Source of the DNA: Halopiger aswanensis
GTDB taxonomy: Archaea > Halobacteriota > Halobacteria > Halobacteriales > Natrialbaceae
Assembly: GCF_003610195.1 (NCBI RefSeq)
Contig: NZ_RAPO01000001.1
Span: forward strand, 124,001-188,000
DNA: 64,000 bases
Reading direction: 5' to 3'
The notes under the pieces were generated by a model, which was given only the letters and a program-made list of their open reading frames with translations, was not told the origin of the DNA and made no database searches. Position numbers and translations under genes: made by a program. Every line of letters begins with the position of its first letter. Positions within the stretch are counted from its first letter, which is position 1. This document shows, in pieces, positions 1 through 64,000 of the stretch.

Positions 1-2
1 GG

Positions 3-1169
3 TTACTCGTCCTCGACCTCACCCTCGCCCTCGACCTCGTTCTCGAGCAGCGACGCGACGTACTTCGAGACGTGGTCGTCCATCCGGCGCTTGTAGCCGT
101 TCTGTCGCGCGAGTCGGTCGAGTTCGCGGGCGACGAGGCTGCCGTACTGGACCGCCTTCTTGTCCCGCATCGCGACCTCCTCGGGGAGGTACCGCGAGGC
201 AACCTGGCGGAAGGCCCGCTTTCGCGTCTCCGCGTCGGCCAGGAGGTCATCCGGCAGCCGCAGCGCCGCCTCGACCACGCGGTCGTGGAGCAGCGGCGCG
301 ACCGGCTCGAGGCCGGTCGCTCGGATCGTCAGCACGTCCCGGGGAAGCTGGTCGGGCAAACTCCGGATCTGCTCGCGGACGGCACCACGGGTCGTCTCCG
401 CGTCGACGCGGTGGTCGAGCCGGACGACCTTCTCGTAGCCGCCGAACAGTTCGTCCGCGCCCTGGCCGACCGCGAGCGCGTCGTAGCCGTCCGCGGCGAC
501 CCGTTCGCCGACCAGGTACAGCGGCAGGGCGATCTGGACGTCCATCGCGTTCGTCCGCCCCGTCGCGCGGACGATCTCGGGCACCGCGCGCTCGAGGTCC
601 GCGGGCTCGAGTTCGACGACCGTCAGCTCGCGGCCCATCGCCTCGGCGGCCGTACGTGCGGCCTCGACGTCGTGGCTGTCGGGGAAGCCGACGACGTACA
701 GCGGCGCGTCCAGCAGTTCGGCCACCAGCGCGGAGTCGACGCCGCCGGAGAAGGCGACGGCAATCTCGCGCTCGGCGGTTCGAGCGGTGTCGGTCGCGGT
801 TCGGATCGCATCGTCGAGCGCCTCGAGGGCGGTCTCGTGATCGGGTTCGGGATCTGGATCGGGCAGCGTCCAGCGGCGTTCGACGTCGGCCGGGACAACG
901 CGTCCCGCCTCGTCGGCGTCCACCACCCCACCCGCAGGAACCGGCGTGGGATCCTCGAGCGCGGTCGGTTCGAACGCCCACGCGTCGTCCTCGGTCTCGC
1001 CTGTGGCCGTCGCCTCTGTGCCCTCGAGAAACAGCGGTTCCCGACCGAGCACGTCCCGGACGAGCTTGCCGTCGATCTCGCCCGCGAAGCCGGCCGTCCC
1101 TGGCAGCGGCTCGCCGCGCTCGAGTGCCTCGCGAACCGTCTCGGCGTCGGCACCGTGGAGAGTTGCCAT
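3..1169 (-). CDS. Asparagine synthase-related ATP pyrophosphatase protein
   Basis: 388 aa, ATG at 1169, TAA at 3-5. The C-terminal two thirds carry the PP-loop SGGVDS (residues 141-146) and a later GQGADELFGGY motif, both typical of the AsnB synthetase domain that adenylates a carboxylate and transfers an amino group. The N-terminal ~100 residues look like a shortened class II glutaminase domain. They lack the Cys2 nucleophile (the protein starts Met-Ala-Thr), so glutamine-dependent activity is doubtful and free ammonia or another nucleophile is more likely. It lies 2 bp downstream of the PHP gene on the same strand, so the two are probably cotranscribed. The substrate cannot be deduced. Confidence 0.85.
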   Translation of the reverse strand: MATLHGADAETVREALERGEPLPGTAGFAGEIDGKLVRDVLGREPLFLEGTEATATGETEDDAWAFEPTALEDPTPVPAGGVVDADEAGRVVPADVERRWTLPDPDPEPDHETALEALDDAIRTATDTARTAEREIAVAFSGGVDSALVAELLDAPLYVVGFPDSHDVEAARTAAEAMGRELTVVELEPADLERAVPEIVRATGRTNAMDVQIALPLYLVGERVAADGYDALAVGQGADELFGGYEKVVRLDHRVDAETTRGAVREQIRSLPDQLPRDVLTIRATGLEPVAPLLHDRVVEAALRLPDDLLADAETRKRAFRQVASRYLPEEVAMRDKKAVQYGSLVARELDRLARQNGYKRRMDDHVSKYVASLLENEVEGEGEVEDE

Positions 1170-1171
1170 CG

Positions 1172-1858
1172 TTATCGGAACACCCCGAGGATGCCGCTTC
1201 GGATGCGGCGCGTCACGCCGCCGGCGAACTGCTGGAGGCTGATATGCCACGGCGTCCGCTTGCCTTCGACGGACGTCTTCCCGTCGCGGATCGCCTCGAG
1301 AATCGCGTCGACGGATCGCTCCTCGGCGTCGACGCGGGTGATCGCCTGGCCGACCATCTCGCTGATGTGGGCGTCGCTGCCGGCGGTTCTGGGCAGGTCT
1401 CGCGAGCGCGCGAAACGGTCGGCCTGCCGGTTCGCGCGGCCGGTTAGTAGCCGGGAGTTGTAGACTTCGATCGCGTCGCCTTTCGCGAGTTCTTCCCGAG
1501 AAATTCGGGCCATCACACCGTGGCGAGATTCCTGGAACGGATGGGGGATCACCGCCAGCCCGCCCTGCTCGCGGATCGCCTCGAGCGTGGATTCGAAAGA
1601 GAGTCCGGGCGGCACCGCCTCCTCGACACCCAGGCCGAGGATGTGGCCCGCCTTGCTCGAGATTTCCATCGCCGGGATGCCGACGAGCCCGTAGTCGGGG
1701 GCCCGTTCGGCGGCCTCGAGGCTCGCGTCGATTTCGTCGTGATCGGTGACGGCGATCGCGTCGAGGCCGACGGCCTCGGCCTGCTCTAAGATGAGTTCGA
1801 CCGAGTCCCGGCCGTCGTACGACAGCGACGAGTGGGCGTGAAGTTCGACCGACAGCAC
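1172..1858 (-). CDS. PHP domain metal-dependent phosphoesterase
   Basis: About 228 aa. It has the PHP metal-ligand motifs near the N-terminus (HAHSSLS, then VTDHDE), a central IPHPF and a late GSDAH, as in small stand-alone PHP phosphoesterases. I chose GTG at 1858 (protein starting VLSVELHAHSS) because family members normally begin just before the first His motif. A TTG at 1885 would add nine residues. It is first in a two-gene unit with the asparagine synthase-like gene 2 bp downstream. A paralogue lies at 40087-40923. The physiological substrate is unknown; phosphate ester or nucleotide hydrolysis is a family inference. Confidence 0.85.
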   Translation of the reverse strand: MLSVELHAHSSLSYDGRDSVELILEQAEAVGLDAIAVTDHDEIDASLEAAERAPDYGLVGIPAMEISSKAGHILGLGVEEAVPPGLSFESTLEAIREQGGLAVIPHPFQESRHGVMARISREELAKGDAIEVYNSRLLTGRANRQADRFARSRDLPRTAGSDAHISEMVGQAITRVDAEERSVDAILEAIRDGKTSVEGKRTPWHISLQQFAGGVTRRIRSGILGVFR

Positions 1859-1981
1859 GGGTCGACGTTCGGGTAGCGCGATCAAAAGTTATCCGATTAG
1901 TAAACGGTCGGTTCGATTGAATGAGGCGGCAGCCGATCGGACCGCCGCGGTGATCGGGGAGACGGTAGGCGTCGGTTTCAG

Positions 1982-2434
1982 CTACAGTTCGTCGAACAAC
2001 GCCTCGACGCGGGACTCGATTTCGTCCCGGATTTCGCGGACCGTCTCCTCGTCGGCTCCGTGGGGATCCGTCAGGTCCCAGTCGCGGTTCTCGCCGCTCC
2101 AGGTCGCCGGACAGACGCCCTCGGCGGAGCAACCCATCGTGATGACGTACTCGCAGTCCTGCAGGTCTTCGGGGGTAATCTCTCGAGGCGTTCGATCGCT
2201 GAGGTCGATGCCGAGCTCGCCCATAGCGGTGACGACCTCCTCGTGGACGGTATCGGCCGGATCGGTTCCGCCGGAGACGATGTCGATGTCGGCGTCCCGG
2301 CGCTCGCGCTCGCGTTCGGCGAAAGCGGTCGCCATCTGGCTGCGCCCGGCGTTCTGGACGCAGACGAAGGCGACGGTGGTCGTGCTCGAGTCGGTCTCGG
2401 GTTCGGAGTCGGTCTCTGTGTGGTCGGTGGACAT
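1982..2434 (-). CDS. arsC: Arsenate reductase, LMW-PTP (ArsC) family
   Basis: 150 aa. The phosphatase P-loop C-X5-R is CVQNAGR (Cys25, Arg31), followed by a downstream Cys102/Cys108 pair (MGCSAEGVCPATW) and a DP motif at Asp123. This triple-Cys arrangement is that of thioredoxin-coupled arsenate reductases, which reduce arsenate to arsenite through a disulfide cascade; a plain tyrosine phosphatase would lack the second pair. It is the last gene of the arsR-acr3-arsC operon, 30 bp after acr3. The first ~20 residues are a low-complexity Asp/Glu/Ser/Thr extension typical of haloarchaeal proteins. The context strongly supports the arsenic role. Confidence 0.88.
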   Translation of the reverse strand: MSTDHTETDSEPETDSSTTTVAFVCVQNAGRSQMATAFAERERERRDADIDIVSGGTDPADTVHEEVVTAMGELGIDLSDRTPREITPEDLQDCEYVITMGCSAEGVCPATWSGENRDWDLTDPHGADEETVREIRDEIESRVEALFDEL

Positions 2435-2464
2435 AGTGGTAGGTAGGCGGTGGGTCGTAATCCG

Positions 2465-3646
2465 TTAGTCGTCGGTCGGCGATGCCGACGGCGCGTTCGC
2501 TTCCTCGAGGCTGCCGGTCTCGAACCCGTCCCAGTCGAAGCGCCGCTGGAAGTACAGCGCGACGTTGACTAGGGCGAGCAGGACGGGCACCTCGATGAGC
2601 GGGCCGACGACGGTGGCGAAGGCGACGCCGGAGCCGACGCCGAAGACGGCGACGGAGACGGCGATCGCGAGTTCGAAGTTGTTCGAGGCGGCGGTGAAGC
2701 CGATCGCGGTCGTCGTCGAGTAGTCGGCCCCGATCCCCCGGCCCATGCCGAAGCTGACGAGGAACATCACGACGAAGTAGATCGTCAGCGGGACGGCGAT
2801 CAGCAGGACGTCCGCGGGCGCGGCGACGATGTTCTCGCCCTGCGTGGCGAACATCACGACGACGGTAAACAGGAGCGCGACCAGCGTCAGGGGGTCGATC
2901 TTCGGGACGAACTCCTCGTCGTACCACGTCTCGCCCTTCGTTCGCGTGCCGACGAACCGGGTGAGGACGCCGCCGGCGAAGGGGATCCCGAGGAAGACGG
3001 CGATGGCCCAGAACACCTGCATCGGCGTCACGTCGAAGGTCGTGATCCCGGCGACGAGCGACTCCATGCCAAGCAGCGGCGGCAGGACGAGTCCGAAGAA
3101 CCAGACGTAGACGCCGTAGGTGACGATCTGAAAGAGGCTGTTGAAGGCCACGAGGCCGGTGACGTACTCGGTCGAGCCCTCCGCGAGTTCGTTCCAGACG
3201 AGTACCATCGCGATACAGCGGGCCATCCCGATGAACACGAGCCCCAGAAAGTACTCGGGACGGGCCGGGAGGCCGGGTACGAGCCCGCTGAAGAAGACGA
3301 CCGCGAGCCCGAACATCAGCGTCGGGCCGATGAGCCAGTTCTGGACGAGGCTCAGGCCGAGGATCCGCCAGTTGCTGAACACCGTCGGGAGCTTCCCGTA
3401 GTCGGCTTTGGCCAGCGGCGGGTACATCATCGCGACGAGGCCGATCTCGACTAAGTGGAGGTCTCGAATCGGTTGCGTGACTTCGGGCGCGATGTAACCG
3501 AGGCCGACGCCGACCGCCATCGCGGCGAAGATCCAGACGGTGAGGTACTTATCGAGGAAATCCATCGACCGCGGATCGCCGCAACTCTCGCAGCCGCAGT
3601 TCGGGCCGTGTTCGTGGCCCGTGGCGTCGACGGTCTCGCTACTCAT
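2465..3646 (-). CDS. acr3: Arsenite efflux transporter, ACR3 family
   Basis: 393 aa with about ten hydrophobic segments. The conserved ACR3 region GMARCIAMVLVWNELA contains Cys144, the position used for arsenite transport in characterised Acr3 proteins. The late segment NNFELAIAVSVAVFG and the GPLIEVPVL segment also match the BASS/ACR3 fold. It exports arsenite made by the downstream ArsC. The cytoplasmic N-terminus before the first membrane helix carries a His/Cys cluster (HEHGPNCGCESCG, residues 11-23) that could bind metalloid or metal. The start overlaps the end of arsR by 8 bp, which suggests translational coupling. Confidence 0.93.
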   Translation of the reverse strand: MSSETVDATGHEHGPNCGCESCGDPRSMDFLDKYLTVWIFAAMAVGVGLGYIAPEVTQPIRDLHLVEIGLVAMMYPPLAKADYGKLPTVFSNWRILGLSLVQNWLIGPTLMFGLAVVFFSGLVPGLPARPEYFLGLVFIGMARCIAMVLVWNELAEGSTEYVTGLVAFNSLFQIVTYGVYVWFFGLVLPPLLGMESLVAGITTFDVTPMQVFWAIAVFLGIPFAGGVLTRFVGTRTKGETWYDEEFVPKIDPLTLVALLFTVVVMFATQGENIVAAPADVLLIAVPLTIYFVVMFLVSFGMGRGIGADYSTTTAIGFTAASNNFELAIAVSVAVFGVGSGVAFATVVGPLIEVPVLLALVNVALYFQRRFDWDGFETGSLEEANAPSASPTDD

Positions 3647-4037
3647 CGCTTACGCACCCGTCGAGGACCGTGACCAGCGCCACGGCGCGGTTGGTCGCCC
3701 GGTACTTCTTCCAGCGGCCGTCTTTGCGACCGGAGACGAGCCCCGCGTCGACGAGTTCCGAGAGCGCGTGGCTCAGCCCGCTCTCGCTGACGTCGACGAT
3801 CGCGTCTAGTTCGCAGACGCACAGCTCCTCCTCGGCTGCCACGAGCGCGCGGACGATCCGGTAGCGCGTCTCGTTTCCCATCGCCGAGAGGACGTCCAGT
3901 TCCGTCTCGACCCGATCCTCGCCGATCGTCGCCTCGAGCGCGTCGAGTTCCTCGAGGCGGCAATCGATGTCTTCGTCGCGACACTCGTCCAGTTCCGACT
4001 CGAGATAGCGTTGGAGTCGTTCCGTCGCTCGTGCCAT
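3639..4037 (-). CDS. arsR: ArsR family metalloid-responsive repressor
   Basis: 132 aa winged-helix protein. The sequence ELCVCEL (Cys73, Cys75), at the start of the DNA-recognition region, matches the classical arsenite-binding motif of ArsR. The recognition helix SESGLSHALSELVDAGLV follows. Additional Cys residues lie in the N-terminus (19, 26) and near the C-terminus. It is the first gene of the ars operon, and an imperfect inverted repeat immediately upstream is a plausible autoregulatory operator. Arsenite or antimonite binding should release the repressor; this is family knowledge rather than something the sequence shows directly. Confidence 0.9.
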   Translation of the reverse strand: MARATERLQRYLESELDECRDEDIDCRLEELDALEATIGEDRVETELDVLSAMGNETRYRIVRALVAAEEELCVCELDAIVDVSESGLSHALSELVDAGLVSGRKDGRWKKYRATNRAVALVTVLDGCVSDE

Positions 4038-4042
4038 CGCCG

Positions 4043-4068
4043 ATTAGTTGAGTGGCTCTTCAATTAAT
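4043..4068 (-). promoter_or_regulatory. Candidate ArsR operator overlapping the ars promoter
   Basis: An imperfect inverted repeat has 9-bp arms at 4043-4051 (ATTAGTTGA) and 4060-4068 (TCAATTAAT), with one mismatch and an 8-bp spacer. Read on the minus strand, the upstream arm ATTAATTGA sits 23-31 nt before the arsR ATG at 4037, exactly where a TATA box is expected for a leaderless haloarchaeal mRNA. Binding here would block TBP/TFB or the start site. Its role as ArsR operator is inferred. Confidence 0.55.
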
Positions 4069-4156
4069 GGTTCCGACTCCACTACTCAAAAGGCGGTAAG
4101 AATCCCCGTTATAGCCGAATACGGTCGCATACTGACTACTATGTACGAGTATTGAG

Positions 4157-4195
4157 TTCGATCAAAATCGAATCAAACCGTACCAAACACGGTAC
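4157..4195 (+). promoter_or_regulatory. Two adjacent inverted repeats upstream of the MFS gene
   Basis: Two perfect short inverted repeats lie side by side in the arsR/MFS divergent intergenic region. TTCGAT (4157-4162) pairs with ATCGAA (4167-4172), and GTACC (4180-4184) pairs with GGTAC (4191-4195). They are 60-100 bp upstream of the MFS start at 4255. They may be operator sites or a leader hairpin; no known regulator consensus is recognised. Confidence 0.35.
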
Positions 4196-4254
4196 TCCTA
4201 TTACGGACGCGACCGTTGCCCCGGTCAACGGCGAGTACACGCCGGTGACCGAGG

Positions 4255-5610
4255 ATGGGGACGGAAGAGATCGAAGTCGACCAACAGGAACCGAGCGCTC
4301 TGGATACGTTCCGCCAGTTCTTCGCCCTCGAGCGGGACGTGCTGGTGCTGTCGCTGGCGATGTTCGCCTTCAGCCTCGGCTTCCAGATGACGAGTCGCTT
4401 TTTGCCGGACTACATGGTCGCACTGGGCGCGTCGGGGTTCGTCGTCGGGCTGTTCGGCACGTTCGGGAATATCATCTCGGCCGTCTACCCGTATCCCGGC
4501 GGCGCGATCTCGGATCGGATCGGCTCGCGGTACGCGCTGACGCTGTTCGGACTGCTGTCGACGCTCGGCTTTGCGCTCTGGCTCGTCGCGGGGCAGTTCG
4601 ATCCGATCGCGGTCGGCCCCGTCACGATCGAGCCCTGGCTCTGGATCTTCGTCGGACTGGTGCTCGCGCAGGCCTGGAAGTCGTTCGGCCTCGGGGCGAC
4701 CTTCGCCGTCGTCAAGCAGGCCACCGACCCCTCGCGGCTGGCGGCCGGCTTCGCGAGCACCGAGACGTTCCGTCGGACCGCTTTCCTCGTCGGGCCCGTC
4801 CTGGCCGCGGTGCTCATCGGTTTCCACCCCGACTTCACCACCAGCTTCCAGTTCGTCCTCGCGGTCGCGGTCGTCTTCGGCGTCTTGGGAACCGCCATCC
4901 AGCACGTCCTCTACGATGCCAGCGAGGACTCGATCGGCGGCTCCTTCGCGGGCCTCGAGCAGATCGTCCAGGATTTGCGGGACATGCCCGACCCGCTGCG
5001 GCCGCTGCTGGTCGGCGACACGCTCGTCCGGTTCGCTAACGGGATGGTCTACGCCTTCTTCGTGCTCGTGGTGACCCGGCTCTACGAGGTCGGCCTCGAG
5101 ACGACGATCGCTGTCGGCGGGTTCTCCTACGCGATCGACCTCTCCCCGCAGGCCTTCTTCGGCTACCTGCTGGGCGTCGAGATGCTCGTCGCGCTGCTCG
5201 TGATGGTCCCCGCGGCCAAGGTCGCCGAGCGCGTCGGACTCAAGCCCGTCGTGGCGCTCGGCTTCGCCGTCTACGCGATATTCCCGATCGTCCTGATTAA
5301 CGTCCCCGAGTTCACAACCAACACCGCAGCGGCGATGATCCTCGTGTTCGCGTTCTCCGGGCTGCGGTTCGCCGGGCTCCCATCACACAAGGCACTGATC
5401 GTCGGCCCCGCGGAGCAGGGTGCCGGCGGTCGCGTGACGGGGACGTACTACCTGCTCCGAAACACGATCGTCATCCCCAGCGCCGCGCTGGGCGGCTACC
5501 TCTGGGAGTTCGTCAGCGCGGAGCTCGCCTTTACGATCGCCGCGGTCATCGGCGTCGTCGGCACCGGCTACTTCCTCCTGTTCGGCGAGGAGTTCGAAGC
5601 CTACCAGTAG
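4255..5610 (+). CDS. MFS transporter
   Basis: 451 aa integral membrane protein with about twelve hydrophobic segments. After the second helix it has an MFS loop motif variant (PGGAISDRIGSR), and an equivalent region (AAKVAERVGLK) lies in the second half. The N-terminal ~30 residues are acidic and cytoplasmic. The substrate cannot be predicted. It diverges from the ars operon but has no arsenic-specific feature. The ATG at 4255 gives a normal family length. Confidence 0.85.
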   Translation: MGTEEIEVDQQEPSALDTFRQFFALERDVLVLSLAMFAFSLGFQMTSRFLPDYMVALGASGFVVGLFGTFGNIISAVYPYPGGAISDRIGSRYALTLFGLLSTLGFALWLVAGQFDPIAVGPVTIEPWLWIFVGLVLAQAWKSFGLGATFAVVKQATDPSRLAAGFASTETFRRTAFLVGPVLAAVLIGFHPDFTTSFQFVLAVAVVFGVLGTAIQHVLYDASEDSIGGSFAGLEQIVQDLRDMPDPLRPLLVGDTLVRFANGMVYAFFVLVVTRLYEVGLETTIAVGGFSYAIDLSPQAFFGYLLGVEMLVALLVMVPAAKVAERVGLKPVVALGFAVYAIFPIVLINVPEFTTNTAAAMILVFAFSGLRFAGLPSHKALIVGPAEQGAGGRVTGTYYLLRNTIVIPSAALGGYLWEFVSAELAFTIAAVIGVVGTGYFLLFGEEFEAYQ

Positions 5611-5651
5611 TCGGGGCCGGCGGTCGAATTCCTCCAAACTCGAGCGCCGAC

Positions 5652-6032
5652 TCACAGCGCGACGACGGCCATCTCCAGCGGCGCCTGGCGGAACAGCAGT
5701 AGCACGACGTTGTTGAACGCGAACGCGGCGTACAACACGACGGCGCCCGCTACGAACCGGCCGTCGATCGGCGCCGAGAGGACGTTACCGACGACGACCA
5801 CGACCGCGGCGTAACAGATGGCCGCGAGCGCGACGCCGGCCAGCCCGAACAGGTCGTAGAAGAAGACGGTGACCGGGTTGAGTTCGCTCGCGTACGGAAC
5901 GACGAAGAACGAAGCCGCGGCGATCAGATCGACGACCCAGAGCGTGGCAAACGCCAGGCGGAGCCGACGCGAGCCGGGCGGATCGAACTCGAGCGTTCTC
6001 TCGAGGACGGACGTGGGTCTGCTTCTTCCCAT
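5652..6032 (-). CDS. Small four-helix haloarchaeal membrane protein, unknown function
   Basis: 126 aa. I chose ATG at 6032 (MGRSRPTSVLERTLEF) because the longer upstream reading frame is Arg/Ser-rich and does not look coded. Four hydrophobic stretches of about 20 residues fill residues 27-120, and the pattern recalls DUF5658-like haloarchaeal membrane proteins. The gene is convergent with the MFS gene and divergent from purL. Function unknown. Confidence 0.65.
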   Translation of the reverse strand: MGRSRPTSVLERTLEFDPPGSRRLRLAFATLWVVDLIAAASFFVVPYASELNPVTVFFYDLFGLAGVALAAICYAAVVVVVGNVLSAPIDGRFVAGAVVLYAAFAFNNVVLLLFRQAPLEMAVVAL

Positions 6033-6221
6033 GACGTCAGAACGGAGGGCGCTGGCGGGAGTAACGGTTGACCTTGAGAGCGACGGTTGCGACCGTCTCT
6101 CACGGCGTCCACGGACGGATCTCGTCCCGACTCGAGCCATCGAGTATCGACGATCCGGAGTAGTATACACGAAGGTGCATATAGAAACCCCTTTACCGGC
6201 CGGCTTTCACCACCTAGATGA

Positions 6222-8396
6222 ATGAGTCTTGCCGATTCGGACCGCGAACTCGTCGTCGACGAACTGGGGCGGGAGCCGACCCAGGCCGAGGCGGCGCTGT
6301 TCGAGAACCTCTGGAGCGAACACTGCGCGTACCGCTCCTCGAGACCCCTGCTGTCGGCCTTCGAGAGCGAGGGAGAGCAGGTCGTCGTCGGGCCGGGCGA
6401 CGACGCGGCGGTCGTCGCGCTGCCGGACCATACGGACGACGAGGGGCGCGGGGACGAGACCCAGAACACCTACATCACGATGGGTATCGAGAGCCACAAC
6501 CACCCCTCCTACGTCGACCCGTTCGACGGCGCCGCAACCGGCGTCGGCGGCATCGTCCGCGACACGCTTTCGATGGGCGCCTACCCCATCGCGCTGGCCG
6601 ACTCGCTGTACTTCGGCGATTTCGACCGCGAACACTCCAAATATCTGTTCGAGGGCGTCGTCGAGGGAATCAGCCACTACGGGAACTGTATCGGCGTCCC
6701 CACCGTCGCCGGCAGCGTCGATTTCCACCCCGACTACGAGGGCAACCCGCTGGTCAACGTCGCCTGCGTCGGCCTGACCGACGAGGAGCGACTCGTCACA
6801 GCCGTTGCGCAGGAACCCGGAAATAAGCTCGTCCTCGTCGGGAACGGCACCGGTCGGGACGGCCTCGGCGGCGCCTCCTTCGCCAGCGAGGACCTCTCGG
6901 AGGACGCCGAAACCGAAGACCGACCCGCGGTCCAGGTCGGCGACCCGTACACGGAAAAGCTTCTCATCGAGGCCAACGAGCAACTGATCGAAGAGGGCCT
7001 GATCGAATCGGCCCGCGACCTCGGCGCGGCCGGCCTCGGCGGCGCCTCGAGCGAACTGGTCGCCAAGGGCGGCCTCGGCGCCGACATCGAACTCGAGCGG
7101 GTCCACCAGCGCGAGCCGAACATGAACGCCCTCGAGATCCTGCTCGCGGAATCGCAGGAGCGGATGTGCTACGAGGTCGAACCCGAGAACGTCGACCGCG
7201 TGCGCGAGATCGCCGAACGGTTCGATCTCGGCTGCTCCGTGATCGGCGAGGTGACCGAGGGCAACTACACCTGCACGTTCGAAGGCGAGCCCGTGGTCGA
7301 CGTCGACGCCGAGTTCCTCGGCGAGGGCGCGCCGATGAACGACCTGCCGGCCGCGGAGCCGACCCAGCCCGAAACCGACCTGCCCGACGTCGATCTCGAG
7401 GAGGCGTTCGAGACGGTCGTTGCGAGTCCGAACACGGCCTCGAAGCGGTGGGTCTACCGCCAGTACGACCACGAGGTCGGCGTCCGGACGAGCGTCGGGC
7501 CGGGCGACGACGCCGCGATCATCGCGGTCCGCGAAGCGGGGACGGGCCTCGCCATCTCCTCGGGCGCCGCACCGAACTGGACCGATACTGCCCCCTACGA
7601 GGGTGCGCAGGCGGTCGCCCTCGAGAACGCGACGAACGTCGCGGCCAAGGGTGCGACGCCCCTCGCGGCCGTCGACTGCCTCAACGGCGGCAACCCCGAG
7701 AAGTCCGACGTCTACGGCGGCTTCAAGGGGATCGTCGACGGCCTCGCCGACATGTGCGCGACGCTCGAGGCGCCCGTCGTCGGCGGGAACGTCTCGCTGT
7801 ACAACGACTCCGTCGCCGGACCGATCCCGCCGACGCCGACGCTCGCGATGGTCGGCGCGAAGGACGGGTACGACGCGCCGCCGCTGACGGTCGCGCCCGA
7901 CACCGAGGCCGAACTGCTGCTCGTCGGCGACATCGCGCTCGAGGACGGCGAGTTCGCGCTGGGCGGCTCGGAGTACCTCGCTCGATTCGACGGCAGCGAC
8001 GCGTTCCCCGCGCTCCCCGAGGAGCCGTCGGCGCTCGTCCGGACCGTCGCCGAGGTCGCAAACGACGACGCGACGCTCGCGACCCACGACGTCAGCCACG
8101 GCGGCCTCGCGGTCGCCCTCGCCGAGATGGTCTCCGACGAGGCGGGTCTCGAGGTAACCCTGCCCGCGGACGACTCAATCGGCGCGCTGTTCCACGAACA
8201 GCCCGGCCGCGTCCTGATCCAGACCGCTGCACCCGACGCGGTCCGCGAGGTGTTCGACGGCATCGCGCCGGTCACCGGTCTGGGATCGGCGACGACCGAC
8301 GGCTCGCTCGCGATCGCCGCCGGCGATCGAACGCTCGAGACCGACGCGACGACGATCCGCGACCGGCGGGCGACGATCGAGCGCGAACTCGAGTGA
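6222..8396 (+). CDS. purL: Phosphoribosylformylglycinamidine synthase subunit PurL
   Basis: 724 aa, the usual length of the small (archaeal/Gram-positive) PurL. It catalyses ATP-dependent conversion of FGAR to FGAM in de novo purine synthesis, working with PurQ and PurS, which are not in this window. Visible motifs are [11 protein letters not shown] near the N-terminus, [10 protein letters not shown] (ATP/FGAR site), [11 protein letters not shown], and in the second half [16 protein letters not shown] and [12 protein letters not shown]. The start ATG at 6222 is 43 nt downstream of a TATA-like ATATAGAAA. The next pathway enzyme, purM, is at 43247. Confidence 0.95.
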
Positions 8397-8493
8397 GCGG
8401 GCGACGGTAGTAATATTATCTCGGTGAACTCCCGGTATTTTAATACGCCTTCGGTACGACTCCTCCAACGACCCGTTCGCGGTCGATTCGCCG

Positions 8494-9132
8494 ATGGATA
8501 TCGATACCCCGTCCCTGTCCCCGTCCCCGTCGTCACCCCCATCCGTCCTGCTCGTCGAGCCCGATCCAGCCCTCGCAGCCCGCTATACGGGGTGGCTCGA
8601 GGACGAGTACGACGTCCAGGCGGTCGAAAGCGAGGCTGACGCGGTCGACGAGATCAGTGCGGCGGTCGACGTCGTCGTCTTCGATCGGCGGCTTTCACCG
8701 TCGGCGTCGGACTCGAGCCCTGGTATCGAAACGCTTCTACAACCGATCCACGACCGCGATCTCGGTTGTCGTGTTGCGATGATCGTTGCGTCTGCCCCCT
8801 CCACCGTGACCGTCCGGCGAGCGGTCGACGACTCCCTCGTTGCACCGATCTCGTCGACCGACCTCCGGCGCGTCGTCGACCGACTCGCACTGCAGGCGAT
8901 CTACGACGACCACCTCCGCACCTTCTACGAACTCGCCTCGAAGCGGGCGCTGCTCGATCGCGACCGACACGACGCCGAACTCGCCGCCAGCCGGCGCTAC
9001 GCCGCCCTCGAGGATCGGCTGGCGGTGGCGCGGACCCGCGCCGACGAGACGATGGCGGATCTGTTCGCAGCAGAGAGCGATCGCTACCGCCGCGACGTAA
9101 TGCGCGACGTACTTTGCGATGACGACGACTAA
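8494..9132 (+). CDS. HalX-domain response regulator-like protein with degenerate receiver
   Basis: 212 aa. After a Ser/Pro-rich leader, residues 17-130 form a receiver-like domain and residues ~135-200 form a coiled HalX domain (YDDHLRTFYELASKRALLD), a haloarchaeal output domain of unknown function. The likely phosphoacceptor Asp64 is present (VVVFDRR). However, the conserved Thr/Ser is Val98 (AMIVAS for the usual AMVTA) and the invariant Lys is Ala117 (LVAPIS for the usual LVKPVS). The acidic pair is weakened to Glu22/Asp24. Canonical phosphorylation-driven switching is therefore doubtful. It converges on the kinase-like gene at 9208. Confidence 0.8.
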   Translation: MDIDTPSLSPSPSSPPSVLLVEPDPALAARYTGWLEDEYDVQAVESEADAVDEISAAVDVVVFDRRLSPSASDSSPGIETLLQPIHDRDLGCRVAMIVASAPSTVTVRRAVDDSLVAPISSTDLRRVVDRLALQAIYDDHLRTFYELASKRALLDRDRHDAELAASRRYAALEDRLAVARTRADETMADLFAAESDRYRRDVMRDVLCDDDD

Positions 9133-9189
9133 CTGCCGCGACGTAATGCGCGACGTACTTTGCGATGACGACGACTAACTGCCGCGACG
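9089..9189 (+). repeat. 46-bp tandem duplication at the 3' end of the HalX gene
   Basis: Bases 9089-9134 are repeated exactly at 9135-9180, and a further 9 bases of the unit follow at 9181-9189. The stop codon (9130-9132) lies in the first copy, so the second copy is untranslated. The 9-bp GCCGCGACG at each boundary is the microhomology expected for replication slippage. Confidence 0.95.
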
Positions 9190-9207
9190 ATACTTGTGCA
9201 GAGTCGG

Positions 9208-11148
9208 TTAGTCGACGGTCGACTCCGGCCGTGATTCCGGTTCCGGAACCTCGAGCGTCATCACGTCTCGAATCTCGATCCGCGTGCCGCCCTCGGAACC
9301 GCGTTCGATCGAGAGCGTCCAGTCGTGGGCTTCGGCGATCGCCTTGACGAGCGCCAGTCCGAGCCCTTCGATAGCCGTCTCGTCGTCGGTACTGGGATCC
9401 AGCAGCCGGTCGTGGGTTCCCGGATGTACCTCGGCCGCGTCGTCGCGCATGAAGAAGCCCCGCGACCGGTCGGCATTCTCGACGCCGATCACGTCGATCC
9501 AGACCGTCACATCGCTGCGGCTGCGGCTCCGAGACGCGACGTCGTCGAAGGCCGTCTCGAGGAGGTGGACGAACCGGTCGGCGTCGGCCCGTAGCGTCGC
9601 CGGCCGCTCGACGATAACGGCGTCGTCGTCCAGTCGCGAGCCATCGAGGGCCTCCTCGATGGCGCTCTCGAGGTGGATCCGACTGCGCGTCCGCACCGAG
9701 GAGGCGTTGCGGGCGAACTCCTTGACGTCGTCGACGAGCCGTTCGGCGCGGTCGAGGGTCGTCTCGACGGAGTCCTCCGCGAGGGGGAACTGCCAGTCGT
9801 CGGTTGCGTCGTCGGACTGCGTCCGACTGCTCGAGGATCGACGGTCCTCGCCGTCCTCGAGGGCTTCGGCGACCGTCTCGAGTTGGCGCTTGAGGTCGTT
9901 CGAGAGGATGTCGGCGACGCCTTCCAGGCGTTCGGTGCGGCGCTCGAGTTCAGCGGTTCGCTCGCGCAGCACGCGTTCGCGGTCGGCCCGATCGAGGGCC
10001 GCGCGCGTGTTCTCGACGAGCGTCGAGATCAGTTCGACGTCCGTTTCGTCGAACCGGTTGGGCTCGAGGGCGCCGGTCATGAGGACGCCGTGGGTACCGA
10101 TCGGAGCGATGATCTCCGAGCGGATCGGCGTCTCCGGATTGTAGAGTTCCTCCCGGGACGCGAGGTCGTCGAACCGCTCGACGTCGCCGGCCTCGAAGGC
10201 TTCCCAGACCAACCCCTCGCCGGGGTAGAACCGCGGGAGGCCCCCGAACTCGTCGTGCGCACCGGCGGTGCCGGCGACCGGCTCGAGGTAGCCGTGTTCC
10301 TCCTCGAGGAGCCAGACGCCGCTGATCGGCAGATCGAGCAGGTCGCTGCCCGAGTGGACGGCGATCGCACAGATCTCCTCGGGGTCGTCGGAGTCGAGGA
10401 GCCACCGCGTGACCTGGTGTAAGGAGGCGGCGACGCGCTCGTACTCGTGCTGGTCGGTGACGTCCCGGAGGACGCAGGCGACGGTCGCCGCGTCGTCCTC
10501 GATCGGGACGAAGCGGAACTCCCCCATCCGCTCCGTGCCGTCGGCGGCGGTAAAGGGCGCCTCGAGGCGGCGCGTTTCGGCGGTGCCGATGTCGATGTCG
10601 GTGATCGCGCGGCCGATCTCGACCGCGTCGTCGTCGTCGATCGCGGCCAGCTCCGGGAGGATCTCGACGTGTTCGCCGACGAGGTCCTCGCGATCGGCGC
10701 CGAGAATCCGTTTCATGGCGCCGTTGACCGAGACGATCTCCCGGTTGCGGTCCAGCGTCACGACGCCGTCGCTGATGGCCTCGACGACGGCGGCGTGCTG
10801 GGCCAGCGACGTCTCCTGGCGCTTGCGCTCGGTGACGTCGCGCATGTACACCGAGAGCCCGGTTTCGGAGGGGTAGGCCTTGGCCTCGAACCAGGTCTCG
10901 AGTCGGGTGTGGTAGACCTCGAAGGAGACGGGGACCTGCTCGTCCATCGCCCGGTGGAAGCCGTCGGGAAACTGCGTCTCGACGGTTTCGGGGAACTCGT
11001 CCCACATAACTCGGCCGATCAGCTCCGCGCGCGAACGCTTGAGGAGGGACTCGGCGCGCGCGTTGAGATAGGTAAAGCGGAAATCCGTATCGAGGGCGAA
11101 GAATGCGTCCGTAATCCGGTCGAGCGCCGGTATCGATCGCCGCGTCAC
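9208..11148 (-). CDS. PAS-PAS-GAF histidine kinase-like protein lacking the phosphoacceptor His
   Basis: 646 aa, GTG start at 11148, with no membrane segment. The domains are PAS (residues ~7-108), PAS (~118-232), GAF (~240-390), coiled coil, HisKA-like (~405-485) and HATPase-like (~515-628). The usual SHDLRNPL H-box reads SNDLKRQL, placing Asn417 where the phosphoaccepting His should be. The N-box Asn (NAVEHG in relatives) is not recognisable (FDDVASRS), and the G1 box is degraded. Only GLGLALVKAIAEAH resembles an intact G2 box. It is therefore probably a sensory pseudokinase, and it converges on the HalX gene. Confidence 0.8.
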   Translation of the reverse strand: MTRRSIPALDRITDAFFALDTDFRFTYLNARAESLLKRSRAELIGRVMWDEFPETVETQFPDGFHRAMDEQVPVSFEVYHTRLETWFEAKAYPSETGLSVYMRDVTERKRQETSLAQHAAVVEAISDGVVTLDRNREIVSVNGAMKRILGADREDLVGEHVEILPELAAIDDDDAVEIGRAITDIDIGTAETRRLEAPFTAADGTERMGEFRFVPIEDDAATVACVLRDVTDQHEYERVAASLHQVTRWLLDSDDPEEICAIAVHSGSDLLDLPISGVWLLEEEHGYLEPVAGTAGAHDEFGGLPRFYPGEGLVWEAFEAGDVERFDDLASREELYNPETPIRSEIIAPIGTHGVLMTGALEPNRFDETDVELISTLVENTRAALDRADRERVLRERTAELERRTERLEGVADILSNDLKRQLETVAEALEDGEDRRSSSSRTQSDDATDDWQFPLAEDSVETTLDRAERLVDDVKEFARNASSVRTRSRIHLESAIEEALDGSRLDDDAVIVERPATLRADADRFVHLLETAFDDVASRSRSRSDVTVWIDVIGVENADRSRGFFMRDDAAEVHPGTHDRLLDPSTDDETAIEGLGLALVKAIAEAHDWTLSIERGSEGGTRIEIRDVMTLEVPEPESRPESTVD

Positions 11149-11294
11149 GGTCGATCACCCGCGATCGAATCTGAATCCGAACCCGAACTCGAGTCCGAGC
11201 CCGGATCAGAATTCGGACGGCTGAACCAACCTACACCTGCGGGTGGCCGCGCGTCGATCCCGCTCGCGTGAAGGTTGTCGTTCACTGTCACCAT
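11145..11294 (-). CDS. Possible 49-aa leader ORF overlapping the kinase start
   Basis: ATG at 11294. The TGA (11145-11147) overlaps the kinase GTG in a GTGA arrangement that would allow translational coupling. The C-terminal half is a Ser/Asp/Gly run. An AAATACTG element 20-27 nt upstream of the ATG would suit a leaderless transcript. Third-position GC looks lower than in neighbouring genes, so coding status is uncertain. Confidence 0.3.
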   Translation of the reverse strand: MVTVNDNLHASGIDARPPAGVGWFSRPNSDPGSDSSSGSDSDSIAGDRP

Positions 11295-11300
11295 TGCCCA

Positions 11301-11434
11301 ACAGTCAAGCAGTATTTCACGAAGGCCGTATTTGACTGTCGTGGCCGAACCGTACGGAACGTCGGGACATATACCCATTGATGACTATCCGCGTACCGGC
11401 CGCGTTCCGCTCGAAGCTGTTCGAGAACAGTCAA
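11301..11434. promoter_or_regulatory. ACAGTCAA motif cluster and palindrome in the longest gene-free stretch
   Basis: The 324-bp gap between the kinase and the PfpI gene holds ACAGTCAA at 11301-11308, its exact reverse complement TTGACTGT at 11332-11339, and a third copy at 11427-11434. A palindrome CTGTTC-GA-GAACAG at 11417-11430 overlaps the third copy. The first pair flanks the presumed promoter for minus-strand transcription of the kinase. The repetition suggests a regulator-binding motif; which regulator is unknown. Confidence 0.4.
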
Positions 11435-11471
11435 AAACGGAGGTCGACCGATCGACGACGATTCGGCGACG

Positions 11472-12029
11472 TTACGCCCCGGCGAACGCCTCGAGAATCG
11501 ACTCGCAGAAGGCCTCGAGATCGTCCGGGTTGCGGCTGGTCACGAGTCCGTCGTCGACGACGGCCTCCTCGTCGACCCACTCGCCGCCAGCGTTGCGGAT
11601 GTCCGTCTGCAAACTGGGGTAGGAGGTCAGCGTCCGACCGTCGACGACGTCCGCTTCGACCAGCAGCCACGGCCCGTGGCAGATGACGCCCGCCGGCTTG
11701 CCGGCCGTCACGTGCGAGCGGAGCAGTTCGACGGCGTCCTCGTTCGCGCGCAGGGTGTCCGCGCCGACGGTGCCGCCGGGGACGATCACCGCGTCGTAAT
11801 CGTCCGCGGAGACCTCGTCGAAGGTCTTCTCGACCTCGTACATCTCGCTCTCCTCGAGATCGTCGTTGACGGTCTGTGCCTCGCCGGTCTCGCTCCCGAG
11901 GACGTCGACGGTTGCGCCGGCCTCGGAGACGGCGTCCTTGGGCTCGGTGAACTCGATCTCCTCCGTCCCTTCGGGGGCGATGAAGATCGCGACGGTCGTA
12001 TCCTCGAGTGAGTGTTGGGAGTCGCTCAT
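11472..12029 (-). CDS. DJ-1/PfpI family protein
   Basis: 185 aa from ATG at 12029; upstream in-frame sequence is Arg/Ser-rich and unlikely to be coded. The nucleophile elbow is GVICHGPWLL (Cys117-His118), and an N-terminal Glu motif lies in APEGTEEIEF, as in PfpI/YhbO-type proteins. Family members are described as cysteine hydrolases, glyoxalases or deglycases in stress defence; the exact activity is not resolved by sequence. It is 134 bp from the Eis-like gene on the same strand. Confidence 0.88.
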   Translation of the reverse strand: MSDSQHSLEDTTVAIFIAPEGTEEIEFTEPKDAVSEAGATVDVLGSETGEAQTVNDDLEESEMYEVEKTFDEVSADDYDAVIVPGGTVGADTLRANEDAVELLRSHVTAGKPAGVICHGPWLLVEADVVDGRTLTSYPSLQTDIRNAGGEWVDEEAVVDDGLVTSRNPDDLEAFCESILEAFAGA

Positions 12030-12163
12030 CGCCTCGATCCAGGGTCGGGACGCGGACAAGGGTTCGACCTGCCGTTGCAGATTGACGCGATCTGTGCCGG
12101 TCGGCGCGACACTCGAGGCCGGTGCGGACTGCGACCGAGACGAGTGTCGACGCACCTACCGCA

Positions 12164-13399
12164 TCAGAACCGATCGCCGAGGTAGACCGCCGTCTCGGGG
12201 AACAGCGCCTCGAGCGTCTCAAGGGTGGCTGAGTCGCCGGTTTCGAGCCGTCCAGTTCGCTCGAGGTCGGTCGCCGAGCGGTAGCCGACGACGAGTTGCG
12301 AGAGGGCGCCGATGTCGAGGCGCGCGTCGGTCGTCTCCTCGGCAGCTCGGTCGCACGTCCCTCGGCCGTCCGAAACCGAGAGCGCGAACGTCCCCTCGTT
12401 CCAGTCGGCGACCGGATCCGTCACCGAGAGCGTGACCGATGCGGGCGCCTCGAGGTCGGGGTAGGACAGCGCAGAGAGCGTCTCGGCGACATCGACGATC
12501 CGTACCATCGGCCCCGTCTTGACCGTCGTCTCGAAGGCATCCGGGCGCTGCGCGATATCGAGCAGCGAGACGTCGGTAGGCAGCCGGAGCCGAACGCGTT
12601 CGACCTGCGAATCGTGCTTGTGGCAGAACGAAAGGAGGGCCAGCAGGGCGTCGTGATCGGCGAACGCCGGCTCGAAGACGTCCAGCGTCCGGCCCTCGCG
12701 GGTCGGCTCGTCGTCGATCGTGTAGATCAGGTACCCTCGCACGTCGCCGTCGCGCTCGTAGGCGTAGACGAACGGGTCGGTATCGTAGTTCTCGAGCAGC
12801 CGGCACTGCCACCACTCCCGGTCGCGCTCGAGCGCGAGCGCGTACCGCTCGGCGTAGCGCTCGTAAGCGGGCTCGAGGGTATCGTACTCGTCGGAATCGA
12901 CGGGGAAGAACGATCCCTCACGATCGCCGTCGACCGCCGCCGTCGCGAACGAGAGGTCGGTCGGCTCGCACTCGTGGAACGCGATCCGGTTGCTGGTGTC
13001 CCAGCCGAACTGCCGGTAGAAGGCGTACTCGAACGGCCAAAGAACCGAAAATCGGTCCCCGCGCTCGCGGTACTCCTCGAGGGAGCGCTCGAGCATCGTC
13101 CCGACGTAGCCGCCGCGGCGGTGTTCGGGCGGGGTCGCGACCGCCGCGAGACCGGCGGTCGGATGGCGGTCGCCGCGAACGCGGGCGTTCAGCCAGTAGT
13201 GGCGACAGACGCAGCGCGGATCGGCGTCCGGGCCCGTCTCGCCGTCGGCGAACACGCCGCGCGGGTTGCCGAGCAGCGCACGCGGCGTGTCGTGTTCCTC
13301 GGGGTCGTACGCCGGCGGCCCCTGCTCGGGCGCGAAAGCGTACATCCGGTACTCGTGGAAGAGCTCCCGGCGATCCGGAATGGGGCGATAGTCGACCAT
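12164..13399 (-). CDS. Eis-like GNAT N-acetyltransferase
   Basis: 411 aa, the length of the Eis family (tandem GNAT folds followed by an SCP2-like domain). The acetyl-CoA loop is seen at residues 94-100 (RRGGYVG), followed by an aromatic-rich stretch FSVLWPFEYAFYRQFGW that is characteristic of the family. The C-terminal third (LSVTDPVADWNEGTFALSVSDG and on) matches the SCP2-like part. Mycobacterial Eis acetylates aminoglycosides and protein lysines; the haloarchaeal substrate is unknown. Confidence 0.85.
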   Translation of the reverse strand: MVDYRPIPDRRELFHEYRMYAFAPEQGPPAYDPEEHDTPRALLGNPRGVFADGETGPDADPRCVCRHYWLNARVRGDRHPTAGLAAVATPPEHRRGGYVGTMLERSLEEYRERGDRFSVLWPFEYAFYRQFGWDTSNRIAFHECEPTDLSFATAAVDGDREGSFFPVDSDEYDTLEPAYERYAERYALALERDREWWQCRLLENYDTDPFVYAYERDGDVRGYLIYTIDDEPTREGRTLDVFEPAFADHDALLALLSFCHKHDSQVERVRLRLPTDVSLLDIAQRPDAFETTVKTGPMVRIVDVAETLSALSYPDLEAPASVTLSVTDPVADWNEGTFALSVSDGRGTCDRAAEETTDARLDIGALSQLVVGYRSATDLERTGRLETGDSATLETLEALFPETAVYLGDRF

Positions 13400-13477
13400 A
13401 CGGACGAACGCGCAGGCGACGATGAAAACGGTGCTGGTAGCGCCCGGCAGATCCCTTCCGCTGTCCGCGAACCGCCG

Positions 13478-14635
13478 TCAGACGTGGTCTTCGACGAACG
13501 CCTCGAGTCGGTTCAGCGCCTTGCGCAGGTCGTCGAGGCCGGTCGCGTAGGAGACGCGGAGGTGGCCCTCGCCGCCGGCGCCGAAGACGTCGCCGGGGAC
13601 GACGGCGACGCCCTGCTCGCGCAGTACCGCTTCGGCGAACTCCTCGGCCGTCCAGCCCTCCGGAACTTCGGGGAAGCAGTAGAACGCGCCCTTAGCCTCG
13701 AAGACGTCCATCCCGATCTCGCGGAACCGCGAGAGGACGAACTGGCGGCGCCGATCGTACTGCTCGACCATCTCTCGGACGTCGCCGTCGCAGGAATCCA
13801 GCGCCTCGAGGGCCGCGTGCTGGGCCGTCGTCGGCGCCGAGAGCATCGTGTACTGGTGGATCTTGTTCATCGCGCCGATGACGTCGGCGGGGCCGAGCGC
13901 GTAGCCCAGCCGGAGGCCGGTCATCGCGTGGGCCTTCGAGAACCCGTTGAAGACGACGGTCCGCTCGCGCATGCCCGGCAGCGTCGCGATGGAGGTGTGG
14001 TCGCCCTCGTAGGTGAGTTCGGCGTAGATCTCGTCGGCCAGCACGGTCAGGTCGTGCTCGCGGGCGAACTCGGCGACCGGCTCGAGGTCGGACTCGCGCA
14101 TGATCGCGCCGGTCGGGTTGTTCGGGTAGCACAGGACGAGCAGGTCGGCCTCGCTCGCGCCGGCCGCCTCGAGGGCGTCGACGGTGAGCCGGAAGTCGTC
14201 TTCCTTCTTCGTCGGGACGGACAGGACCTCGCCGCCGGCGAAGATCACGCCCGGCTCGTAGGAGATGTACGACGGCTGGGCGATCGCGACGGTGTCGCCG
14301 GGATCGACCAGCGCGCGGAAGGCGAGGTCGACGGCCTCGCTCGCGCCGGCCGTGACGATGATCTCCTCGTCGGCGCCGTAGCCCAGATCGAACCGGTCGG
14401 CGACGTAGTCGCTGATCGCCTCGCGGAGTTCCCGCTTGCCGCGGTTGGCCGTGTAGGAGGTCTTCCCCTGCTCTAGGGACGTGATCGCGGCGTCGCGGGC
14501 GGCCCACGGCGTCGAGAAGTCGGGTTCGCCGACGCCCAGCGAGATGACCTCGTCGCGCTCCTCGGCGATCTCGAAGAACCGCCGGATACCCGACGGTGGA
14601 ACCGCCTGCACGCGATCTGAGAGTTCGAAGGTCAT
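13478..14635 (-). CDS. PLP-dependent aminotransferase, class I/II
   Basis: 385 aa fold-type I aminotransferase. It has the substrate loop (GVGEPDFSTP), the Asn of PNNPTG (~171-176), Asp201/Tyr204 that position PLP, the Schiff-base Lys234 in FSKAHAMTGLRLGY, and a C-terminal Arg in HLRVSYA. It resembles the archaeal aspartate/aromatic aminotransferase group; substrate preference is not certain. An Lrp/AsnC regulator starts upstream and ends 6 bp before this ATG, so the two form an operon and the regulator probably senses an amino acid tied to this enzyme. Confidence 0.92.
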   Translation of the reverse strand: MTFELSDRVQAVPPSGIRRFFEIAEERDEVISLGVGEPDFSTPWAARDAAITSLEQGKTSYTANRGKRELREAISDYVADRFDLGYGADEEIIVTAGASEAVDLAFRALVDPGDTVAIAQPSYISYEPGVIFAGGEVLSVPTKKEDDFRLTVDALEAAGASEADLLVLCYPNNPTGAIMRESDLEPVAEFAREHDLTVLADEIYAELTYEGDHTSIATLPGMRERTVVFNGFSKAHAMTGLRLGYALGPADVIGAMNKIHQYTMLSAPTTAQHAALEALDSCDGDVREMVEQYDRRRQFVLSRFREIGMDVFEAKGAFYCFPEVPEGWTAEEFAEAVLREQGVAVVPGDVFGAGGEGHLRVSYATGLDDLRKALNRLEAFVEDHV

Positions 14636-14641
14636 GGTGGG

Positions 14642-15127
14642 TCAGGGCGAAACTGAGAGCCGGTCGTCCTCGTCGCCGTCGCCGAGTTCGATCCCGTTCT
14701 CCTTGTAAGAGGTCATCACGTAGTGGGTGACCGTCTGGGTGATCTCGGGGACGGGCGCGACCTTCTCGCTGATGAACTGGGAGACCTCGCGGATCGAGTC
14801 GCCCTCGACCTCCATGTCGAAGTCGTAGTCGCCGCTGACCAGCCGCAGGGCCTTGACCTGCGGGAATCGTGCGAGGCGCTCGGCGATGTCGCCGTAGCCG
14901 GTCTCGCGGTCGAGGCGGACGTTCAACTCGACCTCGGCGCGGACGCGCTCGTCTTCCAGTTTGTCCCAGTCGACGACCGCCTGGTAGCCGCGAACCACGC
15001 CCGCTGCCTCGAGTTCCGCGATTGCTGCCTCGACCTCGTCTTCCTCGAGGTCGGTCATTCGCGCGATGTCGGCGGTGGAGTATCGCGCGTTCTCACGAAG
15101 CAACTCGAGCACCTCGCGTTCGCTCAT
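14642..15127 (-). CDS. Lrp/AsnC family transcriptional regulator
   Basis: 161 aa from ATG at 15127. The N-terminal winged HTH (MSEREVLELLRENARYSTADIA) is followed by an alpha/beta RAM ligand-binding domain (~residues 60-145) containing the family stretch LRLVSGDYDFDMEVEG. Lrp proteins form octamers that bind amino acids. It precedes the aminotransferase by 6 bp. The C-terminal acidic tail is haloarchaeal. The longer frame upstream of 15127 was rejected because it lacks coding character. Confidence 0.9.
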   Translation of the reverse strand: MSEREVLELLRENARYSTADIARMTDLEEDEVEAAIAELEAAGVVRGYQAVVDWDKLEDERVRAEVELNVRLDRETGYGDIAERLARFPQVKALRLVSGDYDFDMEVEGDSIREVSQFISEKVAPVPEITQTVTHYVMTSYKENGIELGDGDEDDRLSVSP

Positions 15128-15243
15128 ACCGCGTGAAAACGCAAGCGCGAGTAAAAACGTTGTTCTTTCCCACGATAAACGAGGAAGGATCGGGCGGTCG
15201 AGACGAGGATCGGGAACCGAGACTCGAGACGCGACTCGACGCG

Positions 15244-15849
15244 TTACCGGTAGTTCTTGAACAGCAGCGCCCGCACGTCGTCTTTCGTCTGGACGTCCTC
15301 GGTGGAGCCGTCGGGCAGCGTCACGGTGTACCGGTAGTCCGCGGAGGACGACTCCTCCCACTTGTCGTCGTGGGTCTCGAGGAGGCTCATCATCTCGTCG
15401 AGCATTTCGTCGTCGTCGGCGTCGCCGCTCTCGCTCTCGCTCCCGTTGTCGCTGCTGTCAGCATCTCCCTCGCCGCCGCCGGACTCGACGCTCGAGTCGT
15501 CCGTGTTCGTACTCGAGTCGTTCGACTCGTCGGTGTCGTCGTCATCCTCGGCCTCGTCGGGATCGGCCGGATCGGCCGTTTCGTCGTAGGACACCTCTTC
15601 GCCGACCGACTCGCCGTCCGCTTCGATCGCGGCACCGACCGAACCGGCGACGTCGTCGGTCGCCGAGGAGTGAAACGCCTCGTCGATCTCGATGTCCACG
15701 TCGGCCTCGCCGTCGATGTTGTCGATCAGAAACTGGACCGCGTCCCGCTCGCGGACGAAGCCGTACTTGCCGACGACCTCCTCGGAAATCTCCTGCCGGA
15801 GTCGCTGGATGAACGCGTACTGTTCGTCCGTGATCTCGAGCGTCTTCAT
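15244..15849 (-). CDS. Haloarchaeal hypothetical protein with acidic linker
   Basis: 201 aa from ATG at 15849. Residues 1-50 (MKTLEITDEQYAFIQRL onward) form a predicted helical domain found in haloarchaeal proteins with CopG-like spacing. Residues ~80-150 are a disordered Asp/Glu/Ser/Thr run. The final ~45 residues (YRYTVTLPDGSTEDVQTKDD) look like a small beta domain. No catalytic motif is visible and the function is unknown. Confidence 0.75.
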   Translation of the reverse strand: MKTLEITDEQYAFIQRLRQEISEEVVGKYGFVRERDAVQFLIDNIDGEADVDIEIDEAFHSSATDDVAGSVGAAIEADGESVGEEVSYDETADPADPDEAEDDDDTDESNDSSTNTDDSSVESGGGEGDADSSDNGSESESGDADDDEMLDEMMSLLETHDDKWEESSSADYRYTVTLPDGSTEDVQTKDDVRALLFKNYR

Positions 15850-15988
15850 AGTCCATCGATGCTGCGGGTGGTACAAATAGGTACGCCGTCACAGACGGCT
15901 CGCTTTTGCGGTCGCACGCGTCGGCGCAGTCGTCCGGGCGGATCCCGCGAGCGGGATTCTTAAGCATCGACGGATTGAACGGTTCGAT

Positions 15989-16597
15989 ATGGTCCTGCAA
16001 GAGTCCGACACCGAACTCGAGGCCGGCGACGCCGCGCCGGACTTCGAATTGCCGGGCGTCGACGGGGAGACGTACACGCTCGAGTCCTTCGCCGACAGCG
16101 AGGCGCTGCTGCTCGTGTTCACCTGTAACCACTGCCCGTACGCGCAGGCGAAGTTCGACCTGCTGAACGAACTGGCCGAGGAGTACGACGACGTCTCGGT
16201 CGTCGGAATCAATCCCAACGACGCCGAGGAGTACCCCGAGGACTCCCTCGAGAAAATGCAGGAGTTCGTCGACGAAGGTCGCATTCGGTACGACGCCTAC
16301 CTGCGCGACGAGAGCCAGGACGTCGCCGCCGAGTACGGTGCTGTCTGTACGCCCGATCCGTTCCTGTTCGAACGCGCGGCGCCACGCGCCGCGGAGAATC
16401 GAGCGGCGGAGCCGCGAGACGAGGACGACGAGTTCCGCCTGGTCTACCAGGGCCGACTCGACGACGCCTTGAACCCCGACGACCAACCGACGCGGTTCCA
16501 CATCCGCGAGGCGATCGACGCCGTGCTGGCCGGGGAGGACGTCGACCTCGAGTGGCAGCCCTCGCAGGGTTGTTCGATCAAGTGGAAAGACGACTAG
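15989..16597 (+). CDS. Thioredoxin-like / peroxiredoxin-type protein with in-frame insertion
   Basis: 202 aa AhpC/TSA-fold protein. The redox motif CNHCPYA (~residues 46-52) follows a typical GDAAPDFELPGVDG start, and VCTPDPFLF supplies the later cis-Pro loop region. Such proteins act as thiol oxidoreductases with an unknown partner. Residues ~129-148 (ERAAPRAAENRAAEPRD region) are an Ala/Arg-rich segment encoded by a GC-rich stretch with two hairpins. It looks like an insertion, because the flanking FLF and FRLVYQGRLDDA would join smoothly without it. Confidence 0.85.
   Translation: MVLQESDTELEAGDAAPDFELPGVDGETYTLESFADSEALLLVFTCNHCPYAQAKFDLLNELAEEYDDVSVVGINPNDAEEYPEDSLEKMQEFVDEGRIRYDAYLRDESQDVAAEYGAVCTPDPFLFERAAPRAAENRAAEPRDEDDEFRLVYQGRLDDALNPDDQPTRFHIREAIDAVLAGEDVDLEWQPSQGCSIKWKDD
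16375..16415 (+). repeat. GC-rich double-hairpin element inside the thioredoxin-like gene
   Basis: There are two perfect inverted repeats: CGCGGCGC (16375-16382) with GCGCCGCG (16386-16393), and GCGGC (16403-16407) with GCCGC (16411-16415). Both have 3-nt loops. The element is in frame and encodes an Ala/Arg-rich segment unlike the rest of the protein. Confidence 0.6.
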
Positions 16598-16719
16598 CGG
16601 GACGCGTTTCGGTTGAGACGCTCGAGTCAGCGAACGACGGACACCGACCGCGCCCGCCGAGGAGGGTGCCAGAAGATGCGACGACGTCCGGAGGTTGAAA
16701 CTGCCGGCTCCGGGCACAA

Positions 16720-17913
16720 ATGCGCGCCTCCCGTACCCGAATTGTCGACGTGGACCACTTCTGCTCTGCAGTCGCAACTTCGCTTCGACCGGACCCGATC
16801 CGGCGCTTTCAGGAGACGCACTTCACCGCGTTCGAGATCCAGTTGCTCGCGACGGCCCTTCTCGTCGTCTTCGTCGGGCTCGGGCTCGTCGCCGCGTCTC
16901 GCATGCGTCCCCTCGTAAGGCGCCGGTACGGGCGGCAACTCGCGGAGATATCCTCGGTACTGGTCGTCGGCGCCGTCGTCGTCTCGTCGGTGTACGCTTT
17001 CACCCTCGTCTGGTGGGTCTCGGGCATCCTCGAGTCCACCCTCGAGATGATGACCGTCGACCGGATGATCGCCACCTACCAGCTCGTGACGGTCGCGATC
17101 GCGCTGACGGCCTACCTCGCGATCCGGTTCGTCAACCGGTCGATCGACAAGCTCGCCCAGACGAAAGCGCTGACGAAACACCAGAGCGAGGTCGCCTACC
17201 ACGTCGCCGATATCGGTATCGTCGCCGCCGCGGGGACCGTGATCTTCACGCTCTGGGGGATCGACCTCACCAACATCTTCATCGGCGCGGGCGCGATCAC
17301 CGCGGTCGTCGCGCTGACGGCCCGGGAGACCCTGGCGGCGATGCTCGCGGGATTCATCCTGCTTTTCACTCGACCGTTTACCGTCGGCGACTGGATTCGG
17401 GTCAACGAGACTTCCGGCATCGTCACCGACGTTACGCTCTTTACCACCCAAATTCAGACGTTCGACGACAAACACGTTCTGGTCCCCAACGACGAGGTGA
17501 CCGACAGCCAACTGACGAACTACTCGAAGAACGATCAACTTCGGATCGACGTGGAAGTCGGCGTCGATTACGACGCCGATATCGAGCACGCTCGGTCGAT
17601 CGTTACGGACGCAGTCGGCGACCTCGAGTCGGTCAAGAACAATCCGAATCCGCAGGTGATCGCCAAACGGTTCGGCGATTCGGCGATCGTGCTCGAGTGT
17701 CGGGCCTGGATCGGCGACCCGACGATGCGCCGGCGACTGGACGCGCGAACCGACGTGATCGAGGCGATCGACGCCGCGTTCGACCGCGAAGGGATCTCGA
17801 TCCCGTTCCCACAGCGCGTGCACGCGGCCCGCGCGGAGGCGCTGCAGGTGGACGGAATCGGCGCCGACCGCGGTCGCTCGTCGCTCGAGGATCGGGCAAC
17901 GGGCGGCGACTGA
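16720..17913 (+). CDS. Mechanosensitive ion channel, MscS family
   Basis: 397 aa. About four N-terminal membrane segments are followed by the pore helix and MscS beta domain. The signature runs from GAGAITAVVALTARETLAAMLAGFILLFTRP (residues broken here: start ~193, end ~223) into the VGDWIRVN beta-domain entry. The C-terminal alpha/beta domain (~270-380) contains VEVGVDYDADIEHAR and PFPQRVHAAR. It releases solutes on hypo-osmotic shock, which is relevant to a halophile. The start at 16720 is the first ATG of the frame; a shorter start is possible. Confidence 0.9.
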   Translation: MRASRTRIVDVDHFCSAVATSLRPDPIRRFQETHFTAFEIQLLATALLVVFVGLGLVAASRMRPLVRRRYGRQLAEISSVLVVGAVVVSSVYAFTLVWWVSGILESTLEMMTVDRMIATYQLVTVAIALTAYLAIRFVNRSIDKLAQTKALTKHQSEVAYHVADIGIVAAAGTVIFTLWGIDLTNIFIGAGAITAVVALTARETLAAMLAGFILLFTRPFTVGDWIRVNETSGIVTDVTLFTTQIQTFDDKHVLVPNDEVTDSQLTNYSKNDQLRIDVEVGVDYDADIEHARSIVTDAVGDLESVKNNPNPQVIAKRFGDSAIVLECRAWIGDPTMRRRLDARTDVIEAIDAAFDREGISIPFPQRVHAARAEALQVDGIGADRGRSSLEDRATGGD

Positions 17914-17931
17914 ATCGAGCTATCGCCGTCG

Positions 17932-19044
17932 CTACCGCTGCACCGCCCGCCGGTACTGTACCGGCCACTCCTGGGCCGCGTCGTCCTCGAGTTCGCCGGC
18001 CGCGCGCAGCCCGAAGTAGGGGTCGCGCAGGAATTCTCGCCCCACGAGCACGAGGTCCGCGCGCCCGTTGCGGACGAGCGCGTCGGCTTGCTCGGGTTCG
18101 GTCACGCCGCCGACCGCGCCGACGGCGAGGTCGTCGGTGCCCTCGCGGACCGCTTCGGCCAGCGGGACCTGGAAGTTCGGCCCGCCGGGAACCCGCTGAT
18201 CGGGGTGGAGCCCGCCGGAACTGACGTCGAGCAGGTCGACGCCGAGGTCGGCGAGGTCGCCGGCCAGTCGCACTGACTGGTCGATATCCCACGATTCACG
18301 GTTCTCGAGCCAGTCGGTACCGGAGATGCGAACGAAGACCGGCTTCTCGTCGGGCCAGACGTCGCGGACGGCCCGGACGACTTCGCGGACCAGCCGCGTG
18401 CGGTTCTCGAAGCTCCCGCCGTAGTCGTCGTCGCGGTCGTTCGTGACCGGCGAGAGGAACTCGTGGAGCAGGTAGCCGTGGGCCGCGTGGACCTCGGCGA
18501 TTTCGAACCCGGCCTCGAGCGAGCGCTCGGCGGCGGCGCGGTAGGCGTCGATCACGCCCTCGATGTCGTCCTGATCGGCCTTCCGCATGGCCGGGCGGTC
18601 GCCCGCGAACGGCGGGTAGGCGTCGGGAGAGGGCGAAAGGACTTCGTACCCCTCCGCGCCGTCAGGGTCGGTCTCGTCCGGCGAGACCGGGACGTTGCCG
18701 TCCCACGGCCGGGTCTTGCTCCCCTTGTGGCCCGCGTGGGCCAGTTGGATGCCCGGAACCCCGCCCTGATCGCGGATAAATTCGGTGATCGGCTGCAGGG
18801 CTTCGGCGTGTTCGTCGCTCCAGATGCCCAGATCGTGGGGCGTGATCCGGCCGCGCGGTTCGACGGCCGTCGCCTCGGTCATGACGATCCCGGCGCCGCC
18901 GACGGCGCGGCTCCCGAGGTGCACGCGGTGCCACTCGGTCGGCAGCCCGTCGGTATCGCAGCTGTACTGACACATCGGAGAGACCGCGAGTCGATTGGGT
19001 ATCTCGAGATCGCGCAACGACAGGTCGGAGAAGAGGTCAGCCAT
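17932..19044 (-). CDS. NADH:flavin oxidoreductase (Old Yellow Enzyme, YqjM-like)
   Basis: 370 aa TIM-barrel flavoenzyme. ATG at 19044 gives the standard N-terminus (MADLFSDLSLRDLEIPNRLAVSPMCQYS would exceed display; key residues are Cys ~26 and Tyr ~28, typical of YqjM-class OYEs). Further motifs are QLAHAGHKGS, EVHAAHGYLLHEFLSP, NDRDDDYGGSFENR and the phosphate-binding loop GAVGGVT. The family reduces activated C=C bonds using FMN and NAD(P)H. The physiological substrate is unknown. It converges with mscS and diverges from btpA. Confidence 0.9.
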   Translation of the reverse strand: MADLFSDLSLRDLEIPNRLAVSPMCQYSCDTDGLPTEWHRVHLGSRAVGGAGIVMTEATAVEPRGRITPHDLGIWSDEHAEALQPITEFIRDQGGVPGIQLAHAGHKGSKTRPWDGNVPVSPDETDPDGAEGYEVLSPSPDAYPPFAGDRPAMRKADQDDIEGVIDAYRAAAERSLEAGFEIAEVHAAHGYLLHEFLSPVTNDRDDDYGGSFENRTRLVREVVRAVRDVWPDEKPVFVRISGTDWLENRESWDIDQSVRLAGDLADLGVDLLDVSSGGLHPDQRVPGGPNFQVPLAEAVREGTDDLAVGAVGGVTEPEQADALVRNGRADLVLVGREFLRDPYFGLRAAGELEDDAAQEWPVQYRRAVQR

Positions 19045-19223
19045 GGACGGTCGATCGTAGTGACGGCGGAGGAAAAACGACCGCGGACGGCGACGGCTTT
19101 GCCGGCTTGCGATTGCGTACCGATCGCGTTCGGTCCGCGGTCGCATCCGTCGTCCCGATGAGCGCGGATTCGTCGACGACGTGACGACGAATCGTATAAC
19201 CACCTCGAGATGCGATTTCCGGT

Positions 19224-20057
19224 ATGACTGAAGTGACACCTTTTGCGGACCGGTTCGAGGCCAACCGGCCGGTTCTGGGCATGGTACACTTGCCACCTCT
19301 CCCCGGCGCCCCGGCCTTCGACGGCGACCGCGCGGCGATCCGCGAGCGCGCCCTCGAGGACGCCTGCCGACTCGAGGACGGCGGCATCGACGGCATCGTG
19401 CTCGAGAACTTCGGCGACGCGCCCTTCTACCCCGAGTCGGTGCCGCCCCACGTCGTCGCCGAGATGACCGCCGTCGCGTCGGCGGTAACCGACGCGGTCG
19501 ACGTCCCGGTGGGAATCAACGTCCTGCGAAACGACGCCGAGGCGGCGCTGTCGATCGCGGCCGCCGCCGGCGCCGAGTTCGTCCGAGTCAACGTCCACGT
19601 CGGGACGGCCGCGACCGACCAGGGCGTCCTCGAAGGGCAGGCCCACGAGACCGTCCGGCTACGCGATCGTATCGACGCCGACGTGGCGATCCTCGCGGAC
19701 GTCCACGTCAAGCACGCGACGCCGATCGGCGAGACCGACATCGGACGGGCCGCCCTCGAGACGGTCGGGCGCGGCCGCGCGGACGGCGTCATCGTCTCCG
19801 GATCCGGAACCGGCGCCGAGACGTCGCTCGAGGAGGTTGAGCGTGTCACCGACGCGCTTGCGGACCGTGAGGCCCCAGTACTCATCGGCAGCGGCGTCAC
19901 GCGCGAGACGGTAGGGGACTGCTTTGGGGCGGGAGCCAGCGGCGCGATCGTCGGCACGGCGCTCAAGGCGGACGGCGAGACGACGAACCCCGTCTCGAGG
20001 GAGCGCGTGGAATCGCTCGTCGACGCCGCGCGGACGGCGGGCTCGAGCGACGCGTAG
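19224..20057 (+). CDS. BtpA/SgcQ family TIM-barrel protein
   Basis: 277 aa. It begins with the family signature NRPVLGMVHLPPLPGAP and has DGIVLENFGDAPF, VPVGINVLRND, FVRVNVHVG and a C-terminal phosphate-binding-like GSGVTRETV. Cyanobacterial BtpA affects photosystem I accumulation, while bacterial SgcQ lies in sugar clusters, so no firm reaction can be given. In archaea it is often annotated as a membrane-complex biogenesis protein, which remains a name rather than a proven role here. Confidence 0.85.
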   Translation: MTEVTPFADRFEANRPVLGMVHLPPLPGAPAFDGDRAAIRERALEDACRLEDGGIDGIVLENFGDAPFYPESVPPHVVAEMTAVASAVTDAVDVPVGINVLRNDAEAALSIAAAAGAEFVRVNVHVGTAATDQGVLEGQAHETVRLRDRIDADVAILADVHVKHATPIGETDIGRAALETVGRGRADGVIVSGSGTGAETSLEEVERVTDALADREAPVLIGSGVTRETVGDCFGAGASGAIVGTALKADGETTNPVSRERVESLVDAARTAGSSDA

Positions 20058-20081
20058 TGCGCGAAAAGGGGACCGTCGGAT

Positions 20082-21377
20082 TCAGAGTCCGAGCATCAGT
20101 GGCCCGATCAGTACGCCCATCAGGTGCACGCGCCGGGCTCGCAGCCGAACCGGAACCAGTCCGATCGCCGTCGCGGCGACGAAGATTGCGATGCCGATCG
20201 GACCGGCGAACAGCACCGAGAGAACGAGCAACAGCGCGAGTACGGCCGCCGAGAGCTTCCAGTACGTGAGTCGACCGACTACCTCGAGGTAGGCGTCGCC
20301 GACGATAATTACGAGGACGAAGCCGAGCAGTCCGGCGACGACGATGCTCGCGATCAGGACGGGTAGCTCGAGGGGCGCGTTCACGTTCTCGAAGGCAACC
20401 ATCACGCCGGTTCGCGGTTGGCCGATGGCGACCAGCGCAAAGAGAGCGAAGATGGTGTTCGCCGTGTCGACGCCGCTGGTTGCGACGATGTAGCCGCGGT
20501 CGCTGGCGCCGCCGGGGACGACTACCAGCACCGCGACGGCGGCGATGGCCGCTGAGACGCCGGGTATGTAGCCGACGACGGCACCCGCCAGCGCGCCCGC
20601 GAGCGCTGTCGTCCCGACGAGCCGCTTCGACGTCGCGATTCCCTCGCCGTCTTGGGGCGGAATCCCGCTCCCGAATATCGCATCGATCAACACCGGCGCG
20701 CCGAACAACCCCGCGAACAGTGGCGCGAGCGTCCCGCCGGCCTCGAGGGGCGCGGTCGGCTCGAGATCGAGGGTGAGCCAGCCGAGGCCGGCGGCGAGCG
20801 CGAACGAAAGGGCGCCGCCGACCATCCGGCGCCACGTTCGTTCGGCGGAGATCAGCGCGACGACGACCGCGGCTAAGACGAGCGATAGGTGCGCCCGGAC
20901 CGTCGGATAGACGGCCGTCACACCTCTGGTGATCGGTACCGCGAGCGGCACGGCCGCGAGGACGGCGAGGATACTCCCCAGCGCGGACAGCCGGATCGCT
21001 TCGTAGCCGCGGCCCTCGAGAACCATCCGGTGGCCGGGCAGCGCCGTGATCGCCATCTCGGCGTCGGGGACGCCGAGCGCCATCGCGGGGACGGCGTTCA
21101 GAAAGGTGTGGACGACGCCGGCCGCGAGCATCGCGCAGCCGACGAACAGCGGCGGGCCCGGCACCGCGGGCGCGACGCCGGCCAGCAGGAGCGCGAAGTT
21201 GTTGGCGTGCAGGCCCGGGACGAGGCCGCTACAACCCCCGAGCAGACAGCCGGCGAGGGTCCACGCGAGCAACTGCGCTGTCAGCCGTGGATCGAGGGCC
21301 AGATCGATCGGCGCGATTGACGCGGCTGCCGCCGACGCACTAGATGCGGCTATCGCCGCAGCGACTGGCCCAGCCAT
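20082..21377 (-). CDS. TctA-like (DUF112) tricarboxylate transporter permease-type membrane protein
   Basis: 431 aa with ten or more hydrophobic segments. It has the TctA/DUF112 motifs GLVPGLHANNFAL near the N-terminus and GYIPGVSAAIAAV in the centre, two related Pro-Gly loops typical of this family. Bacterial TctA works with TctB and a periplasmic TctC. No such partners are nearby, as is usual for the archaeal stand-alone form. The substrate is unknown. It converges with btpA, only 24 bp away. Confidence 0.82.
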   Translation of the reverse strand: MAGPVAAAIAASSASAAAASIAPIDLALDPRLTAQLLAWTLAGCLLGGCSGLVPGLHANNFALLLAGVAPAVPGPPLFVGCAMLAAGVVHTFLNAVPAMALGVPDAEMAITALPGHRMVLEGRGYEAIRLSALGSILAVLAAVPLAVPITRGVTAVYPTVRAHLSLVLAAVVVALISAERTWRRMVGGALSFALAAGLGWLTLDLEPTAPLEAGGTLAPLFAGLFGAPVLIDAIFGSGIPPQDGEGIATSKRLVGTTALAGALAGAVVGYIPGVSAAIAAVAVLVVVPGGASDRGYIVATSGVDTANTIFALFALVAIGQPRTGVMVAFENVNAPLELPVLIASIVVAGLLGFVLVIIVGDAYLEVVGRLTYWKLSAAVLALLLVLSVLFAGPIGIAIFVAATAIGLVPVRLRARRVHLMGVLIGPLMLGL

Positions 21378-21440
21378 CGTTCGTGCTGGCCGCCCGTTCG
21401 TACTTAAATCCGGGCTCGCGCTCGAGCGGTGTCGACCATA

Positions 21441-22505
21441 TTACTGCCCCGTCCAGAGTCCTTGCTCGAGATCGAGCAGCGCCACGATGACCACGTGGGG
21501 CAGCGTCAGCACGGCGATGCCGACTAAATACAGCGCGGCAACGTCGGGGACCGTCGCGGGTGTCCGCGGAACGGCGACCGCCAGTGCAGCGAAGACAGCG
21601 AGCGCACCGGCGGTCAGCGGCGCAGCATCGCGTGCGAATCGACCGATCGCGCCTCGAACGTCGCCATTTGCCAGCGCCGCGACCGCCGCGTCGTCGACCA
21701 GCAGCGTCCGGAGGATGTGCCGCACCGAATGCCAGCCGGTGAAGTAGAGGCCGATCGCGAGGATCGGCGGCACGACGTCGAAGAAGGCCGCGAGGCCGAG
21801 CGTCTCGCTCGCGTCGAGCAGCCAGGGCTCGAGGTCGTCCGTCCGGCGATAGCCGAGTGCGAGCGTGGCGACGACGAGGGTTCCGAAGCCGACGCCGATA
21901 GCGTGGCGAACCGCCGGTCGGAACGCGCCCTCGAGCGCGGCCGCCGCACCGGGATCGAACAGGCTGACGAGGGAACCCGCGACGAACCCGTACTGATCGG
22001 GGAAGGCGACGAGCGGCACGAGCATCGGCAGGCCGCCGCGGACGACGAGCGCGAGTCCCTTCCGAGCGGGCGTCTCGAGATAGCTGACGCCGGTCAGTTC
22101 GCACAGCGCGTAGACGTCGCCCTGGCCCCAGTGGACGAGGGTGAGGAGGATGAACAGCGCGAACGAGACCGCAGGGGCGACGAACCAGAGAGCCGCGTAC
22201 GCGCCGCCGATCGCGAGATAGCAGCCCCCGACGAGTGCCAGTGCTCGAGGAGTAACGGATTGGCCCCGCGAACGCGGCAGGACAAGGTGGTCGACGGCAC
22301 CGTGGGGAAGCCCGAGTACGACGACGCTGGCGGCCAGCGGTGCGTACTGATAGACTAGCGGGATCGAGTCAGCGACTACGCTGATTACGAGTCCCAAAAT
22401 GATTGTGACCAGTCCCGCCACGTGGCTCGCACCCGCCGCCCGTCGACGGGCGTTCACCGCCGTATCCGTCTCCGATGAAGCCCGATTCGCCACGTCAGCG
22501 AGCAT
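21441..22505 (-). CDS. blh: Brp/Blh beta-carotene 15,15'-dioxygenase
   Basis: 354 aa polytopic membrane enzyme that cleaves beta-carotene into two retinals for rhodopsins. The proposed iron-ligand motifs are present: GLPHGAVDHLVLPR (His68, His73), LVHWGQGD (His125) and GWHSVRH (His259, His263), plus LPHVVIVALLD at the C-terminus. The ATG at 22505 overlaps the upstream lycopene cyclase by 11 bp, a natural pathway order (lycopene to beta-carotene to retinal). No rhodopsin gene is in this window. Confidence 0.9.
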   Translation of the reverse strand: MLADVANRASSETDTAVNARRRAAGASHVAGLVTIILGLVISVVADSIPLVYQYAPLAASVVVLGLPHGAVDHLVLPRSRGQSVTPRALALVGGCYLAIGGAYAALWFVAPAVSFALFILLTLVHWGQGDVYALCELTGVSYLETPARKGLALVVRGGLPMLVPLVAFPDQYGFVAGSLVSLFDPGAAAALEGAFRPAVRHAIGVGFGTLVVATLALGYRRTDDLEPWLLDASETLGLAAFFDVVPPILAIGLYFTGWHSVRHILRTLLVDDAAVAALANGDVRGAIGRFARDAAPLTAGALAVFAALAVAVPRTPATVPDVAALYLVGIAVLTLPHVVIVALLDLEQGLWTGQ

Positions 22506-23382
22506 CGGCTGAGTCAGCGTCGGGGTTCGGTTCCGGCTCCGTCTCTCGGTTCGTCTCCACTCTCTGTACCGGTCGGCTCGAGCGGCGTCCAATCCGCCGG
22601 AGATCGTCGACCGAGGGCAGTTCGTCGGCTCGCTCGACGACCCACGCGTAGAGGACGATCCCCTGGACCACGAAGGCGTTCGTCGCGAGGAAAAACAGCG
22701 CCTCCTCGAGCGGGAGGCCGGCGAGCGCGTAGCCGGTCGTGTGGGTTTCGGAGATGATCCAGAGCCCCCACTCGAGGGCGAGCCGGTCGGCGAACCAGAG
22801 GTAGAGCGTCGGTAGCGCGATCGCGACCCCGACGAACCGTCGGATCGCCCAGAGGTAGGGTGCTCCGAACGCCCACTGCAGCGTGAGGATCGGCCCGGCC
22901 CACAGCACCAGGGCACCGAGGTAGTAGGTCTCGGTCGACCCCGAACTCAGCAGCTCCCATCCGAGACCGATGACGGTGAGGCCGGCACAGCAGCCGGCGA
23001 TACGGTGTCGGCCCGGTAGCTCCAGTTTCAGTCCCAGTTCCACCGACCGCTCGGACCCCGGCGGTCCGAACTGCACCAGCACGAGCGCGGTCAGGATCGG
23101 CTGGAGCACGAAAAAGAGGTACTCCTCGAGCGGCGTGTGCCAGAGCGTTCCGCGAACGACGCCCTCGCCGTACCACCACACGCCCTGCGGGATCAGGAGG
23201 TTCGTCCACGGCGTGGTGTAGACGACCGCGAGGGCGACGATGATCGCCAGTCCGGTTCCGACTCGACGGCTCCACCGGCGTCGCGCCTGCGACGATTCGG
23301 CCCGCCGGTATGCGAGCCAGCCCAGCGCGAGGATCGGCGGGCACAGAAACGCCGCGTGAAACTCGAGGTAGCTCAGCGTCAT
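22495..23382 (-). CDS. crtY: Lycopene beta-cyclase, CrtYcd/CarRA-type membrane protein
   Basis: 295 aa with about seven membrane helices, built as two homologous lycopene-cyclase domains. Each contains the hallmark P-L-E-E motif: TPLEEYLFFVLQP near residue 83 and LPLEEALFFLATN near residue 225. It converts lycopene to beta-carotene. The C-terminal ~45 residues are hydrophilic and acidic. The downstream blh overlaps by 11 bp. ATG at 23382 (MTLSYLEFHAAFL) is the usual family start. Confidence 0.92.
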   Translation of the reverse strand: MTLSYLEFHAAFLCPPILALGWLAYRRAESSQARRRWSRRVGTGLAIIVALAVVYTTPWTNLLIPQGVWWYGEGVVRGTLWHTPLEEYLFFVLQPILTALVLVQFGPPGSERSVELGLKLELPGRHRIAGCCAGLTVIGLGWELLSSGSTETYYLGALVLWAGPILTLQWAFGAPYLWAIRRFVGVAIALPTLYLWFADRLALEWGLWIISETHTTGYALAGLPLEEALFFLATNAFVVQGIVLYAWVVERADELPSVDDLRRIGRRSSRPVQRVETNRETEPEPNPDADSADAR

Positions 23383-23534
23383 CGGGTCCCGCGGCGATAG
23401 ATCAGTAGTTCGGTCATTCGATCGGTCTCACCGTAGCGTGGCGACTGGACCGACGTAAAGAATCGGGCCAACTGGGAAAAACACCCGTCCGACGTCGGCC
23501 AGTCGTCAAGGATCGCGCGTTCGTATGCCGGTCC

Positions 23535-24602
23535 ATGCAGACCGTGTTGCTGCGACAACGGTCCCGTCTGTCGCTCGAACGTCTCGGCATCCAGGGGTCG
23601 CGGATCGCGCTGCTTGCGCTCGTTCTCGGATTCGGCCTCGGCGCTGTCGCCGGGTGGTCACTTTCGCTCGAGGCGCAACTGCTCGTTTACCTCGTCGGAA
23701 TGATCGGGCTGAACCTTCCCCACGGCGGGTACGAGCACGTCGTCAACCTCCGCGGGCGCGGCGTTCGGTTCGGCGTCCGGTACGTGGCGCTGTACCTGCT
23801 CTGTCTGGCCGCGTTCGTCGCGGCGTTCTTTCTCACGCCGATCGTCGCACTGGGGATCGGCTTTACCGCTGCGATCGCGAAGGCCGGCTACGGCGATCTG
23901 CGGGTGCTCGACGCGATAGCGGGGCGCAATCGGCTCGAGGGACGACCACGCCGTACTCGGCGAATTCTGGCCGGTTTCGTCCGCGGCGGCAGCGTGCTGA
24001 TCGTCCCGCTGCTGGCTCATCCGGGACCGTTCTACGGGACCGCGGCGTACATTGCGAGCGTCGTCGATCCCGGTGCGGCGGTCGTCCTCCGCGAATCGTT
24101 GCCGGCCGTCCGATTACTGGTCGGCGCCGTGTTCGGAACGGCGATCGTCGGATACGTCACACTCGGTACCGTCGACGCTATTCGATCGCTCGAGCGCGAG
24201 CCCGCCCGTTCGCGGTCGTGGCTCTCCGACGCGGCCGAAACGACGCTCCTGCTGACGTACTTCGTCGTCGTCCCGCCCATCGTCGCGGTCGGACTGTACT
24301 TCCCGCTGTGGTACTCGCTGCGACAACTCGCGCGCGAGCGATTGGCGACGCGGCCCGGACCGAACGCTGTCGAGTCCTCGAGACGCGCGACCGCCGGCGC
24401 CGTCCTCGCAGTTGGCGCGGCGACCGCGGCGGTCGCGGGGCTCCTCTGGATTCTCGTCCCGAATCCGCTCGGCGGCGGCGAACTCCTGCCGGGACTGGTC
24501 GCCTTCTACACGCTCTTCGTCTGCCTCATCGCCCTGCCCCACGTCGCCGTCGGCGAGTGGTTCGATCGCCGCGGCGGGATCTGGTACGTTCGGCAGTCGT
24601 GA
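23535..24602 (+). CDS. Brp/Blh-like membrane protein lacking metal-ligand histidines
   Basis: 355 aa with the same length, topology and motif spacing as the Blh at 21441, so it is a paralogue. NLPHGGYEH (His63, His68) and the C-terminal LPHVAVGEW are kept. The VHWGQGD motif is AKAGYGD (His replaced by Lys116), and WHSVRH is WYSLRQ (Tyr260, Gln264). Three of the four proposed iron ligands are therefore gone, and dioxygenase activity is unlikely. It may be a carotenoid-binding or chaperone-like relative. It diverges from crtY-blh across a 152-bp gap. Confidence 0.78.
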   Translation: MQTVLLRQRSRLSLERLGIQGSRIALLALVLGFGLGAVAGWSLSLEAQLLVYLVGMIGLNLPHGGYEHVVNLRGRGVRFGVRYVALYLLCLAAFVAAFFLTPIVALGIGFTAAIAKAGYGDLRVLDAIAGRNRLEGRPRRTRRILAGFVRGGSVLIVPLLAHPGPFYGTAAYIASVVDPGAAVVLRESLPAVRLLVGAVFGTAIVGYVTLGTVDAIRSLEREPARSRSWLSDAAETTLLLTYFVVVPPIVAVGLYFPLWYSLRQLARERLATRPGPNAVESSRRATAGAVLAVGAATAAVAGLLWILVPNPLGGGELLPGLVAFYTLFVCLIALPHVAVGEWFDRRGGIWYVRQS

Positions 24603-24733
24603 ATCAGATCGCTATCGTCCGATCGTCGGTCCCGCTACGGAGGCGGTGGCGTCGACGCTCGAGCCGCTACTCCTCAGACAACTGTAACCGCAAGCAGGTC
24701 ACAGCACCGCCGCTCTACGGTCGTGGACGCGCC

Positions 24734-24770
24734 AAAAAATCGGAAGGTTGTCTAACTCGTCGGAACCGAC
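24734..24770 (-). terminator. Terminator of the L1-L10-L12 operon
   Basis: Directly after the rpl12 stop, the minus strand has a perfect GTCGG-TT-CCGAC hairpin (24759-24770). About 20 nt further on there is a run of six T (24734-24739 as A on the plus strand). T-rich tracts are the main archaeal termination signal. Confidence 0.5.
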
Positions 24771-25121
24771 TTAGCCGAAGAGCTCGCCGAGGCCTTCGCC
24801 GCCGGCGCCCTCGTCTTCGTCGTCGTCCTCGTCCTCGTCCGTCGTGTCCGGGACGTCGCTGGTTTCTTCGGCTTCTTCTTCCTCGGCACCGCCTTCGGCG
24901 CCGCCCGCAGCGGCACCGCCCGCGGCGGCTCCGCCGGCGGGGACGGCAGCGGCTTCCTCGACCGCTTCGTCGATGTCGACGTCCTCGAGTGCGGCGACGA
25001 GCGCCTTGACACGGGACTCTTCGACGTCGACGCCAGCGGCGTCGAGCACGTCGGTGAGGTTGTCTTCGTTGATCTCTTCGCCCGATTCGTTCAGGATGAG
25101 TGCAGCGTATACGTATTCCAT
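24771..25121 (-). CDS. rpl12: 50S ribosomal protein L12/P1
   Basis: 116 aa archaeal P1-type stalk protein. The N-terminal helical dimerisation domain ([17 protein letters not shown]) is followed by an Ala/Gly-rich hinge, a strongly acidic stretch, and the C-terminal LGELFG tail that recruits translation factors. It is the last gene of L1-L10-L12, 24 bp after L10, with a GGAGG Shine-Dalgarno 8-12 nt before the ATG. Confidence 0.97.
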
Positions 25122-25145
25122 TGTTGTATCCTCCGTTAGTGGTCG

Positions 25146-26195
25146 TTAGCCGAACATCTCGCCGAGACCGGCTGCGCCGTCACCGTCGTCTTCGTCATCG
25201 TCGGTGTCGGCGTCCTCGGCCTCGGAGTCGTCCTCTTCGTCTGCCGATTCGTCCTCGCCCTCGTCCTCGGCGGCCGCTTCAGCGTCAGCTTCGGCAGCGG
25301 GCGCCTCGACGTCCTGCAGTTCCTCGGGCAGGGCTTCCTCGTCGTCGATCTGGGCGGCGAGCGCACGAACCTGTGCGTCGGCCTTGCTGACGAGGTCGGG
25401 CATGAGGGCTTCGTCCTCGATCGCGGCCTGCAGGCCGAGGCTCTTGGCCTCGCCCGTGGCCTTGGCGATAAGCGTCGGCGCCGTCGCCGCGGTCGGGTAC
25501 TCCGCGTTGATCGCGAGGTTCCGTGCGCGAGCGGCGGCCGTCGCGATGTCGCTCTCGTAGGCCTCGACGTCGATGTCGAGGTCCTCCGGGTCGAAGAGCA
25601 CGCCGTCGGCGATGACGGCGCGCAGGTCGAGCCCGACTTCCTTGGGCTCGATACCCAGTTCGTTGAGGACGTTGGCCAGATCCGCAGAGACTTCCTCGCC
25701 GGCCTCGAGGACCGTCGAGTCCTCCATGACCTGGATCGAACCGTCCTCGATGCGCGCGTTCGCGCCGATGCTCTGCAGTTCGCCGACGAACGGACCGGGA
25801 TCGATCCCGGTGTCACCCTCGGGGATGACGATGTCGTTCGGGGCGACTTCCCCTTCGTTGATCGGAGCGGGCGTCTTGGACGCCTCGAGCTCCTTGTAGA
25901 GGGTGAAGGGGTTGTCGTTCGTCGCGATCAGGCCGACGTGGCCCTCGACGTGTTCGACGAGGTCGTCGTAGCCGGCGTCCTCGAGCGCGCGGATCTGCAG
26001 GGTATTGCGGCTGACGCGCAGCTCTGCGGTGCCGTACAGATCGCGGCGCATGTCCTGCAGCTGCTTCGAGGGGATACCGGTGAGGCCGACGATGCCGACG
26101 CTCTCGTAGTCGGCGAGCAGGTCGGCGAGTTCGTCGACCTCTTCTCGCTTCCACTGGGGAAGGTTCTCGGTTTTGCGTTCAGCCTGTGCGCTCAT
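25146..26195 (-). CDS. rpl10: 50S ribosomal protein L10/P0
   Basis: 349 aa. It is the archaeal P0 scaffold of the ribosomal stalk, binding 23S rRNA through its N-terminal domain ([37 protein letters not shown]) and several L12 dimers through C-terminal helices. The acidic, Ala-rich hinge ends in LGEMFG, matching the P-protein C-terminal peptide of rpl12. ATG at 26195 is 1 bp from the L1 stop. A longer in-frame extension would run into L1 and was rejected. Confidence 0.97.
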
Positions 26196-26196
26196 A

Positions 26197-26829
26197 TTAG
26201 GCCACCTCCACGGACGGCCCCATCGTCGTCTTGACGTAGACGGCGTCGATGTTCTGGGGCCCCTTCTCGAGGTCGGCGTGCAGGCGTCGCAGGATGACGT
26301 CGATGTTGTCGGCGACGTCCTCGGCATCCATCTCCTCGGAGCCGACGAGCGTGTGGAACGTGCGTCGGTCACCCGAGCGAAGCTGCACGGTGTTCTTGAG
26401 CCGGTTGACGGTCTCGACGACGTCCTCGTCGGGCGAGAGCGGGTCCGGCATCTTCCCCCGGGGACCGAGGATGGTACCCAGGTGCCGGGCGATATCTTGC
26501 ATCATCGCCTCTTCGGCGATGAAGAAGTCCGTCTCGTCGGCCATATCCTTGGCTTCGTCGTCGTCAAGGTCGGCCACGTCGTCCTCCGAAAGGACCTCGT
26601 CCGCGACCTCCTCGGCGCGGACGGCGGTTTCTCCTTCGGCGATGACGACGATTCGCGTCTCCTGTCCGGTTCCGGACGGGAGCACGACGGACTCGTCAAC
26701 ACGGTTCGACGGTTCGTTCAGGTCAAGGTCGCGCAGGTTGATCGCGAGGTCCACCGTCTCGGTAAAGTTCCGGTCCGGCGACTCCTCGAGTGCGCGAGCC
26801 ACTGCGGTTTCAATATCCGAATCTGCCAT
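26197..26829 (-). CDS. rpl1: 50S ribosomal protein L1
   Basis: 210 aa. It binds the mobile L1 stalk of 23S rRNA and in archaea also represses its own mRNA. The signature [20 protein letters not shown] is at residues ~116-135 and [10 protein letters not shown] at the C-terminus. It is first in the L1-L10-L12 unit, with a Shine-Dalgarno GGAGGTGA just upstream and a structured leader (see separate entry). Confidence 0.97.
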
Positions 26830-26925
26830 CGTTCACCTCCGTAGTACGCAGGGTTGCTCCTACGGGTCAGTGAAACAGGCTAGGCCTGTCTCTGTTGAAG
26901 CAAATGCCATGTCGAACTTAAACCC
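26830..26925 (-). promoter_or_regulatory. L1 operon promoter and candidate L1-binding leader hairpin
   Basis: On the minus strand a TATA-like TTTAAG (26918-26923) would place the start near 26895, giving a leader of roughly 65-70 nt. This is an unusually long leader for a haloarchaeal gene, but L1 operons are known to have one. A hairpin with arms CCGTAG/CTACGG (26839-26844 and 26860-26865, 15-nt loop) sits directly against the Shine-Dalgarno. A second stem, ACAGGC/GCCTGT, lies at 26875-26889. Autoregulation by L1 is established for archaeal homologues; the exact site here is inferred. Confidence 0.6.
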
Positions 26926-27112
26926 GTCGAACTGCGATCCTCGCGGGTCCGTCTAACCGGTAGCGTGCGGCGCTGTCACATCCGATACGCCACCGCTCGA
27001 TCTCACAGCGGTCGGCGCGAGCTCCGCCATCACGTCCGGAAGCGTGAACGCCCAGCTACAACGACCTCCACCAACCAAAGGTAATATTAGACTGAACCAT
27101 AGTTGTAGACGT

Positions 27113-27721
27113 ATGTGGCCAGAAAGTATATACACGGTTGGCGGCGCCGGAACGGCGACGACCGGCCCGCTCGCGTTCCTGGGTGCCGAGTGGATCGAGG
27201 TCTATCGATCGCTCGCGCTCCCCGTGCGTGCGGGCGGACAATTCCTTACGGCAGCCCTGCTCGCACTGCTCGTGCTCGGACTCGTGCAGGGATACGGCTC
27301 CCGATCGGTCCAGACTGCCCGCCGGAGCCCGGTCATTTCGATCTGTATCGGGCTGCCGACCGCGCTCGTCGTCGCCTCCCTCGCGGGAACCGGCTACCTC
27401 ATCTCCGGTGAGAGCGTCGGCGTCTTCTTCGGCATCCCGCTGGTTGTCCTCGGGCTCGCGACGCTGCCGCCGCTTTCGGCCGTCGGACTCGTCGCGATCG
27501 GTCAATCGATCGCAGCGCGGGTTGGCGACGACCGGCTGTGTACCGGCGTCCTCGTCGGCAGTCTCCTCGCCGGGGCAGCCGGGGGCGCACTCGAGGCGAC
27601 GGTCGCCCTAACCGTACTCGCTGCTGCGCTCGGGGTCGGCGCCGGGGCGCGCACCCTGTTCGCCGCCCGCGGGTCGACGCGACCCGACGAGCGAACCGTC
27701 CCGCCCGCAAACAAGATCTGA
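27113..27721 (+). CDS. Haloarchaeal polytopic membrane protein, unknown function
   Basis: 202 aa from ATG at 27113, with five or six hydrophobic segments separated by short loops and a charged C-terminus. A TATA-like TAATATTAG at 27082-27090 lies 23-31 nt upstream, supporting a leaderless start here rather than at upstream in-frame codons. It sits on the opposite strand between rpl11 and rpl1, which are normally contiguous in haloarchaea. No functional motif recognised. Confidence 0.65.
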   Translation: MWPESIYTVGGAGTATTGPLAFLGAEWIEVYRSLALPVRAGGQFLTAALLALLVLGLVQGYGSRSVQTARRSPVISICIGLPTALVVASLAGTGYLISGESVGVFFGIPLVVLGLATLPPLSAVGLVAIGQSIAARVGDDRLCTGVLVGSLLAGAAGGALEATVALTVLAAALGVGAGARTLFAARGSTRPDERTVPPANKI

Positions 27722-27968
27722 GCCGCGTTCTGGCCGCTGCGTTCTCGATCGTTCGATTTCGACGCTGCCGGATTCTCGCCGTTCGGCTCGAGGCGTCGGC
27801 CGTCGATACAACCACCGTCAGCCAGTCCCTCAATCGACGGACGCTGCAAAAGTCGTCTGACGCCCGTCTGACGCGGTCCATCCGTTACACTCGCGAGGTA
27901 GGTGTCCGGGCCGGCCGAGCCGGCGGCTTTCGGGGCGTCGCTATCGCACGGCACGGTCGGAACGGCAG

Positions 27969-27986
27969 AAAACGAGCCCGTCGGGC
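27969..27986 (-). terminator. Possible terminator of rpl11
   Basis: On the minus strand a GCCCG-A-CGGGC hairpin (27976-27986) is followed by a short TTTT run (27969-27972), about 25 nt after the rpl11 stop. The T-run is short, so support is modest. Confidence 0.35.
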
Positions 27987-28010
27987 GGTTTCCGAACCGG
28001 ACCAGAACCG

Positions 28011-28487
28011 TTATTCGGCGAGAACGTCGTCGTACTCGCCGTCGTCGACTCGCTGCTTGAACTCGCGAGCGTCGTTGCCCTCGATGGTCACGCCCATCGA
28101 GGCGCAGGTGCCGACGACTTCCTTCGCCGCGTTTTTCGTGTCGTAGGCGAGCAGGTCGGGGTGTTTCTGCTCGGCGATCTGCTTGACCTGATCGACGGAC
28201 AGGTCGGCGACGAAGTCCTCCTGGGGTTCGCCGCTGCCGGTCTCGAAGCCGGCTTCGTCCTTGATCAGTTCCGCCGTCGGCGGGACACCGACGTCGATCG
28301 AGAACGAGCCGTCGTCCTCGTAGTCGACGGTGACGGGAACTTCCGTGCCGTCGAACGCTTCGGTTTGGTCGTTGATCTCCTGGACGACCGCCTGTACGTC
28401 GACGGGCGTCGGTCCGAGCTCGGGACCGAGCGGCGGGCCGGGATCGGCCTGGCCACCCGGAACGAGCACTTCGATGGTTCCAGCCAT
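28011..28487 (-). CDS. rpl11: 50S ribosomal protein L11
   Basis: 158 aa from ATG at 28487 (a GTG nine bases upstream is less likely). It binds the GTPase-associated region of 23S rRNA. The N-terminal signature VPGGQADPGPPLGPELGP carries the Pro-rich switch, and the C-terminal KEVVGTCASMGVTIEG is the rRNA-binding domain. TATA-like CCTTAAAAC at 28510-28518 lies about 25-30 nt upstream, so the mRNA is nearly leaderless. It has its own promoter and is separated from L1 by a membrane-protein gene. Confidence 0.97.
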   Translation of the reverse strand: MAGTIEVLVPGGQADPGPPLGPELGPTPVDVQAVVQEINDQTEAFDGTEVPVTVDYEDDGSFSIDVGVPPTAELIKDEAGFETGSGEPQEDFVADLSVDQVKQIAEQKHPDLLAYDTKNAAKEVVGTCASMGVTIEGNDAREFKQRVDDGEYDDVLAE

Positions 28488-28623
28488 ACCTGTCACAACC
28501 CGTGCGCGAGTTTTAAGGGTTGCTTTTTCGGGCAGTCGTCGCCTGTGATAGGCTCACGTACACCGATCACCGATCAGGACAACGCGTGCTGTGGCCCTCG
28601 AGCGCACTACGGCCAGTACGCCG

Positions 28624-28935
28624 TTAGTCGCGCCCGTCGACGCTCTCTGCCCGCCACTCCGCGAACGACTCGAGCACAGCAGCTTCGTCGAACCGTTCGA
28701 TACACGGCACGTCGTAGGGATGCAGTTCGCGGACGCGATCGACGAGGTCGTCGTACGCCTCGTCGGTGGTCTTCGCGAGCAGGACGACCTCGTCGTCGTG
28801 ATGGATTTCGCCCTCCCAGCGGTACGTCGAGGTGGTCGACAGTCGGTTGACGCAGGCGGCCAGCCGCTCGTCGACCAACCGTTCGGCGAGGTCGTCGGCG
28901 TGATCCGGCGGCGCCGTGATGTAGACCGTCGGCAT
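28624..28935 (-). CDS. cutA: Divalent-cation tolerance protein CutA
   Basis: 103 aa, the typical length of the trimeric ferredoxin-like CutA1. Signatures are VYITAPPDHADDLAERLVDERLAACVN split across residues 4-30, YRWEGEI, and the C-terminal ELHPYDVPCIERF. It was originally linked to copper tolerance; its molecular role is still debated. It is a stand-alone gene downstream of rpl11. Confidence 0.93.
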   Translation of the reverse strand: MPTVYITAPPDHADDLAERLVDERLAACVNRLSTTSTYRWEGEIHHDDEVVLLAKTTDEAYDDLVDRVRELHPYDVPCIERFDEAAVLESFAEWRAESVDGRD

Positions 28936-29032
28936 TATCGTCGGCTACGTCGGGGTCGCTCAAAAAGGATCCTTCGTCGCTTCGTCGTTTGATGGCGTTG
29001 CCTCGAGACCGCAAATCGAACGAGACGAGACG

Positions 29033-29221
29033 TCAGGCGTTGTCGACGACTGGATTAAACGCGCCGTTGATGTCCCACTCGTGGAGACAGTGGGGATTGC
29101 CGACTTGCTTTTCGCCGTCGTCGGTGTCGATCTGCCATGCCTCGAGTTCCTCGTCCCAGTACTCAGCGCGCTCGCACCGCTCGCATACGCGAGCCGTCGG
29201 CGCTCGGACCTGTGCACTCAT
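29033..29221 (-). CDS. HEWD-type small zinc-ribbon-like protein
   Basis: 62 aa from ATG at 29221. It contains CERC (~residues 13-16) and a later HCLHEWDING, which could supply His/Cys ligands for one zinc. The HEWD motif names a small haloarchaeal family of unknown function. An AT-rich GTTATATGCG element 20-35 nt upstream on the minus strand supports a leaderless start. Confidence 0.7.
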   Translation of the reverse strand: MSAQVRAPTARVCERCERAEYWDEELEAWQIDTDDGEKQVGNPHCLHEWDINGAFNPVVDNA

Positions 29222-29296
29222 TAGGGGACCGTGAGAACTGCACGCATATAACGCTACTCTTGTGCGGCAATCGCTGCCGCTGGTCGCTGACATGAA

Positions 29297-29342
29297 GCCC
29301 AAAGAACTGGGCCGTGGTCCCTCTACCAGTTGACTGATGAGG
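29297..29342 (-). other. Two tandem hairpins between pckA and the HEWD gene
   Basis: GCCCA/TGGGC (29297-29301, 29308-29312) and a CCTC...CAGT/ACTG...GAGG stem with an internal loop (29320-29342) lie just past the pckA stop. They resemble 3'-end processing or termination structures but have no T-tract. Part of the sequence recalls a tRNA D-arm, but no cloverleaf can be drawn. Confidence 0.35.
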
Positions 29343-29354
29343 AATCCGCCCGCC

Positions 29355-30866
29355 TCAGTACACGGCGTCCGTGATCTCTTCGCGCAGGTCCTCGAACTGC
29401 TCGAGGTACTCGCGGCGCTCCGCTCGCAGGTCGGCGGCCGCGGCCTCGTAGTCGTCGACGTGGTCCGGGACGTAGTACTCCTCGACCTCGAGTCCGGGTA
29501 CGGCGTCGGGAATCGTCAGCCCGGTGCGCTCGTCGTCGGTCCACTCGATCGTGCCGCGGGCGGCTTCGGTCAGGATCGTCACCGATTCCTCGACGCCGAT
29601 ATCTTTGGATTCGTCGCCGAGATAGCCCGTGTTGATGATGTAGCACTCGGCGTCTAACTCGTCGATGAGGTCCTGGAAGCTGTTGCCTTCCTCGCCTTCG
29701 GAGCCGATAATAAACGGATTCGTCCCGACGACGCGAATCGATTCCCCTGCGCGTGAGGGGTCGCCGGCGCTGGTCTCGATCGACTCGCCGAGCATGAAGG
29801 CGACGGCGGCCTCCCGGTCGTCTAACTTCGCAACCGGCGGCATCAGCGGGTTTCGGGTGATGAAAAAGACCTGATCGAGTCGCTCGAGGTCGATCTCCTC
29901 GTCGGCGCTCTCGAGTCGATCGCGCCGGACGATCGCCCGGGCGTTGGACGTGTACCGATCCTCGTCGAAGTGGACGGTGCCGTCGTCGTCGACGGCGACG
30001 TTCTCGAGGACCGCAGACTCGTGGGTTGCAGCCGCGTAGAGTTCGGGTTGTTCGTCCGGATCGAGGCCGATGGTCTTGATGAACAGTCCCTCGCCCTCGC
30101 TGCCGGCGACCGTCCCGTCCGGGAGGAGTCCACAGACGTCGTCCTGCAACATTGTGGCGTCCTCGGGGTCCTCGAGCCAGCAGCCGTGGGAGGTCAGCGT
30201 CGACTTCCCGGTCGCGGAGAGGCCCATGAAGACCTGCCCGACGGTCCGGAGGTCGCCGTCGGCGTCGCGGACCCGGACGCGCTTGCTCCCGGCGTGGAGG
30301 CCGAGCCCACCCTGCTGCTTGATCCGGTACATGAACAGCCGGAGGAAAGACTTCTTAGCCTCGCCGATGTAGTCCGTGCCGAGGACGGCGGTCACGCCTT
30401 CGTCGGGGAGCACGCGGATCGCGGTCTCGTCGTAGTCCGGATCCTGCACGGTGTAGAGGTCCGGCTCGCGCCCGTCGGCGGGCTCGAAGAGGTTCGCCCA
30501 CGCGAGCGCGATGCGGGCGTGATCGACCGGGACGAACAGCCGGCAGCAGAAGGTCGCGTCGGGGTGGCGGCCCATCAGCCGATCGACGCAGACCATCTCG
30601 CGGTCGCCCGCGCGGGCGACCGCGGCCGAGAGCAGGTCGCGATCGCGGTCGGTAAACTCGTGGTCGACGGCGTTTTTCGTCAGGTCGGCGCTTCGGGACC
30701 GGACCTCGCTGACGTAGGACGGCGAGCCGAACTCGGTCGTCGTCTCCGCGTGGGCGGCGAGGTCGCGCAGTTCCTCGAGGGAGGGGTTGTAGCGGACGTT
30801 TTGCGCAGTCGCCGGATCGGGGAGCTGTGTCGCCAGTGGACGGGGTTCCGTCCCGGTTTCGGACAT
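29355..30866 (-). CDS. pckA: Phosphoenolpyruvate carboxykinase (ATP)
   Basis: 503 aa from ATG at 30866. It decarboxylates and phosphorylates oxaloacetate to PEP in gluconeogenesis. The kinase P-loop is GLSATGKSTLT, with the preceding GSKRVRVRD and a metal-ligand region LQDDVCGLLPDG. RYTSNARAIV and GTNPFIIGSEG are further conserved stretches. A strong AT-rich TATTTATATG box at 30891-30900 lies 25-34 nt upstream, so the transcript is leaderless and probably well expressed. Confidence 0.92.
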   Translation of the reverse strand: MSETGTEPRPLATQLPDPATAQNVRYNPSLEELRDLAAHAETTTEFGSPSYVSEVRSRSADLTKNAVDHEFTDRDRDLLSAAVARAGDREMVCVDRLMGRHPDATFCCRLFVPVDHARIALAWANLFEPADGREPDLYTVQDPDYDETAIRVLPDEGVTAVLGTDYIGEAKKSFLRLFMYRIKQQGGLGLHAGSKRVRVRDADGDLRTVGQVFMGLSATGKSTLTSHGCWLEDPEDATMLQDDVCGLLPDGTVAGSEGEGLFIKTIGLDPDEQPELYAAATHESAVLENVAVDDDGTVHFDEDRYTSNARAIVRRDRLESADEEIDLERLDQVFFITRNPLMPPVAKLDDREAAVAFMLGESIETSAGDPSRAGESIRVVGTNPFIIGSEGEEGNSFQDLIDELDAECYIINTGYLGDESKDIGVEESVTILTEAARGTIEWTDDERTGLTIPDAVPGLEVEEYYVPDHVDDYEAAAADLRAERREYLEQFEDLREEITDAVY

Positions 30867-31113
30867 ATACCTACCACCCACTCACCTCGACATATAAATA
30901 TACATATTCTGAACGCTGTGTGTCATAACTTACCCTGGTTCGATACCAGATATTCGGTACATACCTTCTACCATCTATCAATCCGGTCTGGTTACTCGAA
31001 GACTAATTGTCGGTATTAAGGTAGGTATGGATTTGTACTCGAGAAAGAAATAATATTCACTGCTCGATCGTGATAGCGTGTTGAGCAATGGTTCGGTCGT
31101 ATCGGGACCGCGC

Positions 31114-32385
31114 TCACCGGCGCGCGATCGAGCGGACGGCGCGAAGGTAGCGATCGACGCCGCGGTCCGTCGCCAGCAGGAAGACGGCGAGGGCGGTCGC
31201 GCCGGTGACCGTCGCCGCCAGCAGCCAGAACGCCGATCGAAAGTCGGCGACCTCCGAGACGGTGCCGACGATCGCCGGCGCGATCGCCCCTGCCCCCATC
31301 AGCAGCGTCCGGACGGCGCCGAGCCCGCCGCCGGCGATGTCGTCCGGAATGACCGTCATCAGGTACGCCCCGCGGACCGGTCGGAACCCGTGCGAGCCGA
31401 CGCCGACGGCGACGAGCGTCCCGCCGAGGAGGAGCGGGCCGGCGGTTCCGGTCAGCGAGATGAACGCGATCAGCGCGACCGCGGCGACGCCGAGCGAGCA
31501 CGCGATGATCGGGAGTCGCCCTAGTCGATCGCTGAGTTCGCCGGTGCCGAGTTGGACGAAACTCACGAGGAAGAACAGGCTGTACAGCAGACTCGCCGTC
31601 GCGTCCGTGAAGCCGGCCGCGTCCGTCAGGTACAGCGGAATAAAGGCCACGAGCCCGTTGTAGGTGAACGAAAACAGCACCGTCAGGAGCGCGAACGTCG
31701 CGAACCGCCGATTTCGGAGGAGTCTGGTGTACGTGCCGAGGTCGATCGCGTCGACGCCCCCGGTTGGGCCGTCGGCGGTCGTTTCGTCCGGTACACGCTT
31801 CGGCACTCGAACGCGAAACAGCGCCGCGAGTGTCAGGCCCACGAGGCCGCCGCCCAGAAAGATCAAGCGCCAACTCTCGCCGAACGCGAAGGTGAGGCCG
31901 GCCACTGCGATCACCGCTGTCGGGGCGACGACGCCGCTGAAGGTTCCGACGGTGTCTAACACGCCGAGCGCTCTGCCCGTCCGCTCGGGGTAGGCTCGAG
32001 AGAGGAGCCGAACGGAGACGGTCTTGTGCACGCCGGTGCCGCCGCCCATGACGAGCATCGCCGCGACGAGAACGGCAAAGGGCGCGTCGACGGTGAGCGT
32101 CAGCGCTGCGGTCGCGGCGATCAGGGCGCCCGCCGTCACGACGACGACCGAGCCGAGTCGGTCCGCGAGCACGCCGGACGGAAACTGCATGACCGCGTAG
32201 ACGAGCATGAAGCCGGTAAACGCCGTTCCGAGGGTGGCGTTCGAGACGCCGTAACTCGTCTGGAAGGCGCCGAACAACGGCGGGAACGCGTACCGGAGAA
32301 ACTTCGCGAGAAACCAGATCGCGGCCGTCAGCGCAAGGACGTCGAACCGGACGAGCCGTCGGACCGTCGTCGATACCGATTCCAT
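31114..32385 (-). CDS. MFS transporter
   Basis: 423 aa with twelve predicted membrane helices and no long soluble domain. MFS motif A variants follow helix 2 (FPSGVLADRLGS) and helix 8 (LGTGELSDRLGRLP). A Gly-rich GGGTGVHKTVSVRLLSRAYP segment lies in helix 4-5. The substrate is unknown. ATG at 32385 was chosen because the upstream 26 residues are Arg-rich and lack coding character. Its upstream region is shared with the divergent 60-aa zinc-finger gene. Confidence 0.85.
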   Translation of the reverse strand: MESVSTTVRRLVRFDVLALTAAIWFLAKFLRYAFPPLFGAFQTSYGVSNATLGTAFTGFMLVYAVMQFPSGVLADRLGSVVVVTAGALIAATAALTLTVDAPFAVLVAAMLVMGGGTGVHKTVSVRLLSRAYPERTGRALGVLDTVGTFSGVVAPTAVIAVAGLTFAFGESWRLIFLGGGLVGLTLAALFRVRVPKRVPDETTADGPTGGVDAIDLGTYTRLLRNRRFATFALLTVLFSFTYNGLVAFIPLYLTDAAGFTDATASLLYSLFFLVSFVQLGTGELSDRLGRLPIIACSLGVAAVALIAFISLTGTAGPLLLGGTLVAVGVGSHGFRPVRGAYLMTVIPDDIAGGGLGAVRTLLMGAGAIAPAIVGTVSEVADFRSAFWLLAATVTGATALAVFLLATDRGVDRYLRAVRSIARR

Positions 32386-32580
32386 CGCGTTCCTGTCAGT
32401 GTAGCGCCGTCGGGTGACGAGAAACCACCGGTTGCGGTCCGCGTCGCCGACGCCGGTCGTCACGACGCCCGTCGATCGTCCGGTTTCAACGAATCTTCTA
32501 GGGGTATTTTATGACTACCTAGGTATATTGAATATATACAGCAGAGCCTTATATAGAACGTTCGAGTACGTCGAGGCACG

Positions 32581-32763
32581 ATGTCAACGAACGGTACTCG
32601 AGAGTGGGTCGATCCGATCGTCTGTCCCTTCTGCGGGGACGAACTGCCGTCGCCGGGCGCCGGATTCGTCGATCACATCGACGAGAACGAGGCGTGTGAA
32701 CACCGATTCGACCGATGGCGAACGAACATCGCCGGCGACATCGGCGGCGAGTGGACGGGCTAA
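32581..32763 (+). CDS. 60-aa haloarchaeal CPxCG zinc micro-protein
   Basis: The protein has CPFCGDE, then HIDENEACEHRFDRW, giving a Cys2-His/Cys-His set able to hold one zinc ion, and it ends in a conserved GDIGGEW. A TATA box TTATATAGA at 32549-32557 lies 24-32 nt upstream, consistent with a leaderless transcript. Such micro-proteins are abundant in haloarchaea and mostly regulatory or of unknown function. Confidence 0.75.
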   Translation: MSTNGTREWVDPIVCPFCGDELPSPGAGFVDHIDENEACEHRFDRWRTNIAGDIGGEWTG

Positions 32764-32833
32764 GCGTCGGACAGCTCGTCAGCCGACGCGGCGGGCGAAG
32801 CCGGTGTATTGCGACCCTCGAGCGTCGCGCCGC

Positions 32834-33177
32834 TTACGCCTCACTCTCGCCTACCGACTCGCGGTCGACGAACTTGTAGAAACGGCTCATCCGCCCGCCC
32901 TCGGTCTCGTCCTGATAGACGAACGCGAGGTTTTCGGCCTCGGACTCGTCGAAGAACTTCTCCCAGGGGATCGGCTCGAGTTCGTCGTGATCGCGTTTCG
33001 TGTCGGGAACTGCAGCCGCAGCAAGCCCGGATCGTCGCCCTCGGCCGTCGCCTCGACGTGGGCGGGGGTGCCGTCACGCTCCTCGACCCAGCGACGGATC
33101 GTCTCGTGATCGGTCGTGGCCGAACTATGCGCCGCCTCGACGTCGGCGGAGTCGGAGTCGAAGTCGGACTCGCTCAT
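32834..33177 (-). pseudogene. Frameshifted conserved small protein (WxxFF-type, 114 aa if repaired)
   Basis: From ATG at 33177 the first ~55 codons read an intact protein (HETIRRWVEERDG, GDDPGLLRLQFP). One base then appears to be missing around 33004-33010. Shifting frame restores the expected C-terminal half (ELEPIPWEKFFDESEAENL and FYKFVDRES) to the TAA at 32834-32836. The span of 344 bp is one short of a multiple of three. It belongs to a small acidic protein family found in haloarchaea and bacteria, often mislabelled as glucan branching enzyme. It is either a pseudogene or a sequencing error. Confidence 0.75.
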
Positions 33178-33442
33178 AGTCGACCACGCGTGACGATCGG
33201 TCAGCGATTCCAACTGTCGTTGTCCCTGCACGTTCCGGCTGCTGATGACCGATTCCGCACTCGAGGGGGCCGAATTATTCCTTCGCCGTCGACCGACCAC
33301 GAGGCGATTCCCTCGCGCTCGGCGACCTCAGAATTTGACGAACGGTCGGTAATTAACCGGATTTATCCGACTGTGATTGTACAGATCGGTACTAGACTGT
33401 TTCAGCACAATCCTTTTCTGTGGTATTGGTTCCCGTTGAGCT

Positions 33443-33583
33443 ATGGTCTACATGGATCCGTACTCACCCGACCGATCGTACTACGAATGTCGCGATTGCG
33501 GCTACCGAGAGACGGCCGAATCGCTCGAGGCCTGTCCCGAATGCGACGGTGCCGTGAGAAACATCGCGGTCGCCCGCGAGTAG
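33443..33583 (+). CDS. 46-aa rubrerythrin/rubredoxin-like zinc-ribbon protein
   Basis: This is a short ORF with a CxxC pair (YYECRDCGYR) and a second CxxC (EACPECDG), the four ligands of a zinc ribbon or rubredoxin-like site. It ends in VRNIAVARE, which is common in this haloarchaeal family. ATG at 33443; a second Met three codons later is possible. No redox partner is nearby. Confidence 0.75.
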   Translation: MVYMDPYSPDRSYYECRDCGYRETAESLEACPECDGAVRNIAVARE

Positions 33584-33614
33584 TCGCTTCACCGCAGCTC
33601 ACGCGCAGTTCTTT

Positions 33615-34079
33615 TCAGTCGAAGTCCGGCAGATCCTCCGGCGGCTCGTACTCGGCTTCCCAGTCGATGTACTCCTCCTTGAGCACCTCCGAGACGACCT
33701 GGCCGAACTCCGTGAGTTCCGCGTTGATCGAGGAGACGGTGCCCCACGTATCGAGTTCGGGATGGTACTCCCGGGCCTGCCAGTCCTCCGGAATCCCGGG
33801 CGCGTGGTAGCCGACGCGGTCGGCGAAGTCGTCCCAAAAGAAGTCGAACTGCGAGAACAGATCGAGGTCGCGGGCGATCTCGTACTCCCGCTCCTCGAGA
33901 TCGGTGTCCTCGCGCCACGCGTCGAACGCTTCTTCCCAGGCGCCGGTCTCGAGGAACTCCTGCAGTTCCTCGCGGCGGTAGTCGACGTCGCCGTCGGCGC
34001 TGATCGTCGCGTCGTCGTACTCGTTCGGGTCGACGAACTCCAGTTCCGGCGGCTCGGGGGGTTCGACCTCGAGTGTCAT
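33615..34079 (-). CDS. Haloarchaeal conserved acidic hypothetical protein
   Basis: 154 aa from ATG at 34079. It is highly acidic, starting with a Pro/Glu-rich segment, then ELQEFLETGAWEEAFDAW and FSQFDFFWDDFADRVGYHAPG, which are Trp/Phe-rich motifs without known function. No membrane segment. The upstream in-frame sequence was rejected because it overlaps the promoter side of the divergent SHOCT gene. Function unknown. Confidence 0.75.
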   Translation of the reverse strand: MTLEVEPPEPPELEFVDPNEYDDATISADGDVDYRREELQEFLETGAWEEAFDAWREDTDLEEREYEIARDLDLFSQFDFFWDDFADRVGYHAPGIPEDWQAREYHPELDTWGTVSSINAELTEFGQVVSEVLKEEYIDWEAEYEPPEDLPDFD

Positions 34080-34196
34080 ACCTGTCCGTAGGCCGGGTCG
34101 AAGGATAAGAATTCTCACCTCGCGCGCCGACCGCAGGCGCGTCGCCGAAAGTGGTGGTATCCCTACAGTTATTCGTCCGGCCGCCGTAGGTCCCGT

Positions 34197-34652
34197 ATGG
34201 CCAGTGAGACCGGCGGTCGGAGTTACAGTCTCACGGAACTCTTCGCGATCAAGTTCGTCCTTGGGGACGTGCTGGTCATCGCGGCGTTCGTGCTTGCCGG
34301 GCCGGTGTACGGTGTCGTAACGCTGGCGCTGCTCGTTCTCAGTTTTATACTCGTCTGGTACCTCACGCGATCCGAGGAGACCGACGACGTGCAAGCGCGG
34401 TCGGCCGAGACCGACGCCGATCGCACCGCGACGGAGTCCGCCTCGGCCGACGATGACGACCGCGATCCCGTTACCCGGCTGCAGGAGCGCTACGCTGCGG
34501 GCGAACTCTCTGACGCGGAGTTCGAAGCGAAACTCGAGCGCCTGATCGATTCCAACGAGCGCGCCGACCGGGCCGGAATCGACACCGAGGACCTCGAGTT
34601 CGGCTCCGGATCCGACTCCGGCCCGGAACCCGAACTCGAGCGCTCGGACTGA
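34197..34652 (+). CDS. SHOCT domain membrane protein
   Basis: 151 aa. Two hydrophobic helices (~residues 15-55) are followed by an acidic linker and a C-terminal SHOCT motif (DPVTRLQERYAAGELSDAEFE, ~98-118), a short helical module proposed to mediate oligomerisation. It ends with a Ser/Asp/Glu tail. The role is unknown. It is 73 bp before the HAD gene on the same strand. Confidence 0.85.
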   Translation: MASETGGRSYSLTELFAIKFVLGDVLVIAAFVLAGPVYGVVTLALLVLSFILVWYLTRSEETDDVQARSAETDADRTATESASADDDDRDPVTRLQERYAAGELSDAEFEAKLERLIDSNERADRAGIDTEDLEFGSGSDSGPEPELERSD

Positions 34653-34724
34653 GAATCGCCGCTGCCCGGCTACTGTTACCGTTCGCCCCAACACTCAATC
34701 GGTCGTCGCCCGTATCACCGATCG

Positions 34725-35507
34725 ATGAGCGACTACGAGGCGGCGATTCTCGACGTAGACGGGACGATCATCCGGGGCGACGAACTCCTACCCGGCGCGA
34801 CCGACGGCATCCGCGCCCTCGAGGATGCGGGCTGTTCGCGGGTCCTCTGTTCGAACAACCCGACGCGGGGCGGCGACCATTACCGCGAGAAACTCGCGCC
34901 GTTCGGCGTCGACGTCGATCCCGAGCGCGTGCTCACCTCGGCGACGATCACCGCCGCGTACCTCGCCGACAGCCATCCGGACGACGCGGTCTACCTCGTG
35001 GGCGGCCCGCGACTCGAGGCACTGCTCGAGGAGGCGGGCGTCACCCTCTCCGCGGTGCCCGACGCGGCCGACGTCGTCCTCGGCTCGTTCGACGACCAGT
35101 TCTCCTACGACGCGCTCCGCGAGGCGCTGCGGGCGCTCGAGGGCGACGTCCCCTTTTACGGGACCGATCCGGACGCGACGATCCCGGTCGACGACGGCGC
35201 GATTCCGGGCTCGGGGGCGATCCTCGCCGCGATGGAAGCCGTCGCCGGCCGCGAGCCGGACGCCATCCTCGGCAAACCCTCCGCGACGGCTGCCGAGGCA
35301 GCCCTGGAGCTGCTGAACGACCCGGACCCCGAGCGGACGCTGGTCGTCGGCGACCGCCTCGACACCGACATCGAACTCGGCGCCCGCGCAGGGATGACGA
35401 CCGCCGTCGTGCTCACCGGCGTCACGGACCGGGCGGACCTCGCGGAGTCGCCCGTCGAACCGGACTACGTCCTCGAGTCGCTGGCCGAGGTCGAGACGAT
35501 CCTCTGA
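34725..35507 (+). CDS. HAD-superfamily IIA phosphatase (NagD-like)
   Basis: 260 aa. HAD motif I is ILDVDGTIIRGDELLPGA, with nucleophile Asp10. Motif II is LCSNNPTRGG. The C2 cap is between residues ~75 and 180. Motif III Lys is in ILGKPSATAAEA, and motif IV is VVGDRLDTDIELGARAGM. It fits archaeal phosphoglycolate/p-nitrophenyl phosphatases; the substrate is not determined by sequence. Confidence 0.9.
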   Translation: MSDYEAAILDVDGTIIRGDELLPGATDGIRALEDAGCSRVLCSNNPTRGGDHYREKLAPFGVDVDPERVLTSATITAAYLADSHPDDAVYLVGGPRLEALLEEAGVTLSAVPDAADVVLGSFDDQFSYDALREALRALEGDVPFYGTDPDATIPVDDGAIPGSGAILAAMEAVAGREPDAILGKPSATAAEAALELLNDPDPERTLVVGDRLDTDIELGARAGMTTAVVLTGVTDRADLAESPVEPDYVLESLAEVETIL

Positions 35508-35584
35508 GCGTCACCGCACAGTCAGCCGTCGTGACTGTAACTCGGCCAAACATATTTACCCGTATCAGCCCCTATATACGACAC

Positions 35585-35794
35585 ATGAAGGCGAAAATCA
35601 CGACCGTCCTGCGACGTGCACGATACGCGGCCATCGGCGCCGGTATCGGCGCCGGAATCGGTGCCTTGTTCAGTCGAAATGCGGCGAGTACCGGCGGCGC
35701 GCTCGGTGCACTCGTCGGCATCTTCGTCGCCGAAACGCGCGACACCGCGGGCGAGTACGTCGAGAAGGCGAAGAGCCGAACCGCCGACGAGTAA
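35585..35794 (+). CDS. 69-aa glycine-zipper membrane protein
   Basis: ATG at 35585. A basic N-terminus (KAKITTVLRRARYA) is followed by repeated GxGxG glycine-zipper helices (AIGAGIGAGIGAL and GGALGALVGIFVA) and a charged C-terminus, suggesting a one- or two-helix oligomeric membrane protein. The upstream CCTATATACG (TATA) is 5-15 nt too close for a leaderless start at any earlier codon. Function unknown. Confidence 0.65.
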   Translation: MKAKITTVLRRARYAAIGAGIGAGIGALFSRNAASTGGALGALVGIFVAETRDTAGEYVEKAKSRTADE

Positions 35795-35899
35795 CCCCGA
35801 TTCTCTTCCGTCGTTCGCGACTCAGTCTGCAGTCTCGTCCGCTACTGGCGGAACATCGGATTATTTATTCGACACGTCCGTCAGTGGTGACAGTGACCG

Positions 35900-36952
35900 A
35901 TGTCATCGTTCGTCACCCCGCCGCCGCTCGAGCGCGGTAGCGAGATCGCGGTCGTCGCACCGTCGTCGAACCCCACCGACGAGTTTCCCCACGTCTACGA
36001 ACTCGGCCTCGAGCGGTTGCGCGAGGTGTTCGACCTCGAGCCGGTCGAGTATCCCACCGTCTCGATGGCGCCGGAGGCCCTCGCCGACGATCCCGAAGCG
36101 CGCGCTCGGGACCTGATCGATGCCTTTGCAGCCCCTGATATCGACGGGATCATCGCACTCATCGGCGGGAACGACCAGATTCGAGTCCTCGAGCATCTCG
36201 ATCCCGAAATCCTCCGCGAGAACCCGACTCGATTCTACGGCTACAGCGATAACACGAACCTCGCGCTGTACCTCTGGAACCTCGGGATCGTCTCCTACTA
36301 CGGGCCCTGCGTCTTCACCGAACTGGCGATGGACGGCGCGATGTTCGATCACACCGTCGAGTACGCCGAACGGGCGTTCTTCGAGGAGTCGTTCGGCGAC
36401 CTTCGGCCCGCCGAGCGGTTCACCGACGCGCCCGGCGACTGGGCGGACCCGGACTCGCTCGCGGAGCACCGCGACACCGAACCCAACCCCGGCTGGCGGT
36501 GGGCTGGCGGCGACGCCCCCGTCTCGGGGCGCGTCTGGGGCGGCTGTCTCGAGATTCTCGACCAGCAGTTCCTCGCCGACCGATACCTGCCCGACGAAGA
36601 CGCGCTCGACGGGACGATCCTGGCGATCGAAACGTCGGAGGAACTACCGGCGCCGTCCTGGGTCGAGGGCGTCCTCCGTGCACTGGGTGAGCGCGGCTTG
36701 CTCGAGCGGTTCGCCGGCGTCCTCGTCGGGCGACCGCCGGCGCGGTCGCACCTCGAGGATCGACCGCCGGAGCGACGCGAGCAGTATCGAGCGCAACAGC
36801 GGGAGGCGGTCGAGGGCGTGTTCGCCACGTACAATCCGGATGTGCCGATCGTCTTCGACGTCGACTTCGGTCACACCTGGCCGACGACGCCGATTCCGAT
36901 CGGCGGCCGCGTCGAGATCGATCCGGGGGCGGAGACGGTGCGGTTCGAGTGA
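35900..36952 (+). CDS. S66 family LD-carboxypeptidase/MccF-like serine peptidase
   Basis: 350 aa. Catalytic Ser116 lies in the elbow FYGYSDNTN. The Glu is in LAIETSEE, and the His is in DFGHTWPT near the C-terminus, giving the Ser-Glu-His triad of S66. Because haloarchaea lack murein, an MccF-like role (cleaving peptide-nucleotide or other carboxamide toxins) or peptide recycling is more plausible than murein tetrapeptide cleavage. Confidence 0.9.
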   Translation: MSSFVTPPPLERGSEIAVVAPSSNPTDEFPHVYELGLERLREVFDLEPVEYPTVSMAPEALADDPEARARDLIDAFAAPDIDGIIALIGGNDQIRVLEHLDPEILRENPTRFYGYSDNTNLALYLWNLGIVSYYGPCVFTELAMDGAMFDHTVEYAERAFFEESFGDLRPAERFTDAPGDWADPDSLAEHRDTEPNPGWRWAGGDAPVSGRVWGGCLEILDQQFLADRYLPDEDALDGTILAIETSEELPAPSWVEGVLRALGERGLLERFAGVLVGRPPARSHLEDRPPERREQYRAQQREAVEGVFATYNPDVPIVFDVDFGHTWPTTPIPIGGRVEIDPGAETVRFE

Positions 36953-37009
36953 GCTGTCGCGCGGCTGTGGCAGTCGCGACTGAACCCCGCGGCGGAACGC
37001 GGGCCGGTC

Positions 37010-37486
37010 TCAGTGGTTGCCGTTCTCGAGGTTCGGCTCGTGGCCGTTTCCGTTCTCCCCCGCGAGCGCTTCCTGCCGAAGTTGCTCTTCCTCTTCCGTA
37101 GTAACCGTCAGCTCGGGGACTTCGGTCGGTTCGTTGTGCTCGTCGATCGCGACGTAGACGAAGTAGGATTCGGTGGTCTTCTCGCGCTCTCGAGTGCGCA
37201 GGTCCTCGCGCTCGGTCACCAGCCGGACCTTGACGCTCGAGGTGCCCGCGTCGTAGACGTAGGCCGTAATGTAGGCGGTGTCGCCGACCGGGATGGGGCG
37301 CTCGAAGTCCATCCGGTTGACGTGAGCGGTGACGCAGGTCTCTCCCGAAAACCGCATCGCGGACATCGCGCCGACCTCGTCCATCCACTTCATCACGTTG
37401 CCGCCGTGGGCCACGTCGAGCATGTTGGCGTGGTTCGGCTGTACCATCTCGCGGTTCTCGATTACCGTCTCGATGAGATCGGTCAT
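37010..37486 (-). CDS. Hotdog-fold acyl-CoA thioesterase
   Basis: 158 aa from ATG at 37486. The BFIT/YciA-type motif is GGNVMKWMDEVGAMSAMR, with the catalytic Asp near residue 37, preceded by PNHANMLDVAHGG and followed by HVNRMDFERPIPVGD. It hydrolyses acyl-CoA, probably medium or long chain. The C-terminal ~20 residues are a Gly/Asn/Glu tail. Confidence 0.9.
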   Translation of the reverse strand: MTDLIETVIENREMVQPNHANMLDVAHGGNVMKWMDEVGAMSAMRFSGETCVTAHVNRMDFERPIPVGDTAYITAYVYDAGTSSVKVRLVTEREDLRTREREKTTESYFVYVAIDEHNEPTEVPELTVTTEEEEQLRQEALAGENGNGHEPNLENGNH

Positions 37487-37638
37487 TACCCGTCGTTTCG
37501 AAAGCGGACAGGTGAGTCTTACCGTCCCGCTCGAGGCTGTGGTCAAGTGCCCGCTGGTGGTCGGGCGCCCCCCTGTGCCGTGCTCACACGACTATCGAGT
37601 CCGATACTGGTAAAAGTCGGGGCGGAGTTTACCCGCTA

Positions 37639-39444
37639 ATGAGCGATGCAGGCGACGCCGACGTGCCGGAGCCCCCGGCGTCCCCCTCCACAGACGACGA
37701 GGGCTCCGTCACCGTCCTCGGGACGGCACACGTCTCGCAGGCGAGCGTCGACGACGTGCACGAAGCGGTCGATCGGGAACGCCCCGACGTGGTCGCCGTC
37801 GAACTCGACGAAGGACGCTACCGCCAGATGCAGGGCGGCACTCCCGATGATCTCGAGGCGAAGGACCTCCTCTCGGGCAACACCGTGTTCCAGTTCCTGG
37901 CCTACTGGATGCTCTCGTACGTCCAGTCGCGGCTCGGCGATCAGTTCGACATCGAACCCGGCGCGGACATGAAAGCCGGAATCGAAGCGGCCGAGCGCAA
38001 CGGCAGCGGCGTCGCGCTGGTCGACCGCGACATCCAGGTGACGATCCAGCGGTTCTGGCAGCGGTTATCGTTCACCGAGAAACTGAAGATGGTCGGCGGG
38101 CTCGCGCTGGGAATCACCGATCCCAGAACGATCGGCCTCGCGATCGGGGCCGCCACCGGCGTCCTCTTCGGGCTCGTCTTCACCTTGTTTCTCGCGCCGT
38201 ACTTCGGCGTGGCCGACCTCCTCATGCTCGGCATCACGGGGTCGACGGCGCTCCAGTACGTCGGCGCGGCCGGCGTCGGCGCCCTCCTCGGGCTCATCGG
38301 CGGCTTCCTCTTTCTCCCGTCGCTCGAGCGGCTCGGGCACGCTGCGGGCGGACTCCTCGAGACGTTCGCCGGCCAACTTGCGGTCGCGGTCCTCGCCGGC
38401 ATCGCGGCCTGTCTCGCGCTGGTCGTGACCGGCGTCTCCATCGGGCCGATCTCGCTTGGCGGGGCCTCCGTCGGTCCGATATCGGGCGCGGCCTTCGAGG
38501 GTGCCGGCACCTACGTCATCCGCGGGACGGTCGGCGTCCTGGCCGGCCTCGGGGTCGGCGTGGCCGTCGGTGCCCTGCTCGGGGTCGTCCTCGACACCTT
38601 CAGCGGCGACGTCGAGGAGGTCGACGAGATCGACATCGAGGAGATGACCGACGGCGACGTCGTCTCGGCGATGATGGAAGAGTTCCGCCAGTTCAGTCCC
38701 GGCGGGGCAAACGCCTTGATCGACGAGCGCGACGCCTACATCGCGCACAACCTCCACGACCTCCGCCAGCAGGGCTACGAGGTGCTGGCCATCGTCGGCG
38801 CGGGCCACAAGGCCGGCATCGAACGCTACCTCGAGAACCCCGAGACGCTCCCGGCGAAGGAGTCGCTGACCGGGACGGCCTCGAGCAGCCGGTTCTCGCC
38901 GGCGAAGCTCGTCGGCTACCTCCTGACGCTCGGGTTCGTCGTGTTCTTCTTCCTGCTGGTCATGGCGGGCGTTCAGAACGCCTTCCTGCTCAAGCTGTTC
39001 GCGGCGTGGTTCCTGTTCAACGGGACCTTCGCGTTCGTGCTGGCTCGCCTCGCCGGCGCGCGCTGGACCAGCGCCGGCGTCGGCGGGCTGGTCGCCTGGC
39101 TGACGAGCATCAACCCGCTGCTCGCGCCGGGCTGGTTCACCGGCTACATCGAACTCAAACACCGACCGGTCAACGTCCGCGACATCCAGACGCTAAACGA
39201 GATCGTCGACGACACCGAGCGACCGATCGGGCAGGCGCTCGAGGATATGTTCGACGTGCCGCTGTTCCGCCTGATCATGATCGTCGCGCTGACGAACGTG
39301 GGGAGCATCATCGCGAGCGTGCTCTTCCCGCTGATCGTGCTCCCCTGGCTCGCGCCCGACATCGGCGGCGTCGACGCGCTGATGGGCGAACTCGTCCGCG
39401 GCGCCGAGAACAGCCTCGAGTTGCTCCGGGAGGTGCTGACGTGA
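37639..39444 (+). CDS. TraB/PrgY family membrane protein
   Basis: 601 aa. The N-terminal TraB domain has GTAHVSQASV (~28-37), VVAVELDEGRYRQM (~53-66) and DRDIQVTIQRFW. Two long blocks of membrane helices (~170-320 and ~430-600) flank a cytoplasmic stretch with GAGHKAGIERYL. PrgY/TraB shuts down pheromone activity in enterococci, and the fold is suggested to be a metal-dependent protease. A site-2 protease gene overlaps its end by 4 bp, so the two are almost certainly coupled. Confidence 0.9.
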   Translation: MSDAGDADVPEPPASPSTDDEGSVTVLGTAHVSQASVDDVHEAVDRERPDVVAVELDEGRYRQMQGGTPDDLEAKDLLSGNTVFQFLAYWMLSYVQSRLGDQFDIEPGADMKAGIEAAERNGSGVALVDRDIQVTIQRFWQRLSFTEKLKMVGGLALGITDPRTIGLAIGAATGVLFGLVFTLFLAPYFGVADLLMLGITGSTALQYVGAAGVGALLGLIGGFLFLPSLERLGHAAGGLLETFAGQLAVAVLAGIAACLALVVTGVSIGPISLGGASVGPISGAAFEGAGTYVIRGTVGVLAGLGVGVAVGALLGVVLDTFSGDVEEVDEIDIEEMTDGDVVSAMMEEFRQFSPGGANALIDERDAYIAHNLHDLRQQGYEVLAIVGAGHKAGIERYLENPETLPAKESLTGTASSSRFSPAKLVGYLLTLGFVVFFFLLVMAGVQNAFLLKLFAAWFLFNGTFAFVLARLAGARWTSAGVGGLVAWLTSINPLLAPGWFTGYIELKHRPVNVRDIQTLNEIVDDTERPIGQALEDMFDVPLFRLIMIVALTNVGSIIASVLFPLIVLPWLAPDIGGVDALMGELVRGAENSLELLREVLT

Positions 39445-40067
39445 GCACGCCCTCGCGAACCGGTCGTCAGCCGGAGCCCGAGTTGACCTTCAGCGATCAG
39501 GAGCTGTTCGACCTCGGGGTCGCCTGGCTGACGCTGAGCCTCGCGTTCGCCCTGCTGCGGACGCCGATCCGGACGAACGCCATCGACGTGGTCTACCTCG
39601 CGACGATGACCGGGCTGAGTCTGGTGACCGTCGGCGTCGCCTTCCTGTTGCACGAACTGGCCCACAAGGTCGTCGCCGTCGAGTACGGCCAGATCGCGGA
39701 GTTTCGGGCCGACTACCAGATGCTGTTTCTGGCGCTCATGAGCGCGCTGGCCGGCTTCCTCTTTGCCGCACCGGGCGCCGTCTACCACCGCGGCCAGATC
39801 ACCCAGCGCGAGAACGCGATGATCGCGCTCGCCGGCCCGATTACGAACCTCCTGCTGGCCCTGCTGTTCTTCCCGCTGGTGCTGTTCCCCGGCGTCGTCG
39901 GCACGATCGGACAGATGGGGCTCTGGATCAACCTCTTCTTGGCCGCGTTCAACATGATCCCGTTCGGCCCGCTGGACGGGCGATCGGTCCTCGAGTGGAA
40001 CAAGGGCGTCTTCGCGCTCGTGTTCGCGCCGAGTCTCGCGCTCGCGGTCTACGTAATCTTCCTGTAG
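39441..40067 (+). CDS. Site-2-type intramembrane zinc metalloprotease
   Basis: 208 aa, GTG start overlapping the TraB stop as GTGA. Zinc ligands are HELAH (71-75) in one helix and the Asp of NMIPFGPLDG (171-180) in another, the standard S2P pair. It has five or six membrane segments. It is a minimal S2P without PDZ or CBS domains. The coupling to TraB suggests joint action on a membrane substrate, which is an inference. Confidence 0.92.
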   Translation: MSTPSRTGRQPEPELTFSDQELFDLGVAWLTLSLAFALLRTPIRTNAIDVVYLATMTGLSLVTVGVAFLLHELAHKVVAVEYGQIAEFRADYQMLFLALMSALAGFLFAAPGAVYHRGQITQRENAMIALAGPITNLLLALLFFPLVLFPGVVGTIGQMGLWINLFLAAFNMIPFGPLDGRSVLEWNKGVFALVFAPSLALAVYVIFL

Positions 40068-40086
40068 AAAGACGGGCTGCTCGACG

Positions 40087-40923
40087 TTAGTCGACGTTTC
40101 CCGTTTTCAGCCGGCCGATACCGACTCGGACGCCGGTCCGAAACTTGACGGAGACGTTCTGCGCGTACTTGCGAACGCAACTCGCGGGCGAGGCTAGGCC
40201 ACCGCGGACGGTCGTTCGACCGTCGGCGATCGCCTCGAGGACGCGGCCCCGATCGATCGCGGTCGGATCGCCGTCGGTTCCTGCCGCCGGCTCGAGGTGG
40301 ACGTCAGTCACGGCCCGACCGACCAGGCGAGCAGTATGGGCGTCGCTCCCCGCGACGCCGGCGAACCCGTGGTCGTCGGCGAACCGGGCGGCCTGCCGGT
40401 TGCGAACGCCGGTGACGCACATCGCGTTGTGGACCTCGATGCCGTCGCAGTCGTCGATGACGTCGGCTGGCACGCCGTGTCGACTCCGCCGGAAGGGGTG
40501 GGGAACGATCGCGATGCCGCCGCGCGAGCGGATCGCCGCGACGGTCTCGCCGAACGACCGGCCCGGTTTCGGTCGGGTCTCGACGCCGAGCGCGAGGACG
40601 TGTCCGTCCCGCGTCGACACCTCGACGCCGGGGATCGCGAACAGGCCGTACTCGGGGGCGATCGTGGCGGCCGCCAGCGACTGCTCGATCGCGTCGTGAT
40701 CGGTGATACAGAGCCCGTCGAGACCGGCCTCGGCGGCGCGCTCGAGGACGTCCACGAGCGGCGTCTCGCAGTCGTAGGACTCCTCGGTGTGGACGTGGAG
40801 ATCGAGCGAAACGGTCGCGTTGGGGGTTGGGTGTGACTCCAGTTCCGGTTTCGGTTCCAGTTCCGTTTCCGAGTTCGCGTTCAACTCCGTTTCACGTCCC
40901 GATCTCGCGTTCGCTCGAGTCAT
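40087..40923 (-). CDS. PHP domain metal-dependent phosphoesterase (second copy)
   Basis: 278 aa from ATG at 40923, overlapping the upstream CDP-alcohol transferase by 4 bp (ATGA). PHP motifs are DLHVHTEESYD, ITDHDA, IVPHPF and AGSDAH. An acidic, low-complexity N-terminus of ~38 residues precedes the domain. It is homologous along its length to the gene at 1172. The pairing with a phospholipid enzyme hints at a phosphoester in lipid or inositol metabolism, which is untested. Confidence 0.88.
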   Translation of the reverse strand: MTRANARSGRETELNANSETELEPKPELESHPTPNATVSLDLHVHTEESYDCETPLVDVLERAAEAGLDGLCITDHDAIEQSLAAATIAPEYGLFAIPGVEVSTRDGHVLALGVETRPKPGRSFGETVAAIRSRGGIAIVPHPFRRSRHGVPADVIDDCDGIEVHNAMCVTGVRNRQAARFADDHGFAGVAGSDAHTARLVGRAVTDVHLEPAAGTDGDPTAIDRGRVLEAIADGRTTVRGGLASPASCVRKYAQNVSVKFRTGVRVGIGRLKTGNVD

Positions 40924-41612
40924 AGATATCCGAGCTCGAGCGCGAGACAGACGACCGCCGCGGCGATTCCGCCGACTGCGACCAGCGCGTGGCCGACGTC
41001 GGTCTTGTAACAGCGATAATCCGAGATCATCAGCGGCGAGACCGCGACGACGACCGGGGCAGCGGCCCAGCCGATCCAGCCGGGGCCGAACTGCGCGAGC
41101 AGGTACGCGAGGACGACGACGACGTTGACGTGGACGACCGTGATCCCGCGGTAGAAGCTCCCGTTGTCGTCTGCGCCGAAGCCTTCGTCGACGTGGCGCA
41201 CCAGTCGCAGGCCGCCGAAGGCGACGATCGCGAAGCCGACGACCGCGCTGACGACGACGTTGGGTGCGAGCGCGACGTGGTAGAGCAAGGCGGCGGTCAC
41301 CAGATAGGTGAAGACGTCGATGAACGAGTCGATCTCGAGGCCGTAGTCGGAGCCGTAGCCGCGTCTGGCCAGCGCCCCGTCGAGCTTGTCGAAGAGGAAG
41401 GCGCCGAACATGGCGACGACGCCCCAGTTCGATTCCCCGGAGACGATCAGTAGCGTGGCGGCCCAGGCGAACAGCAGCGACGCGAGGCTGCAGTAGTCCG
41501 CGGGGGCCATCGCTCGGACAAACGCGTTGTCCGAGAACCCGACCGATTCGGTCGACCGCGCGTGCCAGTCCCGGATTCGTCCCCACCCGATCGGCGGTTC
41601 GCTGTCACTCAT
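40920..41612 (-). CDS. CDP-alcohol phosphatidyltransferase family protein
   Basis: 230 aa. The catalytic signature DKLDGALARRGYGSDYGLEID plus SFID (~77-101) matches the DxxDG-AR-G-D-D motif, and about six membrane helices follow. It transfers a phosphoalcohol between CDP-activated lipid and an acceptor; phosphatidylserine or archaetidylserine synthase is the likeliest type by motif spacing. ATG at 41612, three residues in from an alternative start. Coupled to the PHP gene downstream. Confidence 0.88.
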   Translation of the reverse strand: MSDSEPPIGWGRIRDWHARSTESVGFSDNAFVRAMAPADYCSLASLLFAWAATLLIVSGESNWGVVAMFGAFLFDKLDGALARRGYGSDYGLEIDSFIDVFTYLVTAALLYHVALAPNVVVSAVVGFAIVAFGGLRLVRHVDEGFGADDNGSFYRGITVVHVNVVVVLAYLLAQFGPGWIGWAAAPVVVAVSPLMISDYRCYKTDVGHALVAVGGIAAAVVCLALELGYL

Positions 41613-41732
41613 GGCAGGCACCTAGGCCATCGGAAAGCTACCGGATAAATTTATTCGACGTAGTCTATATAGACAACTATATCGACACGGTATCGAATCA
41701 AACCCTTCGTAGCAGCGGGCGAGCGCCTCTAC

Positions 41733-42341
41733 TCATCGCTGCGACGGCGACTGCCAGCGTTTCGAAAACGCCCCGACTCGAACGTACCGGAACTGCGATT
41801 CCGGAACGAATCCGTGACCCTCGAACAGCCGACGGGACGGCAGGTTGTCGTCCGCGATCAGCGCGTACAGATCCACGACGCCCCAGCGATCGCGAACGGC
41901 GGCTATCGCCCCCGCGAGTAGTTCGGCCCCGAACCCGCGATTCCGGTAGTCGGGGTCGACGTAGAGCCGCCAGACGTACGCGCCGTCGATCGACAGCCGC
42001 GCCTCGAGTTCGTGGACGTAGGTCTCGTCGCGGTTCAGAAAGACCTGGCCGACCACCTCGCCGTCCAAGTGGCCGAGAACGAGCAGGTCGGCTTCGTCGG
42101 CCTCTGCGGGTTTGTACGGCACGTCGGCGTCGACGGTCGCCGCGGACTCGTGGACAGTGAACTCGAGCCGCGCGGAGTCGTCGCCGGCCGTCGCGCTCGA
42201 GTCGGCCGTTCCCTCGTCAGTGTCGGCGGGCCGCCGGTACAACTCGAGAGACGCAAACTGTAGGCCACGGCCGCTCACGCGGTCGTAGAGTGCGCGGCCG
42301 ACGGGATTGCGGGTCAGTTTCCAGAGCGGGAGACGGTTCAC
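41733..42341 (-). CDS. GNAT family N-acetyltransferase
   Basis: 202 aa. The acetyl-CoA motif RNRGFGAELL (~153-162) follows VWRLYVDPDY, and the later IADDNLPSRRLFEGHGF is the typical GNAT C-terminal element. The N-terminal ~75 residues are divergent with a Thr/Ala/Ser/Asp linker. The substrate is unknown; RimI-like protein or small-amine acetylation is possible. Confidence 0.85.
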   Translation of the reverse strand: MNRLPLWKLTRNPVGRALYDRVSGRGLQFASLELYRRPADTDEGTADSSATAGDDSARLEFTVHESAATVDADVPYKPAEADEADLLVLGHLDGEVVGQVFLNRDETYVHELEARLSIDGAYVWRLYVDPDYRNRGFGAELLAGAIAAVRDRWGVVDLYALIADDNLPSRRLFEGHGFVPESQFRYVRVGAFSKRWQSPSQR

Positions 42342-42456
42342 TCGGTTGGCACCTCGGGCATCGCCTCGAGGTTGGACCGCTGCCCCTTTGAAGCTACCTC
42401 GGGCGCTGCGGTCGTGGTCGTGGCCGTGATCGCAGCCCCGGTCGACCGGCTCGGCG

Positions 42457-43047
42457 CTACGACCGAGAGTACGACAGCGACGCGTTCGCGTAGGACAGCA
42501 GGTCCGGAATCCGCTTGCGGACGAGCGTGAACGCGGCCGAAAATGCGAGCGTTCCCAACAGGAGGCGATCGATTTCCGGCGTGGTCGCCGCAGCGCGGAT
42601 CGCGACCGTTCCGCAGACGGCAGCCAGCAGGAAATCTTCGGGCGCGCCGGCGTAGCGGACCCACCGCTTCGGTCGGTGCCAGCGGCCGAGCACGTGGTTG
42701 TAGACCGCTTTGTTCGAGGTTCGCTTCCAGGGTTCCGGTTCGACGCCGCCGCCGAAGACGTCGATCGCCGAGTGCAGCGCCGCGGAGAGGAGAAACGCGA
42801 ACAGGCCGAGCGCGAGGCTTCCGGTCGCGCCGCTCGCGAGGAGGCCGCCGCCGACGAAGGCGGCCGCGAGTGGCAGGCAGACCGGGAAGTGCAGCGTCTT
42901 CCGGTGGGCTGCCCCCATATCGAGGTCGGGGACGATCCCGCCGACGAACGCCGCTAGGAGGACCCCCGCCGTCGGCGCGGCGCCGACTTCGGGGAAGACG
43001 AGCGCCACGAGTGCAACACCCATCAGCGCGTGGGTCGTGGCCATCAT
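42457..43047 (-). CDS. Membrane-bound metal-dependent hydrolase-like protein (YdjM/DUF457)
   Basis: 196 aa, ATG-ATG at 43047/43044. The DUF457/YdjM pattern is THALMGVALVALVFP, then GGIVPDLDMGAAHRKTLHFP, ALHSAIDVFGGG and a C-terminal helix. His/Asp residues at helix ends form the presumed metal site. Four membrane segments. Physiological role unknown. Confidence 0.85.
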   Translation of the reverse strand: MMATTHALMGVALVALVFPEVGAAPTAGVLLAAFVGGIVPDLDMGAAHRKTLHFPVCLPLAAAFVGGGLLASGATGSLALGLFAFLLSAALHSAIDVFGGGVEPEPWKRTSNKAVYNHVLGRWHRPKRWVRYAGAPEDFLLAAVCGTVAIRAAATTPEIDRLLLGTLAFSAAFTLVRKRIPDLLSYANASLSYSRS

Positions 43048-43246
43048 GATCGGTATCAGCGTTTTCCTCCGCTTCGGATACGGAAATATCTTTAGCCGTA
43101 TTTGCCGCTCCCCAGGGCTCGGTAGCCGTCGGTAGCTGCAGGGGCTGTGGAACTCGAGTCGCGGGTCCCGACAGAGCGGCGTCGAATCGCCGCTCGCCGG
43201 ACCGGGGACCGGTGATCTTTTGCTCACCCCGAGAGGTCGTTCACAC

Positions 43247-44251
43247 ATGACCGACCCAGCGGACGACGGGAGCGCGGAGGCGGACGAGGACCGACTTACC
43301 TACGCCGAGACCGGCGTCGACATCGAAGCCAGCGAGGACGCGACCGCGGCCCTGCTCGAGGCCTTCGGCAGCGACCTTCGGACGGAGTACGCCGGCTTGA
43401 TCGACATCGGCGATCGCTATCTGGCACTCGCCACGGACGGCGTCGGCACGAAACTGCTCGTCGCCGAAGCGATCGAGGACTACTCCACGATCGGCATCGA
43501 CTGCATCGCGATGAACGTCAACGACCTCGTGGCCGCGGGCGTCGAGCCCGTCGCCTTCGTCGACTACCTCGCGATCGACGAGCCCGACGAGAACCTGACG
43601 AACGAGATCGGCGAAGGGCTCGCCGTCGGCCTCGAGCGGGCCGATCTGACGATGCTCGGCGGCGAGACGGCGGTCATGCCCGAGGTCGTAAAGGGGTTCG
43701 ACCTCGCGGGCACCTGCGCCGGGCTGGCCGGGAAGGACGAGGTACTCGAGGGCGAGGCCGCGGTCGGCGACGCGCTGGTCGGGTTCCCCTCGAACGGCAT
43801 CCACTCGAACGGACTCACGCTCGCTCGCGAGGCGGTCACGCGCGAGTACGAGTACACGGACGAGTTCCCCCTCGATCCCGAGCGGACCATCGGCGAGGAA
43901 CTGCTGTGCCCGACCCGGATCTACACCGACCTGCTCGAGCCGATGCACGAGTACGACGTTCGCGCGGCGGCCCACGTCACGGGCGGCGGCTGGACGAATC
44001 TGCTGCGGATGGGCGAGCGCGAGTACGTGATCGACGACCCGCTGCCGGCCCAGCCGATCTTCGAGTTCGTCCAGGACGAGGGTGACGTGACCGACGAGGA
44101 GATGCACCGAACGTTCAACATGGGAACCGGCTTCGTCGTCTCGCTGCCGGAAGATCAGGCGGACGACCTCGTCGCGGAGACCGACGGACGGATTATCGGC
44201 CGTGTCGAGGACGGCAATTCGGTCGAGATTCGCGGGCTCTCGCTGTCCTAA
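43247..44251 (+). CDS. purM: Phosphoribosylformylglycinamidine cyclo-ligase PurM
   Basis: 334 aa from ATG at 43247. It converts FGAM to AIR with ATP, the step after PurL. Motifs are LTYAETGVDIEASE, ATDGVGTKLLVAE, CIAMNVNDLVAAGVEPVAFVDY split over ~85-106, LGGETAVMPE, FPSNGIHSNGLTLAR and HVTGGGWTNLLRM. It is unlinked from purL (6222). No clear shared operator was found between the two promoters. Confidence 0.95.
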   Translation: MTDPADDGSAEADEDRLTYAETGVDIEASEDATAALLEAFGSDLRTEYAGLIDIGDRYLALATDGVGTKLLVAEAIEDYSTIGIDCIAMNVNDLVAAGVEPVAFVDYLAIDEPDENLTNEIGEGLAVGLERADLTMLGGETAVMPEVVKGFDLAGTCAGLAGKDEVLEGEAAVGDALVGFPSNGIHSNGLTLAREAVTREYEYTDEFPLDPERTIGEELLCPTRIYTDLLEPMHEYDVRAAAHVTGGGWTNLLRMGEREYVIDDPLPAQPIFEFVQDEGDVTDEEMHRTFNMGTGFVVSLPEDQADDLVAETDGRIIGRVEDGNSVEIRGLSLS

Positions 44252-44288
44252 CGCTCGAGCGCATCGCCGGCGTCGCGTCGCTACCGAG

Positions 44289-44828
44289 CTACCGATCCGA
44301 CTCGCCCTCCTCGGACAGCTCGGACTGCTCGGCTTTCCCCGTCGCGGCGCGGATCGTATCGTACTCCTCGTCGCTATACGCGATGAACTCGACGTCCTCG
44401 AGCACGTCGGGCTCGTAGTTCGCAATCTCCTCGCCGATGATCGCAGCGCCGTCGGCGAGGTCGAATCCGGCGACGCCACAACCGAGCGCCGGCAGAACGA
44501 TCGATCGGCAGCCGAGTTCGTCGGCTTTCTCCAAGGAGTTCCGCGCGGCGTCGCGGATGCTCTCTGCGGTCGCCTGGCCGTCACCGTAGTGGGGCATCGC
44601 GGCGGCGTGGATGACGTAGTCAGCGTGCAGTTCGTAGGCGTCGGTCACGCCGACCTCGCCGAGATCGACGGGTCCCTTCGCCATCGCTTCCTCGTTGATC
44701 TCCTCGCCAGCACCGCGACGGAGCGCGCCGGCGACGCCCGAGCCCATTCGGAGACTCGTACCCGCGGCGTTGACGAGCGCGTCAGCGGACTGTGCGGCGA
44801 TGTCTCCTTGAATCACGTCGAACTCCAT
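44289..44828 (-). CDS. Macrodomain ADP-ribose hydrolase
   Basis: 179 aa. Macrodomain motifs are GDIAAQSADALVNAAGTSL (Asp and Asn contact ADP-ribose), GSGVAGALRRGAG, VIHAAAMPHYGDG, and PALGCGVAGFDLA near the distal phosphate loop. This class (MacroD/YmdB-like) deacetylates O-acetyl-ADP-ribose and removes mono-ADP-ribose from proteins. The C-terminal tail is acidic. It converges on purM. Confidence 0.9.
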   Translation of the reverse strand: MEFDVIQGDIAAQSADALVNAAGTSLRMGSGVAGALRRGAGEEINEEAMAKGPVDLGEVGVTDAYELHADYVIHAAAMPHYGDGQATAESIRDAARNSLEKADELGCRSIVLPALGCGVAGFDLADGAAIIGEEIANYEPDVLEDVEFIAYSDEEYDTIRAATGKAEQSELSEEGESDR

Positions 44829-45027
44829 ATGTGATAGGACGACCTCGAGCGGATTGAAAGTCAGCCATCAGGTCTCGATTCGAGGAAGTGGCTGCTGGAA
44901 GTGGCCCTCGAATCAGGCGTCTCGAGCCCTGAGATGGCTTTCGTACTCCTGCTGGGTCACGAGAGGACGCAGCGGGGGCGAACCTCACAATTCCAGAGAA
45001 CTTAGGCCGACCAAAACCTTTTTAGAA

Positions 45028-45041
45028 TTAGGCTCACCTAA
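45028..45041 (+). promoter_or_regulatory. DtxR/IdeR-like palindrome upstream of a small gene
   Basis: TTAGG-CTCA-CCTAA is a 14-bp palindromic site resembling the half-sites of iron-regulated DtxR-family repressors. It lies between an AT-rich TATA-like tract (~45018-45027) and the ATG at 45051, where binding would block transcription. It is 0.4 kb from the Dps stop, in a metal-handling neighbourhood. The regulator assignment is by motif resemblance only. Confidence 0.5.
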
Positions 45042-45050
45042 CTCAGCGTG

Positions 45051-45215
45051 ATGGACGTACCCGCTCGCAGGCAGGAACCCGAGACCGAAGAACCCGAGGA
45101 GCCGGCGGCGGTCGTGACCAGTCACGAGACCCGCCCCGGCAAAGTCGTCTTTACCGAACGCGACAACTCCGACGGCTGGATCGCGACCGATCTAACCGTC
45201 GATCTCGAGCCCTGA
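45051..45215 (+). CDS. 54-aa haloarchaeal small protein (DUF7331-like)
   Basis: The ORF is preceded by a TATA-like tract 25-33 nt upstream and the iron-box-like palindrome. After an acidic Glu/Pro N-terminus, the conserved C-terminal part reads VVFTERDNSDGWIATDLTVDLEP, with key residues F-T-E, D-G-W-I and T-D, resembling a small haloarchaeal family I know as DUF7331. Function unknown; the promoter suggests iron or manganese control. Confidence 0.65.
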   Translation: MDVPARRQEPETEEPEEPAAVVTSHETRPGKVVFTERDNSDGWIATDLTVDLEP

Positions 45216-45374
45216 ACGGCCCGTTTGGATTCGATCGCAACGGTTACAACGGGTTCTCGATCGGACCGCGATCAGGATAGCGGCCGAACCAGCCGCCGCC
45301 CACCGTATCGGCACACAACCGCGTTTCTCCGCTTCTCGCACTCGTCACTGCTTCCGTCGACTGCGTGTCCTGGT

Positions 45375-45393
45375 AAAAACGAGGCAGTCTGCC
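45375..45393 (-). terminator. Terminator downstream of dps
   Basis: On the minus strand a GGCAG-A-CTGCC hairpin (45383-45393) is followed by TCG and five T (45375-45379), about 45-60 nt past the dps stop. Confidence 0.5.
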
Positions 45394-45435
45394 GCCGCTA
45401 GACGCTGCCCGCCGTGATTCCGCCCGAAGCCGGCC

Positions 45436-45981
45436 TTACTTCGTCGCCTCCTCGAGGACCAGCGTGTCGTCCTCGAGGTAGTGCTCGAAGTGGTGGCCGT
45501 CCTCCTCGAGGTCGACGAGGATCTCGCGCAGCATTTCGGCGGTCGCGTGGTCGCCGAGGTTCTCGGCGAGTTCGATGCTGTCGCGCATCGACTCGATGAT
45601 GTCGCCGTACATCTCGAGGTCGTTCTCGAACATCGTGCGGACGTCGTAGACGTCCTCACCCTCGAACTCGACGGTGGCGCGGTCCTCGAGGTTCGTCGGG
45701 CCGGAAACGGGGACGCCGCCCAGCGCCTGGGCGCGCTCGGCGATCTCGTCGGCGCCCTCCTCGACGTGTTCGTAGGCCTCCTCGAGGAACTCGTGCAGCG
45801 GCAGGAACTCGGCGCCTTCGACGACCCAGTGGTGCTTCTTGAGCTGGTGGTACAGCACGTACGCGTTCGACAACTCCGTGTTCAGCGCGTCGACGATCTG
45901 CTCGGCTTTCTCCTGCTCGAGGCGGAGTTTGTTCTCCTCGACGGTATCGGCGGACTGACGGACGGTCTTCTGGGTGCTCAT
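45436..45981 (-). CDS. dpsA: Dps/ferritin-like DNA-protection protein
   Basis: 181 aa from ATG at 45981. Ferroxidase-site signatures are YHQLKKHHWVVEG and LHEFLEEAYEHVEEGADEIAERAQALGG, the four-helix Dps pattern. The dodecamer stores iron and removes peroxide. A TATA-like CTTTAAG sits ~30 nt upstream on the minus strand. The close haloarchaeal homologue DpsA is known to respond to iron and peroxide. Confidence 0.93.
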   Translation of the reverse strand: MSTQKTVRQSADTVEENKLRLEQEKAEQIVDALNTELSNAYVLYHQLKKHHWVVEGAEFLPLHEFLEEAYEHVEEGADEIAERAQALGGVPVSGPTNLEDRATVEFEGEDVYDVRTMFENDLEMYGDIIESMRDSIELAENLGDHATAEMLREILVDLEEDGHHFEHYLEDDTLVLEEATK

Positions 45982-46208
45982 CGTATGCAATACATGGCCC
46001 GCGAGCCACTTAAAGTTTATCCAGTCAAAAACAATTATTCTGCCTTCGCAAAGATCTATTACGATATACGGCGATTATGTTTTCGGTGTGCCTAATCCTC
46101 GCCGGTCTACTGACTGGTATCGCGGTCCGATCGCTGTATCGCTGATCGACGAGTAGCGGGGATGACGCGTCCCCAGCCGAAAAAAACGTACGGCGAACAT
46201 GCAAGCCA

Positions 46209-47426
46209 ATGTCCTACGTCGCTCACGGCCGTTCGTCTTCTATGGCTCCCGATATCAGGCGATCCGTCTCGTTCGGCAAGACGGTCGCCGCCGGCTTTCA
46301 ACAGAAAAACGTCACGTTCATGGCCGCGAGTATCGCCTATCAGGCGTTTATCTCGCTGCTGCCGCTGCTGGTGCTCGTCTTCTTCCTCGTTACGATCGTC
46401 GGCGGCGACCAGTTCGCCACCGAAGTCACCGCCGCGACGGAGGGCTTTCTCCCCGACAGCGGCCAACTGATCATCGAGAACGCGATCGAGGATTCGCCCG
46501 CGTCGGCAGGCTCGTCGATTATCGGCCTCGTCGTGCTGTTATGGGGGGCGCTGAAGATCTTCCGCGGGCTGGATACGGCCTTCTCCGAAATCTACGAGAC
46601 GACGGCCGAGAGCTCGCTTATCGATCAGCTCCGCGACGGACTGATCGTCTTCGGCGCGCTCGGCGGCGCGTTGCTCGCGGCGGTCGCGGCGAGCATCGTC
46701 CTCGCGTTCTTCCCGACGATTCCGTTCATCAGCGTGCTCCAGCCGCTCCTACTCGTCGGCGTCCTCACCGTCGCCTTCCTCCCGATGTACTACTACTTCC
46801 CCGACGCCGACGTCACCGCTCGCGAGGTGCTGCCGGGCGCCGCCGTCGCCGCCGTCGGCTGGACGGCCCTCCAGTCGCTGTTCCAGGTCTACGTCTCCTT
46901 CGCGGGGAGTTCGGAGAGCGCGGGCCCGCTCGGCGCTATCCTCCTCTTGCTCACGTGGCTCTACTTCGGCGGGCTCATCCTGCTGCTCGGCGGCGTCGTC
47001 AACGCGGTCAGCGCAGGTCGACTCGAGCCCGAAGCAGATGCGGACGAAGACACAGACGAGACGGACGCAGTCGACGAGTTCGAAACGATCCCCGAATCGA
47101 AACGGCCGCCGATGATCGACGATGTCCAGCGAGAACGCGAGCATCTGACCGGGCAACTCGAGACCGTCGTCCGCGAGCGCGACCAACTGCAACACGACCT
47201 CGCGGCCCAGCGCAGCCGGCGCTACCGGCTCGAGGACCGGGTCGACGAACTCGAGTCGCGTGTCGATACTCTCGAGGCGACGAACCGCGACCTCGAGAGC
47301 GAAAACGAGCGACTCCGCCGGGAACTCGAGGAGGAACGACGACAGGAACCCGAGTGGAAACGGCGGCTCCGCGGCGGGCTGGCCCGGGTTCGGACGCTTC
47401 GAATCGGTGTTATCGAGCGCGAGTGA
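46209..47426 (+). CDS. YihY/BrkB family membrane protein with C-terminal coiled coil
   Basis: 405 aa from the first ATG; MAPDIRRSVSFGKTV at 46242 is an equally good start. Six membrane helices (residues ~35-275) carry the family motifs FMAASIAYQAFISLLPLL and LTWLYFGGLILLLGG. The last ~100 residues form a long charged coiled coil (from REREHLTGQLETV through the RRELEEERR region), which is not part of the core family and probably gives oligomerisation or a partner contact. Function unresolved. Confidence 0.88.
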   Translation: MSYVAHGRSSSMAPDIRRSVSFGKTVAAGFQQKNVTFMAASIAYQAFISLLPLLVLVFFLVTIVGGDQFATEVTAATEGFLPDSGQLIIENAIEDSPASAGSSIIGLVVLLWGALKIFRGLDTAFSEIYETTAESSLIDQLRDGLIVFGALGGALLAAVAASIVLAFFPTIPFISVLQPLLLVGVLTVAFLPMYYYFPDADVTAREVLPGAAVAAVGWTALQSLFQVYVSFAGSSESAGPLGAILLLLTWLYFGGLILLLGGVVNAVSAGRLEPEADADEDTDETDAVDEFETIPESKRPPMIDDVQREREHLTGQLETVVRERDQLQHDLAAQRSRRYRLEDRVDELESRVDTLEATNRDLESENERLRRELEEERRQEPEWKRRLRGGLARVRTLRIGVIERE

Positions 47427-47506
47427 GGCTGTCGTGCTCGCGCTCGCGGTCGTGATCGCCGTACACTGGACCGTGTCTTTTCGCCATCGGCCGATTACTG
47501 CTTCCA

Positions 47507-47546
47507 GTTACTAACATACCTGTCTTAGCTGCCACGAGTTATTAAC
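47507..47546 (+). promoter_or_regulatory. Two GTTANTAAC palindromes upstream of znuA
   Basis: GTTACTAAC at 47507-47515 and GTTATTAAC at 47538-47546 have centres 31 bp apart, about three helical turns, so they face the same side of the DNA. They lie upstream of the TATA-like CTTTTATG (47569-47576) that is 22-29 nt before the znuA ATG. This suggests paired binding by a zinc- or metal-responsive regulator, not identified. Confidence 0.45.
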
Positions 47547-47597
47547 AACGGCGCGTAGGATAACAACCCTTTTATGCTCGAGCCCGTACTCCCTCGT

Positions 47598-48773
47598 ATG
47601 AACTTGTCACGTCGTTCGGTGCTGCGGGCCGGTGCCGGGTCGCTCGCGCTCTCGTCGCTCGCCGGCCTCGCCGGCTGTCTGAGCGAACCCGATGCCGGAT
47701 CCGGTCCCGAGGGGGGCTACGCGGCATTTTTCGCCCTCGCGGACTGGAGCGAGCACGTTGCCGGCGATCAGCTCTCGATCGAAAACCCGGTCGAGACGGG
47801 CCAGATCGGCCACGGCTGGGAGCCCCAGGGCGATCTCACCGCCGATATCGCGGACTCGGAAGTCTTCGTCTATCTCGACTCGCCCGAGTTCACCTGGGCG
47901 CAGGACGTGGCCTCGCAACTCGAGACCGATTACGATCACGTCACGCTGATCGACGGGATGGCCGGACTCGAGGACCAGTTGCTGGCGTTCGACGGATCAC
48001 ACGATCACGACCACGGGAGTGAAGACGAACACGACGACGAGCACGACCACGATACCAACGAGAGTACCGAAAACCACGACGAACACGACCACGACGGTCA
48101 TTCGGACGAGGACGAACACAACCACGATCACGACAGCGAGAGTACCGACGATCACGAGGACGGACACGACCACAGCGACGACCACGACCATACCCACGAT
48201 GACGGCGGCGCGGAGTTCTACGACCCCCACGTCTGGGTCGACCCCGTACTCGCGCAGGACATCGTCGGGACGATCGCGGACGGACTCGCCGAAGCCGATC
48301 CCGACAACGAAGACACCTACAGAGAGAACGCGGACGCGTACGCACAGCAGCTCGCGGACGTCGACGACCAACTCGAGTCGCTCGTCGCCGAGGCCGACCG
48401 CGACGTCGGCGTCCTCGCCGGGCACGACTCGTTCCGCTACCTCGAGGAGCGCTACGGCTTCGAGTTGCACACGCCGGTCGACGTCTCGCCCAACGCGGAG
48501 ATCACCACGGGACAGCTCGCGGACACGATCGCCCTCATCGACGAGCACGAGATCGAGACGATCCTGTACGACCCGTTCGAGGCGACCGGCAGCGACGATC
48601 TGCCCCAGGAGGTCACGCACCTCCTCGAGAACAGCCACGCCGAGTCGGCCGAGCCGATCAGCCCGCTGGCGGGGACCACCGCCGAGTGGAACGACCGCGA
48701 CTGGGGCTGGCTCGAGCAGATGACGGAACTGAACCTGCCGGCGCTCCGAGCAGCGCTAGGAGTGACGGAATGA
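47598..48773 (+). CDS. znuA: Zinc ABC transporter substrate-binding lipoprotein
   Basis: 391 aa from ATG at 47598. The N-terminus is a Tat-type lipoprotein signal (SRRSVLRAGAGSLALSS then GLAGC, lipobox Cys ~29), typical for haloarchaea. A long His/Asp/Glu-rich insert (~residues 133-206) precedes the YDPHVWVDP ligand motif. A second His ligand lies in LAGHDSFRYL. This matches zinc-specific ZnuA, where the His-rich loop acts as a metal sponge. It leads the znuA-znuC-znuB operon. Confidence 0.92.
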   Translation: MNLSRRSVLRAGAGSLALSSLAGLAGCLSEPDAGSGPEGGYAAFFALADWSEHVAGDQLSIENPVETGQIGHGWEPQGDLTADIADSEVFVYLDSPEFTWAQDVASQLETDYDHVTLIDGMAGLEDQLLAFDGSHDHDHGSEDEHDDEHDHDTNESTENHDEHDHDGHSDEDEHNHDHDSESTDDHEDGHDHSDDHDHTHDDGGAEFYDPHVWVDPVLAQDIVGTIADGLAEADPDNEDTYRENADAYAQQLADVDDQLESLVAEADRDVGVLAGHDSFRYLEERYGFELHTPVDVSPNAEITTGQLADTIALIDEHEIETILYDPFEATGSDDLPQEVTHLLENSHAESAEPISPLAGTTAEWNDRDWGWLEQMTELNLPALRAALGVTE

Positions 48774-48895
48774 ACCGGCAACTGCAACGCGGCTGTACCC
48801 GTGAGTGGAGCCGGCGTCACTCGAGCGGTGACGCCGCGGCGGAAGTGGAAGACCGAAGTACCAGCGTCCCTGAGAGGTGGGTGAGACAACAGTGA
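48770..48895 (+). CDS. Possible 41-aa bridging ORF between znuA and znuC
   Basis: The ATG overlaps the znuA stop (ATGA at 48770-48773), and its TGA overlaps the znuC GTG (GTGA at 48892-48895). Both junctions therefore suit translational coupling. The product is basic, with no recognised motif, and contains the 9-bp hairpin. Third-position GC is lower than in neighbours, so it may only be a ribosome bridge. Confidence 0.25.
   Translation: MNRQLQRGCTREWSRRHSSGDAAAEVEDRSTSVPERWVRQQ
48812..48836 (+). other. Strong hairpin between znuA and znuC
   Basis: A perfect 9-bp inverted repeat, CGGCGTCAC (48812-48820) and GTGACGCCG (48828-48836) with a 7-nt loop, lies in the 118-nt znuA-znuC interval. Hairpins at this position in ABC operons often stabilise the upstream binding-protein mRNA. 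Confidence 0.55.
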
Positions 48896-49656
48896 CTGCG
48901 AACGCGGACCCGGCCCCGGCCCCGGTCGTGGACTTGGAGCACGTCTCGTTCGCCTACGGCGAGCAACCCGCCGTCGACGACGTGAGCCTGACCGTCGAGG
49001 CGGGTGACTTCCTCGGCTTGATCGGCCCCAACGGCTCCGGCAAGACGACCCTGCTGCGGATCATGCTCGGGCTGCTTAGTCCCGACAGCGGCTCGGTCGA
49101 ACTGTTCGGCCAGCCGGTCGAGGAGTTCGAGCAGGGCGAACGCATCGGCTACGTCTCCCAGCAGGCCACGAGCGGCGGCGGTACCATGCCCGTCACCGTT
49201 CGGGAGTGCGTTCGGATGGGCCGGTTCGCCCACGTCGGCCACTCCCGGCTGACCGACGAGGATCGGGCTATCGCCGATGAGGCGCTCGAGACGGTCGGCA
49301 TTACCGACCTCGCGGACCAACAACTCAACCAGCTCTCGGGCGGCCAGCGCCAGCGCGCCTACATCGCGCGAGCCTTAGCCTCCGAGGCCGATCTGCTCGC
49401 GTTAGACGAGCCGACGGTCGGGGTCGACGCCGAGTCGCGGGACGCGTTCTACCAGTTGCTCGAGTCGCTCAATAACGAGGGGATCACGATCATCCTGATC
49501 GAGCACGACATCGGGGTCGTCACGGACCGGGCGGATCGCATCGCCTGTATCAACACGGAACTGTACCACCACGGGGACACGGAGTCGTTCGTCGAGAGCG
49601 ACGCCTTGAGCGAGGCTTACGGGGCGACGGGAACGGTCGTCCATCACCACCACTGA
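48892..49656 (+). CDS. znuC: Zinc ABC transporter ATP-binding protein
   Basis: 254 aa from GTG at 48892 (GTG at 48877 is an alternative). It is a complete ABC ATPase: Walker [14 protein letters not shown]-loop YVSQQAT, signature [13 protein letters not shown], Walker [10 protein letters not shown] and H-loop IEHD. The C-terminus ends in a four-His stretch that may bind metal. It energises uptake through ZnuB, whose ATG is 3 bp downstream. Confidence 0.93.
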
Positions 49657-49658
49657 CG

Positions 49659-50753
49659 ATGAGCAGGGACGAACGCACGACGGGAACGATGGACGGAGAG
49701 CCACACGCGCAGTCAAACAGCAGCTCCATCCGATCGCTCGAGCCGCGCCGCGGAATCGAACTCGCGGGACTCGGCCTCGTCGCGGCCCTCGCGGCCGCGA
49801 TGGTCGGGTTCGTGGCGCTCGACTGGCTTCGACACGTCCTCTCGCCGGCCGCGCTCCTGTTCGAGCAGTTCCTCATCGCCGGGATGTGGCTCGACTACTA
49901 CCTGGGGACGAACGTCTTCCAGCACGCGTTCATGTGGCGCCAGATCGCGACGGGCGTCTGCATCGGCATCGTCGCGCCGCTGGTCGGCACCTACCTCGTC
50001 CACCGGCAGATGGCGCTGATCGGAGAGACGCTCGCCCACACCGCCTTCGCGGGCGTCGCGGTCGGCCTCATCTTCATCGGGCTAACCGGCTGGAACGGCT
50101 CGCTGCTGTGGATCGCGCTCGTCGTCGGCGTCCTCGGCGCGCTCGCAGTCCAGTGGCTCACCGAGCACACGACGGCGTTCGGCGACGTGCCGATCGCGAT
50201 CATGCTGACCGGCAGTTTCGCCGTCGGCACGCTGTTGATCAGCTGGGGCCGTTCGTCCATGTCGATCGCGATCGACATCGAGGGGTACCTCTTCGGAAAC
50301 CTCTCGGTCGTCACGGCTGACGGCGCGCGCATGATGGCGATTCTCAGCGTCGCCGTCGTCGCCGTCGTCGCCGCGACCTACAAGCAACTGCTCTTCATCA
50401 CGTTCGACGAGCAGGCGGCCCGCGTCGCCCGCCTCAACGTCCGCTGGTACAACACCCTGCTGATCGTGATGACCGCGGTCGTCGTCGTCGGCGCGATGCA
50501 AGTGCTGGGCGTGATCCTCGTCGCCGGAATGCTCGTGATTCCCGTCGCGACGGCCTCCCAGCTCGCCCGCAGCTTCCGCGAGACGCTGTACTGTTCGATC
50601 CTGTTCGGTCAGTGCGCGGTACTCGGCGGCTTCGCGCTCGCACTCGGGCTGGACCTGCCCTCGGGCGGCTCGATCATCGTGGTCGCCATCCTGTTTTACT
50701 TGAGTGCGATCTTCCTCTCGGATCGATCGGCGACCGCGATTTCGATGCACTGA
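49659..50753 (+). CDS. znuB: Zinc ABC transporter permease
   Basis: 364 aa with eight or nine membrane helices of the ABC-3 family. Motifs are VGTYLVHRQMALIGETLAHTAFAGVA split across ~110-135, FDEQAARVARLNV and VLGVILVAGMLVIPVATA. A hydrophilic N-terminus of ~30 residues lies in the cytoplasm. It is the third gene of the importer. Confidence 0.93.
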   Translation: MSRDERTTGTMDGEPHAQSNSSSIRSLEPRRGIELAGLGLVAALAAAMVGFVALDWLRHVLSPAALLFEQFLIAGMWLDYYLGTNVFQHAFMWRQIATGVCIGIVAPLVGTYLVHRQMALIGETLAHTAFAGVAVGLIFIGLTGWNGSLLWIALVVGVLGALAVQWLTEHTTAFGDVPIAIMLTGSFAVGTLLISWGRSSMSIAIDIEGYLFGNLSVVTADGARMMAILSVAVVAVVAATYKQLLFITFDEQAARVARLNVRWYNTLLIVMTAVVVVGAMQVLGVILVAGMLVIPVATASQLARSFRETLYCSILFGQCAVLGGFALALGLDLPSGGSIIVVAILFYLSAIFLSDRSATAISMH

Positions 50754-50981
50754 CTCCTCGAGCAGCCGGTTTCGAGCACTGTTAGCGCCGACGGTAATCG
50801 AGTGGGCCGCACCGACACGAACGAAGTCGGCGCTGACTCGATCCGCCGAGTTGGGTGCTATTCAACCACATCCGAAGTCTGTCGAAAACAGGCATCTCAG
50901 TGTATTTATCAGGAAGATTCTGTGCCTGCGCGGCGGGAATGAGAACGGGGTTTAACTCCGTCCGGAGTGAACCCTCGACCG

Positions 50982-53087
50982 ATGGGACGGTTATCCGAAC
51001 TCTTCAGACCCGAGACCGTGGGCGTGGTTGGTGCCACCGACCGCGAGGGTGCAGTCGGTCGGGCGATCCTCGAGAACTTGCAGTCGGATTTCGAGGGCGA
51101 GATCGTCCCGGTCAATCCCAAACGCGACGAGGTACTCGGGCTCGAGTGTTACGAAGACGTAGCGAGCGCGCCACCGATCGATCTGGGGGTCGTCGTCGTC
51201 CCGCCGCCGGTGGTGCTCGAAACGGTTCGGGAACTCGGCGAGGCGGGGACGAAAAACGTCGTGGTCATCACGGCCGGGTTCTCCGAGACCGGCGGCGAAG
51301 GAGCCAAACGCGAGCGCGAACTCCGCGAGATCGCCGCCGAGTACGACCTGAACGTCGTCGGGCCGAACAGCCTGGGCGTCATGTCGACGCCGATCGGCAT
51401 GAACGCCACCTTCGGCCCGGAGAACGCCCGCGAGGGGTCGATCTCCTTTATGAGCCAGTCGGGCGCGTTCATCACCGCCGTTCTCGACTGGGCCAACGAG
51501 GAGGGGATCGGCTTCAAGGACGTCGTCTCCGTGGGCAACAAGTCCGTCCTCGACGAGACCGACTTCGTCGAGGAGTGGGGCGACGACCCCGAGACGGACG
51601 TCATCATCGGCTACCTCGAGGACATCGACGACGGACAGGGCTTCGTCCGGACGGCCCGGGAGGTAACCGACGACACGCCGATCGTCCTCGTGAAGTCGGG
51701 CCGCACCGACGCCGGCGCGCAGGCCGCCTCTTCCCATACCGGCGCCATTGCGGGGAGCGAACGCGCCTACGAGGCCGGCCTCGAGCAGGCGGGCGTGATC
51801 CGCGCCGAGTCGGTCCAGGAACTGTTCGACTACGCGCGGGCGCTCTCGGGCCTGCCGGAGCCCGATTCGGACGGCGTCGCCGTCATCACCAACGCCGGCG
51901 GTCCGGGCGTGCTGACGACCGACGCGGTCGGCGACTCCTCCCTCGAGATGGCCGACTTCACCGACGAGACGATCGATAAACTCGCCGAGGCGATGCCCGA
52001 CGAGGCCAACGTCTACAACCCGATCGACGCCATCGGGGACGCCGACGTCGAGCGGTTCGGCGAGGCCTTAGAGATCGCGCTGGCGGATCCGAACGTCGGC
52101 AGTGCGGTCGTCGTGGCCGCGCCGACGGCGGTGCTCGAGTACGACGGCCTCGCCGAGACGGTCATCGAGAAGCGCGACGAGTACGAGAAACCCGTCGTCA
52201 CCAGCCTGATGGGCGGCGCCCGGGCCCGCGCGGCCGAGGAGGTGCTGCGGGAGTTCGGCATCCCGAACTACTTCGACCCCTCGCGTGCGGTCGCGGGACT
52301 CGACGGCCTGGCGCGGTACCGCGACGTCCGCGAGCGGACGGTCGACGAACCGGCACAGTTCGACGTCGACCGCGAGCGCGCCCGCGAAATTCTCGAGCGA
52401 GCGGCCGACCGCGACGACAACCGGCTGGGCGTCGAGTCGATGGACCTGCTCGAGGCCTACGGCATCCCGACGCCGGCGGGCGACATCGTCGACGATCCGG
52501 ATCGGGCCCGCGAGGTCGCCGAGTCGATCGACGGCGACGTCGTGATGAAGATCGTCAGCCCCGACATCACCCACAAGTCCGACATCGGCGGGGTGAAAGT
52601 CGGCGTCGGCGACGAGGACGTCTACGACGCCTACGAGGATCTGGTCTCCCGGGCGCGCAACTACCAGCCCGACGCGACGATCATCGGCGTCCAGATCCAG
52701 GAGATGCTCGACGTCGACGAATCGACCGAGACCATCGTGGGCATGAACCGCGACCCGCAGTTCGGCCCGCTGCTGCTGTTCGGGCTCGGCGGCATCTTCG
52801 TCGAAATTCTCGAGGACACCTCGGTTCGCGTCGCGCCGATCGGCGAGGACGAAGCGCGCGACATGATCGACGAGATCCAGGCGGCGCCGCTGCTGCGCGG
52901 CGCTCGCGGCCGCGAACCGGCCGACGTCGACGCGATCGTCGAGACGGTCCAACGGCTCTCGCAGCTGGTGACCGACTTCCCGTCGATCCTCGAACTCGAC
53001 GTGAACCCGCTCGTGGCGGGCCCCGACGGCGTACAGGCGATCGACCTGCGACTCACCGTGGACACGGAGGAACTCAACGATGACTGA
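50982..53087 (+). CDS. acd: ADP-forming acetyl-CoA synthetase (fused alpha-beta)
   Basis: 701 aa from ATG at 50982. TATA-like TTTAAC at 50951-50956 is 26-31 nt upstream, so the mRNA is leaderless. The alpha part has a CoA-binding Rossmann fold (VGVVGATDREGAVGR) and the phosphorylatable His in SSHTGAIAGSE. The beta part (~460-701) is an ATP-grasp domain with DITHKSDIGGVKVG and LDVNPLVAG. It converts acetyl-CoA, ADP and phosphate to acetate and ATP. It overlaps the Pta-like gene by 8 bp. Confidence 0.93.
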   Translation: MGRLSELFRPETVGVVGATDREGAVGRAILENLQSDFEGEIVPVNPKRDEVLGLECYEDVASAPPIDLGVVVVPPPVVLETVRELGEAGTKNVVVITAGFSETGGEGAKRERELREIAAEYDLNVVGPNSLGVMSTPIGMNATFGPENAREGSISFMSQSGAFITAVLDWANEEGIGFKDVVSVGNKSVLDETDFVEEWGDDPETDVIIGYLEDIDDGQGFVRTAREVTDDTPIVLVKSGRTDAGAQAASSHTGAIAGSERAYEAGLEQAGVIRAESVQELFDYARALSGLPEPDSDGVAVITNAGGPGVLTTDAVGDSSLEMADFTDETIDKLAEAMPDEANVYNPIDAIGDADVERFGEALEIALADPNVGSAVVVAAPTAVLEYDGLAETVIEKRDEYEKPVVTSLMGGARARAAEEVLREFGIPNYFDPSRAVAGLDGLARYRDVRERTVDEPAQFDVDRERAREILERAADRDDNRLGVESMDLLEAYGIPTPAGDIVDDPDRAREVAESIDGDVVMKIVSPDITHKSDIGGVKVGVGDEDVYDAYEDLVSRARNYQPDATIIGVQIQEMLDVDESTETIVGMNRDPQFGPLLLFGLGGIFVEILEDTSVRVAPIGEDEARDMIDEIQAAPLLRGARGREPADVDAIVETVQRLSQLVTDFPSILELDVNPLVAGPDGVQAIDLRLTVDTEELNDD

Positions 53088-54255
53088 TACCGACACCCCG
53101 GACACTGACACCGATACTGATACCGACAACGGCACGACCGGCACGGACACCGAGACCACCGACGGCGCCGCGGCGACTGACGGCGCGACGGACACGATCC
53201 TCGTCAGTTCGCTCGAGGAGAGCGTCGGCAAGACGGCGATCACGCTGGCGCTGGCCCGGCTCGCGCGGGCCGAGGGCGACAGCGTCGGCTACATGAAGCC
53301 CAAGGGGACGCGCCTCGAGAGCAACGTCGGCAAGACCTTGGACGAGGACCCGATGCTCGCGCGCGAACTGCTCGACCTCGAGGCTGAGATGCACGACCTC
53401 GAGCCGGTCGTCTACTCGCCGACCTTCATCGAGCAGGCGATCCGCGGCCGCGAGGATCCCGAGGAACTCCGCGAGCGCGTCGGCGAGGCGTTCGATTCGC
53501 TCGCGGCGGATACCGACCGCATGTTCGTCGAGGGCGGCGGCGAGTACGAGGTCGGCGGCATCGTCGACCTCACGGACGTCGACGTCGCGGACCTGCTCGA
53601 CGCGCGCGTGGTGCTCGTCGCTCCCTACAAACAGCCCGGCGACGTCGACGACGTCCTCGCGGCCGCCGACGCGTTCGGCGACCGCTTCGCCGGCGTCGTC
53701 TTCAACGACGTCCCCGACGCCGCCTACGACCAACTCGAGACCGACGTCGTTCCCTTCCTCGAGGGCCGGGACGTGCCGGTCTTCGGCGTGCTGCCGAGCG
53801 ACCGGACGCTCGCGGGCGTGACGGTCGAGGACCTCGCGAGCGAACTCGGCGCGTCGATGCTCGTCGAGGACGGCGACGACGCCTTCGTCGAGCGGTTCTC
53901 CGTCGGCGCGATGGGCGCCGACAGCGCCCTGCGTCGCTTCCGCCGGACGAAAAACGCCGCCGTCATCACCGGCGGGGACCGCGCCGAAATTCACACGGCC
54001 GCGCTCGAGGCGCCCGGCGTCCGCTGTCTGATCCTCACCGGCGGCCACCGACCGTCGGGCGCCGTCCTCGGCCAGGCCGCCGAGAAGGGCGTCCCGGTTC
54101 TGTCGGTCCAGACGGACACGCTCACGACCGTCGAGCGCGCGGAGGACGTCGTCCGCAGCGGTCGCACGCAGAACGAGGAGACCGTCGAGCGCATGCAGGA
54201 ACTGCTCACCGACCACGCGGCCGTCGACTCGATCCTGGAGCTCGAGTCGAACTGA
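53080..54255 (+). CDS. Phosphotransacetylase-like protein (AAA_26 plus DRTGG domain)
   Basis: 391 aa. After an Asp-Thr repeat leader (~residues 1-38), a P-loop NTPase domain begins (SSLEESVGKTAITLALARLA), followed by a DRTGG domain (~260-380). This is the N-terminal architecture of long Pta enzymes without the catalytic transacetylase domain. It probably senses nucleotide or acetyl-CoA status for the adjacent Acd rather than transferring acetyl groups; this is an inference from domain content and the 8-bp overlap. Confidence 0.85.
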   Translation: MTDTDTPDTDTDTDTDNGTTGTDTETTDGAAATDGATDTILVSSLEESVGKTAITLALARLARAEGDSVGYMKPKGTRLESNVGKTLDEDPMLARELLDLEAEMHDLEPVVYSPTFIEQAIRGREDPEELRERVGEAFDSLAADTDRMFVEGGGEYEVGGIVDLTDVDVADLLDARVVLVAPYKQPGDVDDVLAAADAFGDRFAGVVFNDVPDAAYDQLETDVVPFLEGRDVPVFGVLPSDRTLAGVTVEDLASELGASMLVEDGDDAFVERFSVGAMGADSALRRFRRTKNAAVITGGDRAEIHTAALEAPGVRCLILTGGHRPSGAVLGQAAEKGVPVLSVQTDTLTTVERAEDVVRSGRTQNEETVERMQELLTDHAAVDSILELESN

Positions 54256-54358
54256 CTCGCCCTCAGCTGTCAGCACGCGGAGGGATTTTTGTATTCGTCC
54301 GCGACTGTTCGCCTCGGAAGACTGCCACGTCTGACCAACAATTAAGAGTCCGCCCCCC

Positions 54359-54673
54359 ATGGAGCAAGACATGGTAGAGATGGACGACACTCCCCAGGAG
54401 ATCACCTCGATCGTCGGCCGCGAGGTGTACTCGAACGGCGGCGTTTTCGTCGGCGAGATCGAAGATCTGCAGCTGAACATCGACGGACAGTCGGTCACCG
54501 GACTCGCGCTCGGCAACCTCAACTCGGAACTGTTCACCGAAGAAGCGCGCTCGGGACAGGGCGTCATCGTTCCCTATCGGTGGGTCCGAGCCGTCGGCGA
54601 CGTCGTGCTGGTCAACGACGTCGTCGAGCGCGTCCGCGAACCCGACGAGGAAGAAGACGAGCTGCTGGCCTGA
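54359..54673 (+). CDS. PRC-barrel domain protein
   Basis: 104 aa. The sequence GREVYSNGGVFVGEIEDLQL and VIVPYRWVRAVGDVVLV gives the PRC-barrel beta fold, found in RNA-maturation and photosynthetic-complex assembly proteins. Three Met codons (54359, 54371, 54380) are possible starts. Its partner is unknown. Confidence 0.85.
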   Translation: MEQDMVEMDDTPQEITSIVGREVYSNGGVFVGEIEDLQLNIDGQSVTGLALGNLNSELFTEEARSGQGVIVPYRWVRAVGDVVLVNDVVERVREPDEEEDELLA

Positions 54674-54852
54674 TTTCCGGGTCGCTTCTCGAGTCGATTT
54701 GGTACTCCAGTCTCCTCTCCTCGAGTCGACGGTGGTGTCCGAGCGGTTGCCAGTCTCGTCTCCTCGTCTCGTCTTCCGTCCTGTTCCGGTTCCCCGCCCC
54801 GTTCCGTGCCGTGGCGGTGCCCTCAAGACAGTGGTCCACGTAGCCGGCGCTA

Positions 54853-55533
54853 ATGGGTTCGGAGCTTCTCACCGTACTGTTCGGCGATCCATTCGCCGCG
54901 ATGAACACGATCGGGCTGGTCGCGTTCGCTCTCGTCGGCTCGACGAAGGCGATTCGCGAGGAGTTCGACCTGTTCGGCATCGCCGTCGTCGGGCTAACGA
55001 TGGCGTTCGCCGGCGGCGCGACGCGGGACCTCCTCGTGACGCGCGTGCCGCTGGCGTTGCAGTCTCCGCTCGAGATCGCACTGGGGCTGCTCGGTGTCGG
55101 ATTAGCGATCGCACTGAACATCGTCTTTTCGTCGGTCGACACCCACCCGATCACGCTCGTTTCTGACGCAATCGGGCTCGCCGCCTTCGCGACGACCGGC
55201 GCGATCGTCGCGACCGAGGCGAACGTCTCGGCGTTCGGCGTCGTCACCATCGCGACGATCAACGCGGTCGGCGGCGGCGCGTTCGCAGATATTCTGTTGG
55301 ACCGGTCGCCGTTCATCCTCTTCGAGGATTTCTACGCGAGTTGCGCGGTACTGGGCGGCAGTGCGTACTGGATCGCGACCGCCGTCGGCGCGACCGGCAG
55401 TCTCGCCGCCGCGGCGTGTGCGATCGTGACCGTCGGGACGCGGTTAGTGGCGGTGACCTACGACTGGCGGCTGCCGACGGTTCAGAATGCGCGATTCACG
55501 GACCGACAGCCCGGTGCAATCGACGACGACTGA
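54853..55533 (+). CDS. TRIC-type trimeric cation channel (UPF0126)
   Basis: 226 aa with seven membrane helices in two repeats. Each repeat carries a Gly-rich element: FALVGSTKAIREEFDLFGI, GGATRDLLV, then FATTGAIVATEANVSAFGV, GGGAFADIL. Prokaryotic TRIC proteins conduct potassium. The last ~25 residues are cytoplasmic. It converges with the RCK-DHH gene. Confidence 0.9.
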   Translation: MGSELLTVLFGDPFAAMNTIGLVAFALVGSTKAIREEFDLFGIAVVGLTMAFAGGATRDLLVTRVPLALQSPLEIALGLLGVGLAIALNIVFSSVDTHPITLVSDAIGLAAFATTGAIVATEANVSAFGVVTIATINAVGGGAFADILLDRSPFILFEDFYASCAVLGGSAYWIATAVGATGSLAAAACAIVTVGTRLVAVTYDWRLPTVQNARFTDRQPGAIDDD

Positions 55534-55553
55534 GCGCGGCTGGTTTCGGACCT

Positions 55554-57002
55554 TCAGGAGCCGTTCGACCCTTCCGTTCCTTCGACGCCCATCGCGTCGA
55601 ACAGCGTCCGCTTGACCGCTTCCTCGGTCAACTCGAGCAGCGTGTCGCGGGTATCGTCCGAAATCTCGATGCCGGTGAAAATGCCCAGCGGAATCTCCGC
55701 GCTGGCCTGGGTCGAGTGACCGGCCGTCTCGCCCATCTCGCCGTAGGCGTCGTCCAGCACTTTCCCGATGTTGATGCGGATGTCCTTCGAGCGGCCGGCG
55801 AGGAAGATGGTCTCGTCGGCGATGCCGAAGACGGCGGTGGTGGTAACCCCCTCGAGATTGAGGAGGTGACTCGCGGCCTGGGTGAGCGCCTCGCGGTCGC
55901 GGACGAGGCCGGCATTGGAGACGAGGTGGCTCCCCTGGACGTCGCGGTTGGCGATGGCCTCCGCGAGGACGTCCAGCGTCTCGGGGGACATCGACGGGGA
56001 TTCGACCTGTTCTAAGGTGTCGTGGTTCGCGAAGGGGTAGAGGTAGGCGGCCGCGGTGAGGTCGGCGGGGGTCGTGTCGCGTTTGAAATCCAGGGTCTCC
56101 GCGCGGATGCCGTAGAGGAGGGCGGTGGCGACCTCCTCGGAGACGTTCATGTCGAACTCCTGGATGTACTTCGTCATGATCGTCGACGTCGAGGACATGT
56201 TCGGCCGGATGTCGACGAACTCCGGTTCGTAGTCGCTCTCGGGCTCGTGGTGGTCGATCACGACGTCCACGGGGAGGTCCATCTCGTCGGAGGTGGCGTG
56301 ATCGACCATCGCGACGGTGTCGTACACCGAGTAGTCCTCGATCTCGTCCCACTGCACGAGGTCGATGCCGAGCAGGTTGACGAACGCCCGATTCTCCTGG
56401 TGTCCCACGTCGCCGAGGTAGATGATATCGGACTCGACGCCGAGGTGGTCCGCGATCGCCTGCATCGCCGCCGCCGACGCGATCGAGTCCGGATCCGGAC
56501 TGTCCTGGGTGATGATCGCCAGCCGCGTGGAGGTCTCCTCGAGCAGGTCCGCCAGTTTGCCGGCGTTGTACTCGAGTTCGCCGGATTCCAGCGCACGCAG
56601 GGCGGACTCGGCGATCACCGAGGAGGGGTTGATGACGATGTCGGCGCCCAGCTCCTCGAGTTCGTCGCCGGAGACGGGATCGCTCGCGCGCGCAACGACG
56701 AACTGACCGTCGTTCTGGTCGCGGATGTGTTCGACGGCCTGCTTGTTCGACTCGACGTCGGAGGCGAGGATAAGGACGACGTCGCGCTCGGCGACGAGGT
56801 CGGCGGCCTCGGGCTCGCGAATATCGGCGGTACGGGCGTCTAAGTCTTGGTCGCGGAGGGATTCGACGCGGCTCTCGTCGCGGTCGATGATGAGGACGTC
56901 CTTCCCCTGCTCGACGAGTTCCTCGGCGACGGCGTAGCCGACGCTCCCGCAGCCCAAGATCGCGTAGTCAGAGATCGACGAGATCGTAACCCCCGTACTC
57001 AT
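55554..57002 (-). CDS. RCK_N-DHH-DHHA1 phosphoesterase
   Basis: 482 aa. Residues ~10-130 form a TrkA-N/RCK nucleotide-binding Rossmann domain (GCGSVGYAVAEEL, DRDESRVE). Residues ~155-300 form a DHH domain with SPDPDSIASAAAMQAIA and VIDHHEP. The C-terminus is DHHA1 (IRINIGKVLDDAYGE, ending with the GHSTQAS loop). Such proteins are suggested to hydrolyse oligonucleotides or cyclic dinucleotides with NAD- or nucleotide-sensing by the RCK domain. It sits just upstream of tRNA-Lys on the opposite strand. Confidence 0.9.
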   Translation of the reverse strand: MSTGVTISSISDYAILGCGSVGYAVAEELVEQGKDVLIIDRDESRVESLRDQDLDARTADIREPEAADLVAERDVVLILASDVESNKQAVEHIRDQNDGQFVVARASDPVSGDELEELGADIVINPSSVIAESALRALESGELEYNAGKLADLLEETSTRLAIITQDSPDPDSIASAAAMQAIADHLGVESDIIYLGDVGHQENRAFVNLLGIDLVQWDEIEDYSVYDTVAMVDHATSDEMDLPVDVVIDHHEPESDYEPEFVDIRPNMSSTSTIMTKYIQEFDMNVSEEVATALLYGIRAETLDFKRDTTPADLTAAAYLYPFANHDTLEQVESPSMSPETLDVLAEAIANRDVQGSHLVSNAGLVRDREALTQAASHLLNLEGVTTTAVFGIADETIFLAGRSKDIRINIGKVLDDAYGEMGETAGHSTQASAEIPLGIFTGIEISDDTRDTLLELTEEAVKRTLFDAMGVEGTEGSNGS

Positions 57003-57172
57003 TGCCCGTGTGGTGGGACCGACCGCACTTAACGCTCCCGAAGATTGTTACGTTGCGATACTGTCACGGTCGGTTGCGTAGTTTCGACCGTGGTACGGCA
57101 CGTGTCGGCGCCTGCCACGCCGGTCTTCAAGGGAAACGTATTTTAACGACCGGCGAAAACTCGCAGATGCAA

Positions 57173-57246
57173 GGGCCGGTAGCTCAGTCCGGCAGAGCGT
57201 CTGACTCTTAATCAGACGGTCGCGTGTTCAAATCGCGCCCGGCCCG
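57173..57246 (+). tRNA. tRNA-Lys(CTT)
   Basis: This is a full cloverleaf: acceptor GGGCCGG/CCGGCCC, D-arm GCTC/GAGC, anticodon arm TCTGA-CTCTTAA-TCAGA with anticodon CTT, and T-arm GCGTG-TTCAAAT-CGCGC (one G-T wobble). No intron and no encoded CCA. A TATTTTAAC promoter element lies at 57139-57147. Confidence 0.97.
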
Positions 57247-57476
57247 CTTCCTTCGCTTGTGTTCTGGAGTACGAGATAATCGCAAGCATGCGTAGGGTTG
57301 AGCCTGAACTGACCAACTTTCTGTGAATCGTTTCGCAACGCCTGGCTGACCGGGCCAGAGTTGGCGACACGGGAATCGGTGGATTACGAATTAAAACTGT
57401 GGGCGTCGAACGATCGCGCGCTATCATGAATTGCCGGCGCTCCTCTGCATATCTGCAGGCGATCTGTTCACTGCAC

Positions 57477-57848
57477 CTATGCTTCCAAACAGTAAACCCG
57501 TTGAACATCCTCAACGGAACTCATGAGTAGTTTGAGTTTCTCGGTTTGAACAGAAGTAACAGTATTTGTCTCCGTGTTGTAGCTGATGATGTTAGCGTCG
57601 TCTAATTTCGGTAAGTGAACGTGGTTTAATGTAGTAGCTACCTCATCAATCGTTTCTGCTGCAATATTCTCGGGTTCTGTCTCTGCTTCCAATGATGATA
57701 CTGAAATGATAAGATCGTGTAGTGCTATCGGGGGCTCTTGTTCGGAAAGTACATTAACGACGTATCGTCGGCGTTGATTGCTCAGAAGAGCAAAAATTGT
57801 ATCTGCGGACTGGACCTCGGTTGAGAATGATTGGGTTTTATTTTCCAT
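57477..57848 (-). CDS. DUF7344-type winged-helix regulator
   Basis: 123 aa. The segment FALLSNQRRRYVVNVLSEQ then HVHLPKLDDANIISYNTETN matches the haloarchaeal winged-HTH family with HLPKL motif. GC content is visibly lower than in flanking genes. It lies 41 bp after a small ORF on the same strand. The target is unknown; a related N-terminal domain occurs at 59412. Confidence 0.75.
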   Translation of the reverse strand: MENKTQSFSTEVQSADTIFALLSNQRRRYVVNVLSEQEPPIALHDLIISVSSLEAETEPENIAAETIDEVATTLNHVHLPKLDDANIISYNTETNTVTSVQTEKLKLLMSSVEDVQRVYCLEA

Positions 57849-57888
57849 AGTGGCTATTGTAGTATTTTCCTAGATTAATTTGAACTCA

Positions 57889-58047
57889 CTACGTATTCTG
57901 GTCGCCCTTGCAGCCGTTTTTGTGGGAGTTGGGGTCCTCAGTAGCACTTGTTATAGCTACTCCAAGCCCAACTCCCGAGAGTGTAATCCTCGGGATCGTG
58001 GTTTCTTCCGGTGAAGCACTTGTTTCAGAGTTCCAAAACGTGCTCAT
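57889..58047 (-). CDS. 52-aa small ORF with strong Shine-Dalgarno
   Basis: ATG at 58047, preceded by AGGAGGGGG 7-15 nt upstream, one of the clearest SD sequences in the window. The product (MSTFWNSETSASPEE start) has a middle hydrophobic stretch (ITLSGVGLGVAITSA) and a polar, Cys-containing tail. It precedes the wHTH gene and is likely cotranscribed. No family recognised. Confidence 0.5.
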   Translation of the reverse strand: MSTFWNSETSASPEETTIPRITLSGVGLGVAITSATEDPNSHKNGCKGDQNT

Positions 58048-58225
58048 ATCGCCACCCCCTCCTTCTGACAGTAACTTCGGACCCCCATTCCGTCCACCCC
58101 GCACGATAGTTGTGATATGTGTAATGTAAATGTACTCACTGGCCAAGTGACCAGGATCTGGATATTCTCTCAGGTACCGGAAGAGAATAATCAGACCTAA
58201 AGCCACCAACTTGGTCCAGTACGAT

Positions 58226-59008
58226 ATGGTGAGTACAGAGGCTGAACAGTTGCGAGACATCTTTTCGAAGCGATACCGGCTTATTGAAGCCCTCTCTGAC
58301 GAGCCGAAAACGAAACCCGATCTTGTAAATGAATTAGATTATTCTCGCTCAACGATCAATCGAGCAATCGATGAACTACTCGATGTGAAGTGTGTCGAAC
58401 CCACCCAACCGGCAGAAACGGAGTTCCAACTCACTATGGCGGGACAGGCAGCACTTCAATTCCATCGTGAGTACCGGGCAGAGACTGAGCGAATTCAAGC
58501 GAATACCGCGCTGTTAAACACACTTCCAGCGGATACTCTCGATAAAGCGTTCCTCGCTGAAGCAGATGTGTATTCGTCAACTCGAACTCCAGATATCGCA
58601 CATCAACCCGGCACGGAACTATTAGAAGAAGCAAGTAGGATGATCGGAACAGCACCTGTTGTCCAGCGCAGCTATTTTGATAACTTCATCGAGCGACTCA
58701 CAGAGGGCGGATTTGAGTTGGAACTGATTCTCGAAACTTCCCTTCTTGAAGCCATAGAACAGAATTATGAGGATGACTTTGCAGCACTCATGGAGTTTGA
58801 TACTGTCGATGCATATGTTATCGGTGAATCACTTCCATACGCCCTCTGGCTAACCGAACAAGACACATCTACATACGCTGGTATCACGGTGTACGAAGAC
58901 GGTGGAGTGAAAGGAACACTCGTTAACGACACTTCTGCTGCTATTGCATGGGCGAGAGCCCAGTACTCGAAGTATCGAGAAACAGCCTCAAAATTTGAAG
59001 GCTACTAA
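58226..59008 (+). CDS. Winged-HTH regulator with FilR1-like (DUF1724) domain
   Basis: 260 aa from ATG at 58226. The N-terminal wHTH (DLVNELDYSRSTINRAIDELL) is followed by a ~170-residue domain with GTAPVVQRSYFDNFIERL and LEFDTVDAYVIG-type spacing, like FilR1 regulators described in methanogens and common in haloarchaea. The ligand is unknown. It lies in the low-GC patch after tRNA-Lys and diverges from the small ORF/DUF7344 pair. Confidence 0.8.
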   Translation: MVSTEAEQLRDIFSKRYRLIEALSDEPKTKPDLVNELDYSRSTINRAIDELLDVKCVEPTQPAETEFQLTMAGQAALQFHREYRAETERIQANTALLNTLPADTLDKAFLAEADVYSSTRTPDIAHQPGTELLEEASRMIGTAPVVQRSYFDNFIERLTEGGFELELILETSLLEAIEQNYEDDFAALMEFDTVDAYVIGESLPYALWLTEQDTSTYAGITVYEDGGVKGTLVNDTSAAIAWARAQYSKYRETASKFEGY

Positions 59009-59072
59009 TACATCTAACCCTCCTTTTCTGCATCTCTCGAATTGTTGTCGCCCGCTCGAGCAGCCCACCAGA

Positions 59073-59384
59073 TCAACAGTCGTCGCGGATCCGCTCGAGG
59101 TACACGGTCTCCGGCGTCACGGTCACCGTACAGCCACAGTAGACGAATCTGGTTTCGATGAAGACGGTGCCGCCGTCCGGGGATTCAAACATGCCGTCTA
59201 AGTGGTCGGGATCGATCACGTCGTACAGCGGCTCGAGGTCGAGCGGCGACGTGTCCGTCAGGATCGCTGCCGCCTTTACGACGCCGGTACTGGGTGCTTC
59301 GCCGTCCTCGAGCGTGTACGAAAGCTGCAGTCGGGGGGTCGAATCGTCGGTACTGCCGCCGTCCGTGCGTGGTGTCTCAGTCAT
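59073..59384 (-). CDS. HalOD1 output-domain protein
   Basis: 103 aa. The HalOD1 pattern is VVKAAAILTDTSPLDLEPLYDVIDPDHLDGMF split over ~34-64, and the C-terminal strand VTPETVYLERI. HalOD1 is a haloarchaeal domain proposed as a signalling output. This copy stands alone without sensor or receiver. It is 28 bp downstream of a wHTH regulator on the same strand. Confidence 0.82.
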   Translation of the reverse strand: MTETPRTDGGSTDDSTPRLQLSYTLEDGEAPSTGVVKAAAILTDTSPLDLEPLYDVIDPDHLDGMFESPDGGTVFIETRFVYCGCTVTVTPETVYLERIRDDC

Positions 59385-59411
59385 ACGTAAGTCCGAGGTC
59401 TCGAATAGTCG

Positions 59412-60263
59412 TCACGATTCAAACGGAAGGTTGTCCAGGAAATTCTCGCTCTGGTAGTCGAGATGGTCGAGTCGCGGGCCGAGTAGCTGCCGCACGAGGA
59501 CGACCAGCGGATTTTCGGGACCTTCGCCAACGATTGCCATTTCGGTAGTCGTGCCGTCGAGATCAGACGCCTTCAGAATGGCCAGCATAATTCGCTCCCG
59601 GTCGGCGAAGACGAGTCGTCCGACCGTCGGATACGTTCCCGGCTCGTTCCACCAGTCCAGTTGCGGTTCCCAGACGGTAATGTCGGGCAGGCGGTCGCGC
59701 GTTCGTTCGAGCACCTCGGCGTTTTTCGAGCCGAGCGCAACGTCGACGTCCCGCTCGAGGGCCGCATCGACGTGCTCGAGACACGCGGATCGCAACAGTT
59801 CGTCGGACTCGTACATGAGGAACAGTTCGTCCTCTGCCGCGTCGGTGAGGTGGTGGCCGTATTCGATTACTGCATCCCGGCCTTCGATGACGCCGATCGT
59901 GTCGTCGGAGATCCCGGTGCCGGTATTGAAATAGGACAGTAACTCGTCGATCATCTCCAGTTCCAGGATCTCCGTATCCACCGCTGGATAGCGCTCGTAG
60001 GAGACGACGTTCGCCGCGCGGTCGTACTCGACGAGGCCCGCTTCCTCGAGTTTCGGGAGTCGGTTGTGGTGAAGCGAGATGCGAATTCGCCTCCGGTCGG
60101 CCTCGGTCTCCACGGAATCACAGCGCTCGGTCTCCGCCGTCACGAGCCGGTCGACCAACTCGGCCACGGTGAGCGGCTGCGCGGCGTCGTTGAGAACCGT
60201 CAGTATCGCCCGGTTTTGCCGATCGGCGATCAGTCGGAGGGCCTGCTCCTCGCGAGGATTCAT
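59412..60263 (-). CDS. DUF7344 wHTH regulator with TrmB-like C-terminal domain
   Basis: 283 aa from ATG at 60263. Residues 1-100 are a DUF7344-type wHTH (IADRQNRAILTVLND, HHNRLPKLEEAGLVEYDRA). Residues ~150-260 resemble the phospholipase-D-like sensor fold of TrmB regulators (DELFLMYESDELLRSAC, ADRERIMLAIL). It probably represses or activates genes in response to a small ligand. It is followed by HalOD1. Confidence 0.78.
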   Translation of the reverse strand: MNPREEQALRLIADRQNRAILTVLNDAAQPLTVAELVDRLVTAETERCDSVETEADRRRIRISLHHNRLPKLEEAGLVEYDRAANVVSYERYPAVDTEILELEMIDELLSYFNTGTGISDDTIGVIEGRDAVIEYGHHLTDAAEDELFLMYESDELLRSACLEHVDAALERDVDVALGSKNAEVLERTRDRLPDITVWEPQLDWWNEPGTYPTVGRLVFADRERIMLAILKASDLDGTTTEMAIVGEGPENPLVVLVRQLLGPRLDHLDYQSENFLDNLPFES

Positions 60264-60504
60264 ATACTTGTTACCATGAATCACATACTTAATTCTCGGG
60301 GATGATCGAGCGACAGCATCCGACGGTCGACCGAAATCCGGACCGTCACGGCTGCCGTTTGCTGACCGGTTTGGTGACAGAACCACGTTGTGGTCGGTCT
60401 CGAGGACGATTTCGATTCGATGTGAGATGTCCGCCGGTCCTCTCTGCCACTGGTTGTCACCGATACAAATAATGTCGGTGTGCCGTATATGTGAATGGAT
60501 TTAG

Positions 60505-61410
60505 ATGATTTCGACAGAGGGGACGGATGCACCAGGAGAGACGCTACAGACAGTCCGCACAAAACTGCGAACGTTCTTGGCCGTGCTCCGGATTAGGCCG
60601 GCGGTAAACTGCCTCGCGGTGGCGGTCGCCGGGGCGTTGCTTCACCCCGGCGCGTTCGACTGGACTACCGCGACGCTCGCTGCGGTCGTTATGGTCCTCG
60701 CGTACGGAATCGTCTATCTGTACAACTACTTCACCGACGTCGAAGAAGACAGGCTGAACGACAGTTACAATCCCGTGTTGGACGAGACGTACAGACGCGT
60801 CATTATCGCTTATCTCGGCACGGCGCTGGTGGCGACCGTCGGTATTTCGGCCGCCTATCTCGGCCCGCTCCCGCTTGCCGTCGTACTCTTTTACCTGTGT
60901 ACGGGAGTCGCGTACTCGACGCCGCCGTTTCGGTTCAAAAAGCGATTCGTTCTCAAGAACGTCGTCGTCGCGCTCTTTTCGGGACCGCTGTTGCTCGTGA
61001 TGACGAGCAGTCTGACGGGAACGATCGCGGTCCTCGACGTCGTCATGGTCGCGTTCTTCGGACTCATCGCGCTCACGACGTCGATCGTCGGCGACTTCCG
61101 GGATATCGACGGCGACCGGAAAGCCGGGGTGCGAACCGTTCCGGTCGTCCTCGGGGTTCGCGGAACCGGTCACTACGTCCTCGCCTGGACGCTCGTGCAA
61201 CTGCTGGTGCTCGTCGTTCCGATCGGGCTGGGGTACGTCGATCCGCGCTACCTCCTGGTTCTCCTCGCGATACTGCCGCGACTCCGGTTCGTGTACGCGA
61301 TGTACGCTCGAGACGGCGAACGGATTCGCCGCGGTCCCGTCGTCCCCGAAACGATACTCGCTGCTGCCGGGTTGGTCGCCGCTGCCCTACTCGATCTCGG
61401 GGTCGTCTGA
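60505..61410 (+). CDS. UbiA family prenyltransferase
   Basis: 301 aa with about eight membrane helices. Two Asp-rich Mg-prenyl-diphosphate sites are seen: YNYFTDVEEDRLND (~72-85) and DFRDIDGDRKAG (~197-208), the second including the usual GDRKAG. Haloarchaeal members include digeranylgeranylglyceryl phosphate synthase, lycopene elongase and haem/quinone enzymes. This one lacks decisive features, so the substrate is open. Confidence 0.88.
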   Translation: MISTEGTDAPGETLQTVRTKLRTFLAVLRIRPAVNCLAVAVAGALLHPGAFDWTTATLAAVVMVLAYGIVYLYNYFTDVEEDRLNDSYNPVLDETYRRVIIAYLGTALVATVGISAAYLGPLPLAVVLFYLCTGVAYSTPPFRFKKRFVLKNVVVALFSGPLLLVMTSSLTGTIAVLDVVMVAFFGLIALTTSIVGDFRDIDGDRKAGVRTVPVVLGVRGTGHYVLAWTLVQLLVLVVPIGLGYVDPRYLLVLLAILPRLRFVYAMYARDGERIRRGPVVPETILAAAGLVAAALLDLGVV

Positions 61411-61543
61411 GCGGCGTCGATTGCGGCGGCAACCGCGGCCGACTCGAGACCGAAATCGTCACCGTCGATCGACGCTCGCACGTCTTCCCGCGTCGTGGGA
61501 ACTCCCGACGAGTGAAATACTGGGCCGGACTGAACGCTCGAGT

Positions 61544-62848
61544 ATGCCCGACGAGACACCGCAGACGGACGACGAGATCCGACGGGCGGTCATCGACCGC
61601 GTCCGCGAGGTCCAGATCATGGGCGGCGATCCGGTCAGTGAACAGTTGATCGAGGACGTCGACGTCGAGGACGGTATCGTCACCTTCACCGTCGACTTCG
61701 AACCGGTCAGTCGCGTGTTGGCGGACCGCCTCACCGACCAACTGCGCGGCGCCGGACTGGCGACCGACGGCGTGATCCACGTCCGCGTCGAGGCCGCCGG
61801 CTCGGACGCCCCTGAGACCGGTCTCCCAGTCTCCGGCGTCGACTCCCTCATCGCCGTCGGCAGCGCGAAGGGCGGCGTCGGCAAGACGACCGTCACCGTC
61901 TCGCTCGCGCGGGCGCTCAACGAGGCCGGCCTGGACGTCGGCGTCTTCGACGCGAACGTCTACGCGCCCGACGCGCCGGACCTGCTCGAGGCCGAGGGGC
62001 CGGTCCAATCGTCGCCGTCGGGGAAGCCGATGCCCGTCGAGGTCGACGGGATTCAGGTCGTCAGCATCGAGCTGATCGCCGAGGACGGACCGGTCGCCTG
62101 GCGCGGCGCGATGGTCCACGACGTCGTGAAGGACCTGCTTGGCGACGCCGCTTGGGACGACCGGGACGTGCTGCTCGTCGACCTCCCGCCGGGGATCGGC
62201 GACGCGGTCTACACGATCGTCCAGCAGGCGCCGCTGGACGGCGGCCTGCTCGTGAGCACGCCGACCGAGGAAGGCGTCCGAGCGACCCAGCGCACCGCGG
62301 CGCTGTACACGGCCAACGACGTGCCGACGGTCGGCGTCGTCCCCAACATGGTCGGCTCGGTCGCGGACGCAGCGGGGCCGTTCGACGACGCCGATCCCGA
62401 GACGATCGCCGAGGACGTCGTCGAGGCGGCCTACGCCGACGTAGCACCCGTGCCCTTCGATCCGGCCCTGCGAGAGCCGACGGCGGCGTCGTTCGCCGAC
62501 CCCGAGACCGAGGGCGAGCGAGCGATCGCCGACTTGCGGGCGACCGTCGAATCGTTCCTCGAGCACGAAGCCGGGCCGGCGGTTCCCGAAGATGCCGTCG
62601 ACCTGCGGGGGCTGCCGCCGGAAACCTGTCACCGGCAGGTCGTCACCGAACTCGGCGTCACCGAGGGGCCGGTGTCGGTCGTGATGCGGGGCGAACCCGA
62701 CGACCTCGTTTCGGTCGTCGACGAGAGCCTCGAACGCGACGGCCGCTCGCTCGAGCGAACCGACGTGGAGGATCTGGGCTACGAGGGCTGGTTGGTCGAA
62801 CTCGAGCCGTCAGCGTCGTCGACGGCGGTGTCGGAACCGGCGACCTGA
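61544..62848 (+). CDS. Divergent Mrp/NBP35-like ATPase with DUF2249-like C-terminal domain
   Basis: 434 aa from ATG at 61544. The domains are a degenerate MIP18/DUF59-like N-terminus (~14-84) and an Mrp ATPase (~102-340) with deviant Walker A GSAKGGVGKTT (106-116), DANVYAPDAP, GPVAWRGAMVH and VDLPPGIGD. Residues ~351-422 look DUF2249/TusA-like (VDLRGLPPETCHRQV). The CxxC Fe-S motif normally after ENM is absent (PNMVGSVADAAG). Fe-S carrier function is therefore doubtful. It is 263 bp before a NarG-like gene, suggesting a role in its maturation. Confidence 0.8.
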   Translation: MPDETPQTDDEIRRAVIDRVREVQIMGGDPVSEQLIEDVDVEDGIVTFTVDFEPVSRVLADRLTDQLRGAGLATDGVIHVRVEAAGSDAPETGLPVSGVDSLIAVGSAKGGVGKTTVTVSLARALNEAGLDVGVFDANVYAPDAPDLLEAEGPVQSSPSGKPMPVEVDGIQVVSIELIAEDGPVAWRGAMVHDVVKDLLGDAAWDDRDVLLVDLPPGIGDAVYTIVQQAPLDGGLLVSTPTEEGVRATQRTAALYTANDVPTVGVVPNMVGSVADAAGPFDDADPETIAEDVVEAAYADVAPVPFDPALREPTAASFADPETEGERAIADLRATVESFLEHEAGPAVPEDAVDLRGLPPETCHRQVVTELGVTEGPVSVVMRGEPDDLVSVVDESLERDGRSLERTDVEDLGYEGWLVELEPSASSTAVSEPAT

Positions 62849-63006
62849 TCGCTCGGCTCACCGCTGATTTTGCCGGTCCGTCTGCACTCTCGTCGCGTCA
62901 TTTCTGCCCTATTATAAAGACCCACTATTAGCAGGATTCTGGCGGTAGCGTCCTCAACTCGTGGGAATAGACGCGCTCGGTTAAAGAGTAGAGTCCGCAG
63001 TACCGA

Positions 63007-63022
63007 CCGTGATGGTACACGG
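63007..63022 (+). promoter_or_regulatory. Palindrome in the leader of the NarG-like gene
   Basis: CCGTG-ATGGTA-CACGG is a perfect inverted repeat 90-105 nt before the ATG at 63112. The TATA-like ATTATAAAG (62911-62919) would start transcription near 62945, leaving a leader of roughly 170 nt that contains this site. Operator or leader hairpin; no consensus recognised. Confidence 0.35.
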
Positions 63023-63111
63023 ACGATCAACGATCGACTGTCGCTGTCCGCGCCGGCAGGCGAACGGCTCGCCCGCCGCCCATCCGCGCACGACACGTGC
63101 GAGGTGGTACG

Positions 63112-64000
63112 ATGAGTGACGAGGACGACGGCGGGCTCGAACTGACCCGCCGCGAACTCGGCGCGGCGGCCGCGGGGCTTGCCGGTGCGTCCGGACTCGG
63201 CTTCCTCGGCTATCGGCGCCTGCAGCCCGAAGAGGCCGACGCCGAGGAGGGCCCCGAGGTTGCGATGAACCCGCTCGAGGAGTATCCCAACGAAGAGTGG
63301 GATCAGAAGTATCGGGACATCTGGGAGCCCGACGACTCCTATATGCTGACGTGTACGCCGAACGACACCCACAACTGCTATCTCGAGGCCTCCGTCAAGA
63401 ACGGCCAGATCACGCGCCTCGGCCCGTCGATGAACTACGGCGAGGCGACGGACCTCGAGGGCAATCAGTCCTCCCAGCGCTGGGACCCCCGCGTCTGTAA
63501 CAAGGGCCTGGCGATGGTCGAGCGCTTCTACAACGAGCGCCGCGTCAAGGCCCCGATGATCCGCGAGGGCTTCATGCAGTGGGTCGACGACGGTTTCCCG
63601 CGCGAGGACGACGGCTCCATGCCCGAGGAGTACGCCCAGCGCGGCGAGGACGACTTCATCGAGGTCTCCCACGAGGAGGCCCACGAGTACGCCGCCCGGA
63701 CCTTCCTCGAGCTCGCCCAGCAGTACAGCGGCGAGAGCGGCATGCAGTCGCTGCTCGAGCAGGGCTACGACGAGCGCGTCGTCGAGGAGACCCAGGGTGC
63801 CGGCGTCCGGACGATGAAGTTCCGCGGCGGGATGCCGCTGTTGGGCGTCATCAAGCTGTTCGGCCAGTACCGTAACGCCAACTCGATGGCGCTGCTGGAC
63901 AACTACGTCCGGGACGTCTCCGAGGACGAAGCCCTGGGCGCGATGGGGCTGGACAACTACTCGTTCCACACCGACCTGCCCCCGGGCCACACGATGGTTA
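63112..64000 (+). CDS. NarG-like molybdopterin oxidoreductase, 5' part
   Basis: The first 296 codons are present; the gene runs off the window. A twin-arginine leader (LTRRELGAAAAGLAG) directs a folded cofactor-bearing enzyme outside the cell. The [4Fe-4S] region follows: YMLTCTPNDTHNCYLEAS and DPRVCNKGLAMVERFY, with ligand spacing like haloarchaeal NarG and other type II DMSO-reductase-family enzymes. PSMNYGEATD and the GNQSSQRWDPR segments support the same group. Nitrate, (per)chlorate or another oxyanion is plausible; the catalytic Asp region is only partly visible. GAGGTGG lies 5-11 nt before ATG. Confidence 0.85.
   Translation, partial: MSDEDDGGLELTRRELGAAAAGLAGASGLGFLGYRRLQPEEADAEEGPEVAMNPLEEYPNEEWDQKYRDIWEPDDSYMLTCTPNDTHNCYLEASVKNGQITRLGPSMNYGEATDLEGNQSSQRWDPRVCNKGLAMVERFYNERRVKAPMIREGFMQWVDDGFPREDDGSMPEEYAQRGEDDFIEVSHEEAHEYAARTFLELAQQYSGESGMQSLLEQGYDERVVEETQGAGVRTMKFRGGMPLLGVIKLFGQYRNANSMALLDNYVRDVSEDEALGAMGLDNYSFHTDLPPGHTMV

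Follow-up and report, generated by a model that had tools for sequence, protein, structure and literature searches.

What a sensor kinase does once its phospho-acceptor histidine is gone is the question raised by a gene on the reverse strand (9208..11148) of the window, the 64,000-nucleotide stretch of Halopiger aswanensis DNA analysed here. The gene begins with GTG and encodes a pseudo-histidine kinase of 646 residues, arranged as PAS-PAS-GAF-coiled coil-DHp-like-CA-like.

Residues lost and kept

The domains, all on the reverse strand, start with PAS1 (Pfam PAS_4) at residues 9–110 (10819..11124), followed by PAS2 at residues 119–232 (10453..10794; Pfam PAS_9 match 126–232) and GAF at residues 238–388 (9985..10437; Pfam GAF_2 match 254–386). 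Next come a coiled coil with a DHp-like hairpin (residues 389–510, 9619..9984) and a CA-like (Bergerat) domain (residues 511–634, 9247..9618). No HisKA model of Pfam matches the 646-residue protein at E ≤ 1, the HATPase_c match (residues 522–627) reaches only 30.6 bits against a cut-off of 26.4, and the only NCBIfam model above cut-off is the general PAS S-box.

The H-box reads ILSNDLKRQL, with Asn417 (codon 9898..9900, reverse strand) at the acceptor position, Arg421 at H+4 and Gln422 (codon 9883..9885, reverse strand) at H+5. The N-box, ENLxRNAxEH in the aligned intact kinases, reads ETAFDDVA and places Asp536 at the position of the Mg-ATP-binding Asn. G1 reads DDAAE as against DDGPG, and the DxGxG pattern is absent; the G1 Asp and the two G2 glycines are retained. 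The gene therefore carries what a sequence-only reading had described, namely a PAS-PAS-GAF protein with SNDLKRQL as its H-box and with the N-box and G1 box lost.

The window genome contains 46 HATPase_c matches, among which that of the window gene has the second lowest score. Of the 42 examined, four are not of the HisKA type and, on our own reading of their sequences, would be two CheA proteins, a GyrB-like and a topoisomerase-VI-B-like protein. Among the other 38, 37 have the H-box His and the window gene is the sole exception. Elsewhere in the same genome, locus L194 (G000:C4:232493-233460) keeps the H-box His with a degenerate G1 (DRNPLI) and is a possible second, different kinase-dead protein. 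Locus L175 (G000:C4:250260-251252), a 216-residue open frame with a DHp and HATPase part and no sensor part, is perhaps a broken gene.

In most of the family's genomes, a search covering 61 genomes around that of the window recovered a single clear orthologue, whose score stood well apart from those of the paralogues; the copy of the genus-mate (G001) is 98% identical. A sample of 292 genomes drawn from the class yielded further orthologues, including some in other families of the order; in this sample at least one member of the family (G008) had no match at E ≤ 1e-60, beside 175 other genomes without a match. Among the 78 loci obtained by scanning named genome contigs, L040–L099 represent orthologues in Natrinema, Haloterrigena, Natronorubrum, Natrialba, Natronococcus, Halovivax, Halostagnicola, Haloarchaeobius, Halorubellus and other genera. 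A plasmid search returned only matches below 60% identity.

The orthologue set consists of 90 non-identical sequences of at least 300 bits (exact duplicates removed) and of L141, which scores below 300 bits but lacks the His and groups with L142 at 100/100, and was hence placed in the no-His clade, making 91. The intact set is formed by the 34 nearest paralogues. Ten paralogues whose match was confined to the PAS region or lay mostly there (L104, L109–L113, L115–L117 and L126) were dropped beforehand; nine of them have an intact SHDLQEPL H-box. Long lineage-specific insertions occur in the ATP-lid region of two pseudokinases (L026 and L016) and in the DHp hairpin loop of a third (L154), the remainder of each aligning closely. 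A kinase gene found next to purL in a genome devoid of the pseudokinase (L202) was considered as a possible ancestor and was not counted as an orthologue: it retains SHDLRNPL, the N-box and G1, and its match to the pseudokinase profile, at 130 bits, lies mostly in the C-terminal portion.

Position 417 is His in all 34 intact paralogues and in none of the 91 orthologues (34/35 and 0/90 if L141 is not moved), which rules out a recent inactivating mutation. Nine residue types occupy it in the orthologues (N 25, S 19, T 18, E 10, G 9, R 5, D 3, K 1, A 1, H 0), and it lies at the 93rd percentile of entropy in the protein (83 orthologues). The flanking L415, S416, D418 and L419 are nearly fixed. Thus the helix is constrained and the acceptor site is free to vary. 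The Asn to which the sequence-only reading had drawn attention is not itself conserved; it is present in only 25 of the 91 orthologues, so that a special role for Asn417 is rejected and the conserved feature is the absence of His. Nor is the acceptor shifted, since no His is conserved at ≥90% within residues 389–510.

The losses extend over the whole catalytic apparatus. The Pro at H+5 is present in 34/34 intact paralogues and 0/91 orthologues. An Asn or Thr at H+4 is needed for the phosphatase activity of HisKA proteins; it is found in 33/34 paralogues, as against Thr in 3/91 and Asn in at most 2/91 orthologues, and this loss makes a phosphatase devoid of kinase activity unlikely. The first N-box Asn (0/91), the second, Mg-binding one (5/91) and the two G1 glycines (7/91 and 3/91) are each present in 34/34 paralogues. 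What the orthologues keep is the acidic residue at H+1 (87/91), the G1 Asp (81/91) and the two G2 glycines (85/91 and 82/91). From these residues, a pseudokinase with neither autokinase nor phosphatase activity is predicted.

Origin, constraint and predicted fold

A maximum-likelihood tree was built from the GAF-DHp-CA columns, without column 417, of 75 sequences, namely a thinned set of 40 out of the 90 orthologues and 35 others. A branch with 100/100 support separates all no-His rows from the 34 intact ones. Since the His is general among histidine kinases, the most parsimonious scenario is that it was lost once, before the families diverged. The tree tool counts two changes, because L141 was labelled intact by its score. 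Judged from the alignment and the tree, the loss of the kinase, acceptor and phosphatase residues is common to the whole clade and has one origin.

The ratio dN/dS was estimated for 19 non-overlapping orthologue pairs of ≥85% identity. A simple counting method gave medians of 0.03 for PAS1, 0.13 for PAS2, 0.06 for GAF, 0.15 for the coiled coil and DHp and 0.26 for the CA-like domain, values for which codon usage was not corrected, so that the G+C-rich genomes may bias their absolute level and, to a lesser degree, their comparison. Every domain is under purifying selection, strongest in PAS1. Seven pairs of intact kinases gave medians of 0.12 (GAF), 0.17 (DHp) and 0.23 (CA). Relative to dS, the evolution of the CA-like domain, at 0.26, is thus no faster than that of its counterpart in active-looking kinases, and the GAF domain of the pseudokinase is, if anything, under tighter constraint than theirs. 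With no His in any orthologue, one well-supported branch and dN/dS far below 1 in all domains, the selection for a non-catalytic role that had been proposed from the sequence finds support.

The AlphaFold2 model of the whole protein (39 orthologues) has a mean pLDDT of 79.3, with a continuous helix at residues 368–438, a second helix at 457–482 and an alpha/beta sandwich; residues 436–460 and the lid (575–593) fall below 50. A Foldseek search with this model returned mostly GAF and PAS domains, with the NifL-NifA complex (9qq6) at rank 4 of the list, at low TM and matching in domain types only. Because GAF and PAS domains dominated this search, the C-terminal part was modelled separately (68 orthologues; mean pLDDT 82.8, pTM 0.65). 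It matches the DHp-CA structures of histidine kinases at Z 12–15, among them HprS (Z 14.6, rmsd 6.4, 221 aligned), DivL (4q20; Z 14.2, rmsd 3.4, 166 aligned) and RetS (Z 13.9, rmsd 3.2, 169 aligned). The sequence profile of the pseudokinase also matches histidine kinases in the PDB, DivL included. The models predict a DHp-CA fold retained after its chemistry was lost.

Output of the protein and its neighbourhood

Collectively, the loss of the acceptor, of the Mg site, of the phosphatase residue and of the Pro, combined with selection on all domains, makes an output by protein contact the most economical explanation. The family is probably an ancient, selectively maintained group of non-catalytic pseudo-histidine kinases acting through signal-dependent protein binding. 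A dimer would sense a small molecule or a redox state through PAS1, PAS2 and GAF, and the resulting change would travel down the continuous helix 368–438 into the DHp/CA-like module. This module, with no normal handling of Mg-ATP, no His phosphorylation and no phosphatase residue at H+4, may serve as a conformation-dependent binding platform that captures or releases a partner protein, following a logic like that of NifL or DivL. Conservation of the H+1 acid (87/91), the G1 Asp (81/91) and the G2 glycines (85 and 82/91) would however be unexpected had nucleotide binding been given up completely, and dN/dS does not tell whether the selected function is binding or some catalysis that has escaped recognition.

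The partner may itself be a kinase. As a dominant modulator, the protein would form heterodimers with a PAS/GAF histidine kinase paralogue and turn its activity on or off, as discussed for ChrS/HrrS; RetS/GacS is reportedly a further case. The DHp fold and the long helix kept in the model are consistent with this, at least 37 kinases of the genome have the H-box His and could serve as partners, and the gene persists in genomes where no HalX regulator adjoins it. On the other hand, no one kinase emerged as a conserved partner, and the modulator role is retained as a lesser possibility.

A second candidate partner is encoded next door. A receiver-HalX protein of 212 residues (8494..9132, forward strand) lies downstream of the pseudokinase gene and converges with it. 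At the 3' end of its gene a 46-base unit is tandemly duplicated (window positions 9089–9187), with 53 bases repeating exactly at a period of 46; the second copy occupies the interval that separates the two convergent stop codons. Beyond the HalX gene lies purL (NCBIfam TIGR01736), and on the other side of the pseudokinase a DJ-1/PfpI gene and a GNAT gene. The six neighbouring genes that were typed (MFS, PurL, HalX receiver, DJ-1/PfpI, GNAT and aminotransferase) include no NifA-like gene.

It is tempting to see in the pseudokinase a DivL-like reader of this HalX protein, whose DHp-like module would bind the receiver in its phosphorylated or unphosphorylated state. Of 90 loci, 82 are informative, the other eight having too little downstream DNA, and 71 of these 82 carry a convergent HalX gene close to the pseudokinase. 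Among 26 genomes lacking the pseudokinase, two have a strong and a third a weak HalX match by purL, and both strong cases belong to families that otherwise hold the pseudokinase; this rarity indicates that HalX and pseudokinase occur at this place in the same lineages. The receivers are canonical in most relatives, with the phospho-Asp in 72, the Thr in 71 and the Lys in 70 of 73 loci. In Haloterrigena sp. H1 the HalX open frame (L042:4899-5459, reverse strand) lacks the first part of the receiver, phospho-Asp included, perhaps through a frameshift.

Controls weaken the case for HalX as a dedicated partner. Of the 63 loci whose flanks are long on either side, 58 contain purL and 53 HalX, so the neighbourhood alone does not single out HalX and may simply be a stable chromosome segment. 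A genome-wide search covered 22 genomes chosen mainly for missing neighbours, 20 of which hold the pseudokinase. A HalX match of ≥230 bits was found in eight of the 20, two of them with the gene ∼17–22 kb away and two with it on another contig; the retention of such a distant HalX orthologue by two genera speaks for the HalX reader. Two others, from the window's genus, have a degenerate HalX neighbour, and in the remaining ten HalX was matched only at the level of paralogues (≤195 bits) or not at all. The pseudokinase remains under tight constraint in Halostagnicola, where it has no adjoining HalX gene. Together with the ten genomes, this makes HalX at most a facultative, not an obligate, partner, and the role of HalX reader is rather unlikely.

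In the window's genus the receiver is itself degenerate, which also counts against that role: the metal-binding Asp is replaced by Pro, the Thr by Val and the Lys by Ala, with the phospho-Asp kept. Between its two species the HalX proteins are 71% identical, compared with 98% for the pseudokinases, and dN/dS is 0.44 in the receiver versus 0.15 in the HalX domain. With kinase catalysis gone, a receiver devoid of its metal Asp, Thr and Lys, and constraint on both the HalX output and the pseudokinase domains, the two proteins could form a phosphate-free 'two-component' pair in this genus, signalling by contact alone; for such a pair the chances are very slim.

Continued use of nucleotide is improbable. 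The protein would still bind and perhaps hydrolyse it and would phosphorylate a target other than His, as suggested for RdmS of Methanosarcina. This would account for the G1 Asp and G2 glycines kept in most orthologues, and RdmS, which shows no autokinase activity, binds and hydrolyses ATP without an H-box (PMC11784639). Against it stand the near-complete loss of the Mg-binding N-box Asn (5/91) and of the G1 glycines (7/91 and 3/91), and an ATP-lid region that is unstructured in the model and strongly variable in length. Finally, gene decay and a newly arisen inactivating mutation can both be dismissed with near certainty: the HATPase_c score is second lowest of the 46 in the genome, but dN/dS of 0.03–0.26 across all domains rejects the former, and the same losses in 91 orthologues of many genera, none with His, reject the latter.

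Relation to known systems

Several of the closest known systems are bacterial. In DivL of Caulobacter the acceptor His is replaced by a Tyr that is conserved across most homologues; the H, N, G1, F and G2 boxes and Pro555 are kept, and the protein functions without kinase or phosphatase activity, a receiver acting as its signal (PMC4211667). The haloarchaeal protein resembles DivL in its PAS domains ahead of a DHp-CA fold, in the replaced acceptor and in the structural match to 4q20 (Z 14.2). It differs in an acceptor site that varies freely and in the loss of the N-box, the G1 glycines and the Pro, and hence does not belong to the DivL family proper. NifL of Azotobacter likewise has PAS domains followed by a DHp/GHKL module of the histidine kinase kind, without phosphotransferase activity, and binds NifA stoichiometrically (PMC12998174). 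NifL is paired with NifA, whereas the haloarchaeal protein has no NifA-like neighbour and has an added GAF domain. In Corynebacterium, a catalytically dead variant of ChrS modifies a paralogous system's output (PMC9491836); there, the lesion is a laboratory frameshift in the CA domain and not the mark of an ancient family.

The archaeal parallels differ in their lesions. RdmS and the MA_type 2 proteins are histidine-kinase-like and have no usable H-box, but in them the whole H-box region is absent (PMC11784639), whereas here the H-box is present minus its His and the ATP site is degraded. The nonenzymatic kinase-like proteins of a census of archaeal two-component systems, also sensors annotated as histidine kinases without kinase function, keep the His and lack the HATPase domain (PMC5847659). 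The haloarchaeal protein is the reverse case, with a HATPase-like domain kept and the His lost.

In the open-licence PMC literature, supplementary tables aside, no earlier description of this haloarchaeal family was found. It is apparently a new family of a known kind, undescribed in haloarchaea. Few pseudo-histidine kinases have a tested role, and the examples cited here that do (DivL, NifL and ChrS) come from bacteria. The present family is orthologous, old and nearly universal in an archaeal family, and for this orthologue group the name 'sensor histidine kinase' is probably wrong. The loss goes further than in DivL, leaving no ATP-site glycines, no phosphatase residue and no helix-bending proline. 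Thus, the family offers a natural test of what the DHp-CA fold is for once its chemistry is gone.

Follow-up and report, generated by a model that had tools for sequence, protein, structure and literature searches.

The window analysed here is a 64,000-nucleotide stretch (G000:C1:124001-188000) of the 4.87 Mb genome of Halopiger aswanensis, the close relatives of which are Natrialbaceae, e.g. Haloterrigena, Halopiger, Natronococcus, Natrialba, Natronorubrum and Halobiforma. Near its end lies a 434 aa open reading frame on the forward strand (61544..62848, +), encoding an Mrp/ApbC-family ATP-binding protein with a DUF2249-like tail and a cluster site free of cysteine (hereafter the window Mrp); the assignment draws on the ORF itself, Pfam PF10609, motifs and the tree. 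This is a real gene, with orthologues in relatives at 96% and 83% identity and a dN/dS of 0.10-0.29, indicating purifying selection. The protein belongs to the Mrp/NUBPL ATPases (PF10609, E=1.4e-51). At its N-terminus is a DUF59/FeS_assembly_P-like domain (residues 26-80; 61619..61783, +), for which the PF01883 match (E=1.8e-4) comes from the N-terminal part alone and is slightly below the curated cut-off (22.2 vs 23.5 bits). The P-loop ATPase domain follows (residues 99-311; 61838..62476, +) and is matched by the AF2 model, for which the best structural match is ApbC (8zkc), with Mrp-type HypB (5aup/3vx3) also found. Both Walker A and Walker B are intact. The deviant Walker A KGGVGKT (residues 109-115; 61868..61888, +), with both lysines invariant, sits within an intact SAKGGVGKT, and the pattern KGGxGK[ST] is invariant across 60 Mrp sequences.

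In a tree of these 60 Mrps, the tailed and the housekeeping proteins split with support of 100/100, and the tailed Mrps form one clade. The window Mrp falls into group A, a Natrialbaceae clade of 26 rows, four of which are duplicates of one another (22 distinct sequences). Group A is monophyletic (100/100) and sister to a group denoted A-prime (100/98), a placing that is less certain than the monophyly of group A because the two join on long branches. The CxxC motif, which binds a bridging [4Fe-4S] cluster, is a signature of the Mrp/NBP35 family (PMC6345978). At this site the window Mrp has PNMVGSVADAAG, and the two housekeeping Mrps encoded in the H. aswanensis genome read NMSSFACPDCGGQH and NMSSFVCPSCGDQH. 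The CxxC is present in 5/5 A-prime, 5/5 group C and 19/20 housekeeping proteins, and a CxxC or CxC in 4/4 of group B; in group A this Fe-S carrier signature was found in 0/26 rows, i.e. it is missing from 22/22 distinct sequences. Several group-A proteins have no cysteine anywhere in their sequence, and the sister and outer tailed groups have two cysteines at the cluster site. The tree places a single loss of the CxxC on the stem of the 100/100 group-A clade. In the window Mrp the corresponding loop (residues 268-292; 62345..62419, +), defined by alignment and AF2, contains no cysteine. The loop also differs in length, and residues 270-292 are modelled with a pLDDT below 50. The first-pass annotation had described a CxxC-less Mrp ATPase with a deviant Walker motif beside a molybdenum enzyme. 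This description was correct for the window protein, but it missed that the loss is specific to one clade, and that relatives in type II clusters, those of nar included, keep the CxxC (or CxC).

Variation at the cluster site is also seen elsewhere in the family. In Natronococcus amylolyticus, a housekeeping-branch Mrp without a tail (L112, G065:C20:92704-93636) has no cysteine at the site (STFIAPDTGKEYSLFG). This is an independent CxxC loss, so that the loss by itself is not unique. Two tailed Mrps of group B (L045:12215-13498 and L047:9176-10453) carry a C-x-C (TCDCGREH) that is one residue shorter than the CxxC.

A second motif is altered in the same clade. Codon 138 (AAC; 61955..61957, +), which in the alignment occupies the second Asp of the switch-I DxD, encodes Asn throughout group A (26/26 rows, 22 distinct sequences), and the other Mrps all have Asp there (34/34). 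Positions 141, 143, 218 and 247 likewise set group A apart, and N143D goes along with D138N. As judged from the alignment, the loss of the switch-I Asp coincides with that of the CxxC. Matched by motif, residue 138 corresponds to the second DxD Asp of MinD/Soj, and we take it to be the position of Get3 D57, again by motif. Soj D44A is an ATPase mutant with a dimeric crystal structure (PMC9178275), and Get3 D57N binds ATP without hydrolysing it (PMC12506534). Since the catalytic Asp of switch I is an Asn, ATP hydrolysis by the window Mrp is probably slow, or occurs only when stimulated. N143D may compensate for D138N, in which case the active site could have been rebuilt rather than slowed. The A-prime Mrps (L036, L054 and L105-L107), also found beside NXR-type alpha subunits, keep the CxxC, but their switch II reads PAG-S/T-D instead of PPGTG, and position 186 is Arg instead of Trp.

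After a gap of 263 bp, the window Mrp gene is followed by the start of an NxrA-like molybdopterin alpha subunit (63112..64000, +), which runs past the window to G000:C1:190663 and is 1183 aa in length. Further downstream, outside the window, are an NxrB-like beta subunit, a NarJ-type chaperone, a MobB-like protein, a molybdate-type ABC transporter including its binding protein, and a Bat-type HTH regulator. Against solved structures, the best match of the alpha subunit is Kuenenia NxrA (7b04, E=2.7e-221) over its full length, followed by perchlorate reductase (4e-45) and NarG (7e-29), and the beta subunit matches NxrB (2e-98). The alpha subunit has a Tat signal and the FS0 motif CTPNDTHNC. Nitrite oxidoreductase (NXR) coordinates FS0 through 3Cys/1Asp together with an Asn (PMC8387239), and the motif fits this arrangement, with Asn beside the Asp. 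Canonical haloarchaeal NarG at other loci has HxxxCxxxC (3Cys/1His); the window alpha has the Asp motif instead of His, and falls short of NarG-level similarity. The neighbour had initially been called NarG-like, which is right insofar as a related molybdenum enzyme follows, but not in the narrow sense of NarG, since both the best match among solved structures and FS0 place it on the NXR branch. No gamma subunit of the NxrC/EB_dh type was found in the group-A clusters.

That Natrialbaceae NarG sequences exceed others in length has been noted before, without a reported difference in binding sites (PMC8400030). Going by the motif, the Asp ligand of FS0 is such a difference, and these long 'NarG' proteins, unexplained in that study, can be re-filed as NXR-branch enzymes with an Asp-ligated FS0. 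The NarG-like subunits of Halobiforma nitratireducens are two NXR-type alphas, with no canonical NarG among them, which suggests that NXR-type alphas can serve as nitrate reductases and may well reduce nitrate in vivo. A haloarchaeal nitrite oxidoreductase was the subject of no paper in our literature search, though such a paper may exist. A link between the loss of the CxxC and the Asp-ligated FS0 was considered and rejected: L036, the A-prime locus whose FS0 motif could be read, has the same Asp motif, yet its Mrp keeps the CxxC.

The association of tailed Mrps with molybdenum enzymes extends well beyond this locus. Searching 61 related genomes with the window Mrp gave 21 tailed Mrps (the tail was read directly in 20 of these), and all 21 are within ~8 kb of an alpha subunit of the type II DMSO-reductase family. 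Among the other Mrp homologues listed, one is equally near an alpha subunit (G050), and this protein is CxxC-bearing and tail-less. Scanning GTDB contigs added 17 group-A loci, 16 of them adjoining an alpha. Within group A the alpha adjoins the Mrp in 21/22 distinct sequences; in the one species represented by L090 the two are unlinked. Group C sits in NarGH clusters. Conversely, two NarG clusters (the second copy in G011, and that of G047) have no linked tailed Mrp, and such an Mrp is therefore not strictly required across the wider family of enzymes; for one NXR-type alpha the upstream side is cut off by a contig end. In G013, one deletion has reduced the cluster to a single chimeric ORF (L094:8782-9306), a scar in which the start of the Mrp runs into a piece of alpha and then into what seems to be the end of MobB. 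The linkage to molybdenum enzymes proposed in the first-pass annotation is thus strong, and its idea of an ATPase dedicated to the molybdenum enzyme is borne out as an association. The published denitrification promoter motif CGAAYATDKTYG was not enriched near the gene (1 near-match vs 1.0 expected). A sigma-70 promoter scan gave no match and is uninformative for archaea.

The tail (residues 347-424; 62582..62815, +) was delimited by profile-profile comparison and its AF2 fold. Searched alone, the tail of the window Mrp has no Pfam match even at E<=10, and in this literal sense the DUF2249 hit that had been expected of it is lacking; its homology is recovered through relatives, profile alignment and fold. 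In alignment A1, 6/17 relatives of the same architecture match PF10006, the best at 3.1e-19. Aligned with hhalign to the DUF2249 domains of the same genome, the 26 group-A tails score 29.0, against a maximum of 17.0 in 100 column-shuffled controls, and the probability is 97% with tailed relatives added, which form a bridge to DUF2249. AlphaFold predicts a beta-alpha-beta-alpha-beta-beta arrangement (mean pLDDT 90), with SirA/TusA as the top fold matches (3hz7, Z 9.9; IscS-TusA 3lvj, Z 8.6) and Alba-like folds close behind. Together, profiles and model support a divergent DUF2249 domain with a TusA fold, as had been suggested. The same genome also encodes two proteins of ~390-410 aa with four tandem DUF2249 domains (G000:C4:244407-245420 and G000:C5:113963-114958), an arrangement for which we found no description in the literature consulted on DUF2249.

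Several known systems resemble parts of this locus. In Haloferax mediterranei, E6P09_17415 (P-loop NTPase plus DUF2249) belongs to the nar operon and is induced in denitrification, with a log2FC of 3.60 (PMC11218638). Likened from its published description, this protein has the same order of Mrp ATPase and DUF2249 tail beside a type II molybdenum enzyme; the partner of the window Mrp is, unlike in the nar operon, NXR-type, and the group-C relatives in NarGH clusters keep both the CxxC and the switch-I Asp, neither of which is found in the window Mrp. The Fe-S carriers of the ApbC/Mrp/NBP35 type (8zkc, MrpORP) share its ATPase fold, Walker motifs and weak DUF59-like N-domain, but the window Mrp differs in lacking the CxxC and in having D138N and the DUF2249 tail. 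Another parallel is HypB of Thermococcus kodakarensis, a protein of the Mrp type (3vx3, 5aup). It shares the Mrp fold, has no cysteine at the CxxC site and is comparable in principle as a partner in the maturation of a redox metalloenzyme, within the HypAB complex; the study of this protein found no nickel site (PMC7055735). This HypB differs in that the switch-I DxD is kept in the alignment, there is no DUF2249 tail and the client is a nickel enzyme. In Thermus, DrpA and DrpB are DUF2249 proteins linked to the nitrate reductase operon, and their deletion leaves the reductase subunits at normal levels with low activity (PMC6282519); these proteins are free-standing, with no ATPase fusion, and have also been proposed as nitrate sensors. 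For the partner enzyme, Kuenenia NxrAB (7b04) aligns over the full length of alpha and beta and shares the FS0 pattern C-x3-D-x3-C with Asn adjoining the Asp, although group-A clusters have no detected NxrC/EB_dh-type gamma.

On balance, and with slightly more conviction than doubt, we regard the window Mrp as a dedicated, cluster-free ATP-binding maturation factor for the neighbouring NXR-type molybdoenzyme, going by its sequence and by analogy. A maturation role, already put forward in the first-pass annotation, is the best-supported one, and linkage and precedent are what speak for it. A cluster-free Mrp in enzyme maturation has a precedent in the T. kodakarensis HypB, which lacks the site cysteines and in which no nickel site was found, and the tail has one in DrpA/DrpB, without which nitrate reductase is made but poorly active. 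We infer ATP binding, an ATP-bound dimer, binding of a client, the step served and the role of the tail as follows. The protein would have arisen from a DUF2249-tailed Mrp accompanying type II DMSO-reductase-family enzymes in haloarchaea, and the group-A form would no longer carry an Fe-S cluster while retaining ATP binding. Its ATP-bound dimer may clamp apo alpha, or alpha-beta, in the cytoplasm ahead of Tat export, acting with the NarJ-type chaperone to keep the client competent for insertion of Mo-bisMGD and/or FS0. The DUF2249 tail could provide an enzyme-specific docking surface or a ligand-sensing surface. As both the cluster cysteines and the ATP-splitting residue have been lost, the window Mrp probably helps to assemble its partner in another way than related Mrps do. 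A stronger version is tentative and, to us, doubtful: that this Mrp clade is a hydrolysis-impaired, cluster-free ATP clamp for the assembly of archaeal NXR-type enzymes, and that the long 'NarG' is a working NXR-branch enzyme, possibly a reversible one.

A different role for the tail would be to sense nitrate or nitrite, with an ATP-locked Mrp core relaying the signal to expression of the cluster. The proposal of DrpA/DrpB as nitrate sensors (PMC6282519), the Bat-type HTH regulator in the cluster and the induction of DUF2249 proteins in denitrification (PMC11218638) are in keeping with this, and the catalytic change would suit a switch better than a carrier. We nevertheless consider it unlikely: the Mrp core is that of a maturation-ATPase family, the tailed clade otherwise keeps two cysteines throughout, and no DNA-binding domain was found in the window Mrp. 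Moreover, the DrpA histidines are conserved in just one H. mediterranei DUF2249 protein, which is not the Mrp fusion (PMC11218638). More unlikely still is a heterodimeric Fe-S carrier in which, as in Cfd1/Nbp35, the cysteine-free chain pairs with a CxxC-bearing paralogue (housekeeping or A-prime) that supplies the ligands. Mrp dimers do bridge a cluster (PMC6345978), and this genome encodes three CxxC-bearing Mrps, two housekeeping and one A-prime, but group A has no conserved cysteine or new ligand set, its loop is of low confidence in AF2 and of different length, and several group-A genomes, G001 and G028 among them, lack the A-prime paralogue.

The TusA/SirA fold of the tail led the first-pass annotation to suggest a sulfur-transfer ATPase, in which the tail would bring persulfide to the molybdenum site. 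This we reject as extremely improbable, because the protein has no conserved cysteine, either in the tails or in whole group-A sequences; the catalytic CPxP motif occurs in 0/26 group-A tails, 13/26 tails have no cysteine and several proteins are entirely cysteine-free. The loss of two functional motifs might mark a decaying, functionless paralogue, yet the low dN/dS, the invariance of the new residues and the synteny in 21/22 make decay very improbable as well.

That a haloarchaeal nar operon encodes a fusion of an Mrp-type NTPase and DUF2249, and that this fusion is induced in denitrification, had already been published (PMC11218638). As far as our literature search shows, what is new is the structure of its clades, which span three enzyme types, the assignment of the partner to NXR, and the single CxxC loss with its coincident switch-I Asp-to-Asn change. 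Groups A and A-prime form a natural pair of sister clades on the same enzyme branch, one without CxxC and switch-I Asp, the other with both. This pair makes the separate contributions of cluster binding and ATP hydrolysis to Mrp function directly testable.

The group-B clusters have features of their own. Their alpha subunits (L046:868-4071, L047:1540-4701 and L050:909-4034) carry a four-cysteine FS0 (CHPNCTQSC) that is neither NarG-like nor NXR-like. A HEAT-repeat protein (PF13646), absent from NXR-type clusters, is present in group-B and NarGH clusters, where it lies between the EB_dh-type gamma and the tailed Mrp (L047:7622-8512 and L048:8584-9420).
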